35,718 bases of DNA from Gammaproteobacteria bacterium (GTDB taxonomy: Bacteria; Pseudomonadota; Gammaproteobacteria; Pseudomonadales; Azotimanducaceae). The first letter of the stretch is position 1; the number at the start of each line of letters is the position of its first letter. The notes beneath the pieces were generated by a model that saw only the letters and a list, made by a program, of their open reading frames with translations, did not search any database and had not been told where the DNA came from. Of the stretch, positions 1-35,718 are shown piece after piece. Location of the stretch: the NCBI GenBank assembly GCA_009846005.1, contig VXYL01000035.1, positions 1 to 35,718 of the forward strand, written 5' to 3'. Position numbers and translations under genes: made by a program.

Positions 1-34
1 CGCCATCATCATGGGGGGTCTTCAGGGCAACCAT
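1..34 (-). CDS. Possible start of a further downstream gene (partial)
   Basis: On the minus strand, 39 bases after the second binding-protein gene stops, an ATG at 34 opens a frame (MVALKTPHDDG) that runs off the left edge. Eleven codons are too few to assign a family, and there is no clear ribosome-binding site. Binding proteins of this family are usually followed by inner-membrane permease genes, so this could be the next operon member, but that is inference. Confidence 0.2.
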   Translation of the reverse strand, partial: MVALKTPHDDG

Positions 35-73
35 CACGTTGCTGGTCGGTGACAGGCGCTGGCAATACACCTT

Positions 74-1915
74 TTAGCGATCCAACACGATCCGCGTGGC
101 TTTGTCTTCGTCGTACCACCACCCATCGGGAAACGGAGGTCTATAGACCGCCAGATCTTCCCGTTCCGGTCGACCGAATTTGTTCCAATAGACAATGCGA
201 AGGGGTGCAATCGCATCGAGGGGAATCTGGTAGAACCTCCAGAGTAGTACCCTATCCAAGGCGCGGCAGGCGATTGCCATTTCCTCCACGGTCGTCACCT
301 TGACTGCCTTGGCGATCAACGCGTCGACCACGGGATCCGCGATCCCGGCTATGTTGTGACTAAGGGGCTCGGACGCCGATTGAGAATGAAAAAACATGGA
401 CAGGAATACGATCGGCGGTGCGAGGATGTCGCTCCGAATGATCCTCGCGTCGTAGTCGAACTTCCGGTTCAGATTTGCGAACTGCGCGGCCTCCACCAGC
501 CGTATCCTACCGGTGATCCCAAGTAGCTTTAAGGTGCTGAGGTAAGGCAGGAGAGTACGCTGATCTGCGCCATCCACCGACAGGAATTCAATCTCGAAAG
601 GCTCAGCGGCGCTGTTGACCAGCACGCCATCCGCAATATGCCACCCGGCCTGTGCTAGCAGTTCTCGGGCCCGTTCGAGGGAGGCGCGATTGCGGCCGCT
701 GCCGGTGGACTGCGGGAATTCGAGGGCCTGGGTAAACAGCCTTTTGGGCAGTTGATCGCGAAACGGCGCCAGCAACGCAAGCTCACCCTCGCCCGGTAAT
801 CCGCGCGCCTCGAGCGTTGGCTCCCCGGAAAAATTGCTGAGTGCCCGTTCGAGCAGGCCAAAACGAAGTACTCGGTTCTCCCATTCGAAATCCACGGCGA
901 GCGTCAATGCTTCCCGAACCCGCGGGTCCTTGAACCGGTCCCGACGGTTGTTCAGGGCGATGACCCGATTGATACCGATTTCTGAGCGTTCGTCGAGATG
1001 GTCCATCACCAGCCAGCCCCTATCCCGGGCGGGAATGTCATACCCTGTTGCCCAGTAGCGCATATCCCGTTCGATCCAGGTGTCGAACAATCCCTTGCGA
1101 AACGCCTCCCGGGCGACGGTTGCATCCCGATAGACTTCGTGCCGGATCTCATCGAAGTTGAAGCGGCCCTTGTTGACGGGGATGTCTCGTCCCCAGTAGT
1201 CCGGAACCCGTTCGTAACGGATATGCCGACCCTGCCTGACGTTGGCGACCCGGTAGGGACCGCTCCCCAGTGGCGGTTCCAGCGATGCCTGGGTTGGGTC
1301 CCGCCCTTCCCAGTAGTGGGCCGGCATGATGGGAAACCAACTCAAGGGGAAGATGTTGGATACGGTTAGTTCGTTCGCAACCCGCAAGGCTATTTCGCGC
1401 TCGCTTAAGATTTCGACGGATTGCACCCACGAGAGAAATCCGCGAAGCCATATGCTGGATTGAACAAGCTCGAGGGTGAACTTCACATCCCGGGCAGTGA
1501 TCGGCATCCCGTCGTGCCACCGCGCCTCCCGATGCAAGCGAACAAAGAGGGTGCGTTTGTCGTCGGAAACGCTCAGTCCATCTGCCAGTCGGCCATAGAA
1601 GCTGCTCATCTCCTCGGCGCGGTTCGACACCAGGGAGTCGTAGAGCAAACTCACGCCTGGCGCTGCCACTAAGTTGTCCGCGATCAGAGTCAGGGTATTG
1701 AAATCAATCTGTGTCGATTGGACCAGTACGCCCCCCTTGGGCGCATCGGGATTAATGTAGTCGAAATGCGTAAAGTGAGCGGGGTATTTCAGCTCGTGGA
1801 AGAACGAGATGCCGTGTTCGTACTTCGGTTCGGCGGATGCGGTAACCAAAAGCGCCGTAGCGAGGTTCAAGAAAGCGACCCATTGCAGTAGGCGCGAGTT
1901 GGTTGCCATACGCAT
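74..1915 (-). CDS. Periplasmic family-5 solute-binding protein (YejA-like), copy 2
   Basis: This is a periplasmic receptor for an ABC importer, of the SBP_bac_5 peptide/nickel/oligopeptide superfamily, 613 residues and close to the usual YejA-like length. A signal peptide (hydrophobic run around residues 12-26, cleavage after VTASA) is followed by the family's early block HELKYPAHFTHFDYINPDAP and by LPxxGSGPYR-, WxGRDxPVNxGRFNFD- and PFPDGWWYD-type motifs. I placed the start at 1915 because GAGG lies 5 bases upstream; ATG 1909 is the alternative. A longer open frame reaching back into the preceding gene is not supported. It starts 8 bases after the stop of its neighbour, which it matches from end to end, so the two are a tandem duplication. 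No permease or ATPase gene is visible beside them. The ligand is not readable from sequence; a peptide is the default guess. Confidence 0.9.
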   Translation of the reverse strand: MRMATNSRLLQWVAFLNLATALLVTASAEPKYEHGISFFHELKYPAHFTHFDYINPDAPKGGVLVQSTQIDFNTLTLIADNLVAAPGVSLLYDSLVSNRAEEMSSFYGRLADGLSVSDDKRTLFVRLHREARWHDGMPITARDVKFTLELVQSSIWLRGFLSWVQSVEILSEREIALRVANELTVSNIFPLSWFPIMPAHYWEGRDPTQASLEPPLGSGPYRVANVRQGRHIRYERVPDYWGRDIPVNKGRFNFDEIRHEVYRDATVAREAFRKGLFDTWIERDMRYWATGYDIPARDRGWLVMDHLDERSEIGINRVIALNNRRDRFKDPRVREALTLAVDFEWENRVLRFGLLERALSNFSGEPTLEARGLPGEGELALLAPFRDQLPKRLFTQALEFPQSTGSGRNRASLERARELLAQAGWHIADGVLVNSAAEPFEIEFLSVDGADQRTLLPYLSTLKLLGITGRIRLVEAAQFANLNRKFDYDARIIRSDILAPPIVFLSMFFHSQSASEPLSHNIAGIADPVVDALIAKAVKVTTVEEMAIACRALDRVLLWRFYQIPLDAIAPLRIVYWNKFGRPEREDLAVYRPPFPDGWWYDEDKATRIVLDR

Positions 1916-1922
1916 GTGCACC

Positions 1923-3707
1923 TCAATTTGCATTCTCAATGCGATCGGCCTTGACGGGGTCGTACCACCAGCCATCCGGAAACGGCGACAAATACGTCGC
2001 CTCGGCCTCCCGCTGCGGCCGGCCGAACTTGTCCCAGTAGACGAGGTGCGGGTCGTCCACCGCATCCAGCGGGATCTGATAGAAGCTCCACAGTAGCACG
2101 CGGTCGAGGGCTCGACACGCCGCGGCCATCGAGTCAAGCGTCGATGCCGCCTTCGCCGCATCGACCAGGGCGTCGACCGCCGGATGACCGATCCCCGCGT
2201 GGTTGAACGAAAGCGGCGCATCGACCGCTTGGGAATGAAAAGCCAGATGCAGCTCCCAGGGCGGCAACCCGAAGTCGCCGATCCTGATGAATGCGTCGTA
2301 GTCTCGGTTCCGCAGCCGATTGGCGTACTGGGCGCCCTCGACCATCCTGATTCGACTCTCGATACCGAGCGCGGTCAGCGCGTCGACGTAGGGCAACAAC
2401 CTGCGTTGCTCCGCCGGAACGCGCGCCAGAAACTCGATCGTGAAGGGTTCGCCTCCCTCGCCGATGAGGACGCCGTTGCGCATCTGCCACCCTGCCTCCG
2501 CCAAGAGCGCTTGCGCCCGTACTAGACCCGGACGATTGCGCCCGACGCCACTCGTGCGCGGAAATCGAAAGGCCTCGGTGAACACTCGCTCGGGTATCTG
2601 ATCGCGAAAGGGCTCGAGGAGCTCTCGCTCCGACTCGCTCGGCAAGCCCGTGGCGGCAAACACCGAGTTCTGAAAGTAACTGTCGGCGCGGGTCAGGCGA
2701 CCGGTAAACAGCGCACGATTCTGCCACTCGAAATCGAACGCCAGGGACAGGGCTTCCCGCACCTGCGCATCGTCGAAAGGATGGCGGCGGTTGTTCAGGA
2801 TCAACCAGAACCGCGCGCCGATGTCCATCCGGTAACGCCGCTTGCCCTGCACCAGCCAGCCCTTGTCGCGGGCCGGGGTGTCGAAGGCCAGGATGTCGTG
2901 CCCCCACTGCAACCAAACGTCGAGCAGCCCCTTTCGCAGCGCCTCGCGCGCCACCGTCGCGTCGCGGTAGACGTCGTAGAGGATCGTGTCGAAGTTGAAC
3001 CTGCCCCGATTGACGGGAAGGTCGCGGCCCCAATAGTCTGTTACGCGTTCGTAGCGAACGAAGCGGCCTTTCTCGACCGCCGCGATCCGGTACGGACCGC
3101 TGCCCAGGGGCGGCGTGAGGGTCGCGATGGTGGGATCCTTGTCCCCCCAGTAGTGCGCGGGCAGTATGGGAATGTAGTTGGCGAGCGGCGTGAGGCTCAG
3201 GCTGGGATCCGCGATCGTTCGAATCACGAACTCCCGATCGTTGACGATGTCGACCGACTCGAACCACGGCGACGCCATGCGAATGGTCGAGCTGGTGGCG
3301 TCGGCCTTGATGGCGTCGAAGGTGAACTTGACGTCGTTCGATGTGATCGGCATCCCATCGTGCCAACGCGCGCCGGGGTGCAGCCGAAAGACAATCGATC
3401 GGCGATCGGCGCCGAGCGCGATCTGCTCGGCCAGGCTGCCATAGTACGCCGCAGGCTCATCGCCCGCGCGCAGCAGCAAGGTCTCGTAGACCCAGTTCAA
3501 TCCCGGCGCGCGCTGGGGATTCAACAGCGGCGAGAGCGTGCTGAAGTCGGTCATGGAGGGCATGACCAGCGTGCCGCCCTTCGGCGCGTCGGGATTGACG
3601 AACGCGAAATGGCGAAAGTCGGGAGGATATTTCAATTCGTGGAGAATCGACACGCCGTGCCGGAACACGAGCGGCGCTGGATCGGCGTGGCTCGCCGGAC
3701 CCAGCAA
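1923..3707 (-). CDS. Periplasmic family-5 solute-binding protein (YejA-like), copy 1
   Basis: This is the paralogue of the gene at 74-1915, with the same block order: HELKYPPDFRHFAFVNPDAP near the N terminus, GSGPYR, WGRDLPVNRGRFNFD and a PFPDGWWYD end. The first conventional start in frame is TTG at 3707, with no ribosome-binding site. Starting there would leave only LGPASHA of the signal peptide. The codons just upstream in the same frame read VLATLLLLGPASHA, clearly a signal-peptide core, yet no ATG, GTG or TTG precedes it in frame. Either a non-standard start is used or a small indel has separated the start from the leader. The body of the gene is intact. It follows the STN-TonB receptor and probably belongs to its operon. 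The likely role is delivering the receptor's substrate to an inner-membrane ABC transporter. Confidence 0.85.
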   Translation of the reverse strand: MLGPASHADPAPLVFRHGVSILHELKYPPDFRHFAFVNPDAPKGGTLVMPSMTDFSTLSPLLNPQRAPGLNWVYETLLLRAGDEPAAYYGSLAEQIALGADRRSIVFRLHPGARWHDGMPITSNDVKFTFDAIKADATSSTIRMASPWFESVDIVNDREFVIRTIADPSLSLTPLANYIPILPAHYWGDKDPTIATLTPPLGSGPYRIAAVEKGRFVRYERVTDYWGRDLPVNRGRFNFDTILYDVYRDATVAREALRKGLLDVWLQWGHDILAFDTPARDKGWLVQGKRRYRMDIGARFWLILNNRRHPFDDAQVREALSLAFDFEWQNRALFTGRLTRADSYFQNSVFAATGLPSESERELLEPFRDQIPERVFTEAFRFPRTSGVGRNRPGLVRAQALLAEAGWQMRNGVLIGEGGEPFTIEFLARVPAEQRRLLPYVDALTALGIESRIRMVEGAQYANRLRNRDYDAFIRIGDFGLPPWELHLAFHSQAVDAPLSFNHAGIGHPAVDALVDAAKAASTLDSMAAACRALDRVLLWSFYQIPLDAVDDPHLVYWDKFGRPQREAEATYLSPFPDGWWYDPVKADRIENAN

Positions 3708-3745
3708 GAGCAGCGTGGCAAGAACGCAGCTTGCGGATCTCGCCG

Positions 3746-3779
3746 GGGTTACCCCCGCCCGATCGGGTGGAGGTAACCC
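3746..3779. repeat. 34-bp near-perfect palindrome between TonB receptor and binding-protein genes
   Basis: The arms GGGTTACC and GGTAACCC flank a self-complementary centre, CCCGATCGGG. Fifteen of 17 symmetric positions pair, and there is no unpaired loop. It lies 12 bases beyond the receptor stop and covers the region where the binding-protein start should be. It could be an operator for a dimeric regulator, an RNA hairpin limiting read-through, or a small mobile-repeat scar. There is no T-run, so a classical rho-independent terminator is unlikely. Confidence 0.6.
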
Positions 3780-3790
3780 TGGTTCAAAGC

Positions 3791-6775
3791 TCAGAACCGC
3801 GGCTGCCAGCGGACCTGCAGCCCGATCCGCCGCGGATCGGTGAGCGTGCCCATCGTCTGCGACTCGCGGCCTTCGTGGTAGGACACGGGGACGAACTGCA
3901 CGAGGCCGATCTCATCGGTCAGGTTCTGCACGTACGCGGTCACCGACCAGACATCGTCCGCCGACATCCACCTCGCGCGGAGGTCCCAGCGTTCATACGC
4001 CGGCATCTTGTAGAAGTCGAGGTTACCGATATCGGGATAACGCGAACCGGTATAGCTCAAGGTCGAGAGCAACTGCAACCGTCCCCCAGCGGTGAGCGGT
4101 CGCTCGTGCACGAGCGTCAGTGCCGCCTTGTGCGTCGGTTGCATGGGCAGTCGATTGCCGGTCACGTCCTCCGGCGCCGGATAGGGACGAGACATGGGCT
4201 CACCGGCAAGGGTCACGTATTCGTGAATCAGGAAATCGTTGTCCGGATTGCCGCGGATGGCGGCCGAATGCGGGCCGAGACTGGAGTCCTGGAAGTTGTA
4301 GTAGCCGTCCACGCGCCACTGCTCGTTGAGCCGATACTCGGCGCTGAGCTCAAAGCCCGAGAGCTCCGTCCCGTCCACGTTGGCGGTGTACTCGGTATTT
4401 GGGGAGATGTGGTGGGGCTGCAAGAAGCCAGGTGGCACCTCCTGCGTCAAGAGAATCTGGTAGTTCTCGATGTCGCTGTAGTACACGGCCGCCGTTAACC
4501 GCAACCGATCGTCGGCGAATATTCCCTTGACACCCAGTTCATAGTTTATGTTGGTCTCTTCTTCGACGGGATCGGTGGGTACCGGTGGCGTGTTCGGCGA
4601 TCCTTCGTCGTAGTTGAACGAGCCGGCGCGATAGCCGGTGGAGAGGCGGCCATAGAACAGCCTGTTCTCAACCGGCGTGTACTCGACACCGATATGACCG
4701 ATGGTCTTGTCCCAGCTAACCTTTTCACCGGGCTGCAAATGGCCGAACAAATTGGAGATGTCGAAAAAGACCAGTACGGGCACACCGGCAATACCGATGG
4801 TCGTAGACCCATCGAAACCGGGCCTGTCTTTCGTGTCCTTTGAATAACGCAGACCGCCCGACACGAGCCAATGCTCATCGATGCGGTAATCAGCGCTGAT
4901 GAACGCCGCACGGGTTTCCGACGTATGACGCGATAGGAGTTCAAACGCATGGGTGTGATCGCTGCCCGGCGGACAAGTGAAATACAGATCTGGTAGTCTC
5001 GACTCTATCCCCAACCCGAAGAGCTCGAGCATCTCCTGGCACCCGCCGAAGCCCACGGCCTGGGCCGCCTCGTCGGCGTTGAGAAAGCGGAAAGTCGTGC
5101 TGAAACTGTCGATCTCCATGTCCCACGCGTTTTCGACGTCGTAATAAAAGACGCCGCTTACGAAATTAAACGGGCCGTCGAAGTTCGACAACAGCTGCAA
5201 CTCGTGTGAGGTCTCCTCATACGGAAAAAAGTTCTCCTGTCGATCATTTATAAACGGCACCAAGCCGTCGCTCGCCAGGGAAACATCCTGCGCACTACTG
5301 ACTCTGTTCGTATTGTCGTTGTCGCGACTGCTGCTTTGAAGAATATCCGCCAAACCGAAGTTGTAGCGCAGCGTCAAGGTCTCCGTGAGATCGAACATGG
5401 CATAGGCGATTACCGTTTCGCGGTGGCTGTCCTGAATGCCCGGCGCGTTGACATTGGTAATGTTCTTCAACTTGCCGCACTTGAACCCCACCACGTTGGG
5501 CGGACAGTTGGGGTCGATCGACGGCACGGAGCCTTCATAGAGGTACCAGTTGTTGGGATGGCACCCATCGATCAGGGCGGAATACGTCAGCCCGGGGAAT
5601 TCGGCGCACTCGACGTCGCGAACGCGATCCGAAATGGAGATATGGGTGCGCGGTGCACCCGTGTCCTCCACGTAGCCGTAACGGAGGTTCACCTCCAGGC
5701 GATCGGTTTCGAACCTGAGCTGCGGCGAGATGCTGCGTTGATCGGGCTCGTCGTAGTCGCCGCCAAAGCCGATGTTTTCCTGCGCGCCGTCGCCCACGAA
5801 GTAGCCGCCGGTGATGCGGAAGCTAAAGTGATCCGATAGCGGGCCGCCGAAGGCGACGTTGACCCGCTGCGTCATTTGATCGGTGACCTCCGCGATGACC
5901 AGCGCATCCCACTCGTCGGTGGGCTTCTTGGTGTAATAGTTGATAGCGCCGCCAATGGCGTTGCGGCCGAACATCGTCCCCTGGGGCCCACGCAGCACTT
6001 CAATGCGTTCGAGGTCGAACAGGTGCGCGTCCAGACCGTATTCGGCGAAGGTGAATACACCATCGACATAGGTTGCGACGGCTTCGTCGCGCGATATGTC
6101 GACGCCGGCCTTGTCCCCGCCGCGGGCCGTTCCCATGCCGCGCATGGTGGTGCCGTGGCCGAGCCCCTCGGTGGGATCGCCGAACTGCAATCCCGGCACG
6201 AGCTGCTCTAAGTCCATGGCATTCTGGATCCCGAGTTCGTCGATCTTGGTGTCGTTCAGGACGGTCATGCTCATCGGCACGTTGAGGACGTTCTCCTCGC
6301 GCCGTTCGGCGGTGACGATGATCTCCTCGGTGATGCGCGTGGCGGGTTCCTCGGCGTCTTGGGCAAAACCCGGCGACGCGACTAGGACGGCGGCGAGCGT
6401 GGCCCCGATGCGTCGCAGTAGCGGTCTTCTCTCAATCTCAGGTTCTTCCATTGGTCCATCCTCCGTGTTCCCTGGTTCAGCGGTCCCGTCAAGCGAGATC
6501 TGCAGAACCCGTTTGTCGGAGAGGCTGCCTGCAATCCCCGTGCCCCGGAGCAGCGCTTCCACGGCTTGGGTCAAGGTGAAACGCCCAACGACCTCGTTGG
6601 CTTGGCGGCCCTGGGCAAGGTCGTAGGGGAACAGCACGATGGTGTCGGTCTGCTCGGCTAACCGGGTGAGCGTTTCCGCCGCGTCCAACGACGGTATGTC
6701 GATGTCGTAGCGTGGCTCGGCGTTCGTGGCACCCCATGCCCACGAACAGCCCAAGACCAAGATCGCCAGGCGCAT
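3791..6775 (-). CDS. TonB-dependent outer-membrane receptor with N-terminal STN domain
   Basis: This is a FecA-type transducing receptor of 994 residues. The signal peptide MRLAILVLGCSWAWGATNA is followed by an STN domain (about residues 20-95, DIDIPSLDAAETLTRLAEQT ... VLQISLDG), which in this class contacts FecR in the periplasm. Next comes an internal Met109 with its own second signal peptide (RRPLLRRIGATLAAVLVASP, then GFAQ), then a TonB-box-like ITEEIIVTA, the plug (DLERIEVLRGPQGTMFGRNA) and the barrel, ending in the Phe typical of outer-membrane proteins. GTG 6835 is an alternative start; neither has a good ribosome-binding site, whereas internal ATG 6451 has GGAGG 8 bases upstream. It lies 163 bases after fecR, in the order sigma-FecR-receptor. 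The substrate is unknown. The barrel closely resembles the broad class that includes siderophore, vitamin and peptide/glycan receptors. Confidence 0.92.
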   Translation of the reverse strand: MRLAILVLGCSWAWGATNAEPRYDIDIPSLDAAETLTRLAEQTDTIVLFPYDLAQGRQANEVVGRFTLTQAVEALLRGTGIAGSLSDKRVLQISLDGTAEPGNTEDGPMEEPEIERRPLLRRIGATLAAVLVASPGFAQDAEEPATRITEEIIVTAERREENVLNVPMSMTVLNDTKIDELGIQNAMDLEQLVPGLQFGDPTEGLGHGTTMRGMGTARGGDKAGVDISRDEAVATYVDGVFTFAEYGLDAHLFDLERIEVLRGPQGTMFGRNAIGGAINYYTKKPTDEWDALVIAEVTDQMTQRVNVAFGGPLSDHFSFRITGGYFVGDGAQENIGFGGDYDEPDQRSISPQLRFETDRLEVNLRYGYVEDTGAPRTHISISDRVRDVECAEFPGLTYSALIDGCHPNNWYLYEGSVPSIDPNCPPNVVGFKCGKLKNITNVNAPGIQDSHRETVIAYAMFDLTETLTLRYNFGLADILQSSSRDNDNTNRVSSAQDVSLASDGLVPFINDRQENFFPYEETSHELQLLSNFDGPFNFVSGVFYYDVENAWDMEIDSFSTTFRFLNADEAAQAVGFGGCQEMLELFGLGIESRLPDLYFTCPPGSDHTHAFELLSRHTSETRAAFISADYRIDEHWLVSGGLRYSKDTKDRPGFDGSTTIGIAGVPVLVFFDISNLFGHLQPGEKVSWDKTIGHIGVEYTPVENRLFYGRLSTGYRAGSFNYDEGSPNTPPVPTDPVEEETNINYELGVKGIFADDRLRLTAAVYYSDIENYQILLTQEVPPGFLQPHHISPNTEYTANVDGTELSGFELSAEYRLNEQWRVDGYYNFQDSSLGPHSAAIRGNPDNDFLIHEYVTLAGEPMSRPYPAPEDVTGNRLPMQPTHKAALTLVHERPLTAGGRLQLLSTLSYTGSRYPDIGNLDFYKMPAYERWDLRARWMSADDVWSVTAYVQNLTDEIGLVQFVPVSYHEGRESQTMGTLTDPRRIGLQVRWQPRF
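6362..6499 (-). repeat. 138-bp leader repeat, copy A (inside the STN-TonB receptor gene)
   Basis: Read on the minus strand, this block aligns without gaps to 8843-8980 on the plus strand, with about 117 of 138 bases identical by hand count. It encodes the end of the STN domain (ISLDGTAEPGNTEDG), a GGAGG site at 6460-6464, an ATG at 6451 and a full signal peptide. Here the block is in frame with the upstream STN domain. Confidence 0.85.
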
Positions 6776-6938
6776 GGCATCGCCAACCGATGGCCCTCGT
6801 CCCCACCTGCCGGTATTCCCTAGGTACCGTCTCACCTTTCAAACGGCCTCGTCACCTATACGACTATCGGGGGGACGCAACCCGCAACGGGATTGGCATG
6901 GCCTCCGCAAGTGCGATCCGCCACCCGAGCCCCCGCAG

Positions 6939-8048
6939 CTATCTGTCGGCGGTGATCTCGATGCGGTCGTCGCCAATGCGTGTGACCCGCAGGCCGAAGT
7001 TGGTCTCGAGGGCCGCGATCATGCCGTCGGTTTCGCCGACCGCGATGCGCCCACCGATCCGGATGGCTCTTACCTCGGCATCCGGGATATCGACCGTGAC
7101 CGTCGTGTAGCGGCTGATCTCCGCCACCACCTGCTCCAAGGGGTCGCCGGCGAATGTCAACAGCCCGTCCCGCCAGCCAAGCTTCTTCGCGATGTCGAGC
7201 GGCTCGACGGTCCGGATCTCGTCGATCGCACCGGCGTGCTGTCCGGACCGCCAGATCGTTGTCTGCTGCCCCACCTGCAAGGTAGCGAGCACTTGCAGCG
7301 CGTCTACGGCGGGGTCGTGGCTAGGGAGTCCGGGGGGACGCGGGTTGCCGGTCGTCGCGATCTCGACGCTTCCTTCCGTCACCAGCACATCCACGTCGCC
7401 GCCCTTGATGTGGACAGCAAACGCCGTTCCCACCGCTTGGATCCGACTGTTTCCGGCATAGACCCGAAAGGGCCGTTCCCCGTTCGGGGCCACCGTGAAG
7501 TGAGCTTCGCCCGCCTTCAGGCGGATGTCCCGATGGCGCTCTGTGTACTCCACCGACAGCCGGGTGTTGGTGTTCAACCGGGCGATGGAGCCGTCGGCCA
7601 AGGTGATTGTCCGCTGCTCCCCGATGGCGGTTGCATAGGTCCCGTCGCCGCCGATCCCGTTGGCTGCCCGATGGACGCGGGTGTCGGTGCCGGTGGAAGC
7701 GGTGTTGGCGACGAAGACAGCGACCCCCGCGAGCACGGCGGCAGCGGCAACGCCAGCGACCATCGAAACCGGGCCGAGACGGGTACGGGTTCTGTCTGCT
7801 TGTCCGCGCTCCTCCTGTCTGGGCTTGTCCAGCGGAATGGCCAACTCCGTCAAGACGTTCGCCCTGCCCCAGAACTGCGCCAAGCCACGGAGTTGCTTGA
7901 CGTGTGCCGGGCTCCGCGCAAGCCATGCCCTGAGTTCCTCCCGCTCTTCGGCAGAAAGCGCTTCATCGCCGTCGAGCCTGATCAGCCAAGCGCCCGCCTC
8001 CGCCTCGGCAGTGTGCCGGTCCGGGAACTTGAGAAGGGTCGGTTTCAT
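6939..8048 (-). CDS. fecR: FecR-type anti-sigma/transmembrane regulator
   Basis: This is an inner-membrane protein of 369 residues that in FecIRA systems holds or activates its ECF sigma factor and receives the signal from the receptor's STN domain. The cytoplasmic N-terminal part has the pattern of the FecR N-terminal domain (AGAWLIRLDGDEALSAEERE, then LRAWLARSPAHVKQL). One membrane helix follows at about 93-113 (VSMVAGVAAAAVLAGVAVFV). The periplasmic FecR domain comes next (TLADGSIARLNTNTRLSVEY, then GEAHFTVAPNGERPFRVYAG and VGTAFAVHIKGGDVDVLVTE). The C-terminal segment resembles an STN fold, as is usual. Its ATG overlaps the sigma-factor stop as ATGA, indicating translational coupling. The symbol is by family; its partner is inferred from position. 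Confidence 0.93.
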   Translation of the reverse strand: MKPTLLKFPDRHTAEAEAGAWLIRLDGDEALSAEEREELRAWLARSPAHVKQLRGLAQFWGRANVLTELAIPLDKPRQEERGQADRTRTRLGPVSMVAGVAAAAVLAGVAVFVANTASTGTDTRVHRAANGIGGDGTYATAIGEQRTITLADGSIARLNTNTRLSVEYTERHRDIRLKAGEAHFTVAPNGERPFRVYAGNSRIQAVGTAFAVHIKGGDVDVLVTEGSVEIATTGNPRPPGLPSHDPAVDALQVLATLQVGQQTTIWRSGQHAGAIDEIRTVEPLDIAKKLGWRDGLLTFAGDPLEQVVAEISRYTTVTVDIPDAEVRAIRIGGRIAVGETDGMIAALETNFGLRVTRIGDDRIEITADR

Positions 8049-8644
8049 CGTCTACGTTCTTGCCCGACCAAGGATCTCAGCACAGAGGGTGACTTTCGCG
8101 ATGCTCCTTCGCGTCGCTCCACGTATGCCCGGCAGGCAAGCACCCCTTTGAGCATGTATTTCTCCACCGAACTGACAGACAAGGACATTCGCTCCGCGAT
8201 CTCCTTGTGCGTCAGTCCGTAGACCTTGCGCAAGATGTACACCTGCTTGCATTTCTCCGGCAAGTGGGCCACTGCCTCGCAATGCAGGCCCAAGGACTCC
8301 TCGGCTGCAACTTGCTCCTCAAGGGGAGTGTCTCCCTCTAAGACTACGGCCGGCCCCAAATCATCAATCAAATCGGTCATCTGGCGCGATTTCTGGGTCA
8401 GCTTTGTGAGCGCGAGGTTCCTCGCCGACCGGTACAGGTACGCTTCCGGCTGGTCGATCCGCCTGCTCTGCTCGGCGACGTAGGCTCGCAAGTACGCCTC
8501 CTGGGCGATGTCCTCGATGTCCTCTCGTCGGGTTAGGAGACGACCGAGAAAGCTCTTGATCGAGCTGTGGTTCTCGACGAACGCACGCGAGACCCCCGAC
8601 AACGCCTTGCCCTTGCCCGCCCCGCGTTCGATGGACTCCGCCAC
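8045..8644 (-). CDS. fecI: ECF RNA polymerase sigma factor, FecI-like
   Basis: This is an extracytoplasmic-function sigma factor expected to recruit RNA polymerase to the receptor promoters when FecR signals. Region 2 is seen in RAFVENHSSIKSFLGRLLTR, EDIEDIAQEAYLRAYV and YLYRSARNLALTKL. Region 4 is seen in LPEKCKQVYILRKVYGLTHK with the helix-turn-helix EIAERMSLSVSSVEKYMLKG. The frame is open to 8824, but that extension has no sigma-like sequence. I chose GTG 8644, which has GGAGG 5 bases upstream and gives 199 residues, a normal size for the family. The gene overlaps fecR by four bases. It is divergent from the second TonB receptor, so it may control both sides. The symbol is by family only. 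Confidence 0.9.
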   Translation of the reverse strand: MAESIERGAGKGKALSGVSRAFVENHSSIKSFLGRLLTRREDIEDIAQEAYLRAYVAEQSRRIDQPEAYLYRSARNLALTKLTQKSRQMTDLIDDLGPAVVLEGDTPLEEQVAAEESLGLHCEAVAHLPEKCKQVYILRKVYGLTHKEIAERMSLSVSSVEKYMLKGVLACRAYVERREGASRKSPSVLRSLVGQERRR

Positions 8645-8680
8645 GGCAACCTCCGGTGGCCCCTCTCGGACCGTCGGCGT

Positions 8681-8710
8681 AGGATAACGACCGGAGGGCG
8701 GGATCGTCGA
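8681..8710 (-). promoter_or_regulatory. Candidate promoter for the sigma-fecR operon
   Basis: On the minus strand TCGACG (8705-8710) and TATCCT (8681-8686) are 18 bases apart and would place transcription start about 25-30 bases before the GTG at 8644. The match to the sigma-70 consensus is only moderate, and an ECF-type promoter is equally possible. Confidence 0.25.
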
Positions 8711-8842
8711 GGTGGGCTCGCCGGCCTGTGGTTCAGTCGTCGAGCGATTCGCGCTTGCGCGGGGTCTGGTCCCGTCGAGCTCTTGACCGATTCGTGCTCT
8801 AACCGGGTCCAGGTGACAGCACACGCTTGAGGATCTCGCTCG

Positions 8843-8890
8843 ATATCGCTCGATGGGACCGCCGAACTAGGCGATACGGAGGATGGAACA
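8843..8890 (+). pseudogene. Remnant of an STN-domain end upstream of the second TonB receptor
   Basis: Read in the frame of the receptor that starts at 8891, these bases give ISLDGTAELGDTEDGT, matching ISLDGTAEPGNTEDGP at the end of the STN domain of the other receptor. The frame closes at a TGA about 15 bases upstream, and no further STN sequence is recognisable. I infer that the plus-strand receptor gene descends from an STN-bearing ancestor that lost its signalling domain, or that it was copied from the internal leader onward. Confidence 0.6.
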
Positions 8891-8980
8891 ATGGAAGAAT
8901 CTGAGACCGAGAGAAGACCACTACTGCGACGCATCGGGGCAACGCTCGCCGCCGTGCTGGTGGCGTCGTCGGGCTTCGCT
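8843..8980 (+). repeat. 138-bp leader repeat, copy B (start of the plus-strand receptor gene)
   Basis: This is the ungapped counterpart of the minus-strand block 6362-6499. It carries GGAGG at 8878-8882 followed by ATG 8891, the same 8-base spacing as copy A, and the signal peptide of the plus-strand receptor. Differences are mainly single substitutions, many silent. Confidence 0.85.
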
Positions 8981-11650
8981 GCCGACGAGGCGTCGGAGCA
9001 GGACGACGAGGAGATGAGGGAGGAACTCCTCGTCGTGACCGGTACCCGATTGCCTACCGGGCCCGAAGCCTCGCCAATAGTCGTAATCACCCGCCCCGAA
9101 ATGGATGCCCGGGGACTGACGAGCATCGAGGACATCGTTCGCTACCTGCCGCAGAACTTCTCCACGATTACCAACGGGGGCAGTTACGACGGTCGGTCAC
9201 CGCGGTTCCAGATCGGCTCGGTCACGATCAATCTCCGTGGCCTCGGCGAAGGATCCACGCTGGTCCTAGTCAATGGGAAGCGCCTGGCAGCCTCGCCTTC
9301 TGAGCGAGGCACCTTCACCGACGTTTCCACGCTGCCGTTCAGCGCCATCGAGCGGGTGGAAGTGATGACGGACGGTGCCAGCGCCGTGTACGGCTCCGAC
9401 GCCGTCGGAGGGGTGGTCAACTTCATCATGAAGAAGGACTACCGGGGGTCGGAAACGTCGGTACGCTTTGAGAACAGCAGTTCAGGCGGACACCGAAGGG
9501 CCGTCGAGCAGACGTTCGGACTCTCCTGGGGCACCGGCAACGTGACTGCGTCGGCGAGCTATCGCGAGGACGATCCGGTATTTGCGCGCGATGCCGGTCT
9601 CGATACGGACGGGGACTACCGCGAGCAGGGCGGCAGACTCTATCCCAACACCTTCGGACAACCCGGCAATATCCTGCGGTTTGGACTTCCTTCGAACGCG
9701 CCGCCGAATACGACCTATGGGATCCTGCCGCCCGGCGACGGCACCAACTTCAGCCCGGATGACGTCATCTGGGTGTCCAACGAGGAGGTCGCCACCCAGT
9801 CGGGGAACTTCAATCTCCTGCAAAAGGGACTTTCGGCTAACGCCAATGGCGAAGCGATTCCCGCTTCCGAGCACTTGTCTGCCTACCTGAGCGTGACGCA
9901 GGACATCGGGGAGAGTCTCGCGCTGAGCCTGTCCGCAACCTATGCCCGGCAAGACTCCGTTCAGGAGGCCGTGGGCGCATCGTTCAGTGGCTGGGTTCCG
10001 GCAAGCAACTACTACAACCCGTTTGGCGAACGCGTTTACATGGCCTACAGCTTTGGACGTGAAATCGCCGATGGAAAACTCGCGGGTTTCGCAAGGACGA
10101 CCGACTTGGATCGCGTGAACCTAAGCACGTCGGTGACCTGGGAAACGCCACTTGAGGGTTGGACGGCCGTCTTCTCCGCCAACTACGGGAAGGACAATCC
10201 ATACGGCGGCTATCCCGGATCCTTCAACTACAGGGGTGCGGCGTTCCAGGCAGCGCTTGCCAGCAGCGATCCGGCGGAAGCGATCAATCCGTTCGGCGAT
10301 GGCACCGTGCAGCGCGCCACGCTCAACGAGTTCTCGGAATACGCCACGCGGGGAGCGCGGGAGGGTCGTCAGCGTGTCGTTGGCCTAAGCCTTTCCGGCA
10401 CGCTTCTTGAACTTGCCGGGGGGCCCGTCGATTTGGCCGTGGGAACCGAGGTGAGGACTGACACGCTCGACTTCGATTCGTTCCTGTTGAATCCGTTTAC
10501 GTTCCGTGTGCCGGGTGCGCCGGAGATCGTTCCCGAGTCGGAAAACTCGGCCTGGTTTTTCGAACTCTCGGCACCGCTTGTCGGCGACTCGAACTCGCGC
10601 CCGGGCATCCATGGATTGAGGTTGTATGCGGCTGGCCGCTATGACGAATACGAGATCGAAGGGCCGTTCGAGGGCATTCTGGAACCTGCGAGCAACCGAA
10701 CATTCGATGACTTCGTCACCAAGCTCGGCGTGGTGTACTACCCAGCGGAGAGCCTTAAGCTGCGCGCCACATGGGGTCAGGCTTTCTTGGCGGCAACGTT
10801 GCCGGAACTGTTCGGGCCAGTGAACACCTATACTTTCTTCCGGTTTCTTGATCCTCTCAACCCCGTGGAGAACGGCGGGCCGTTCGCGTCGGTTTTTCCC
10901 ACCACCGTTCTTGGCGGAAACCCCGACCTGCAACCCCAGACTTCCGATACCACCACGGTTGGTTTCGAGTTCACTCCAGCCGGAATGTCCGGGCTGTATC
11001 TCTCCGCGACCTATAGCAAGATTGACTTCGAGGGGCTGATCGGGAGCTTGAGTAGCGCCTTTGGGTGGCCGCCGGTGTATGCCTTTGAGAATTGGCAGCA
11101 GTTCCCCGACCAAATCAAGCGCGATGCAAACGGCGTTCTGACGTACCTGTCCCTGCAGAGCATCAACTTGTCCGCCAGGACCAGTGAGGCGCTGGACTTC
11201 GATGTGCGATATGCATTCGACACGCCCAGAGGCGAGTTTGAGGTAGGCATTCTCGGGACCAATACGCTGACGCTGGAAACGGTCTCGGGACCGGGCGTTG
11301 ATGCGGTTGAACAGGAGGGTACGAACCAGGGCCCTGTCGAGCTGAAGGGTAGCGCGTACGTGGACTGGTCACTCGGACCCTGGGGCGCCAACCTGACGAT
11401 CAACCGCGCCGGCAGCTACAAAAACATCAACAACGGCGTATCGCGAACCGATGTGGACGGCTACACGACAGTCGACCTGCAAGGAACCTACGCGCATCCC
11501 GAGTCGCCGTGGCGCGTCACCGCTGGCATGCAGAATGCCCTCGATGCGGATTTCCCCTTCTTCGACGGCTACTACGGTGTGGATTCGGCGCATGTTGATT
11601 TTCGTCGCCGTATCGCCTTCGTCGATTTCGTAATGGAGTTGTCCTGGTAG
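8891..11650 (+). CDS. TonB-dependent outer-membrane receptor without STN domain
   Basis: This is an outer-membrane active transporter of 919 residues, energised by TonB/ExbBD. The start at ATG 8891 is set by GGAGG 8 bases upstream. An unusual acidic n-region (MEESETERRP) precedes the signal peptide core (IGATLAAVLVASSGFA). A TonB-box-like EELLVVTGTR follows, then the plug (TLVLVNGKRLAASPSERGTF, IERVEVMTDGASAVYGSDAV, GGVVNFIMKKDY) and a barrel ending ...FVMELSW with the C-terminal aromatic residue. This plug type is common in large TonB receptors of heterotrophic gammaproteobacteria and unlike that of the neighbouring STN receptor, although the leaders are near-identical. It starts a plus-strand unit with two thioredoxin-fold genes (gaps of 53 and 25 bases). 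The substrate cannot be read from sequence. Confidence 0.93.
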   Translation: MEESETERRPLLRRIGATLAAVLVASSGFAADEASEQDDEEMREELLVVTGTRLPTGPEASPIVVITRPEMDARGLTSIEDIVRYLPQNFSTITNGGSYDGRSPRFQIGSVTINLRGLGEGSTLVLVNGKRLAASPSERGTFTDVSTLPFSAIERVEVMTDGASAVYGSDAVGGVVNFIMKKDYRGSETSVRFENSSSGGHRRAVEQTFGLSWGTGNVTASASYREDDPVFARDAGLDTDGDYREQGGRLYPNTFGQPGNILRFGLPSNAPPNTTYGILPPGDGTNFSPDDVIWVSNEEVATQSGNFNLLQKGLSANANGEAIPASEHLSAYLSVTQDIGESLALSLSATYARQDSVQEAVGASFSGWVPASNYYNPFGERVYMAYSFGREIADGKLAGFARTTDLDRVNLSTSVTWETPLEGWTAVFSANYGKDNPYGGYPGSFNYRGAAFQAALASSDPAEAINPFGDGTVQRATLNEFSEYATRGAREGRQRVVGLSLSGTLLELAGGPVDLAVGTEVRTDTLDFDSFLLNPFTFRVPGAPEIVPESENSAWFFELSAPLVGDSNSRPGIHGLRLYAAGRYDEYEIEGPFEGILEPASNRTFDDFVTKLGVVYYPAESLKLRATWGQAFLAATLPELFGPVNTYTFFRFLDPLNPVENGGPFASVFPTTVLGGNPDLQPQTSDTTTVGFEFTPAGMSGLYLSATYSKIDFEGLIGSLSSAFGWPPVYAFENWQQFPDQIKRDANGVLTYLSLQSINLSARTSEALDFDVRYAFDTPRGEFEVGILGTNTLTLETVSGPGVDAVEQEGTNQGPVELKGSAYVDWSLGPWGANLTINRAGSYKNINNGVSRTDVDGYTTVDLQGTYAHPESPWRVTAGMQNALDADFPFFDGYYGVDSAHVDFRRRIAFVDFVMELSW

Positions 11651-11703
11651 GGGTTTGGTTGGCGGGGGAATCGCCTGTGGAGAAATCACTGGTAGAAGGC
11701 GCC

Positions 11704-12915
11704 GTGTATCGCACGATCATCGCGGGTACTTGCCTGCTTGCGATGATCGGCTGCGCACCGGTCGCGGATGAGGTCGCAGCCGATCAGGCGGTACCCGGGG
11801 CCGGGAGCGGGGCCGCCTACGTAAACGACGCGAACTTCCGGGAAGAGGTGTTCGAGTCGGACTTGCCGGTGCTGGTGGACTTCACCGCCACGTGGTGCGT
11901 GCCCTGCAGGGAAGTGGACCCGATCGTCGACGAACTGGCGTCCGAACTGGCCGGGAAGGCGAAGATCGTCAAGCTCGACATTGACGACTCACCCGAGATC
12001 TACCAAGCGCTTCGCGTCAACGGCGTTCCCACCGTCATCTTCTTTAACGAAGGTTGGGAAGAGGACCGCATAGGTAGCCCGCAGAAGCGGGAGATCTACG
12101 AGCAGTACCTGACCACGATGATCGAAGGCGGGGACATGCTCGATACACGCCTCGAGATGCTGCTACAGGACGACTACCGGCAGCATTTCATCGTCTCGCG
12201 GGAACTGGAGGATATCGAGGCCATCATTCCGCACCGGCCCGATCTCCTGGTCGCGCCCTTTGACGATGGCCGCACGCCGCTTTCGGTGGCGATCAAGCGC
12301 CCGAGCGTCCGCCAGAAAGCGCTGATCGAACTGATCCTGTCGCACGAGCCGAAGATCGCCCTGCACGACCTGATGGGCATCGGCCGCTGCGATGAGTTCC
12401 TGGCGGCGGTGGAGGCTGATCCCGATCTCGCCAACCAGCCCGATCCGGACGGTGCGACGCCGCTCTGGCTGGGGCTGATGGGGAGCGTCAAGGAGCGCGA
12501 CGACCATTGCGCCCGCGCGCTTCTGGACGCGGGCGCACAACCGCTAAGCAGCGCATCGTTCTACTTGCCGAGGGCGGTGATCTTCTACGAGGATCCCGAG
12601 CTTCTGCGGACATTCCTCGACCGAGGCTTGGACCCGGGCGAGACGGACGAACGGGGGATGAATGCGCTGCACATGACCACCATGTACGGCTACTACCCGC
12701 TGGTCGAAGCGTTGTTGGAATACGGCATGGATCCGGCCACGGCGAACGGGAACGGCGAAACCGCCGTGGAAATGGTGCGTAGCCAGCAGCAACGGCGCGA
12801 GGAACTCTGGAACGAGCGCGGGATGCTGGAGACGCCGGAACAGCGGGCGGCATTCCGCGAGTACCAGGAGGAGTCGAACAGGTTGCTGGCGCTTCTCGAA
12901 GGCGCTCAAACCTGA
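11704..12915 (+). CDS. Thioredoxin-ankyrin fusion lipoprotein
   Basis: This is a predicted periplasm-facing lipoprotein of about 403 residues. The signal MYRTIIAGTCLLAMIGC ends in a lipobox-like MIG-Cys. A thioredoxin domain follows (about residues 33-140) with the active site WCVPC in VLVDFTATWCVPCREVDPIV and the cis-Pro motif NGVPTVIFF. The rest resembles degenerate ankyrin repeats: DGRTPLSVAIKRPS, DGATPLWLGLMGS and RGMNALHMTTMYGYYPLVEA, then LLEYGMDPATANGNGETAVE. Ankyrin repeats normally bind proteins, so a docking surface beside a redox centre is likely. I chose GTG 11704 because it gives a compact lipoprotein signal; GTG 11677 and TTG 11659 are alternatives. It sits between a TonB receptor and another thioredoxin-fold protein. 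Confidence 0.82.
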   Translation: MYRTIIAGTCLLAMIGCAPVADEVAADQAVPGAGSGAAYVNDANFREEVFESDLPVLVDFTATWCVPCREVDPIVDELASELAGKAKIVKLDIDDSPEIYQALRVNGVPTVIFFNEGWEEDRIGSPQKREIYEQYLTTMIEGGDMLDTRLEMLLQDDYRQHFIVSRELEDIEAIIPHRPDLLVAPFDDGRTPLSVAIKRPSVRQKALIELILSHEPKIALHDLMGIGRCDEFLAAVEADPDLANQPDPDGATPLWLGLMGSVKERDDHCARALLDAGAQPLSSASFYLPRAVIFYEDPELLRTFLDRGLDPGETDERGMNALHMTTMYGYYPLVEALLEYGMDPATANGNGETAVEMVRSQQQRREELWNERGMLETPEQRAAFREYQEESNRLLALLEGAQT

Positions 12916-12940
12916 TTTTCTTGCGACAGGAGGCAAGCAA

Positions 12941-15127
12941 ATGCTCGCTAGGAAGATAGTCTTCGCCACTCTCGTCATTGCGAGCGGTTGTCTTGCTGCG
13001 ACGCTTCGCGCAGAGGAAGTCGGCAACGACGGACCGTCGAGTAGCGCTGCTGCCGCGGCCGAGGTCAGCTATGCCGAGGGCGAGCGGGCCTATCAGGATC
13101 GGAACCTCGCTGACGCCGTTGCGCATTTCCGGGCCGCAATCGAACTCGATCCCAACAACACCAAAGCGCATCAGCAGTTCATCCGGGCGTCTCAGGATCT
13201 CGGCAGATCGGAAATCAGCGCCGAACTGGATGAAGACGCGCGCGATGTGGCAATGAAGGCTGCCGGCGATGAGTCCTTTGAGAGCCTGCTCGCCGTCTAC
13301 CAGGAGTGGTCACAGGATTTCTCAGAAGTCGCAGCCTACAAGTGGGCGCTTGGCGAGCTCTACATGTATCGGGATTATGACAAGGTCAGGCAGTACACGA
13401 ACGAGGCGATCGCCCTGGATCCGGGCCTTGCCGACGGCTACAGCACCTTGGCGCTCATCGCCGATGTGAGCGGAGACAACGAGCGGGAACTGGAATTCTT
13501 GAGGAAAGCGGTCGAGACGGCGCCGGAGAGTCCCGACAAAGCGTTCTACTACGCGGCAACATTGAACAAGACCGATCCGGTGTCGGGGCGAATTGCGTCC
13601 CTTGAAGTCGCCGAACGGTTTCCCGAGAGCGAGCGCGGCGCGCAGGCGCTGTATTGGCTCGCGTATCGAACAGAGGACCGCGACGAACAAATCGCACTGT
13701 ATGAGCGGCTGCGCACGACCTATGCCCCCGAAGACTTCAGCTGGTCCGCGTCCGGAATGACCTTGCTGGCAGACCTGTACTCCGAGTCCCACCCGGAAAA
13801 GGCCCTCGCCCTTGCCGAGCAGATGGTTGCGGCGACGGCCGAAGAACCGGATGGCTGGAGCGCAGGAATCTGGAACGACCGACTGACGTACCAGCGAAAC
13901 GTGACGAAGGGCAACGAACTGATCGCCGACGGCCAGTATCAGCAGGCCGTGGAGTTGCTGGAGGGCACAACGATCCCACGTTACGTCAACTCCAATGTCT
14001 TCCATGAGACCAAGGCCAAGGCGCTGGACGGGGCCGGTCAGACCGTTGAAGCCTATGAGTACCTGCTTCGGCAGGCGGCGAAGGAGCCGACAGACAGGGT
14101 CTGGGCGGCGACGCTTGTCTACGCCAAGAAACTCGGAAAGGACGACAACACAACAAGGGCTGAGATCAGGGATGCGCTGGAAGAGGAGGCGGAGCAAATC
14201 GAGGACTATTCCTTCGAGCGCTACGACAATGGCGAGCAGGTGTCACTGTCGGATTTCAAGGGCAAGGTCGTACTATTGAACTTCTGGTACCCGTTCTGCG
14301 GGCCATGCCGGGGCGAAAACCCCGAGCTCCAGAAGGTCCTGGAGAAGTACGGCCCCAAGGGGTTCGAGATTCTTGCGCTCAACGTACACCCGGAAGAAGA
14401 TCAGTTCGTCATGCCCTACGCCAACGGCAACGGATTCGATTTCATCCAGCTCCGAAGCGATATGGAGTTTGCGAAAGCCGAGTTCCAGGCCCGCGGTATG
14501 CCAACGAATTTCCTCCTGGACGTGGAAGGGCGCAAAGTCCTAAGACTCCCGCCGATCTCGGGAACGAGGGTCAGGACGCTGGAACTGCAGATTGAATCGC
14601 TGCTGCCCGAGATGAGCGCGGCAAGCGTGGGCGGTTCGGACGTTGTTGTACCGGATTCGGCGCGGGCGGACGATGCAGAACCCCCGCTTGCCCGCGTGAT
14701 CGGCTCGGCCGACCCCAAGGAGTTGCCGGCCGGTGGAGAGGCTCTCCTGAAGATCGAGTTGGACCTCGCGCCCGGCACGCACGCAAACTCCGACTCGCCG
14801 ACGGACCCCGCGTTGATTCCGACGACGTTTTTCCCCGATTCGGTTGACGGCGTCGTGTGGGAACAGGTGAGCTATCCGCAACCGACCGAGGTGATCGAGT
14901 GGTACTCCGTAGACCCGCTGCCGGTCTTTGAGGATGGTGCCGTGATACGGGCTCGCCTGACTGTCGAAGAAGATGCCGCACCCGGAGAGCTTGACCTATC
15001 GGGCCAACTGCGAATCCAGGTGTGTGACGCCGACTCCTGCTATCCGCCCGAGCGGGTACCCATCGCGGTTGCCGTTACCGTGATTGGCCCGGCTTTGGGG
15101 CGCTCAGACACACGAGGCATGCCGTAG
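12941..15127 (+). CDS. Periplasmic TPR-TlpA-DsbD alpha-like fusion protein
   Basis: This is a 728-residue predicted periplasmic thiol-redox protein. An AGGAGG site precedes ATG 12941, and the signal peptide is ARKIVFATLVIASGCLAATL. Residues about 40-380 form TPR-like helices (SYAEGERAYQDRNLADAVAH, FRAAIELDPNN and others). Residues about 410-560 are a TlpA/ResA-type thioredoxin domain with active site CGPC in LNFWYPFCGPCRGENPEL and cis-Pro RGMPTNFLL. Residues about 585-715 resemble the DsbD N-terminal (alpha) domain, including the paired cysteines of QVCDADSCYPPERVP. A DsbD-type membrane domain is absent, so electrons would come from elsewhere. TlpA plus a DsbD-alpha-like domain in one chain suggests relay of electrons to a substrate held by the TPR part; this is inference. 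Its TAG stop lies inside a REP-like GTAG head. Confidence 0.85.
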   Translation: MLARKIVFATLVIASGCLAATLRAEEVGNDGPSSSAAAAAEVSYAEGERAYQDRNLADAVAHFRAAIELDPNNTKAHQQFIRASQDLGRSEISAELDEDARDVAMKAAGDESFESLLAVYQEWSQDFSEVAAYKWALGELYMYRDYDKVRQYTNEAIALDPGLADGYSTLALIADVSGDNERELEFLRKAVETAPESPDKAFYYAATLNKTDPVSGRIASLEVAERFPESERGAQALYWLAYRTEDRDEQIALYERLRTTYAPEDFSWSASGMTLLADLYSESHPEKALALAEQMVAATAEEPDGWSAGIWNDRLTYQRNVTKGNELIADGQYQQAVELLEGTTIPRYVNSNVFHETKAKALDGAGQTVEAYEYLLRQAAKEPTDRVWAATLVYAKKLGKDDNTTRAEIRDALEEEAEQIEDYSFERYDNGEQVSLSDFKGKVVLLNFWYPFCGPCRGENPELQKVLEKYGPKGFEILALNVHPEEDQFVMPYANGNGFDFIQLRSDMEFAKAEFQARGMPTNFLLDVEGRKVLRLPPISGTRVRTLELQIESLLPEMSAASVGGSDVVVPDSARADDAEPPLARVIGSADPKELPAGGEALLKIELDLAPGTHANSDSPTDPALIPTTFFPDSVDGVVWEQVSYPQPTEVIEWYSVDPLPVFEDGAVIRARLTVEEDAAPGELDLSGQLRIQVCDADSCYPPERVPIAVAVTVIGPALGRSDTRGMP

Positions 15128-15148
15128 GGGACGGGCTTGTCCCGTCCC
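15124..15148 (+). repeat. REP-like palindrome, copy 1
   Basis: A GTAG head is followed by stem GGGACGGG, loop CTTGT and stem CCCGTCCC. It is identical to copy 3 (26656-26680, opposite strand) and near-identical to copy 2 (29501-29525). TAG of the head is the stop codon of the TPR-TlpA gene. The layout matches REP sequences moved by RAYT transposases; no such transposase is in the window. Confidence 0.75.
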
Positions 15149-15153
15149 GTTGT

Positions 15154-15966
15154 TCAGCAAACCGGAGGTGCCCGATCCTTCGCGAGGAAATCGATCGCGG
15201 CAGCGGCCAGCGCCGGATCCCGACCGGCGGTTGTGTGCCCACCTCCCACCACCACGGCGGTCGCATTGGGCAACGCCTCGGCGAAGGCGTGCGGACTGGC
15301 ATCGTCGGCGCCGCAGATGGCCAAAACGGGAATGCCGATCCCTCGAGGGTCGAGTCCCGGCTCGGCGCTGTCCCCCGAACGCAACCGAGCCGCAAGCGCA
15401 AGACGGTCGACGCCGCCGCGGTCTGCCGCGTCGCGCCACGCCCTGGCTTGACGATCCTCGATAGTGTCGGGCTCGTCGGCCTCAAAGCCTTCCGCCAGGC
15501 GCTCCGCCTGACGCGCCCACTCCTCCGAGGCGTATTCATCGAGCAGATCAGACGGCGGCCCGCCCCAGCCGCACACGACCGCCCGGGTCACGGGGGCGCC
15601 GAGGTTCACGGCGCGGGACGTGAGTTCGGAACCCACGCCATATGCGCAAAGCGCGTATTCCGCAAGCCCGAGGTGTTCACCCAGCGCAATGACATCCCGG
15701 GCCATGGCTTGGTCCCGGTAGGCGGCCGGGTCGCGTGGTGCCTGGGAACGTCCGTGGGCGCGTAGATCAAGCGAGAAGGAACGCATGCCTCGTGCGGCGA
15801 GCGAATTGCCTAGGCCGTGTAGTGCGCGAGCACTCGACAGCAGGCCATGGAGCAGGATCACGGCGTCGCCGTTATCGTCGTCGGCGTGAACGTAGTAGAC
15901 CAGGCGGATGCCGTCGAAGGACCGGAAACTGCGTGACTGGGGCCGCTCTGTAGCGGGACTACCCAT
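15154..15966 (-). CDS. Alpha/beta-hydrolase-fold protein, nucleophile Ser replaced by Gly
   Basis: This is a 270-residue cytoplasmic protein of the alpha/beta-hydrolase fold. The oxyanion-hole strand AVILLHGLLSSARALHGLG and the block DLRAHGRSQAPRDPAAY are typical. The acid (CGADDAS) and the histidine (GGGHTTAG) are present. At the nucleophile elbow, where the family has G-x-S-x-G, the sequence reads CAYGVGSE, so Gly sits at the Ser position (codon GGC at 15637-15639, one base from AGC Ser). The protein may therefore be catalytically dead, have another role, or reflect a recent mutation or a sequencing or consensus error. It is the last gene of a minus-strand operon with the SDR (6-base gap) and the luciferase-like monooxygenase. 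Confidence 0.85.
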   Translation of the reverse strand: MGSPATERPQSRSFRSFDGIRLVYYVHADDDNGDAVILLHGLLSSARALHGLGNSLAARGMRSFSLDLRAHGRSQAPRDPAAYRDQAMARDVIALGEHLGLAEYALCAYGVGSELTSRAVNLGAPVTRAVVCGWGGPPSDLLDEYASEEWARQAERLAEGFEADEPDTIEDRQARAWRDAADRGGVDRLALAARLRSGDSAEPGLDPRGIGIPVLAICGADDASPHAFAEALPNATAVVVGGGHTTAGRDPALAAAAIDFLAKDRAPPVC

Positions 15967-15972
15967 CGGTTG

Positions 15973-16752
15973 TCAACGAGCCGTGAACCGGCGGATCAGC
16001 CTTCTCAGGAAGACCGACTGAAGCATCGGGTCGATCCACCGGTAGATTCGGCCCGACACGTACACACACTTGCCTTTCTCCACCGCCGCCAAACCTTCAC
16101 GCACCACCACGTCGGCGTCGTACCACATGAATCCCGGAGACGCCGATTTCATATCGAGCATGTCGGCGACCTCGTGAAACTCGGTGTGCGTGAAGCCGGG
16201 GCACAGCGCGCAAACGTGGAGTCCCTGGTCCTTCAACGTCAGATGAAGGGCTTCCGACAGCGCGACGACATAGGCTTTGGTCGGACCGTAGTTCGTGTCC
16301 CTGGCCCGCGCGATGCGACCTGCAACCGACGATACGTTGATGATGCGTCCGTAGCCCCGATCGGCCATGCCCGGCGCGAACAGATGGCAGAGGTGGGCCA
16401 TCGACGTCATCATCAACTGGAGGAACGACGCGTGCGCCCCCCAATCGCGGTCCTCGATGAGTTCCGGGCCGGCGGACCCCGCGTTGTTGACCAGGTAGTC
16501 GACATCGAGTCCCAGTTCCGCGACCTTGTCGGCGATCATCCGCGGCGCGTGGATATCGGCAAGGTCGGCCGTGACTACTTCAACCCTCGCATCGTGGCCA
16601 TCGCGCAGCTCCTCGGCCAGTTGCTCGAGGCGGTCCCGGCGGCGTGCGACCGCGACGATGTCGTGTCCCCCGGCAGCGAGTTGGCGGGCGAACTCGGCAC
16701 CGAGGCCGGCGGACGCGCCGGTGACCAATGCGGTGCGTTTCGACTCGGTCAT
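15973..16752 (-). CDS. Short-chain dehydrogenase/reductase
   Basis: This is an NAD(P)-dependent oxidoreductase of the classical SDR family, 259 residues, acting on an alcohol/ketone pair that sequence does not define. It shows the nucleotide-binding TGASAGLG at residues 11-18, ADLAD after the fourth strand, NNAG, the catalytic Ser in INVSSVAGR and the Tyr/Lys pair in YGPTKAYV. RR and R residues after the second strand (AVARRRDR) suggest NADP(H) preference. Its ATG overlaps the stop of the luciferase-like gene as ATGA, and the hydrolase follows after 6 bases, so the three are translated together. The order dehydrogenase, flavin monooxygenase and hydrolase fits alcohol-to-ketone-to-ester chemistry, but the substrate is unknown. 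Confidence 0.92.
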   Translation of the reverse strand: MTESKRTALVTGASAGLGAEFARQLAAGGHDIVAVARRRDRLEQLAEELRDGHDARVEVVTADLADIHAPRMIADKVAELGLDVDYLVNNAGSAGPELIEDRDWGAHASFLQLMMTSMAHLCHLFAPGMADRGYGRIINVSSVAGRIARARDTNYGPTKAYVVALSEALHLTLKDQGLHVCALCPGFTHTEFHEVADMLDMKSASPGFMWYDADVVVREGLAAVEKGKCVYVSGRIYRWIDPMLQSVFLRRLIRRFTAR

Positions 16753-17984
16753 GCGACGGTCTGGGCGCCGGGGCGGCCCGTAACGCCGGAGATCATGTTG
16801 CGCGCCTCCTTGCTGGATGGCTTGCTCGGTTTGCCCCGGGCGGTGAAGTTGTACGGATCGGTGTCGATGTCTTCGAGTTCGATCTCGCCCGCGAGCACCG
16901 CCGCCTTCCAGGCCTCCTGTTCACCGTGGCGAGCTTGGAACTCGGGCATCACTTCCCGCGCGAAGAGTTCGAGACTCGAACAGATGTCTTCGTGGGTGTT
17001 CTTGCCGGCCTGGTTCAGCAGGATCACCTGGTCGATGTTGGCCTGCTCCAGTTCCCGCAGCCGGCCACGGATCGTGTCCGGGGAGCCAATCAGCTCACTG
17101 CCGGTTCGTTTCTGCCCCTCCGGCGTCTGCTTCCACTCCTGGTAGCGCTTCCAGAAGTTCATGGTGCCGGGCTCGAACGGGCCCTCCTTGTTGTATAGCT
17201 GCAGGGCGAACTGGAAGAAGGTCCAGCCGTCGGCTTTCTGCCAGGCCTCCTCGTCGGTTTCGGCGCACATGAAGCCCGACACGACGGCGATGTTCGGATT
17301 GGTCTGGTAGTCCTCGAGCTTCTCGAGGTCCCGGATGAAGGTGTTGTAGTAGGCGTTCACCCATGCACGGGCCGCATCGAGGCTGACGAACTTGAAGCAC
17401 AGCGAACCCATGCCCCGGTGCGCGGCGTAGCGCACGGTGTCGAGTTGCGAGCAGGCGATCCAGAGGGGCGGATGGGGTTTCTGAAGCGGCTTCGGCACAA
17501 CGGCGCGCAGCGGGAACTTGAAGTACTCGCCGTCGTATTCCCAGCCGTGGTTCCAGAACATCGGCAGCGTGCAGCGCACGGCGTCCTCCCAGACGTCGCG
17601 CTTGTCCCGGAAGCGCAGATTGAAGGGATGTAATTCGGTGACGGACGCGCCCTCGCCGAGCCCGAGTTCGACGCGTCCGTCCGAGACGAGATCCAGCGTG
17701 GCGATTTTTTCCGCCACGCGTGCCGGGTGGTTGGTGGTCATCTGCACGATGCCGTGGCCTAGGCGGATGTTCTTCGTGCGCTGGCTAGCGGCGGCTAGGA
17801 AGACCTCGGGGGCGGAGGAATGGGAGTACTCCTCCAGGAAGTGGTGCTCGACTTCCCAGGCGTAGTCGAAGCCGAGCTTGTCGGCCAACTCGATCTGGTC
17901 GAGGGAGTCCTTCAGGAGCCTGTGCTCGCTCTCCGGCGCCCAGTCCCTCGGCAACTGGTGTTCGTAGAAGATGCCGAACCTCAT
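16749..17984 (-). CDS. Luciferase-like (LLM) flavin-dependent monooxygenase
   Basis: This is a 411-residue member of the bacterial-luciferase-like TIM-barrel family (LLM, PF00296 type), which uses reduced FMN or F420. Typical parts are MRFGIFYEHQLPRDW at the start, FDYAWEVEHHFLEEYSHSSA, TKNIRLGHGIVQMTTNHPAR and DLVSDGRVELGLGEGASVTE, then KPLQKPHPPLWIACSQ. The motif EHHF and the length near 400 resemble the FMN-type subgroup that includes type II Baeyer-Villiger and alkanal monooxygenases rather than the shorter F420 enzymes. It is first in the operon with an SDR and a hydrolase-fold protein. It is not a LuxAB luciferase: it is single and has no lux partners. The flavin reductase partner is not in this cluster. 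Confidence 0.9.
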   Translation of the reverse strand: MRFGIFYEHQLPRDWAPESEHRLLKDSLDQIELADKLGFDYAWEVEHHFLEEYSHSSAPEVFLAAASQRTKNIRLGHGIVQMTTNHPARVAEKIATLDLVSDGRVELGLGEGASVTELHPFNLRFRDKRDVWEDAVRCTLPMFWNHGWEYDGEYFKFPLRAVVPKPLQKPHPPLWIACSQLDTVRYAAHRGMGSLCFKFVSLDAARAWVNAYYNTFIRDLEKLEDYQTNPNIAVVSGFMCAETDEEAWQKADGWTFFQFALQLYNKEGPFEPGTMNFWKRYQEWKQTPEGQKRTGSELIGSPDTIRGRLRELEQANIDQVILLNQAGKNTHEDICSSLELFAREVMPEFQARHGEQEAWKAAVLAGEIELEDIDTDPYNFTARGKPSKPSSKEARNMISGVTGRPGAQTVA

Positions 17985-18014
17985 GGTTCCCCCCGTCGAC
18001 CGTCGAACGGCTTG

Positions 18015-18776
18015 TCAACTCTCGATGGTGTCAGTGCCTTGGCGCAACTGCAAATCGGTTGCCTGCCGACAGGAGGCGTAGCGCTGGGTCGAGTCGATCA
18101 TCTCGTCGGCCGCCGCGAACAGCGCCGTGAATCCGTCGCCTTCGGCGGCGCAGCGTTCGGTGACGGGTTCTTCGTCGGCGATTCGCCACGTTGCTCTTCG
18201 GCCGCAGGCCCCGTCGGCGATGCTGTCCTTCTCGGCGGCCCGTATGCCCTGGTAGAGCGCAAGCGCGTCCACCGGTCGGCCGCCGCCGAAACAGAACCAA
18301 CCCTTCGGGCGGAGCGCTTCGTAGTCGCGGGTGTCCGACTGGCGATCCGCCTTGAAGTGGAGCACCGAGAAGGGTCGCCGTTGCCGGTCGGTGGACGCGA
18401 GCGTCAGTTCGAACGACGGAATGCGGGCGTAGGCGGCATCGAATGCCCGCGCCCGTTCGACCCGGTGGACGACGAAGTCCTGCACCATGTAGACGAGGAT
18501 GGCGAAGGAGATTCCGCCGGCAACGATGGTCGTCACCCGCGCGGGTTTTGGTGGCAGGTATGCCGTGACCACTCCCATCGCGATGGCAGCCAGCAGGGCC
18601 ACGACGAGCGCGCCCAGGAGAATCCCGGAACCCGGCGAACCGCCCTGAATGACGAGGTAGCGGCCGCCCAGGAAGGCGCCAGCGGCGAATCCGATGGGCG
18701 CGGCGGACAGGGCGCCGGCAATAGCGCGCATTCGCCGACCGGTCCTGCGGGAGTTCCCCTGGTCGGATTGCGGCAC
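18015..18776 (-). CDS. Membrane protein of unknown function
   Basis: I do not recognise a family in this 253-residue protein. The N terminus is basic (RRTGRRMR) and is followed by three hydrophobic helices at about 17-42 (IAGALSAAPIGFAAGAFLGG), 51-73 (ILLGALVVALLAAIAMGVVT) and 82-103 (VTTIVAGGISFAILVYMVQD). A soluble C-terminal domain of about 150 residues contains five cysteines (including WFCFGGG, GACGRR, ERCAAEG and ASCRQATD), which may form disulfides if it faces the periplasm. The start is GTG 18776 with an AGAGGG site 8 bases upstream; ATG 18731 is an alternative. It lies 30 bases before the luciferase-like gene and 36 bases after the peroxiredoxin gene, so it may be co-transcribed. Confidence 0.75.
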   Translation of the reverse strand: MPQSDQGNSRRTGRRMRAIAGALSAAPIGFAAGAFLGGRYLVIQGGSPGSGILLGALVVALLAAIAMGVVTAYLPPKPARVTTIVAGGISFAILVYMVQDFVVHRVERARAFDAAYARIPSFELTLASTDRQRRPFSVLHFKADRQSDTRDYEALRPKGWFCFGGGRPVDALALYQGIRAAEKDSIADGACGRRATWRIADEEPVTERCAAEGDGFTALFAAADEMIDSTQRYASCRQATDLQLRQGTDTIES

Positions 18777-18812
18777 GGTGACCGCCCTCTTGGCGGACGG
18801 ACCGGTGGGCTG

Positions 18813-19277
18813 CTACGCGGTCAGGACCTCGAGCACCTTGCGCGGATGGTCGGCCGCCTTCGCGACCCGACGCCAGTGCTTGACGACCTTGCCGTCCGGA
18901 CCGACCAGCACGGTGGATCGAATGACGCCCATGGTCTTCTTGCCGTACATCATCTTCTCGCCGTAGGCGCCGTACTTGGTCATCACCTTGCGGTCCGGGT
19001 CGCACAACAGGGTGAACGGCAACTCGTACTTGTCCCGGAATTTCTGATGCGATGCCTCGGAGTCCGGCGAGATGCCGAGCACCACCGTGTCGGCGTCCTG
19101 GATCTCCTGCCAATAGTCGCGGAAGCCGCAGGCTTCCTTGGTGCAGCCCGGCGTGTCGTCGCGGGGGTAGAAGTAGACGACGACGTGCTTGCCCTTCAAG
19201 TCCTTGAGCGCCACCTCGTTGCCATCCGCATCGTTCAAGGTGAACTGCGGTGCCGCCTTGCCTTCTTCTATCGCCAT
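18813..19277 (-). CDS. bcp: Thioredoxin-dependent peroxiredoxin, Bcp/PrxQ type
   Basis: This is a cytoplasmic peroxidase of 154 residues, the normal Bcp size, that reduces hydrogen peroxide and organic hydroperoxides using thioredoxin. The peroxidatic Cys lies in YPRDDTPGCTKEACGFRD, and the second Cys of GCTKEAC five residues later is the resolving Cys of the PrxQ subgroup. Other family marks are GKAAPQFTLNDADG and LGISPDSEASHQKF. The frame is open further upstream to 19502, but the start at 19277 gives the standard N terminus and has GGAG 9 bases upstream. It follows the amidohydrolase by 35 bases. Confidence 0.95.
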   Translation of the reverse strand: MAIEEGKAAPQFTLNDADGNEVALKDLKGKHVVVYFYPRDDTPGCTKEACGFRDYWQEIQDADTVVLGISPDSEASHQKFRDKYELPFTLLCDPDRKVMTKYGAYGEKMMYGKKTMGVIRSTVLVGPDGKVVKHWRRVAKAADHPRKVLEVLTA

Positions 19278-19312
19278 GTCCTGACTCCGAATAGTGATGA
19301 ATCGAGCGCAGT

Positions 19313-20665
19313 TTACGCATCCTCCGGCGGGGAACGGTAGCGTTCGCGGATGTCCTTGAGGCGCTCGTCGAGTTCTGCCCGGGACAGGTAACGACCGCGG
19401 ACCATGACGGCGTCGATGGAGCGGGTACTGCCGATGTCCAGGAGCGGATCGTCCCTGAGCACGATCAGGTCGGCGGACCGCCCGGGGGCGATGCTGCCCC
19501 AAAGGTCGTCCTGTCCATAGAACTCGGCGGGCGCGGATGTGCCCGTGGCGATCGCTTCGAACGGGGTCAGGCCAGCCTCGGCCATCGCCTGGAGTTCGTG
19601 GTGGATGGAAAATCCCGGTACGTTGAAGATCTGTGGCGAGTCGGATCCCAAGAGAACCGGCACCCCAGCCCGAAACGCGGCGCCGATCAGGCGTTTGCGC
19701 AGCTCTAGAAACGTCCTGGCGGAGTCCGCGGTGAAGGCGTTCGCCGAGCCCCTCACCGCGTTGGAGTAGCCGGTTCGAAGGTTTGGCGGCAGGTAGTCGT
19801 ACTCGTCGCGGGCCTGCAGTTCGGTGAGCGAGCCCGCGACGTTTTCCAGCAGCGTCTCGGTCGGGACGAGGGCGGCGCCCGACTCCAGCAGGGCGTCGAG
19901 CGTTGCCTCGATGCGGGTTTCGTCGACATCATAGGCGAGATCCGCACCGAACCACGTAGGATTGCGGTTCGACAACTGCTCCTGCCCGACGAGCGTCTCG
20001 ATGAAGCCGTCGAGGTGATCGATGGTGCGTTGCCCTGCTTCGAGGCTTGCGATCAAACCGATCGAGCCGGTGACGTGACCGGAGAACTCGATGCCGACCT
20101 CGTTTGCAGTGGACGCCACCGCGCGGAACACGTCCGGCGGCAGCCCGGGATGGATTTTGAGGAGGTCGTAGCCTGCAGTCTTCTGTTCGCGGACCCTGCC
20201 GGACGCGGCAGCCACGGTGCGGTCGCGTCCACTGAATGACGGACCGGAGGTGATCAGCCGCGGGCCGAGGACTTCGTTGGCCTCGAGCGCCCCGCGCAGT
20301 TCGAGGTGGCTGGGATGCCCCATCATGCCGCGCACCAGGGTCACGCCGTTGGCGACCCACAGGAACAGCACGTCCTCGCGGTAGCGCTCGGCGCCCTGAT
20401 CGAAACGGACCAACGGCACGTGTGCGTGCATCTCGGTGAGCCCAGGGATCACGAACTTGCCGGTCGCGTCGACGACCGTGGCATTTGCCCCGGCCACCCC
20501 GTCGACGAATACGCCGTCCCGAACCACAAGGTCCATCCGACGATATTCGGGACCGTCCAGCATCGTGAGCACATGGGCGTTTCGGATCACGGTGTCAGCG
20601 GCAAACGAAGTAGCGCCGCCGCCGAGGGCGGCGACGATCGACAACACAGCCACGAGTCTCTTCAT
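19313..20665 (-). CDS. Secreted amidohydrolase family protein (imidazolonepropionase-like)
   Basis: This is a metal-dependent hydrolase of the amidohydrolase superfamily, 450 residues, with a signal peptide (KRLVAVLSIVAALGGGATSF, then AA-D) that places it in the periplasm. Metal-site motifs are visible: PGLTEMHAHVP (HxH after the first strand), FSGHVTGS (His), DHLDG and LLGSDSPQ (Asp after the last strand). The C-terminal GSIAPGRSADLIVLRDDPL block is typical of the COG1228-type group, which includes imidazolonepropionase, prolidase-like and other cyclic amidases, so the substrate is open. I started at 20665, which has GGAG 7 bases upstream and gives the signal peptide; the frame continues upstream without support. 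The gene is divergent from the one at 21133. Confidence 0.9.
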   Translation of the reverse strand: MKRLVAVLSIVAALGGGATSFAADTVIRNAHVLTMLDGPEYRRMDLVVRDGVFVDGVAGANATVVDATGKFVIPGLTEMHAHVPLVRFDQGAERYREDVLFLWVANGVTLVRGMMGHPSHLELRGALEANEVLGPRLITSGPSFSGRDRTVAAASGRVREQKTAGYDLLKIHPGLPPDVFRAVASTANEVGIEFSGHVTGSIGLIASLEAGQRTIDHLDGFIETLVGQEQLSNRNPTWFGADLAYDVDETRIEATLDALLESGAALVPTETLLENVAGSLTELQARDEYDYLPPNLRTGYSNAVRGSANAFTADSARTFLELRKRLIGAAFRAGVPVLLGSDSPQIFNVPGFSIHHELQAMAEAGLTPFEAIATGTSAPAEFYGQDDLWGSIAPGRSADLIVLRDDPLLDIGSTRSIDAVMVRGRYLSRAELDERLKDIRERYRSPPEDA

Positions 20666-21132
20666 TTCGCTCTCCAACGCGAGGAGCAGGGCACAGTGTA
20701 GATTCGCGCGAAGAGGGATAGAAGCGGTTGGCGAGCATTTGATCGAGCCGGTTTCCCCGCGGGTCGTCCGAACGTACCAGCGCCTCGCGTTACCGTGCCG
20801 GCACACGGTGCGCGAAGTGCGTTCCTGCAAATGGTCGGCAGGTCACGGCGTTGCCCCGAAGAATGCGCTGGTGGCGCGATTGGGCGAGCTTGGCATCCAC
20901 GCCAATCGGTGACGGTGACAAACGTCACTCGAAGCGGTTATGGATGTCATTTGTTTCAAGCGACCCCCTCGTCTCACAATTCTATGCCAAGGAGCGCCCG
21001 CAAGGTGCGCCGGGACGGGACAACGCCGCCCGTCGGCTGCGAATGCTGTCGCCGGGGCCCACCGCACGAGGACCAACGGTTCTATACTTGCGCCTTCCCG
21101 AGCAGCGTCCGGGCAATAAAGGAGTCCTGACA
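20666..21132. other. Divergent intergenic region, 467 bases
   Basis: This separates the amidohydrolase (minus) from the unknown gene at 21133 (plus). I find no coding sequence with family character in it. The only signals I can point to are AAGGAG at 21118-21123 before ATG 21133 and a possible -10 box TATACT at 21083-21088 without a convincing -35 box. Confidence 0.4.
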
Positions 21133-22194
21133 ATGACCGGCCGGCAGTTGACGTTCAGCGAGTCGGAACTGCTATCGGACCACGATTTCGCAACCGCGCA
21201 CCGGATAGGCGATCAGCGCCTGCACGGTGGGTTCGATGCCGACGGCACATACATCCCGCCGCGGTCCAAGGGTCGGCGCAAGGCCCTCGACAACTGGACG
21301 GCGGAGCTTCGGGAGCACGGCGGCGATCTGCTCGAAGCCGACGCGTCGCTGCTTACCGGGCCGCGCGTTCCCAACTATGCCCAGCAATGCCTGTTGATCG
21401 ACAATGGCGTTACGCGACCGTTCTGGAACGGGCTGACCATCACCGGCAAGATCGAGGGTCGCGGGCGCATGATCGCCCAGATGCCGTTGCCGAACCTGCA
21501 GAGTCTGATCGTCGAGGACATCGGCGAAATGTCGATCGGCCACCTGGGCAAGGGCCTGCTCACGGCCCACGGCATCGACGAGGGCGGCGAACCGGACAAG
21601 GGCATTGGCGGCCACGATGTGATGTGGTTCGTCGCCCGGGACCTCGCCTTCGGACCGGACGCCCATCCCGATGTCGAGCCGCCCGGGGCCATCGCCCGGC
21701 CGGAAGCCGACGGGAAGACGGCGGGTCGGCGCATGCCAGAGATCGAACTGCCCTACGAGATGCTGCTCGGATTCCTGATGAATCTGCTCCTCATCGAGTT
21801 CCGGGCTGAGATCGGGTTCGCCGGCACGCAGGAGATTCTGCGTACGCCCGCGCTATTCACCGACCGGCGCGCCGAAGCCGAGGAAGCGGCGATGATCGTC
21901 GAGCGGATCCGGACGGACGAGGAGATCCACGTGGAGTCGTTGCGCTTGTATGTCGGCGAGCTGCGCAATGTGACCCTGAACACGGTGGACGGAGGAACTA
22001 TCTCGGGCGCGGAAGTGATCGACCCGTTCTGGACGGGCCTCGTGCGCTGGGCAACCGTGGACCAGCCCCGCATCGCGGCGGAGAACACCTACCTGGCGCT
22101 CAAGAAGCAGATCCTCGAAGCGGAGGACGGCATGCGCATCCTAGGGGAATTCAACGCGCTCGCGGACCCGGGTTACTCGTTGGCTGCCGGTTGA
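21133..22194 (+). CDS. Unrecognised protein, possibly ferritin-like diiron
   Basis: I cannot assign this 353-residue soluble protein to a named family with confidence. It has no signal peptide or membrane helix. Two stretches look like iron-carboxylate helices: EDIGEMSIGHLGKGL (about residues 134-148) and, after a long helix with IEFRAEIGFAGTQEI, the segment RTDEEIHVESLRLYVGEL, whose E-x-x-H resembles the ligand motif of ferritin-like and ribonucleotide-reductase-like proteins. The N-terminal part (IPPRSKGRRKALDNWTAE) is basic. The start at 21133 has AAGGAG 9 bases upstream; a longer frame upstream lacks support. It lies 28 bases before the exporter adaptor gene and may belong to that operon. 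The diiron idea is inference from spacing only. Confidence 0.7.
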   Translation: MTGRQLTFSESELLSDHDFATAHRIGDQRLHGGFDADGTYIPPRSKGRRKALDNWTAELREHGGDLLEADASLLTGPRVPNYAQQCLLIDNGVTRPFWNGLTITGKIEGRGRMIAQMPLPNLQSLIVEDIGEMSIGHLGKGLLTAHGIDEGGEPDKGIGGHDVMWFVARDLAFGPDAHPDVEPPGAIARPEADGKTAGRRMPEIELPYEMLLGFLMNLLLIEFRAEIGFAGTQEILRTPALFTDRRAEAEEAAMIVERIRTDEEIHVESLRLYVGELRNVTLNTVDGGTISGAEVIDPFWTGLVRWATVDQPRIAAENTYLALKKQILEAEDGMRILGEFNALADPGYSLAAG

Positions 22195-22222
22195 CGAGCC
22201 CGGGTCGGATGCCCGTCGCACC

Positions 22223-23488
22223 ATGGACAAGAAAGCGCTTCTCGACGAACTTAAGATCGACCGCGACGCACCCCGTCGCGCCAGCCGACCGTTGAAGATA
22301 CTCATCCCGTTGGGGATCGTGGGCGGTCTCGCGGTCGTCGCATGGGCGTTCGGCGTGCCTTATTTGCAAAGAGGCACGCTGATCGAAGTGGAAACCGCGA
22401 GTGCCCGGGTGGGTGTGGATGCCGAGCCCGGTGCGAGCGTCCTCGACGCGACCGGCTACGTGGTCGCGAGGCGTCAGGCCACGGTTAGCTCCAAGGCGAC
22501 GGGCAAGGTGCTCGAGGTTCTCGTGGAAGAGGGTATGAGGGTCGAAGAGGGCCAGCTGCTCGCCACCCTCGACGCGAGTCTTCAACGCGCGCAGTTGGCG
22601 CTCGAGGAGTCCCAGCTCGCCGCGGCCGAGATCGCCCTCGAAGAGATCGAGACTTCCATCGCGCAAGCCGAACTGGATCTCGAGCGGACTAGGAATCTCG
22701 CGGAACGCGAACTTGCGAGCCAGGCGGAGTTGGATCGAAACCGCATCGCCCTGGAAGGACTCGAAGCGCGGCTGAAGTACGCACAACGGCAGTTGGAGAT
22801 CGCCCGCCGGGGCGTCGACGTGCAACGGCTGCTGGTCGAGGATATGGAGATCCGCGCGCCGTTCGCCGGTGTGGTGATCGCCAAGGCGGCGCAACCCGGG
22901 GAGATGATCTCGCCGGTGTCGGCGGGCGGCGGTTTCACGCGCACCGGTATCTGCACGATCGTCGACATGGGCTCCCTCGAGGTGGAGGTGGACGTCAACG
23001 AGGCGTACATCAACCGGGTGCGCCCCGGGCAGCCGGTAACGGCGACGCTTAATGCCTATCCCGATCTCGATCTCCCTGCGGAGGTCATCGCGACGATACC
23101 CGCCGCTGATCGCAGCAAGGCGACCGTTCGGGTGCGCATTGGCTTCAAGTCCCGGGACTCTCGGGTTGTCCCGGACATGGGCGTTCGGGTGGCGTTCCTG
23201 GAAGAGGAAACCGATCGGGCCAAGGCGGTCAGGGCAGTCCCCGGCGTGGAGATACCTCGGACGGCGGTTGTCGGGAGCGCCGACGACCGTCACGTCTGGG
23301 TCGTCGTAACAGACCCCGCAGATGGTGCCTCGTTCCTTGAGCGGCGTAGCGTTGTCGCGGCTCGCCCTGAAGGGTCTAGGGTACGAGTCACCGACGGGCT
23401 GCGGGATGGCGAGCGAGTCGTCAGGTCGTTTGGCGCCGTGCTCGAGGGCGAGTTGCGCGACGGGCTTCACGTGCGTGTGGCCAACTAG
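22223..23488 (+). CDS. HlyD/MacA-type periplasmic adaptor subunit of an exporter
   Basis: This is a membrane-fusion protein of 421 residues. One N-terminal membrane helix (about 24-46, LKILIPLGIVGGLAVVAWAF) is followed by the barrel-sandwich/lipoyl half-motif (GYVVARRQATVSSKATGKVL), a long coiled-coil hairpin rich in Glu, Ala and Leu (about 115-205) and the second lipoyl half (IRAPFAGVVIAKAAQPGEMI). Beta-barrel and membrane-proximal domains come last. In MacAB and DevBCA systems this subunit links the inner-membrane permeases to an outer-membrane channel. The ATPase and two permease genes follow in the same direction. No TolC-type gene is in the window. The start has no clear ribosome-binding site. 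Confidence 0.92.
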   Translation: MDKKALLDELKIDRDAPRRASRPLKILIPLGIVGGLAVVAWAFGVPYLQRGTLIEVETASARVGVDAEPGASVLDATGYVVARRQATVSSKATGKVLEVLVEEGMRVEEGQLLATLDASLQRAQLALEESQLAAAEIALEEIETSIAQAELDLERTRNLAERELASQAELDRNRIALEGLEARLKYAQRQLEIARRGVDVQRLLVEDMEIRAPFAGVVIAKAAQPGEMISPVSAGGGFTRTGICTIVDMGSLEVEVDVNEAYINRVRPGQPVTATLNAYPDLDLPAEVIATIPAADRSKATVRVRIGFKSRDSRVVPDMGVRVAFLEEETDRAKAVRAVPGVEIPRTAVVGSADDRHVWVVVTDPADGASFLERRSVVAARPEGSRVRVTDGLRDGERVVRSFGAVLEGELRDGLHVRVAN

Positions 23489-23538
23489 CCGGTCGCATGA
23501 ATCACGACGAACCGGTTCGGCTTTAGAGGAGTAGCAAG

Positions 23539-24222
23539 GTGGCAATCATCGAGTTGACCGACGTCCACAAGACCTTCATGAAGGCTCGCGAGGCCGTCGA
23601 GGTGTTGATGGGGATCGACCTCGGCGTGGAGGCTGGCGACTTCGTGGCGCTCATGGGGCCGTCCGGGAGTGGCAAGACGACGCTCCTGAACATCATCGGT
23701 GGACTTGACGGCGCGACCGCCGGTGAAGTGGTGGTGGCCGATGCGAATCTCGACGCACTCTCGAGCCGCGAATTGGCTCGCTGGCGAGCCCGGACGATCG
23801 GCTTCGTCTTCCAGTTCTACAACCTGCTACCGGTCCTGAACGCCCAGCGCAACGTCGAACTGCCGCTCCTCCTGACCAAACTTTCCGGCAAGCAGCGGCG
23901 CAGGAACGCGCAGACGGCGTTGTCCATCGTCGGTCTCGACGACCGCGCCGGCCACAAGCCGGGGGAACTGTCCGGTGGTCAGCAGCAGCGCGTGGCCATC
24001 GCCCGGGCGATCGTGGCCGACCCGCCCATCCTGGTCTGCGACGAGCCCACGGGCGACCTTGATCGCGAAAACGCCGAGGAGATCCTCGATCTGCTTCGGA
24101 TACTCAACCGCGACCACGGCAAGACGGTGATCATGGTGACCCACGACCCGAAGGCGGCGGACCATGCCAAGCGGATCCTGCACCTGGACAAGGGCAAGCT
24201 GGTCCAGGAGGTGGCGGCGTGA
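23539..24222 (+). CDS. ABC transporter ATP-binding protein, MacB/LolD type
   Basis: This is the nucleotide-binding subunit of an ABC system, 227 residues. Walker A is GPSGSGKTT (about residues 41-49), the Q-loop is FVFQFYNL, the signature is LSGGQQQR, Walker B is [12 protein letters not shown] and the switch His lies in [10 protein letters not shown]. The [15 protein letters not shown] and [20 protein letters not shown] blocks are typical of the LolD/MacB/FtsE branch that works with FtsX-like permeases. It starts with GTG 23539, preceded by TTTAGAGGAGTAGCAAG, a good ribosome-binding site. Its stop overlaps the next start as GTGA. Confidence 0.95.
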
Positions 24223-25379
24223 GCAACTTACGTCTCGTATGGGCGAACCTGCACCGGCACCCGGTCCGCACCTATCTCACCCTGCTCTCGGTGCTGGTGG
24301 CGTTCCTGCTGTTCGGGCTCCTTCGCACCCTTGCGATCTGGTTCACGGCCGGCCCCGCCGAGGGCGCGAGTGCCGACCGGCTGGTTGTCACCGGCAAGTA
24401 CGCGATCATCGACCTGCTGCCCATCAGCCAGATGAACGCAATCCTGACCGTCGACGGCGTCGAAGCCGTGACGCACCAGACCTGGTTCGGCGGCAACTAC
24501 CAGGACCGGTCGAACTTCTTTCCGAAATTCCCGGTGGAGCCAAGGGCGTACTTCGGGATGTATCCCGAACTCGTGATCGACCCCGTCGAACTCGACGCAT
24601 TCCAACGAACCCGGACCGGTGCGGTGGTGCCCGTGGAACTCATGCAGAGGTTCGGCTGGCAGATCGGCGACAAGATACCCATCGAGGCCGACATCTGGCC
24701 GATGAAGGATGGCAACCGGAACTGGGTCTTCGACCTCGTGGGATCCTACACGACAGAGGTTGAGGGCATCGGGGGCATTTTCCTGTTCCACTACGACTTC
24801 TTCGATGAAGCCCGCGACTACGGTCCGGGGACTGTCGGCTGGTGGACCGTGCGCATAGCGGACGCCGATCGCGCCCCGGAAGTCGGGAAAGCCATCGACG
24901 CCCTGTTCGAAAACTCGCAGAACCCGACCAAGACCGGTACGGAGGACGAGTTCGGTCGCGCTTTCGCCGCGCAGATCGGCGACATCGGACTGATGGCCAC
25001 CGGCATTCTCTCGGCCGTGTTCTTTACCGTGCTGCTGCTGACCGGGAACACCATGGCGCAAGCGTTGCGCGAACGCATTCCCGAACTCGCCGTGCTGAAG
25101 ACCCTGGGCTTCGGCAATAACCGGGTAGCCTGGTACGTACTTGGCGAATCGGTGCTGATCTGTACGCTCGGCGGCATCCTTGGAGTCGGCATGGCGGCGC
25201 TCGTGGGGCCGGTGGCCAATTCGTTCGCCCAGCAGTTCGCGCCCGGCGCATTCGGCATGTCCTGGTCGGTCGCTGCCGCCGGCGTGGGTGTGGCGGTGCT
25301 GCTTGGTGTCGTGGTCGGCGCCGTGCCCGCATGGAGCGCGCGGCGGTTGAGCATCGCCGACGCCTTGAGGCGGGGATGA
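24219..25379 (+). CDS. FtsX-like ABC permease, first of a pair
   Basis: This is an inner-membrane permease of 386 residues with MacB/FtsX topology: a first helix at about 17-38 ([20 protein letters not shown]), a large periplasmic domain (about 45-250) and three C-terminal helices ([60 protein letters not shown]). The [20 protein letters not shown] block before the third helix is the classic FtsX family coupling segment. The start is GTG, overlapping the ATPase stop, and the second permease begins 4 bases after its end. Two dissimilar permeases plus an adaptor suggest a heterodimeric exporter of the DevBCA type rather than a single MacB. The substrate is unknown. Confidence 0.93.
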
Positions 25380-25383
25380 GCCG

Positions 25384-26547
25384 ATGTTCGCCCAAGTGTT
25401 CGAAGTCACCGTGATGAACCTCAAGAACCTCCCGAACCGCTTGGGGAGTTCCTCGGTGATCGTCGTCGGCATCGGCGGAGTCGTGGGCGTCCTGGTGGCG
25501 ATCCTGGCCATGGCGTCGGGTTTCCAGAGCACCCTTGATCGAGGCGGCGACCCCCAACGCGCGGTCGTCCTGCGCGGCGGCTCGGACAACGAACTCTCCA
25601 GTTTCATGAACACGGAGACGATCAACGTCGTCGCCAGCATGCCCGGAATCGTCGAGGCGAGCCCAGAGCTCTACATGGTGGCCGACGTACCGAAGCGGTC
25701 CACAGGGACCGACGCCAATTTGATCGTGCGGGGTGTTTCCCCGGACGCCTTCACCTTGCACGACGAGGTGGTGATCGTGGAGGGACGTCGCTTCGTCCCG
25801 GGGCGGGGCGAAATCATCGCCGGCCGTGGCGCCCACGTCGAGTTCGCCGGAATCGACATCGGCAATTCGGTGAAGCTGCGCCAATCCGAGTGGACCATCG
25901 TGGGCATTTTCGAGGCCGACGGCTCCGCCTACGAGTCCGAACTATGGGTGGATCTTCCCGTGGCCCAGTCCGCTTTCCGCCTCGACGGCGGCGCAAGCTC
26001 GATGCGCCTGCGCCTCGACTCGCCCGAGCGAGTCGACGAACTCGCCGAACGGATCGAGAGCGATCCGCGCCTGGACCTGGAGTTGTTCGGAGAGGTCGAG
26101 TTCTTCGCCCGCCAGGGCGGCGGTCTGACGAACACCATCCGGACCTTCGGGTACGCCGTCGCGGTCATCATGGCCATCGGCGCCGTGTTCGCGGCGCTCA
26201 ATACCATGTACGCCGCAGTCGTCAGCCGTACCGTTGAGATCGCGACCCTGCGCGCGCTTGGATTCGGCGCCTTTCCGGTAGTGGTGTCGGTGATGATCGA
26301 GTCGATGGCGCTGGCGCTTCTCGGGGGTGTACTGGGCGCGGCGGTCTCCTATTTCGGGTTCAACGGCTACACGGTCTCGACGCTGAGCAACGCATCGTTC
26401 TCGCAAATCGCCTTCGACTTCGCGGTGACGCCGGAACTGCTGCGGGATGGCTTGGTCTGGGCTTTGAGCCTCGGCGCCATCGGCGGCCTGCTCCCTGCGG
26501 TGCGCGCAGCGGTGCTGCCGATCACCGTGGCGCTGCGAGGGGAATAG
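25384..26547 (+). CDS. FtsX-like ABC permease, second of a pair
   Basis: This is a 387-residue permease with the same overall fold as the preceding one but a different sequence. A first helix lies at about 21-43 (VIVVGIGGVVGVLVAILAMA). A periplasmic domain with the MacB-core pattern follows (VASMPGIVEASPELYMVADV ... GRRFVPGRGEIIAGRGAHVE). Helices near the end are GYAVAVIMAIGAVFAALNTM, VSVMIESMALALLGGVLGAA and WALSLGAIGGLLPAVRAAVL. The segment SRTVEIATLRALGFGAFPVV is the FtsX coupling motif. It is the last gene of the exporter operon and is followed by an intergenic stretch with a REP-like palindrome. Confidence 0.93.
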   Translation: MFAQVFEVTVMNLKNLPNRLGSSSVIVVGIGGVVGVLVAILAMASGFQSTLDRGGDPQRAVVLRGGSDNELSSFMNTETINVVASMPGIVEASPELYMVADVPKRSTGTDANLIVRGVSPDAFTLHDEVVIVEGRRFVPGRGEIIAGRGAHVEFAGIDIGNSVKLRQSEWTIVGIFEADGSAYESELWVDLPVAQSAFRLDGGASSMRLRLDSPERVDELAERIESDPRLDLELFGEVEFFARQGGGLTNTIRTFGYAVAVIMAIGAVFAALNTMYAAVVSRTVEIATLRALGFGAFPVVVSVMIESMALALLGGVLGAAVSYFGFNGYTVSTLSNASFSQIAFDFAVTPELLRDGLVWALSLGAIGGLLPAVRAAVLPITVALRGE

Positions 26548-26655
26548 GCGGCCGCGCGACGTCCCCGCACCGGCCATTGCTCAACCGCTTCGGCCCTAGG
26601 GTCGCCCGCTTCGACGCGTGCGGTCGCCCACATGGTGACGTGGCGGTGCCGACGC

Positions 26656-26680
26656 GGGACGGGACAAGCCCGTCCCCTAC
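26656..26680 (-). repeat. REP-like palindrome, copy 3
   Basis: On the minus strand this has the GTAG head, GGGACGGG stem, CTTGT loop and CCCGTCCC stem and is identical to copy 1. It lies between the converging ends of the exporter and stress-protein genes (gap 26548-26709). Unlike the other copies it does not provide a stop codon. A GGGCGACCGC segment lies near its far side, as it does near copy 2. Confidence 0.75.
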
Positions 26681-26709
26681 TGCGCGGTTGATCCTTGCGG
26701 GTTCGCGCG

Positions 26710-27540
26710 TCAGCGAACGCGTACCGCCAGCACGTCGCACCGTGCGCCGTGCAGCATGGCGTTCGCCGTCGATCCGGTGAGCAGTTGCAGGCCGTGTTTG
26801 CCGTGGGTACCGACGACGATCAGGTCGGCGGCGATCTTCGATGCGAGATCGTGGACTCGGTGTGCCACGTTGCCGGCGACTTCGAAGACGTTCTCGTCCT
26901 CGATGCCATAGCTGTCGGCCAGGTGCCCCAGCCGCTCGGCGGCTTCGTCCATAACGGCTTCGTGGGGGGCGTGGGAGACGTTGCACACAGCGAGTTCGGC
27001 GCTGCAATGCAGGGCCACGCGATTGGCTTCCTCCATGACCTGGAACGACTCGTCGCCGAGGTCCACCGCGGCGAGGATCTTCTCGTAGGCGGACAGTTCG
27101 CCGCCATGCTCTTCGTCGATGTGCACGGCGAGCACGTCGCAGGGCGTGCCGTGGATCATGGCGTTGGAAGTCGATCCGAACAGTGTCCGGGCACCGTGGT
27201 GTCCGTGGCTGCCGACCACGACGAGATCGGAGCTCTCCCGAGCGTAGGCGTGCAGCGCATCGGCGGCCGAGCCGTCCAGAACGCGAACGCGGGTGACACC
27301 GCGTCTACCGCCGACCTGCCGAAGGTATCGGTCGGCTTGGCGGCGGATGGCTTCGTCGAGGGCCTCGGACGTGTCGAAGTTGCCTTGTGGGTAGTCGTGA
27401 TGTTCGTGGTGGAACCGGTTGTAGGCATGCACGGCTTCGATGCTGTCCGGGTCGGCCAGCTCGCACGCGCGCGCGAGAATGGCGTCGGCTGTTCCTTGGT
27501 GCATGTCGAGGCCAACCACTACGTGTTGGAAAGCGCTCAT
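26710..27540 (-). CDS. Tandem universal stress protein (two UspA domains)
   Basis: This is a cytoplasmic stress protein of 276 residues made of two Usp domains. The first (about 1-140) starts FQHVVVGLDMHQGTADAILA and contains the ATP-binding pattern G-x2-G-x9-G-[ST] in VVGSHGHHGARTLFGSTSNA. The second (about 147-276) starts KILAAVDLGDESFQVMEEAN and repeats it in VVGTHGKHGLQLLTGSTANA. Both motifs are complete, so ATP binding is likely in both halves. The start ATG has AGGAGG about 7 bases upstream. Proteins of this type resemble UspE and are often induced by respiratory or growth arrest; regulation here is not visible. Confidence 0.93.
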   Translation of the reverse strand: MSAFQHVVVGLDMHQGTADAILARACELADPDSIEAVHAYNRFHHEHHDYPQGNFDTSEALDEAIRRQADRYLRQVGGRRGVTRVRVLDGSAADALHAYARESSDLVVVGSHGHHGARTLFGSTSNAMIHGTPCDVLAVHIDEEHGGELSAYEKILAAVDLGDESFQVMEEANRVALHCSAELAVCNVSHAPHEAVMDEAAERLGHLADSYGIEDENVFEVAGNVAHRVHDLASKIAADLIVVGTHGKHGLQLLTGSTANAMLHGARCDVLAVRVR

Positions 27541-27696
27541 TGCAGAACCTCCTGTTTGGCGGCTTCGGAGTTCCTTAGGCGCGAAACTAACGCCGGGCGA
27601 ATCGTGTTGCGAAGAAACGATTTTTCATAAGCCGATTCGGTGTGGGATTGAACCGGAATTAGCGACGGCCCCGCGGGGCGTTCGATCGGCCGTGGG

Positions 27697-28176
27697 TCAA
27701 TAGATACCGGCCTCGAGCCCTGCGGCAAGTGCCATGCCCAGGTCCCGGCAGGCGTCGAGGTGTGCTTGCTCCACGCCGCCCCTGGCCACGACTGGCTCCT
27801 GCACCTCCGTGAACGGATAGCCCTTCGCGATGCGCCGGATCGCCGTGAGCGCCCCCTGACCGTCGTTGCCCGCGCTGATGAACATTGCATAGGGAAGGGG
27901 CTGGATCTTGCCTTCGACGGGGTAGAACGTGCGATCGAGGAAGTCCTTCATGGCACCGGACATATAGCCGAAGTTCTCGGGTGTCCCCAGGATCAAGGCG
28001 TGTGCCCAGAGCAGATCGTCGTCCCCGGCATCGAAAGCTCTCTTGAAACGCACGTCCACCCCTTCGATCAAGGGATCCGTGGCGCCTTGGTACACGGCTT
28101 GGGCCATGGATTCCGTGCTGCCGCCCATGGTGTGGTACACGATGAGCAGGTGCTTCTGTGGGCTGGTGTCGGGCAC
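27697..28176 (-). CDS. Flavodoxin-fold NAD(P)H-dependent oxidoreductase
   Basis: This is a small FMN protein of 159 residues. The N-terminal strand and phosphate loop KHLLIVYHTMGGSTESMAQA is a flavodoxin/WrbA FMN-binding pattern, and ALILGTPENFGYMSGAMKDF, then LDRTFYPVEGK, matches the flavin-ring loop of the WrbA and NADPH-dependent FMN reductase group. The region AMFISAGNDGQGALTAIRRI is also typical. The frame is open to an ATG at 28224. I prefer GTG 28176 because it places the first strand near the N terminus as in relatives, but neither start has a ribosome-binding site. It could serve as a flavin reductase or quinone reductase; the nearby luciferase-like enzymes need reduced flavin or F420, so a partnership is possible but unproven. 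Confidence 0.85.
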   Translation of the reverse strand: MPDTSPQKHLLIVYHTMGGSTESMAQAVYQGATDPLIEGVDVRFKRAFDAGDDDLLWAHALILGTPENFGYMSGAMKDFLDRTFYPVEGKIQPLPYAMFISAGNDGQGALTAIRRIAKGYPFTEVQEPVVARGGVEQAHLDACRDLGMALAAGLEAGIY

Positions 28177-28192
28177 GACGAGGTCCGGTGCG

Positions 28193-28198
28193 TATAAT
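28193..28198 (+). promoter_or_regulatory. Possible -10 box (TATAAT) upstream of the threonine ammonia-lyase gene
   Basis: A perfect TATAAT lies 92 bases before ATG 28290, in the gap between divergent genes. No good -35 hexamer is found 16-18 bases upstream. A single perfect hexamer in GC-rich sequence is suggestive only. Confidence 0.3.
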
Positions 28199-28289
28199 CG
28201 CGGCGAGCAAAATAGCACAGCCATCGAGAACGTCTCGCGCCGATGGGCTGGGCAACCACTCAGACCGGCTGGCCCGACGGGGGTGCGGA

Positions 28290-29504
28290 ATGGATGCCAG
28301 GCTGATCACGCTCGATGCGATCAGGGCGGCTCGGACGCGGCTTGGCGACAGCGTCGTCCGCACGCCGCTGGCGAAGTCTCGAACGCTGTCGGCGCAATTT
28401 GCGGCCGACATCCACCTGAAGTTCGAGAATCAGCAGTTCACCGCTTCCTTCAAGGAACGTGGCGCGTTGAACAGGCTCTTGCTGTTGAGCGAGGCGGAGC
28501 GTGCGCGTGGCGTGACCGCGATGTCCGCAGGCAACCATGCCCAGGCGCTTGCCTACCACGGTTCGAGGCTCAAGATTCCGGTCAGCATCGTCATGCCACG
28601 CCACACGCCGAATGCCAAGGTCGAGCAGACACGGGTGTTCGGCGCCCAAGTCGTCCTGCACGGCAGCCAGTTCGGCGAGACCTTGGACTTCACCAAGCGT
28701 CTCGCGGAAGAGAAAGGCTATACGCTCATTCACCCGTTCGACGACGAGGCCGTCATCGCAGGGCAGGGCACCTTAGGGCTCGAAATGGTCGAGCAGGCCC
28801 CCGATCTCGACACGATCGTCGTCCCGGTGGGCGGGGGCGGCCTGATTGCGGGCATCGCCGTCGCCGCGAAGTCCCTCAAGCCCCAGGTCACCATCGTGGG
28901 CGTTCAGGCGGAACGATTCAGCGCGGCCGCGGACCTCTTCAACGGAAACGAGCCAGCGCAGGGACAGCCCGGTACGGTGGCGGAAGGGATCGCCGTCGAG
29001 ACGCCGGGCGTCAAAACCATGGCGATCATCCGCGAGTACGTCGATCGAATGGTGACGGTGAGCGAATACGATATCGAAGCCGCCGTCTTCAAGCTGCTCG
29101 AGATCGAAAAGACCGTGACGGAAGGGGCCGGGGCGGCGGCCCTCGCGGCCGTCATGGTCGACCGGTCGCTGGCCGTCGGCAGGACGGCGTTGATACTGAC
29201 CGGCGGCAATATCGACATGATGATCCTGTCGTCCGTGCTGCAGCGAGGTCTTGTGCGTACCAAGCGTCTGGTGCGCCTTGCTGTGGAAACACCCGATGTC
29301 CCGGGCGCCCTGGCGCAGCTAACCGGGATACTCGGCGACCTCGACAGCAACATCGTCGACGTGGTTCACCAGCGTGCGTTCGGAACGTCGTCGGTGCGCG
29401 CCACCCGAATCGAGTTCGTCCTGCAGATGCGCGGCGAAGAGCAAGTCGAGGTCGTGATCAGGACCTTGAAGGCTGCCGGCTACGACGCCCAGTTGGCCCC
29501 GTAG
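28290..29504 (+). CDS. ilvA: Threonine ammonia-lyase with C-terminal ACT-like domain
   Basis: This is a PLP enzyme of fold type II, 404 residues, that deaminates threonine (and usually serine) to 2-oxobutyrate and ammonia, feeding isoleucine synthesis or threonine breakdown. The PLP lysine is in FTASFKERGALN (about residue 57), the substrate loop is SAGNHAQ, and the phosphate loop is VPVGGGGLIAG. A single ACT-like domain closes the protein (VRLAVETPDVPGALAQLTGI). This short one-ACT form is common in bacteria and is annotated either as IlvA or as catabolic TdcB. I took ATG 28290 because upstream codons lack family character. The TAG stop lies within a GTAG REP-like head, just after QLAP. Confidence 0.92.
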   Translation: MDARLITLDAIRAARTRLGDSVVRTPLAKSRTLSAQFAADIHLKFENQQFTASFKERGALNRLLLLSEAERARGVTAMSAGNHAQALAYHGSRLKIPVSIVMPRHTPNAKVEQTRVFGAQVVLHGSQFGETLDFTKRLAEEKGYTLIHPFDDEAVIAGQGTLGLEMVEQAPDLDTIVVPVGGGGLIAGIAVAAKSLKPQVTIVGVQAERFSAAADLFNGNEPAQGQPGTVAEGIAVETPGVKTMAIIREYVDRMVTVSEYDIEAAVFKLLEIEKTVTEGAGAAALAAVMVDRSLAVGRTALILTGGNIDMMILSSVLQRGLVRTKRLVRLAVETPDVPGALAQLTGILGDLDSNIVDVVHQRAFGTSSVRATRIEFVLQMRGEEQVEVVIRTLKAAGYDAQLAP

Positions 29505-29525
29505 GCCACGGGCTTGTCCCGTCCC
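29501..29525 (+). repeat. REP-like palindrome, copy 2
   Basis: The GTAG head, CTTGT loop and CCCGTCCC right arm are the same as in copies 1 and 3; the left arm differs by two bases near the head. TAG of the head is the stop codon of the threonine ammonia-lyase gene. Confidence 0.7.
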
Positions 29526-29552
29526 ACTCGCTCGCTGGACCCCGTACGACAC

Positions 29553-29609
29553 GGGCGACCGCGCGCGTTGGGACGCGCGCCCTGACGAGCGCGCAAGGGT
29601 CGCTCCTAC
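29553..29609 (-). repeat. Longer GTAG-headed palindromic element
   Basis: On the minus strand GTAG (29606-29609) is followed by GAGCGACCC and, about 40 bases later, by the complementary GGTCGCCCG, with GC-rich inner repeats (GGGCGCGCG). It resembles the GTAGGAGCGA-type REP elements of gammaproteobacteria. TAG of the head is the stop of the luciferase-like gene. With copy 2 it forms an inward-facing pair about 27 bases apart. Confidence 0.65.
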
Positions 29610-30472
29610 GCTGTCTTGACCTCCTCGACGACGGTCGCGTAACGATCCAACAGCGGCAGGACGACGTCTTCTTTCGCCGGCGGCACTACGAAGATCACAT
29701 GATCGAAGCCCTGCCCGATCCGGCCGAGTACTTCGCCGGCGTCCGGTGGCGCACCAAACAGTGCCAGGTCGATGTCCTCGATGCTACGCCCTCTGGCCGA
29801 TACGGCTTCCTTCAACCGTTCCATGTTCCCGGATCCCAAGCCGCCGATGGGCATCCAGCCGTCGCCGTAGTCCGCGATGCGGTCGGATACCCACTTCGAG
29901 TTGGCGCCGATCCAGATCGGCGGGCCGTTCTCCTGAACGGGCTTCGGGTACGACCAGATGGGATCGAAGTCGACATGCTTGCCGTGGAACTCGGCCTCGT
30001 CGTTGTTCCAGATCTCGCGCATGGCCAGGACTTTCTCGCGCACGACGGCCCAACGGTTCTTGTAGTCCGCACCATGGTTCTCCATCTCCTCGCGGTTCCA
30101 GCCGGCGCCGATGCCGATGATGGCGCGGCCGTTCGAGATGGTGTCGAGGGACGCGATCTCCTTGGCCAGCGTGATGGGATCGCGTTCGATCACTAGGCAG
30201 ATGCCGGTGCCTAGGCGGATGCGCTCCGTGGCGGCGGCCGCCGCACCTAGGGCCACGAACGGGTCGTGGGCGCGCCAGTACATTTCCGGCAGGTCGCCGC
30301 CGCCGGGAAACGGGGTCGCCCGACTGGCCGGGATGTGGGTGTGTTCGGGAAAGAACAGACTGTCGAAGCCGCGCTCCTCCACCGCCTGGGCGACCTCCAC
30401 GGGGCCGATGGCGGTGTCGGTCGGGAACATGGTGACGCCGAACCGGGCGTTGTCGAGTCCACGGAAAGCCAT
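29606..30472 (-). CDS. Luciferase-like (LLM) F420-dependent-type oxidoreductase
   Basis: This is a 288-residue TIM-barrel oxidoreductase of the short LLM class, usually F420-dependent. Typical blocks are ARFGVTMFPTDTAIGPVEVA, FDSLFFPEHTHIPASR, IRLGTGICLVIERDPITLAK, SNGRAIIGIGAGWNREEMEN, YPKPVQENGPPIWIGANS and YGDGWMPIGG. It differs clearly from the longer LLM protein at 16749. The start has AAGGAG and lies 28 bases after the crotonase stop, so the two are probably one operon. The cofactor (F420 or FMN) cannot be settled by eye, and no F420-synthesis gene is in the window. Its stop overlaps a GTAG palindrome. Confidence 0.9.
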   Translation of the reverse strand: MAFRGLDNARFGVTMFPTDTAIGPVEVAQAVEERGFDSLFFPEHTHIPASRATPFPGGGDLPEMYWRAHDPFVALGAAAAATERIRLGTGICLVIERDPITLAKEIASLDTISNGRAIIGIGAGWNREEMENHGADYKNRWAVVREKVLAMREIWNNDEAEFHGKHVDFDPIWSYPKPVQENGPPIWIGANSKWVSDRIADYGDGWMPIGGLGSGNMERLKEAVSARGRSIEDIDLALFGAPPDAGEVLGRIGQGFDHVIFVVPPAKEDVVLPLLDRYATVVEEVKTA

Positions 30473-30500
30473 TGCGTTCTCCTTGTGGGTAACCAGTTGA

Positions 30501-31271
30501 CTAGATGTTGGAAAAGTCGCCGTGTCGGCCAGCGCCTTCGTTGAACCGGGTCGCGCCGTGAATGGTCTCGCCCGACTTGATCACCTCGCGCCCGAGCAAT
30601 GTCTCCTGCTGCAGCGCATCGGGAATCGGCTTGCCCCACTGGGTGAGCACCGAGCGCCGGTCGCTGCGCAGGCAGCGCTGGGGAAATCGGGTCAGGGTCT
30701 CCGCCAGGCGGACGGCTTCGTGAAGCGCCTCGCCGTCGTCGGTCAACCGGTTCGCCAGACCGATGCGCTCGGCTTCCTCGCCGCTGACGCTTCGGCCAGT
30801 GAGGATCATGTCCATCGCGTGGCTCTGACCGATCAGCCGCGGCAACCGGACCGTTCCGCCGTCCACCAACGGCACACCCCAGCGCCGGTTGTAGACGCCG
30901 AATACGGCGGAGTGCGCCGCGACGCGCAGGTCGCACCACAGGGCGAGTTCAAGACCACCTGCCACGGCGTAGCCCTCAACGGCGGCAATGACGGGTTTGG
31001 ACAAGGTCATCCGGGTCGGCCCGAGCGGTCCGTCGCCTTCCAAGGTCACGCGGTTGCCTCGTCCCGCGGCCACGGCCTTGAGATCGGCGCCGGCACAGAA
31101 GTGGCCCCCCGCACCGGTGAGCACGCATGCCACACGCTGCTTGTCGGCGTCGTAGGCACGGAACGCGTCCGCGAGTTCTGCGGCGGTGGCATGGTCGATG
31201 GCGTTGCGGACCTCCGGGCGGTTGATCGTGATGACCAGGAGATCGCCGTGCTTTTCGGTTCGTACGGTCAT
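30501..31271 (-). CDS. Crotonase/enoyl-CoA hydratase family protein
   Basis: This is a 256-residue crotonase-fold enzyme. Oxyanion-hole segments are AGGHFCAGADLKAV and AAVEGYAVAGGLELALWCDL. The Glu in GGLELAL matches the first catalytic Glu of enoyl-CoA hydratase. At the second site, where hydratases have P-E in FGxPE, this protein reads FGVYNRRWGVPLVDGG, so that Glu is Asn. A subgroup of crotonases with an RRWGVPLxDGGT motif shares this change, so a hydration role is doubtful and an isomerase, lyase or other acyl-CoA reaction should be considered. It is probably first in an operon with the downstream F420-type oxidoreductase gene. Confidence 0.9.
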   Translation of the reverse strand: MTVRTEKHGDLLVITINRPEVRNAIDHATAAELADAFRAYDADKQRVACVLTGAGGHFCAGADLKAVAAGRGNRVTLEGDGPLGPTRMTLSKPVIAAVEGYAVAGGLELALWCDLRVAAHSAVFGVYNRRWGVPLVDGGTVRLPRLIGQSHAMDMILTGRSVSGEEAERIGLANRLTDDGEALHEAVRLAETLTRFPQRCLRSDRRSVLTQWGKPIPDALQQETLLGREVIKSGETIHGATRFNEGAGRHGDFSNI

Positions 31272-31576
31272 TGGCGGGATCTTGGGGCACCACCGGCTCT
31301 CGGCGATGGGTGGATGTTAGCTCGATTCGCGGGAGGGCGTCTCTTATAGCCTTATCCTATATTCAACGACGGTATTATGCCTAGGGTTGACCAAAGACTC
31401 GCAATCTTTCGGTGAATTTGGTGGAGATACGGGTAGATTCCCCCCGTTTTCGTCACTTACGGTAACAAGCGGTAACAAAAACGGAGGTTTGAGGCCAGAA
31501 AAGGGTTGCAGTCCCCCACGGTTTCGCAGACTATCGCTTAAAGCACCGAAGGGCAGCAGGAGGGATCCGCCGGACT
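31272..31576. other. Divergent intergenic region with AT-rich segment and recombination-like repeats
   Basis: This 305-base gap is less GC-rich than its surroundings, especially 31341-31380. It contains two direct copies of CGGTAACAA (31460-31468 and 31470-31478) and a tRNA-3'-end-like segment at 31419-31447. A GGAGGG at 31559-31564 precedes the gene at 31577. I see no coding frame with family character. Confidence 0.45.
31419..31447 (-). other. tRNA/tmRNA 3'-end-like segment (possible attachment-site scar)
   Basis: On the minus strand ACGGG and CCCGT form a T-arm-like stem around a 9-base loop containing GAATC, followed directly by ATCTCCACCA, which looks like an acceptor strand ending in CCA. 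The loop is two bases too long and no anticodon or tmRNA body follows upstream, so it is not a functional gene. Such fragments are typical of integrase attachment sites. This is a pattern-level suggestion. Confidence 0.3.
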
Positions 31577-31999
31577 ATGCGATTGGTCAACGCGGTCATC
31601 GCCGTCGCGCTTGTGGCGCTGGCGGTGTTGAAACTAGACGACCCGTCCGGAGCGTCCATGTTCCTGTTCGGGGCGCTTATCGCCGCATTCGCGTTGAAAC
31701 ACTACCTGAGTGCATGGTCGGTCCGCGTGCTTGCGTTTCTCGCGGCAGGAACCTTGTTCTGCTACTTCGGACAGTTTTTCTACCTCGTGCCCCACCTTCA
31801 GCCAAGCTGGTACTGGCAGTGGCAGGGGGACGCACTCGAAGCCACGGCGTTATTGCTATCCGGGTTCGCCATGATTCCGGTGCTCTCCGAGTACAGTTGC
31901 CGCATGAAGGCATCGCGCGAGTGCGAACGCGGCCGCCGCCAGTTCGAGGCTCGCAAGCCGCTTCTCGCCGGGTTCAAGGGTTTCGAGATCGGTCGCTAA
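31577..31999 (+). CDS. Small integral membrane protein of unknown function
   Basis: This 140-residue protein has no family I recognise. It has about four hydrophobic helices: LVNAVIAVALVALAVLKL, MFLFGALIAAFALKHYL, VRVLAFLAAGTLFCYFGQFF and ALEATALLLSGFAMIPVL. A basic C-terminal tail of about 30 residues (ECERGRRQFEARKPLLAGFK) is presumably cytoplasmic. A tryptophan-rich loop (PSWYWQWQGD) lies between helices three and four. GGAGGG lies 12 bases before the ATG. It is followed by a hairpin at 32001-32018 and, after 98 bases, by the YeiH-type transporter gene in the same direction. Confidence 0.75.
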   Translation: MRLVNAVIAVALVALAVLKLDDPSGASMFLFGALIAAFALKHYLSAWSVRVLAFLAAGTLFCYFGQFFYLVPHLQPSWYWQWQGDALEATALLLSGFAMIPVLSEYSCRMKASRECERGRRQFEARKPLLAGFKGFEIGR

Positions 32000-32000
32000 G

Positions 32001-32018
32001 GCCGCACCGGCGTGCGGC
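32001..32018 (+). terminator. Hairpin directly after the small membrane protein gene
   Basis: GCCGCAC and GTGCGGC form a perfect 7-bp stem around CGGC, starting 2 bases after the TAA stop. There is no T-run, so it would be a weak or processing-type 3' hairpin rather than a classical rho-independent terminator. Confidence 0.35.
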
Positions 32019-32036
32019 ATGCCCGTCGCCGGGATG

Positions 32037-32085
32037 CTAACGCGCCCGTCGGGGTGTGCCGTCCTAACGCGCCCGTCAGGGCGCG
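32037..32085. repeat. Short direct repeat with hairpin upstream of the transporter gene
   Basis: CTAACGCGCCCGTC occurs at 32037-32050 and again at 32064-32077, a 27-base period. The second copy runs into a perfect 7-bp hairpin, CGCGCCC-GTCA-GGGCGCG (68-85 in that stretch). The GGGCGCGCGGTCGC tail resembles the inner part of the palindrome at 29553-29609, so the two may belong to one family of intergenic repeats. Confidence 0.5.
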
Positions 32086-32097
32086 CGGTCGCGAACG

Positions 32098-33045
32098 TTG
32101 TTCAATAGGTTGGTTGCGCTCGTGCGCCCCGATGCCCTGAAGTGGACCTTGGCGCTGATCGCCTTCGTCGGCGTCTTGTGGGTTGGCCATCCGGCATTGG
32201 CGCTTTTTGTCGGCGCGACGATGAGCGTTGCGTTGGCGCCCGCGATGCCCGCAATCGTCGAACGTGGTGGAAAGCTATGCCTTAAGTCCGCGATCGTGGT
32301 CCTAGGTTTCACGCTGAACATCGAGGCTCTTTGGGAAACTAGCCGCGACTATTCGGGACTCGTCGTCGTGTTCGTGGCCTGTACGCTGATCGCCGGGCTT
32401 GTCATCGGTCGGCTCATGAAGGTCGATGACGACCAGTCTCGCCTGTTGAGTACGGGTACGGCCATCTGTGGCGGCACGGCGATCGTCACCCTCGCCCCGG
32501 TCATTCGCGCTCGACCGGAGTCGGTGGCGATCTGCATCGGAATCGTGTTCATTCTCAACGCCATTGCGATCATCGTATTGCCTTGGGTCGGCCACCAATT
32601 GCAGATGACGCAGGACCAGTTCGGCGTTTGGGTTGCGCTGGCCATCCACGATACGAGCTCGGTCGTGGGGGCTGCCGCGATTTTCGGCGATCGCGCCTTG
32701 GAGACGGCAACGACGGTCAAGTTGGTGAGAACGCTGTTGCTGATCCCGGTGGTGCTCGTCGCGGGCATACTCCTGAGGCAAAGCGAAACCAAACTTCGAA
32801 TACCCGCGTTCCTCGCCCTGTTCGTTGCCGCGTCGATAGCGGGGACCCTGCTGCAACCGTCCGCAGAGGTGGTCGCCGGCGTCAAAAGCGCGAGTCGTTT
32901 CCTGCTCATTGTGGCGCTCTTTTTCATCGGGATGGAGATCCGGCGGTCGACGATTACGTCGCTCAACGGCCGCGCCATCTGGCTGAGCCTTCTGCTGTGG
33001 TCGTTCCTGCTTCCGGTGACGCTGTTGGCCGCGATGTTCTGGTAG
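32098..33045 (+). CDS. YeiH-family putative sulfate exporter (membrane protein)
   Basis: This is a polytopic inner-membrane protein of 315 residues with 9-10 predicted helices, belonging to the YeiH/UPF0324 family (Cons_hypoth698), described as putative sulfate or anion exporters. The family signature is clear in LSTGTAICGGTAIVTLAPVI, with a second conserved region WVALAIHDTSSVVGAAAIFG. The conserved LKSAIVVLGFTLN segment is near residue 65. The function of this family is not firmly established. The start given is TTG 32098, which has no ribosome-binding site and sits just after a repeat, so a GTG a few codons downstream may be used instead. Confidence 0.88.
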   Translation: MFNRLVALVRPDALKWTLALIAFVGVLWVGHPALALFVGATMSVALAPAMPAIVERGGKLCLKSAIVVLGFTLNIEALWETSRDYSGLVVVFVACTLIAGLVIGRLMKVDDDQSRLLSTGTAICGGTAIVTLAPVIRARPESVAICIGIVFILNAIAIIVLPWVGHQLQMTQDQFGVWVALAIHDTSSVVGAAAIFGDRALETATTVKLVRTLLLIPVVLVAGILLRQSETKLRIPAFLALFVAASIAGTLLQPSAEVVAGVKSASRFLLIVALFFIGMEIRRSTITSLNGRAIWLSLLLWSFLLPVTLLAAMFW

Positions 33046-33108
33046 CGGCATATCGATAGCGAAAAGGAGTATTTCGCCGGCACGCACGAGTTGGGTAGTG
33101 TGAACGCC

Positions 33109-33201
33109 ATGTTGGTCATTCGTTCAGTTCAGCTGGACTGGCAGAGCGTTGTCAGCCTTGCTCTGGTCGTGGGTTTTTTCGTCCTCGCCGTGGCGCTCTG
33201 A
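33109..33201 (+). CDS. Possible small single-helix membrane peptide
   Basis: A 30-codon frame starting at ATG 33109 (or GTG 33100) ends at TGA 33199-33201. Its second half is one hydrophobic helix, SVVSLALVVGFFVLAVAL, long enough to span a membrane; its first half is MLVIRSVQLDWQ. There is no convincing ribosome-binding site and no recognised family, so it may be chance. A hairpin follows 25 bases downstream. Confidence 0.25.
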   Translation: MLVIRSVQLDWQSVVSLALVVGFFVLAVAL

Positions 33202-33225
33202 CGGCGACCCCGCAGCTCGCTTTCC

Positions 33226-33242
33226 CGGTCGGTAGCCGACCG
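33226..33242. repeat. Perfect 7-bp hairpin
   Basis: CGGTCGG and CCGACCG flank TAG. It lies downstream of the transporter and small-peptide frames and could act as a 3' hairpin. No T-run follows. Confidence 0.35.
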
Positions 33243-33348
33243 CTGGCCCGCCAACGCTTCCATCCCATCCCGCCGGCATGGCCAAGCATGCGTCGCGGTT
33301 CTTCGGGCGTGGGGTAGACTGCGCGGGACGCGATCGGGGGAGCTCTGC

Positions 33349-34437
33349 ATGAAGATCACGAACGTCAAGGTGGAGGTTTTTGGCTGGCACGTCGAACGGT
33401 GGCGGGTCGGCGCGGGTATGCGGTTCGGCGGTCCGCGCAACCTCGGCGTGGTCACGATCGAAACCGACGAGGGGATTAGCGGCAATGCCTTCCTTGGTGG
33501 TCCCGACTACCACGCCAAGGTCTTGATCGACATGGTAAAGCCCCGCCTGATCGGCCGGAATCCCCAGGACATCGGTGCCATCTGGGCGGGCATGTGGCGT
33601 CAGACCCGGGCGGTCGCAACCAGCGTCATCGGCGCGGTGGACATCTGCCTGTGGGACATCAACGGCAAGCTTGCCGGTCAGCCTATCCATCGCCTGCTCG
33701 GCACGTGCAAGGAATCCGTGCCGGTCTATTCGAGCACCGCCTATTGGGAGACGGTTGAGGAGTACCAGGAAGAAGCGCTGCGGTTCAAGGAGGAAGGCTG
33801 GACTGCCCACAAGATCCACCCACACTCGGACCCGGTGGCGGACATCGCCATATGCGAGGCCGTGCGGGACTCCGTGGGCGACGACATGAAACTGATGCTC
33901 GACTCGATGTGGGCCTATGGATACGAGGACTCCGTCCGCGTTGGGCGGGCGATCGAGGATCTCGGTTACTACTGGTACGAGGATCCCTTGGCGGAAGAGG
34001 ACATCTATAGCTACATCAAGCTCAACGAGAAGCTCGACATTCCCATCATGGCCACCGAGTTTGCCCCGGGTCGCTACTACGGCATGACCCAGTGGATCAC
34101 CCGCTACGCAACGGACATCCTGCGTGGCGACGTCGCCGTCACCGGGGGCATCACGCCGCTGGTCAGGCTCTGCCACCTCGCCGAGGGTTTCAAGATGAAG
34201 TGCGAGATTCACCATGGCGGCAATTCGCTCAACAACGTGGCGAATCTCCACGTCACCATGGCGGTGCCGAACTGCGAGTTCTACGAGTACTTCCCGTGCA
34301 CGGGGGCGAACGTCTTCGGCTTGGTCGAAGACATCGACATGACCGGTGGCGTGGTCCGCGCGCCGACGGAACCCGGACTCGGCTACGAGATCGACTGGCA
34401 GCGGCTGCGCAGCGACTACCAGGGCACGGTGGAATAG
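33349..34437 (+). CDS. Mandelate racemase/muconate-lactonizing enzyme family protein
   Basis: This is an enolase-superfamily enzyme of 362 residues, the usual length. The capping domain (about 1-125) contains ETDEGISGNAFLGG and GAVDICLWDINGKLAGQPIH. In the barrel the three metal ligands are visible: Asp in LMLDSMWAYG, Glu in YWYEDPLAEED and Glu in IMATEFAPG. The base region reads AHKIHPHSD, K-x-H where mandelate racemase has K-x-K, and the late His is in KCEIHHGGNSLNN. These enzymes abstract a proton next to a carboxylate and are racemases, cycloisomerases or sugar-acid dehydratases; I cannot choose. GGGGAG precedes the ATG. It converges with the luciferase-like gene, with only 5 bases between them. 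Confidence 0.92.
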   Translation: MKITNVKVEVFGWHVERWRVGAGMRFGGPRNLGVVTIETDEGISGNAFLGGPDYHAKVLIDMVKPRLIGRNPQDIGAIWAGMWRQTRAVATSVIGAVDICLWDINGKLAGQPIHRLLGTCKESVPVYSSTAYWETVEEYQEEALRFKEEGWTAHKIHPHSDPVADIAICEAVRDSVGDDMKLMLDSMWAYGYEDSVRVGRAIEDLGYYWYEDPLAEEDIYSYIKLNEKLDIPIMATEFAPGRYYGMTQWITRYATDILRGDVAVTGGITPLVRLCHLAEGFKMKCEIHHGGNSLNNVANLHVTMAVPNCEFYEYFPCTGANVFGLVEDIDMTGGVVRAPTEPGLGYEIDWQRLRSDYQGTVE

Positions 34438-34442
34438 GGCGG

Positions 34443-35387
34443 TTACATGGCTTTGCGCACCGCTGGCATGACGTCGCCGAGGTAGGCGTCCAACGCGTCG
34501 TCGTCCCAGGGCGCGCGCAAGGCGATGTTGATCGCATCGGCACCGCTTTCCACGTAGGCCATGACCCGGTCGATGGCTTCGTTCGGTGTGCACAACAGCG
34601 AACCCGCCGCGATGCGCTCGGACTGCCCGCCCCACTCCCGCTCGAGACCGGCGCGTTCCCGGGCTACGCCGGCGTCGTTCATCGCCATCCCGAAGGCGAC
34701 GTTCACGCCTCGAGCGATGGCCGCCGGTTCCCGGTCTTCCTCTTCGCACCAGTGGTTGAGCACGCCGTTCAGGCGGGCGAACTCTGCCGCGCTGGTGTAG
34801 GCGGCATTCCACCCGTCGGCATGGCGTGCCGCGATGTCGAGGGTCCGCCGTTCGCCGCGACCACCGATCCAGACGGGAAGGTGCGATTGGACGGGCTTCG
34901 GATAGCAGGTGGCGTCGTCGACCTGGAAGTGCCTGCCCGCAAAGGTCGTGCGGTCGTTGTCCAAGAGCCCGCGGACGATTCGCGCCGCCTCGTCAAGCAT
35001 GTCGAGCCGGGTGCCGATGTCGGGGAAGGCGTAGCCGTACGCCGACGCCTCCCAGATGTGCCAACCGGCACCGATACCCAGCTCGAAACGGCCACCTGAG
35101 AGGTGGTCGAGAGTGGCTGCGGCCTTCGCCAGCAGCGCTGGATTGCGGTATCCCACGTAGAAAACCAGGCAGCCGATTCGTACCCGTTCAGTCTCGGCGG
35201 CCAGCGCGCCGAGCGTCGCCAGCGCCTCGAAATGGGGCTGGCTGCCACCTTGAAACGGTGCTTCGTAGAAGTGGTCCCAGACGGAGATCCAATCCACGCC
35301 GCCGGCTTCCAAGCGTCGCCATAGGGCGCGCATGTCGTCCATGTCCAGGTTCTGTTGGCCTACGTGCACGCCAAGCGAGACGGTCAT
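34443..35387 (-). CDS. Luciferase-like (LLM) F420-dependent-type oxidoreductase
   Basis: This is the third LLM-family protein in the window, 314 residues. Family blocks include SLGVHVGQQNLDMDDMRALW, VDWISVWDHFYEAPFQGGSQ, RVRIGCLVFYVGYRNPALLA, LSGGRFELGIGAGWHIWEAS and CYPKPVQSHLPVWIGGRGER. The WDHF and GAGWHxxE motifs match the F420-dependent subgroup that also acts on N5,N10-methylenetetrahydromethanopterin-like or xenobiotic substrates. The substrate and cofactor are not determined. It converges on the racemase-family gene with 5 bases between the stop codons. The ATG is preceded by GGAAGGTTGCGCG, so AAGG is about 7 bases upstream. Confidence 0.9.
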   Translation of the reverse strand: MTVSLGVHVGQQNLDMDDMRALWRRLEAGGVDWISVWDHFYEAPFQGGSQPHFEALATLGALAAETERVRIGCLVFYVGYRNPALLAKAAATLDHLSGGRFELGIGAGWHIWEASAYGYAFPDIGTRLDMLDEAARIVRGLLDNDRTTFAGRHFQVDDATCYPKPVQSHLPVWIGGRGERRTLDIAARHADGWNAAYTSAAEFARLNGVLNHWCEEEDREPAAIARGVNVAFGMAMNDAGVARERAGLEREWGGQSERIAAGSLLCTPNEAIDRVMAYVESGADAINIALRAPWDDDALDAYLGDVMPAVRKAM

Positions 35388-35718
35388 CGCGCAACCTTCC
35401 GGGCAAACGGGCGGCTACGATACATTCGCGTTTTTTCCGAGACCACTAGGAAGTTCCCGCCCCAGGCTGTCTTGTAATCGTGGTCGCGCCGTTTGCGCTC
35501 GGCAAGGAAGTCGGACGCCGGCAGGAACTTTCCAAACAACGGATAGTCCTAGACCACAGGAAGCGAAACGAAGCCACGGCGAGCCGATCATGACACAGCA
35601 TCTTCCCCATGAAGGACGATCGGCCCAACGTGGCGACTTGAAATCGATGGTCTAAACCCCATTTGGTTTGCGACGCCCCGGCGATAACATCCCCCGCCCA
35701 GCGCCGGGGGGGTTATAA
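35388..35718. other. Right-end region without a convincing gene
   Basis: I see no family-like coding sequence in these 331 bases. There is a 21-codon frame from ATG 35590 and, near the edge, an interrupted inverted repeat (GCCCCGGCG near 35674-35682 and CGCCGGGG near 35703-35710) that could be a hairpin. The next gene presumably starts outside the window. Confidence 0.35.

Follow-up and report, generated by a model that had tools for sequence, protein, structure and literature searches.

The window, the whole stretch of 35,718 nucleotides that was analysed, contains a locus made of two divergent arms, listed in Table 1. In the left arm, a FecI-type ECF sigma gene adjoins a FecR-type anti-sigma gene, and these are accompanied by a receptor with an STN signalling domain and by two binding proteins; the right arm is composed of a second receptor, a thioredoxin-ankyrin protein (P0008) and a TPR-TlpA-DsbD_N protein (P0009).

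Table 1. Features of the locus, in coordinates of the window
Feature	Coordinates	Strand	Remarks
SBP_bac_5 protein b	74..1909	-	ORF 74..2221; true start probably near 1909
SBP_bac_5 protein a, YejA/MbnE-like	1923..3707	-	Pfam and solved relatives
Receptor 1, long form: SP1-STN-linker-internal leader-plug-barrel	3791..6835	-
First signal peptide (SP1) of receptor 1, MRLAILVLGCSWAWGATNA	6719..6775	-	seen in sequence
STN signalling domain of receptor 1	6488..6712	-	Pfam (below cut-off) and local profile
Internal Shine-Dalgarno GGAGG, receptor 1	6460..6464	-	8 nt before internal ATG; dG -9.5
Predicted short form of receptor 1, from internal ATG (6451)	3791..6451	-	putative product
Internal leader (second signal peptide), MEEPEIERRPLLRRIGATLAAVLVASPGFA	6362..6451	-	cleavage expected before Q
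Leader repeat copy 1, inverted	6363..6500	-	86% identical to copy 2
FecR-type anti-sigma factor	6939..8048	-
FecI-type ECF sigma factor	8045..8824	-	true start uncertain within ORF
Leader repeat copy 2: 5' UTR derived from STN coding sequence, and receptor-2 signal peptide	8842..8979	+
Shine-Dalgarno GGAGG, receptor 2	8878..8882	+	spacing as at internal start of receptor 1
Receptor 2 (BARREL2), no STN	8891..11650	+
Thioredoxin-ankyrin lipoprotein (P0008)	11659..12915	+	lipobox LLAMIGC seen in sequence
TPR-TlpA-DsbD_N protein (P0009)	12941..15127	+

Domain scans with Pfam and NCBIfam bear out the gene identities of the original prediction. FecR scores 81.6 bits, and regions 4 and 2 of the ECF sigma factor score 50.9 and 42.8; SBP_bac_5 is found in both binding proteins (168.4 and 190.3 bits), plug and barrel in both TonB receptors, thioredoxin and ankyrin in P0008, and redoxin and TPR in P0009. 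The DsbD-alpha-like tail that had been proposed for P0009 is confirmed as PF11412 (DsbD_N, 26.1 bits for a cut-off of 25), a domain that is absent from the Pfam scan of the whole protein and surfaced only when the C-terminal 159 amino acids were scanned alone. The near-identical leaders of the two receptors are also real: they are inverted copies that agree in 118 of 138 bp.

The STN of receptor 1 falls under the Pfam cut-off (21.6 vs 28.4), reaches E = 1.4e-29 against a local STN profile, itself containing the receptor-1 sequence, and in its region weakly matches solved FpvA and the signalling domain of PupB. On this evidence receptor 1 carries an N-terminal STN, as expected of a FecIRA system, and the left arm resembles FecIRA, FoxA-FoxR-FoxI and FpvA: sigma factor, FecR-type anti-sigma factor and STN-bearing TonB receptor, in order. 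Methanobactin uptake in Methylosinus also uses an ECF sigma factor, a FecR-type sensor and an STN receptor, as described in excerpts of PMC3621798. The parts of the left arm correspond in kind to those of the MbnI-MbnR-MbnT-MbnE system, an MbnE-related binding protein included, but, in this comparison of uptake parts alone, binding protein a is closer to 7z8e and YejA (8fss), both with E about 1e-107, than to MbnE (5icq, 1.4e-85).

Between its STN and its plug, receptor 1 has a further ATG in frame (6451), together with a Shine-Dalgarno (SD) sequence and a complete signal peptide. To our knowledge, FecA, FoxA and FpvA have no such internal leader, and we found no description of a receptor gene with such an internal start and leader in the literature searched.

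A hydrophobic internal leader is present in 59 of 137 non-redundant STN receptors among the matches listed, a ratio that is not a frequency in nature, because the sample was drawn from chosen loci among these matches. The query that gave the first set of receptors contained the leader, which biases this set towards leader-bearing genes; the later searches relied on a profile of the STN alone (A3), in which 23 of the 30 rows are leader-type. No more than 30 loci were read in each search, together with 60 and 20 regions chosen among the matches listed, and the receptors were made non-redundant at a string similarity of 0.65. The leader was defined by a cut of 1.7 on mean hydrophobicity, a crude substitute for a signal-peptide predictor; the cut was chosen after the data were seen, and values between 1.5 and 1.7 exist. 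The frame continues into a recognised plug in 203 of 247 STN ORFs, and the 44 others were left out. The possibility that STN and receptor are two genes, separated by a stop between STN and leader, was rejected: of 31 unjoined STN ORFs, three are followed by a plug in a different frame, two of them at a short distance and looking like frameshifts (L123, 173 nt; L226, 110 nt) and the third at 603 nt (L175). Among the remaining unjoined ORFs are some at contig ends or in cut regions, some with other plug types and some from other proteins, and the stop in G048 lies 3' of the leader, near a contig end.

Where the 78 non-leader receptors have a plain linker, the leader class has a start, an SD and a signal peptide. 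The 59 leader-class receptors divide into 40 with ATG and SD, 11 with GTG and SD (dG <= -5), 6 with ATG and a weak SD (L095, L143, L154, L165, L186, L250) and 2 with no start (L170, L251): a start with a good SD is thus present in 51 of 59, with the long frame open, and missing in 8. Eight of the receptors have no ATG in the start stretch, and each carries a GTG with an SD; of the 12 Val codons in that stretch of these eight, 11 are GTG, a share to which genome-wide Val codon usage may contribute. In L118, L147 and L234, a GTG with SD stands beside an ATG without a good one. In the first set, the n-region of the internal leader is net positive in 51 of 55 receptors, and the first signal peptide is hydrophobic in 53 of 55. 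The best SD at the long-form start, whose position is uncertain, is weaker than the internal one (mean -4.42 vs -7.24), the internal one being stronger in 39 of 52. Presence of the leader follows the STN tree, with 11 changes against a mean of 44.4 when shuffled, and fecR and fecI lie upstream in all 24 of the 59 leader-class receptors that have enough flank.

The duplex energy with the anti-SD, computed on those 55 receptors of the first set, out of 56, that have a start, averages -7.2 kcal/mol at the internal start versus -4.7 in 300 synonymous codon shuffles (range -5.56 to -3.94), the best ATG or GTG being chosen in real and shuffled sequences alike. For 327 single ATGs that lie in frame at other places in these ORFs, the mean is -2.14, and energies of -5.5 or less are reached by 48 of 55 internal starts versus 12%. 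Taken individually, only 11 of 55 receptors are significant at 0.05 in the shuffle test; the -4.7 of the shuffled sequences shows that the Glu/Gly-rich linker itself contributes to the SD, and an ATG or GTG at -5.5 or less occurs in 7 of 55 non-leader linkers as well. When the ATG nearest the hydrophobic core is taken, ignoring the SD, 38 of 49 in the leader class attain this value; in the control, the 78 non-leader receptors, it is attained by 2 of the 17 ATG-containing linkers. With this choice of ATG, codon -4 is GAG in 13 of 14 cases of Glu (7.3 expected) and GGG or GGA in 16 of 16 cases of Gly (5.5 expected); when the start with the best SD is chosen instead, the counts are 18 of 20 and 20 of 20. 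The RNA is less structured at the internal start than at control codons in 54 of 57 receptors, and mid-linker codons of the 78 non-leader receptors have no such trend (32 of 78). This low structure is partly explained by composition, because the start region is AT-richer (GC 0.418 vs 0.52 elsewhere). For the set as a whole, the in-frame internal start and its SD are conserved and stronger than codon use predicts, with 8 of 59 lacking a good start; genuine initiation is indicated by codon choice, exchange of start codons and the weak structure of the RNA.

An SD-like sequence that sits between two domains might also act as a translational pause, aiding export or folding, with an incidental start codon. 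We give this hardly any credit, as a pause would call for neither the start codon found at canonical spacing in 51 of 59 receptors nor the signal peptide downstream of it. Another reading is historical: an STN would have been fused upstream of a complete receptor gene, whose old start and signal peptide survive as a neutral or tolerated linker. The architecture resembles such an addition, L122 has an STN and leader before a receptor with a different N-terminal region, and the eight receptors without a good start could be in decay. However, a relic should decay, and here SD, start and low structure are kept in diverged receptors despite differing linker residues, sometimes with GTG for ATG, which makes this account very improbable.

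We come to the reading that we consider likely on the sequence data: a FecIR signalling locus in which translation of the receptor gene can also start internally, yielding a signalling form with STN and a transport form without. The first start would give the long form, running from signal peptide 1 through STN, linker and a second signal-peptide-like segment to plug and barrel, and the internal ATG, with its own SD, a short form that opens with signal peptide 2 and would mature to a receptor without STN. Both products are presumably made, and a single mRNA would then encode a transducer able to engage FecR and a pure transporter unable to, so that uptake capacity would not be tied to the amount of STN holding FecR. 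The STN exported from the first start would contact FecR, by analogy with FecIRA. The chain of the long form would have to pass a second signal peptide after export of the STN: either the STN would stay attached, or signal peptidase would cut at the second leader and free it.

This last step could by itself account for the leader, if the long form alone were made and the leader were a signal-peptidase I site, cut after export into a free STN and a mature receptor. An A followed by Q or E after the hydrophobic core, in 51 of 55 internal leaders, agrees with this, loose as the motif is, and so does a proposal in excerpts of PMC11637429 (2024): that the signalling domain of FoxA in P. aeruginosa is cleaved by a periplasmic protease, probably CtpA, and protects FoxR; such cleavage would also explain how the STN reaches the anti-sigma factor across the periplasm. 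The outcome, a receptor without STN, is the same; the agent there is a protease, whereas in the window the separation would be written into the gene. We find cleavage alone unlikely, as a cleavage site requires no SD at -12 to -9, no equivalence of ATG and GTG, and no unstructured start region, but cleavage and internal initiation may act together. It is tempting to conjecture, tentatively, that a mainly gammaproteobacterial class of receptors is built in two parts: between STN and plug, internal initiation together with a signal-peptidase site would produce a free or separately tethered STN guarding FecR at the inner membrane and an STN-free transporter, and the signal would cross the periplasm without a permanent covalent bridge.

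Bacterial genes with internal starts are known, such as those of CheA (long and short) and IF2 (alpha and beta), where one frame with two starts gives two proteins. Receptor 1 would share the single frame, the two starts and the two predicted proteins; unlike these genes, its internal start bears its own export signal and would strip the signalling domain from an outer-membrane receptor. Models of cell-surface signalling treat the receptor as one chain with STN and barrel. An internal start would provide, within one gene, a built-in means of uncoupling transport from signalling and, being conserved with its export signal, a genetic route to separation of the STN, a question directly testable by mutation of the start codon. 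The STN-free product may escape annotation.

We now turn to the relatives of the locus. P0008 has matches beyond its thioredoxin domain in six genomes outside the window genome, and adjoins a BARREL2-type receptor in five (G003, G005, G010, G012, G021); in the sixth, G008, the match has 32% identity and the receptor match is on a different contig. In G012, receptor 2 and P0008, at 46-59% identity, are separated by a 1.36-kb gap, and no STN was found within the stretch examined. P0009 occurs in 6 of 117 genomes, window genome counted. The expectation that thioredoxin-fold genes are kept beside the receptor thus holds for receptor 2, and the divergent arm (receptor 2 and the two thioredoxin-fold proteins) is best explained, judging from gene order, as a conserved uptake module. 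Elsewhere (G000:C38, G010:C134), binding proteins again accompany STN receptors of the BARREL1-like type; G010 has FecIR, STN, BARREL2 and thioredoxin genes in one locus, and the 19.9 kb examined there contain no SBP match. The anatomy of one divergent locus, as originally described, is real, but its two arms separate in relatives, and a joint function for all genes is not supported. The proposal also had a single ligand, disulfide-containing or peptide, being imported and reduced by both arms under common FecIR control. Receptor 2, P0008 and P0009 are indeed conserved together, and a YejA/MbnE-type binding protein and TlpA-type and DsbD_N domains are present; against it, the arms come apart in relatives, and no promoter element common to both was seen when alignments of the fecR-STN gap and the region upstream of receptor 2 were read by eye. 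We find this joint import somewhat unlikely, a probability counted separately from those of the readings of the internal start, with which it is compatible; a disulfide-containing or peptide ligand remains a possible candidate.

The FecIR-STN cassette is joined to BARREL2 in G010, G002 and G005, and to BARREL1 in the window and G003: the arm that carries the signalling domain has therefore changed. The leader repeat indicates where. Receptor 2 begins at the ATG that matches the internal ATG of receptor 1, as it does, also without STN, in G003, and the identity extends 49 bp upstream of this ATG, over bases that are STN coding sequence in receptor 1. Judging by this alignment, the 5' UTR of receptor 2 once coded for STN. 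Inverting FecI-FecR-STN converts the arrangement of the window into that of G010, and the leader is, on the same comparative grounds, the joint where the cassette was inverted onto another receptor. In the window lineage, this inversion would have removed the STN front end from the receptor-2 arm, and the leader would serve as a swap point for FecIR-STN cassettes between receptors. A switchable or programmed inversion, with near-identical inverted repeats, was discarded: a fixed past inversion is preferred because identity between the two copies is only 86% in the window and 84% in G003. Between the window and G003, copy 1 is 96% identical and copy 2 only 84%. Copy 2 has also diverged faster than its own flank, which is 94% identical between the two.

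Between the STN domain and the plug of receptor 1 lies a leader, that is, an internal signal peptide with its own putative start and Shine-Dalgarno (SD) sequence: downstream of STN and inside the frame comes the DNA acacGGAGGatggaccaATG, and then MEEPEIERRPLLRRIGATLAAVLVASPGFA and Q. The homologous ATG, preceded by an identical SD, is where receptor 2 starts. The 49 bp upstream of this ATG are recognisable as the tail of an STN domain (GSRSISLDGTAELGDTEDGT against VLQISLDGTAEPGNTEDGP), and no start codon was found upstream of it in the receptor-2 frame: the ATG is thus the sole plausible start of that gene. The window is the complete contig C84 of a draft genome of 4.96 Mb, which has 11 FecR and 10 STN matches. 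Domain searches bore out the gene identities named in the original prediction, including the DsbD_N tail of P0009 (26.1 bits against a cut-off of 25).

Positions of the features of the locus in the window
Feature	Position	Strand	Remark
Receptor 1	3791..6835	-	BARREL1, with STN
Leader copy 1	6363-6500	-	Internal ATG at 6451
Block around GTGACGAGGCCGTTTGA	6836-6938		Upstream of the start of the long, STN-bearing form; well conserved across five genomes; possibly regulatory
Sigma ORF	8045-8824		About 75 residues precede region 2; true start probably downstream of the ORF start
Leader copy 2	8842-8979	+	
Receptor 2	8891..11650	+	BARREL2, without STN
P0008	11659..12915	+	Thioredoxin-ankyrin lipoprotein
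P0009	12941..15127	+	TPR-TlpA-DsbD_N protein

STN receptors were collected from relatives (117 genomes), from the order (293), class (369) and phylum (398), and from 24 named loci, with a first query that included the leader and subsequent queries made of STN only. By hydrophobicity the linkers form two broad groups, values of about 1.5-1.8 being few, and 59 of the 137 non-redundant receptors have an internal leader while 78 have none. The leader class divides into 40 cases with ATG and SD, 11 with GTG and SD, 6 with ATG and a weak SD (L095, L143, L154, L165, L186, L250), and 2 with no start (L170, L251). GTG with SD accompanies a poor ATG in 3 receptors and replaces an absent one in 8 others, which suggests that the conserved feature may be the start codon and not methionine.

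An earlier test set held 111 receptors, 56 of them leader-class, the controls being synonymous codon shuffles and in-frame ATGs at other places in the ORFs concerned. In the larger set of 137, the ATG nearest the core was taken blind to SD, avoiding the bias of selecting the best SD. Both tests favour a real internal start. Codon choice at position -4 points the same way, and so does RNA structure: the RNA is more weakly structured there than at control codons in 54 of 57 cases, with a mean z of 1.43 against -0.24 in the 78 non-leader linkers, a weakness to which low GC at the internal start (0.418 against 0.52) contributes. Among the open-licence papers listed by literature searches, judged by titles, abstract openings and selected passages, none described an STN receptor with an internal start or signal peptide, nor did six passages of PMC9249621 found by a term search.

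The simplest reading is that receptor 1 would give two products, an STN-bearing transducer and a transporter without STN. The leader also introduces a motif for signal peptidase ahead of the plug, so that cleavage of the long form at this point may yield a free STN and the same mature receptor.

Presence of the leader tracks the STN tree, with 11 changes against a shuffled mean of 44.4 and minimum of 36. Both fecR and fecI are located upstream in all 24 leader-class cases that allowed the test, and in 7 of 8 without a leader. A hydrophobic signal peptide 1 is present in 53 of 55. Counted by reading the survey results, 12 families within the window's order include leader cases. Beyond the order, the leader was seen in three families of the class (f185, f189, f206) and, outside the class, in a single genome from a different one (G1050, receptor L274). 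Family f21 has plain linkers only, among its receptors read. By record title, carriers include Woeseiaceae, Porticoccaceae and one Bryobacterales MAG (L110), which may be misbinned; no leader was found in the Alteromonadaceae (L127) or Colwellia (L128) records.

In genomes G010, G002 and G005, the order is FecI-FecR-STN-leader-BARREL2, all co-directional, followed by thioredoxin-ankyrin and TPR-TlpA genes in G010 and by thioredoxin-ankyrin in G005; the G002 contig stops just inside BARREL2. The window and G003 have FecI-FecR-STN-leader-BARREL1-SBP (SBP_bac_5 binding protein) on one strand and leader-BARREL2 on the divergent one. The FecIR-STN cassette has thus been inverted between the two groups. 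Inverted leader copies stand at both junctions, 86% identical in the window and 84% in G003. Copy 1 is closer to its G003 orthologue (96%) than to copy 2, which is not so for copy 2: its identity with G003 (L066) is 84%, and that of the receptor-2 sequence after it 94%. SBPs again adjoin BARREL1-like STN receptors at G000:C38 and G010:C134. The order TonB receptor without STN, FecI, FecR, STN receptor is repeated in L092, L067 and L097 (G000:C38, G010:C134, G002:C462), with an SBP after the STN receptor in the first two.

The original prediction would have been refuted had the thioredoxin-fold genes not been conserved beside the receptor; they are conserved, but beside receptor 2 only. P0008 has matches in 25 of 117 genomes; the match extends beyond thioredoxin in six besides the window genome, the rest being to the thioredoxin domain only, and in five of these six P0008 adjoins a BARREL2-type receptor. 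In G008 (32%), P0008 and receptor matches lie on different contigs. P0009 is present in 6 of 117 genomes, counting the window genome. G021, which belongs to a different genus within the family, carries BARREL2 together with thioredoxin-ankyrin and TPR-TlpA (85-90% identity), with a distant FecR (32%) and STN upstream of this module.

The left arm has parts like those of the methanobactin uptake system MbnI-R-T-E, as described in passages of PMC3621798, the MbnE likeness coming from comparison of the SBP tested, which is YejA/MbnE-like. For its cargo, one may reasonably guess a peptide or a metallophore derived from one. In the right arm, the nearest solved structure to the plug is BtuB, and the presence of a TlpA/ResA-type domain and DsbD_N suggests, by inference only, reduction of cargo or partner proteins in the periplasm.

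The BARREL2 match of G005 (L098, L032) is in several pieces and its P0009 has an internal TAG; the region looks damaged or misassembled. A BARREL2 receptor without STN (L298, G012) has tandem GRDRMGEIGWERSD repeats in frame before its leader. In L175, a 200-aa ORF ends in an STN-like domain, possibly a split STN or the tail of a FecR, and a plug lies 603 nt downstream in another frame. The STN and receptor frames of L123 are out of register within the leader, probably through a frameshift or sequence error. In L122 (Woeseiaceae), STN and leader stand before a receptor whose N-terminal region is of another kind (TTVVTGSVTDARTGANLKGARV..., by eye carboxypeptidase-regulatory-like), an architecture suggesting that STN was captured repeatedly.
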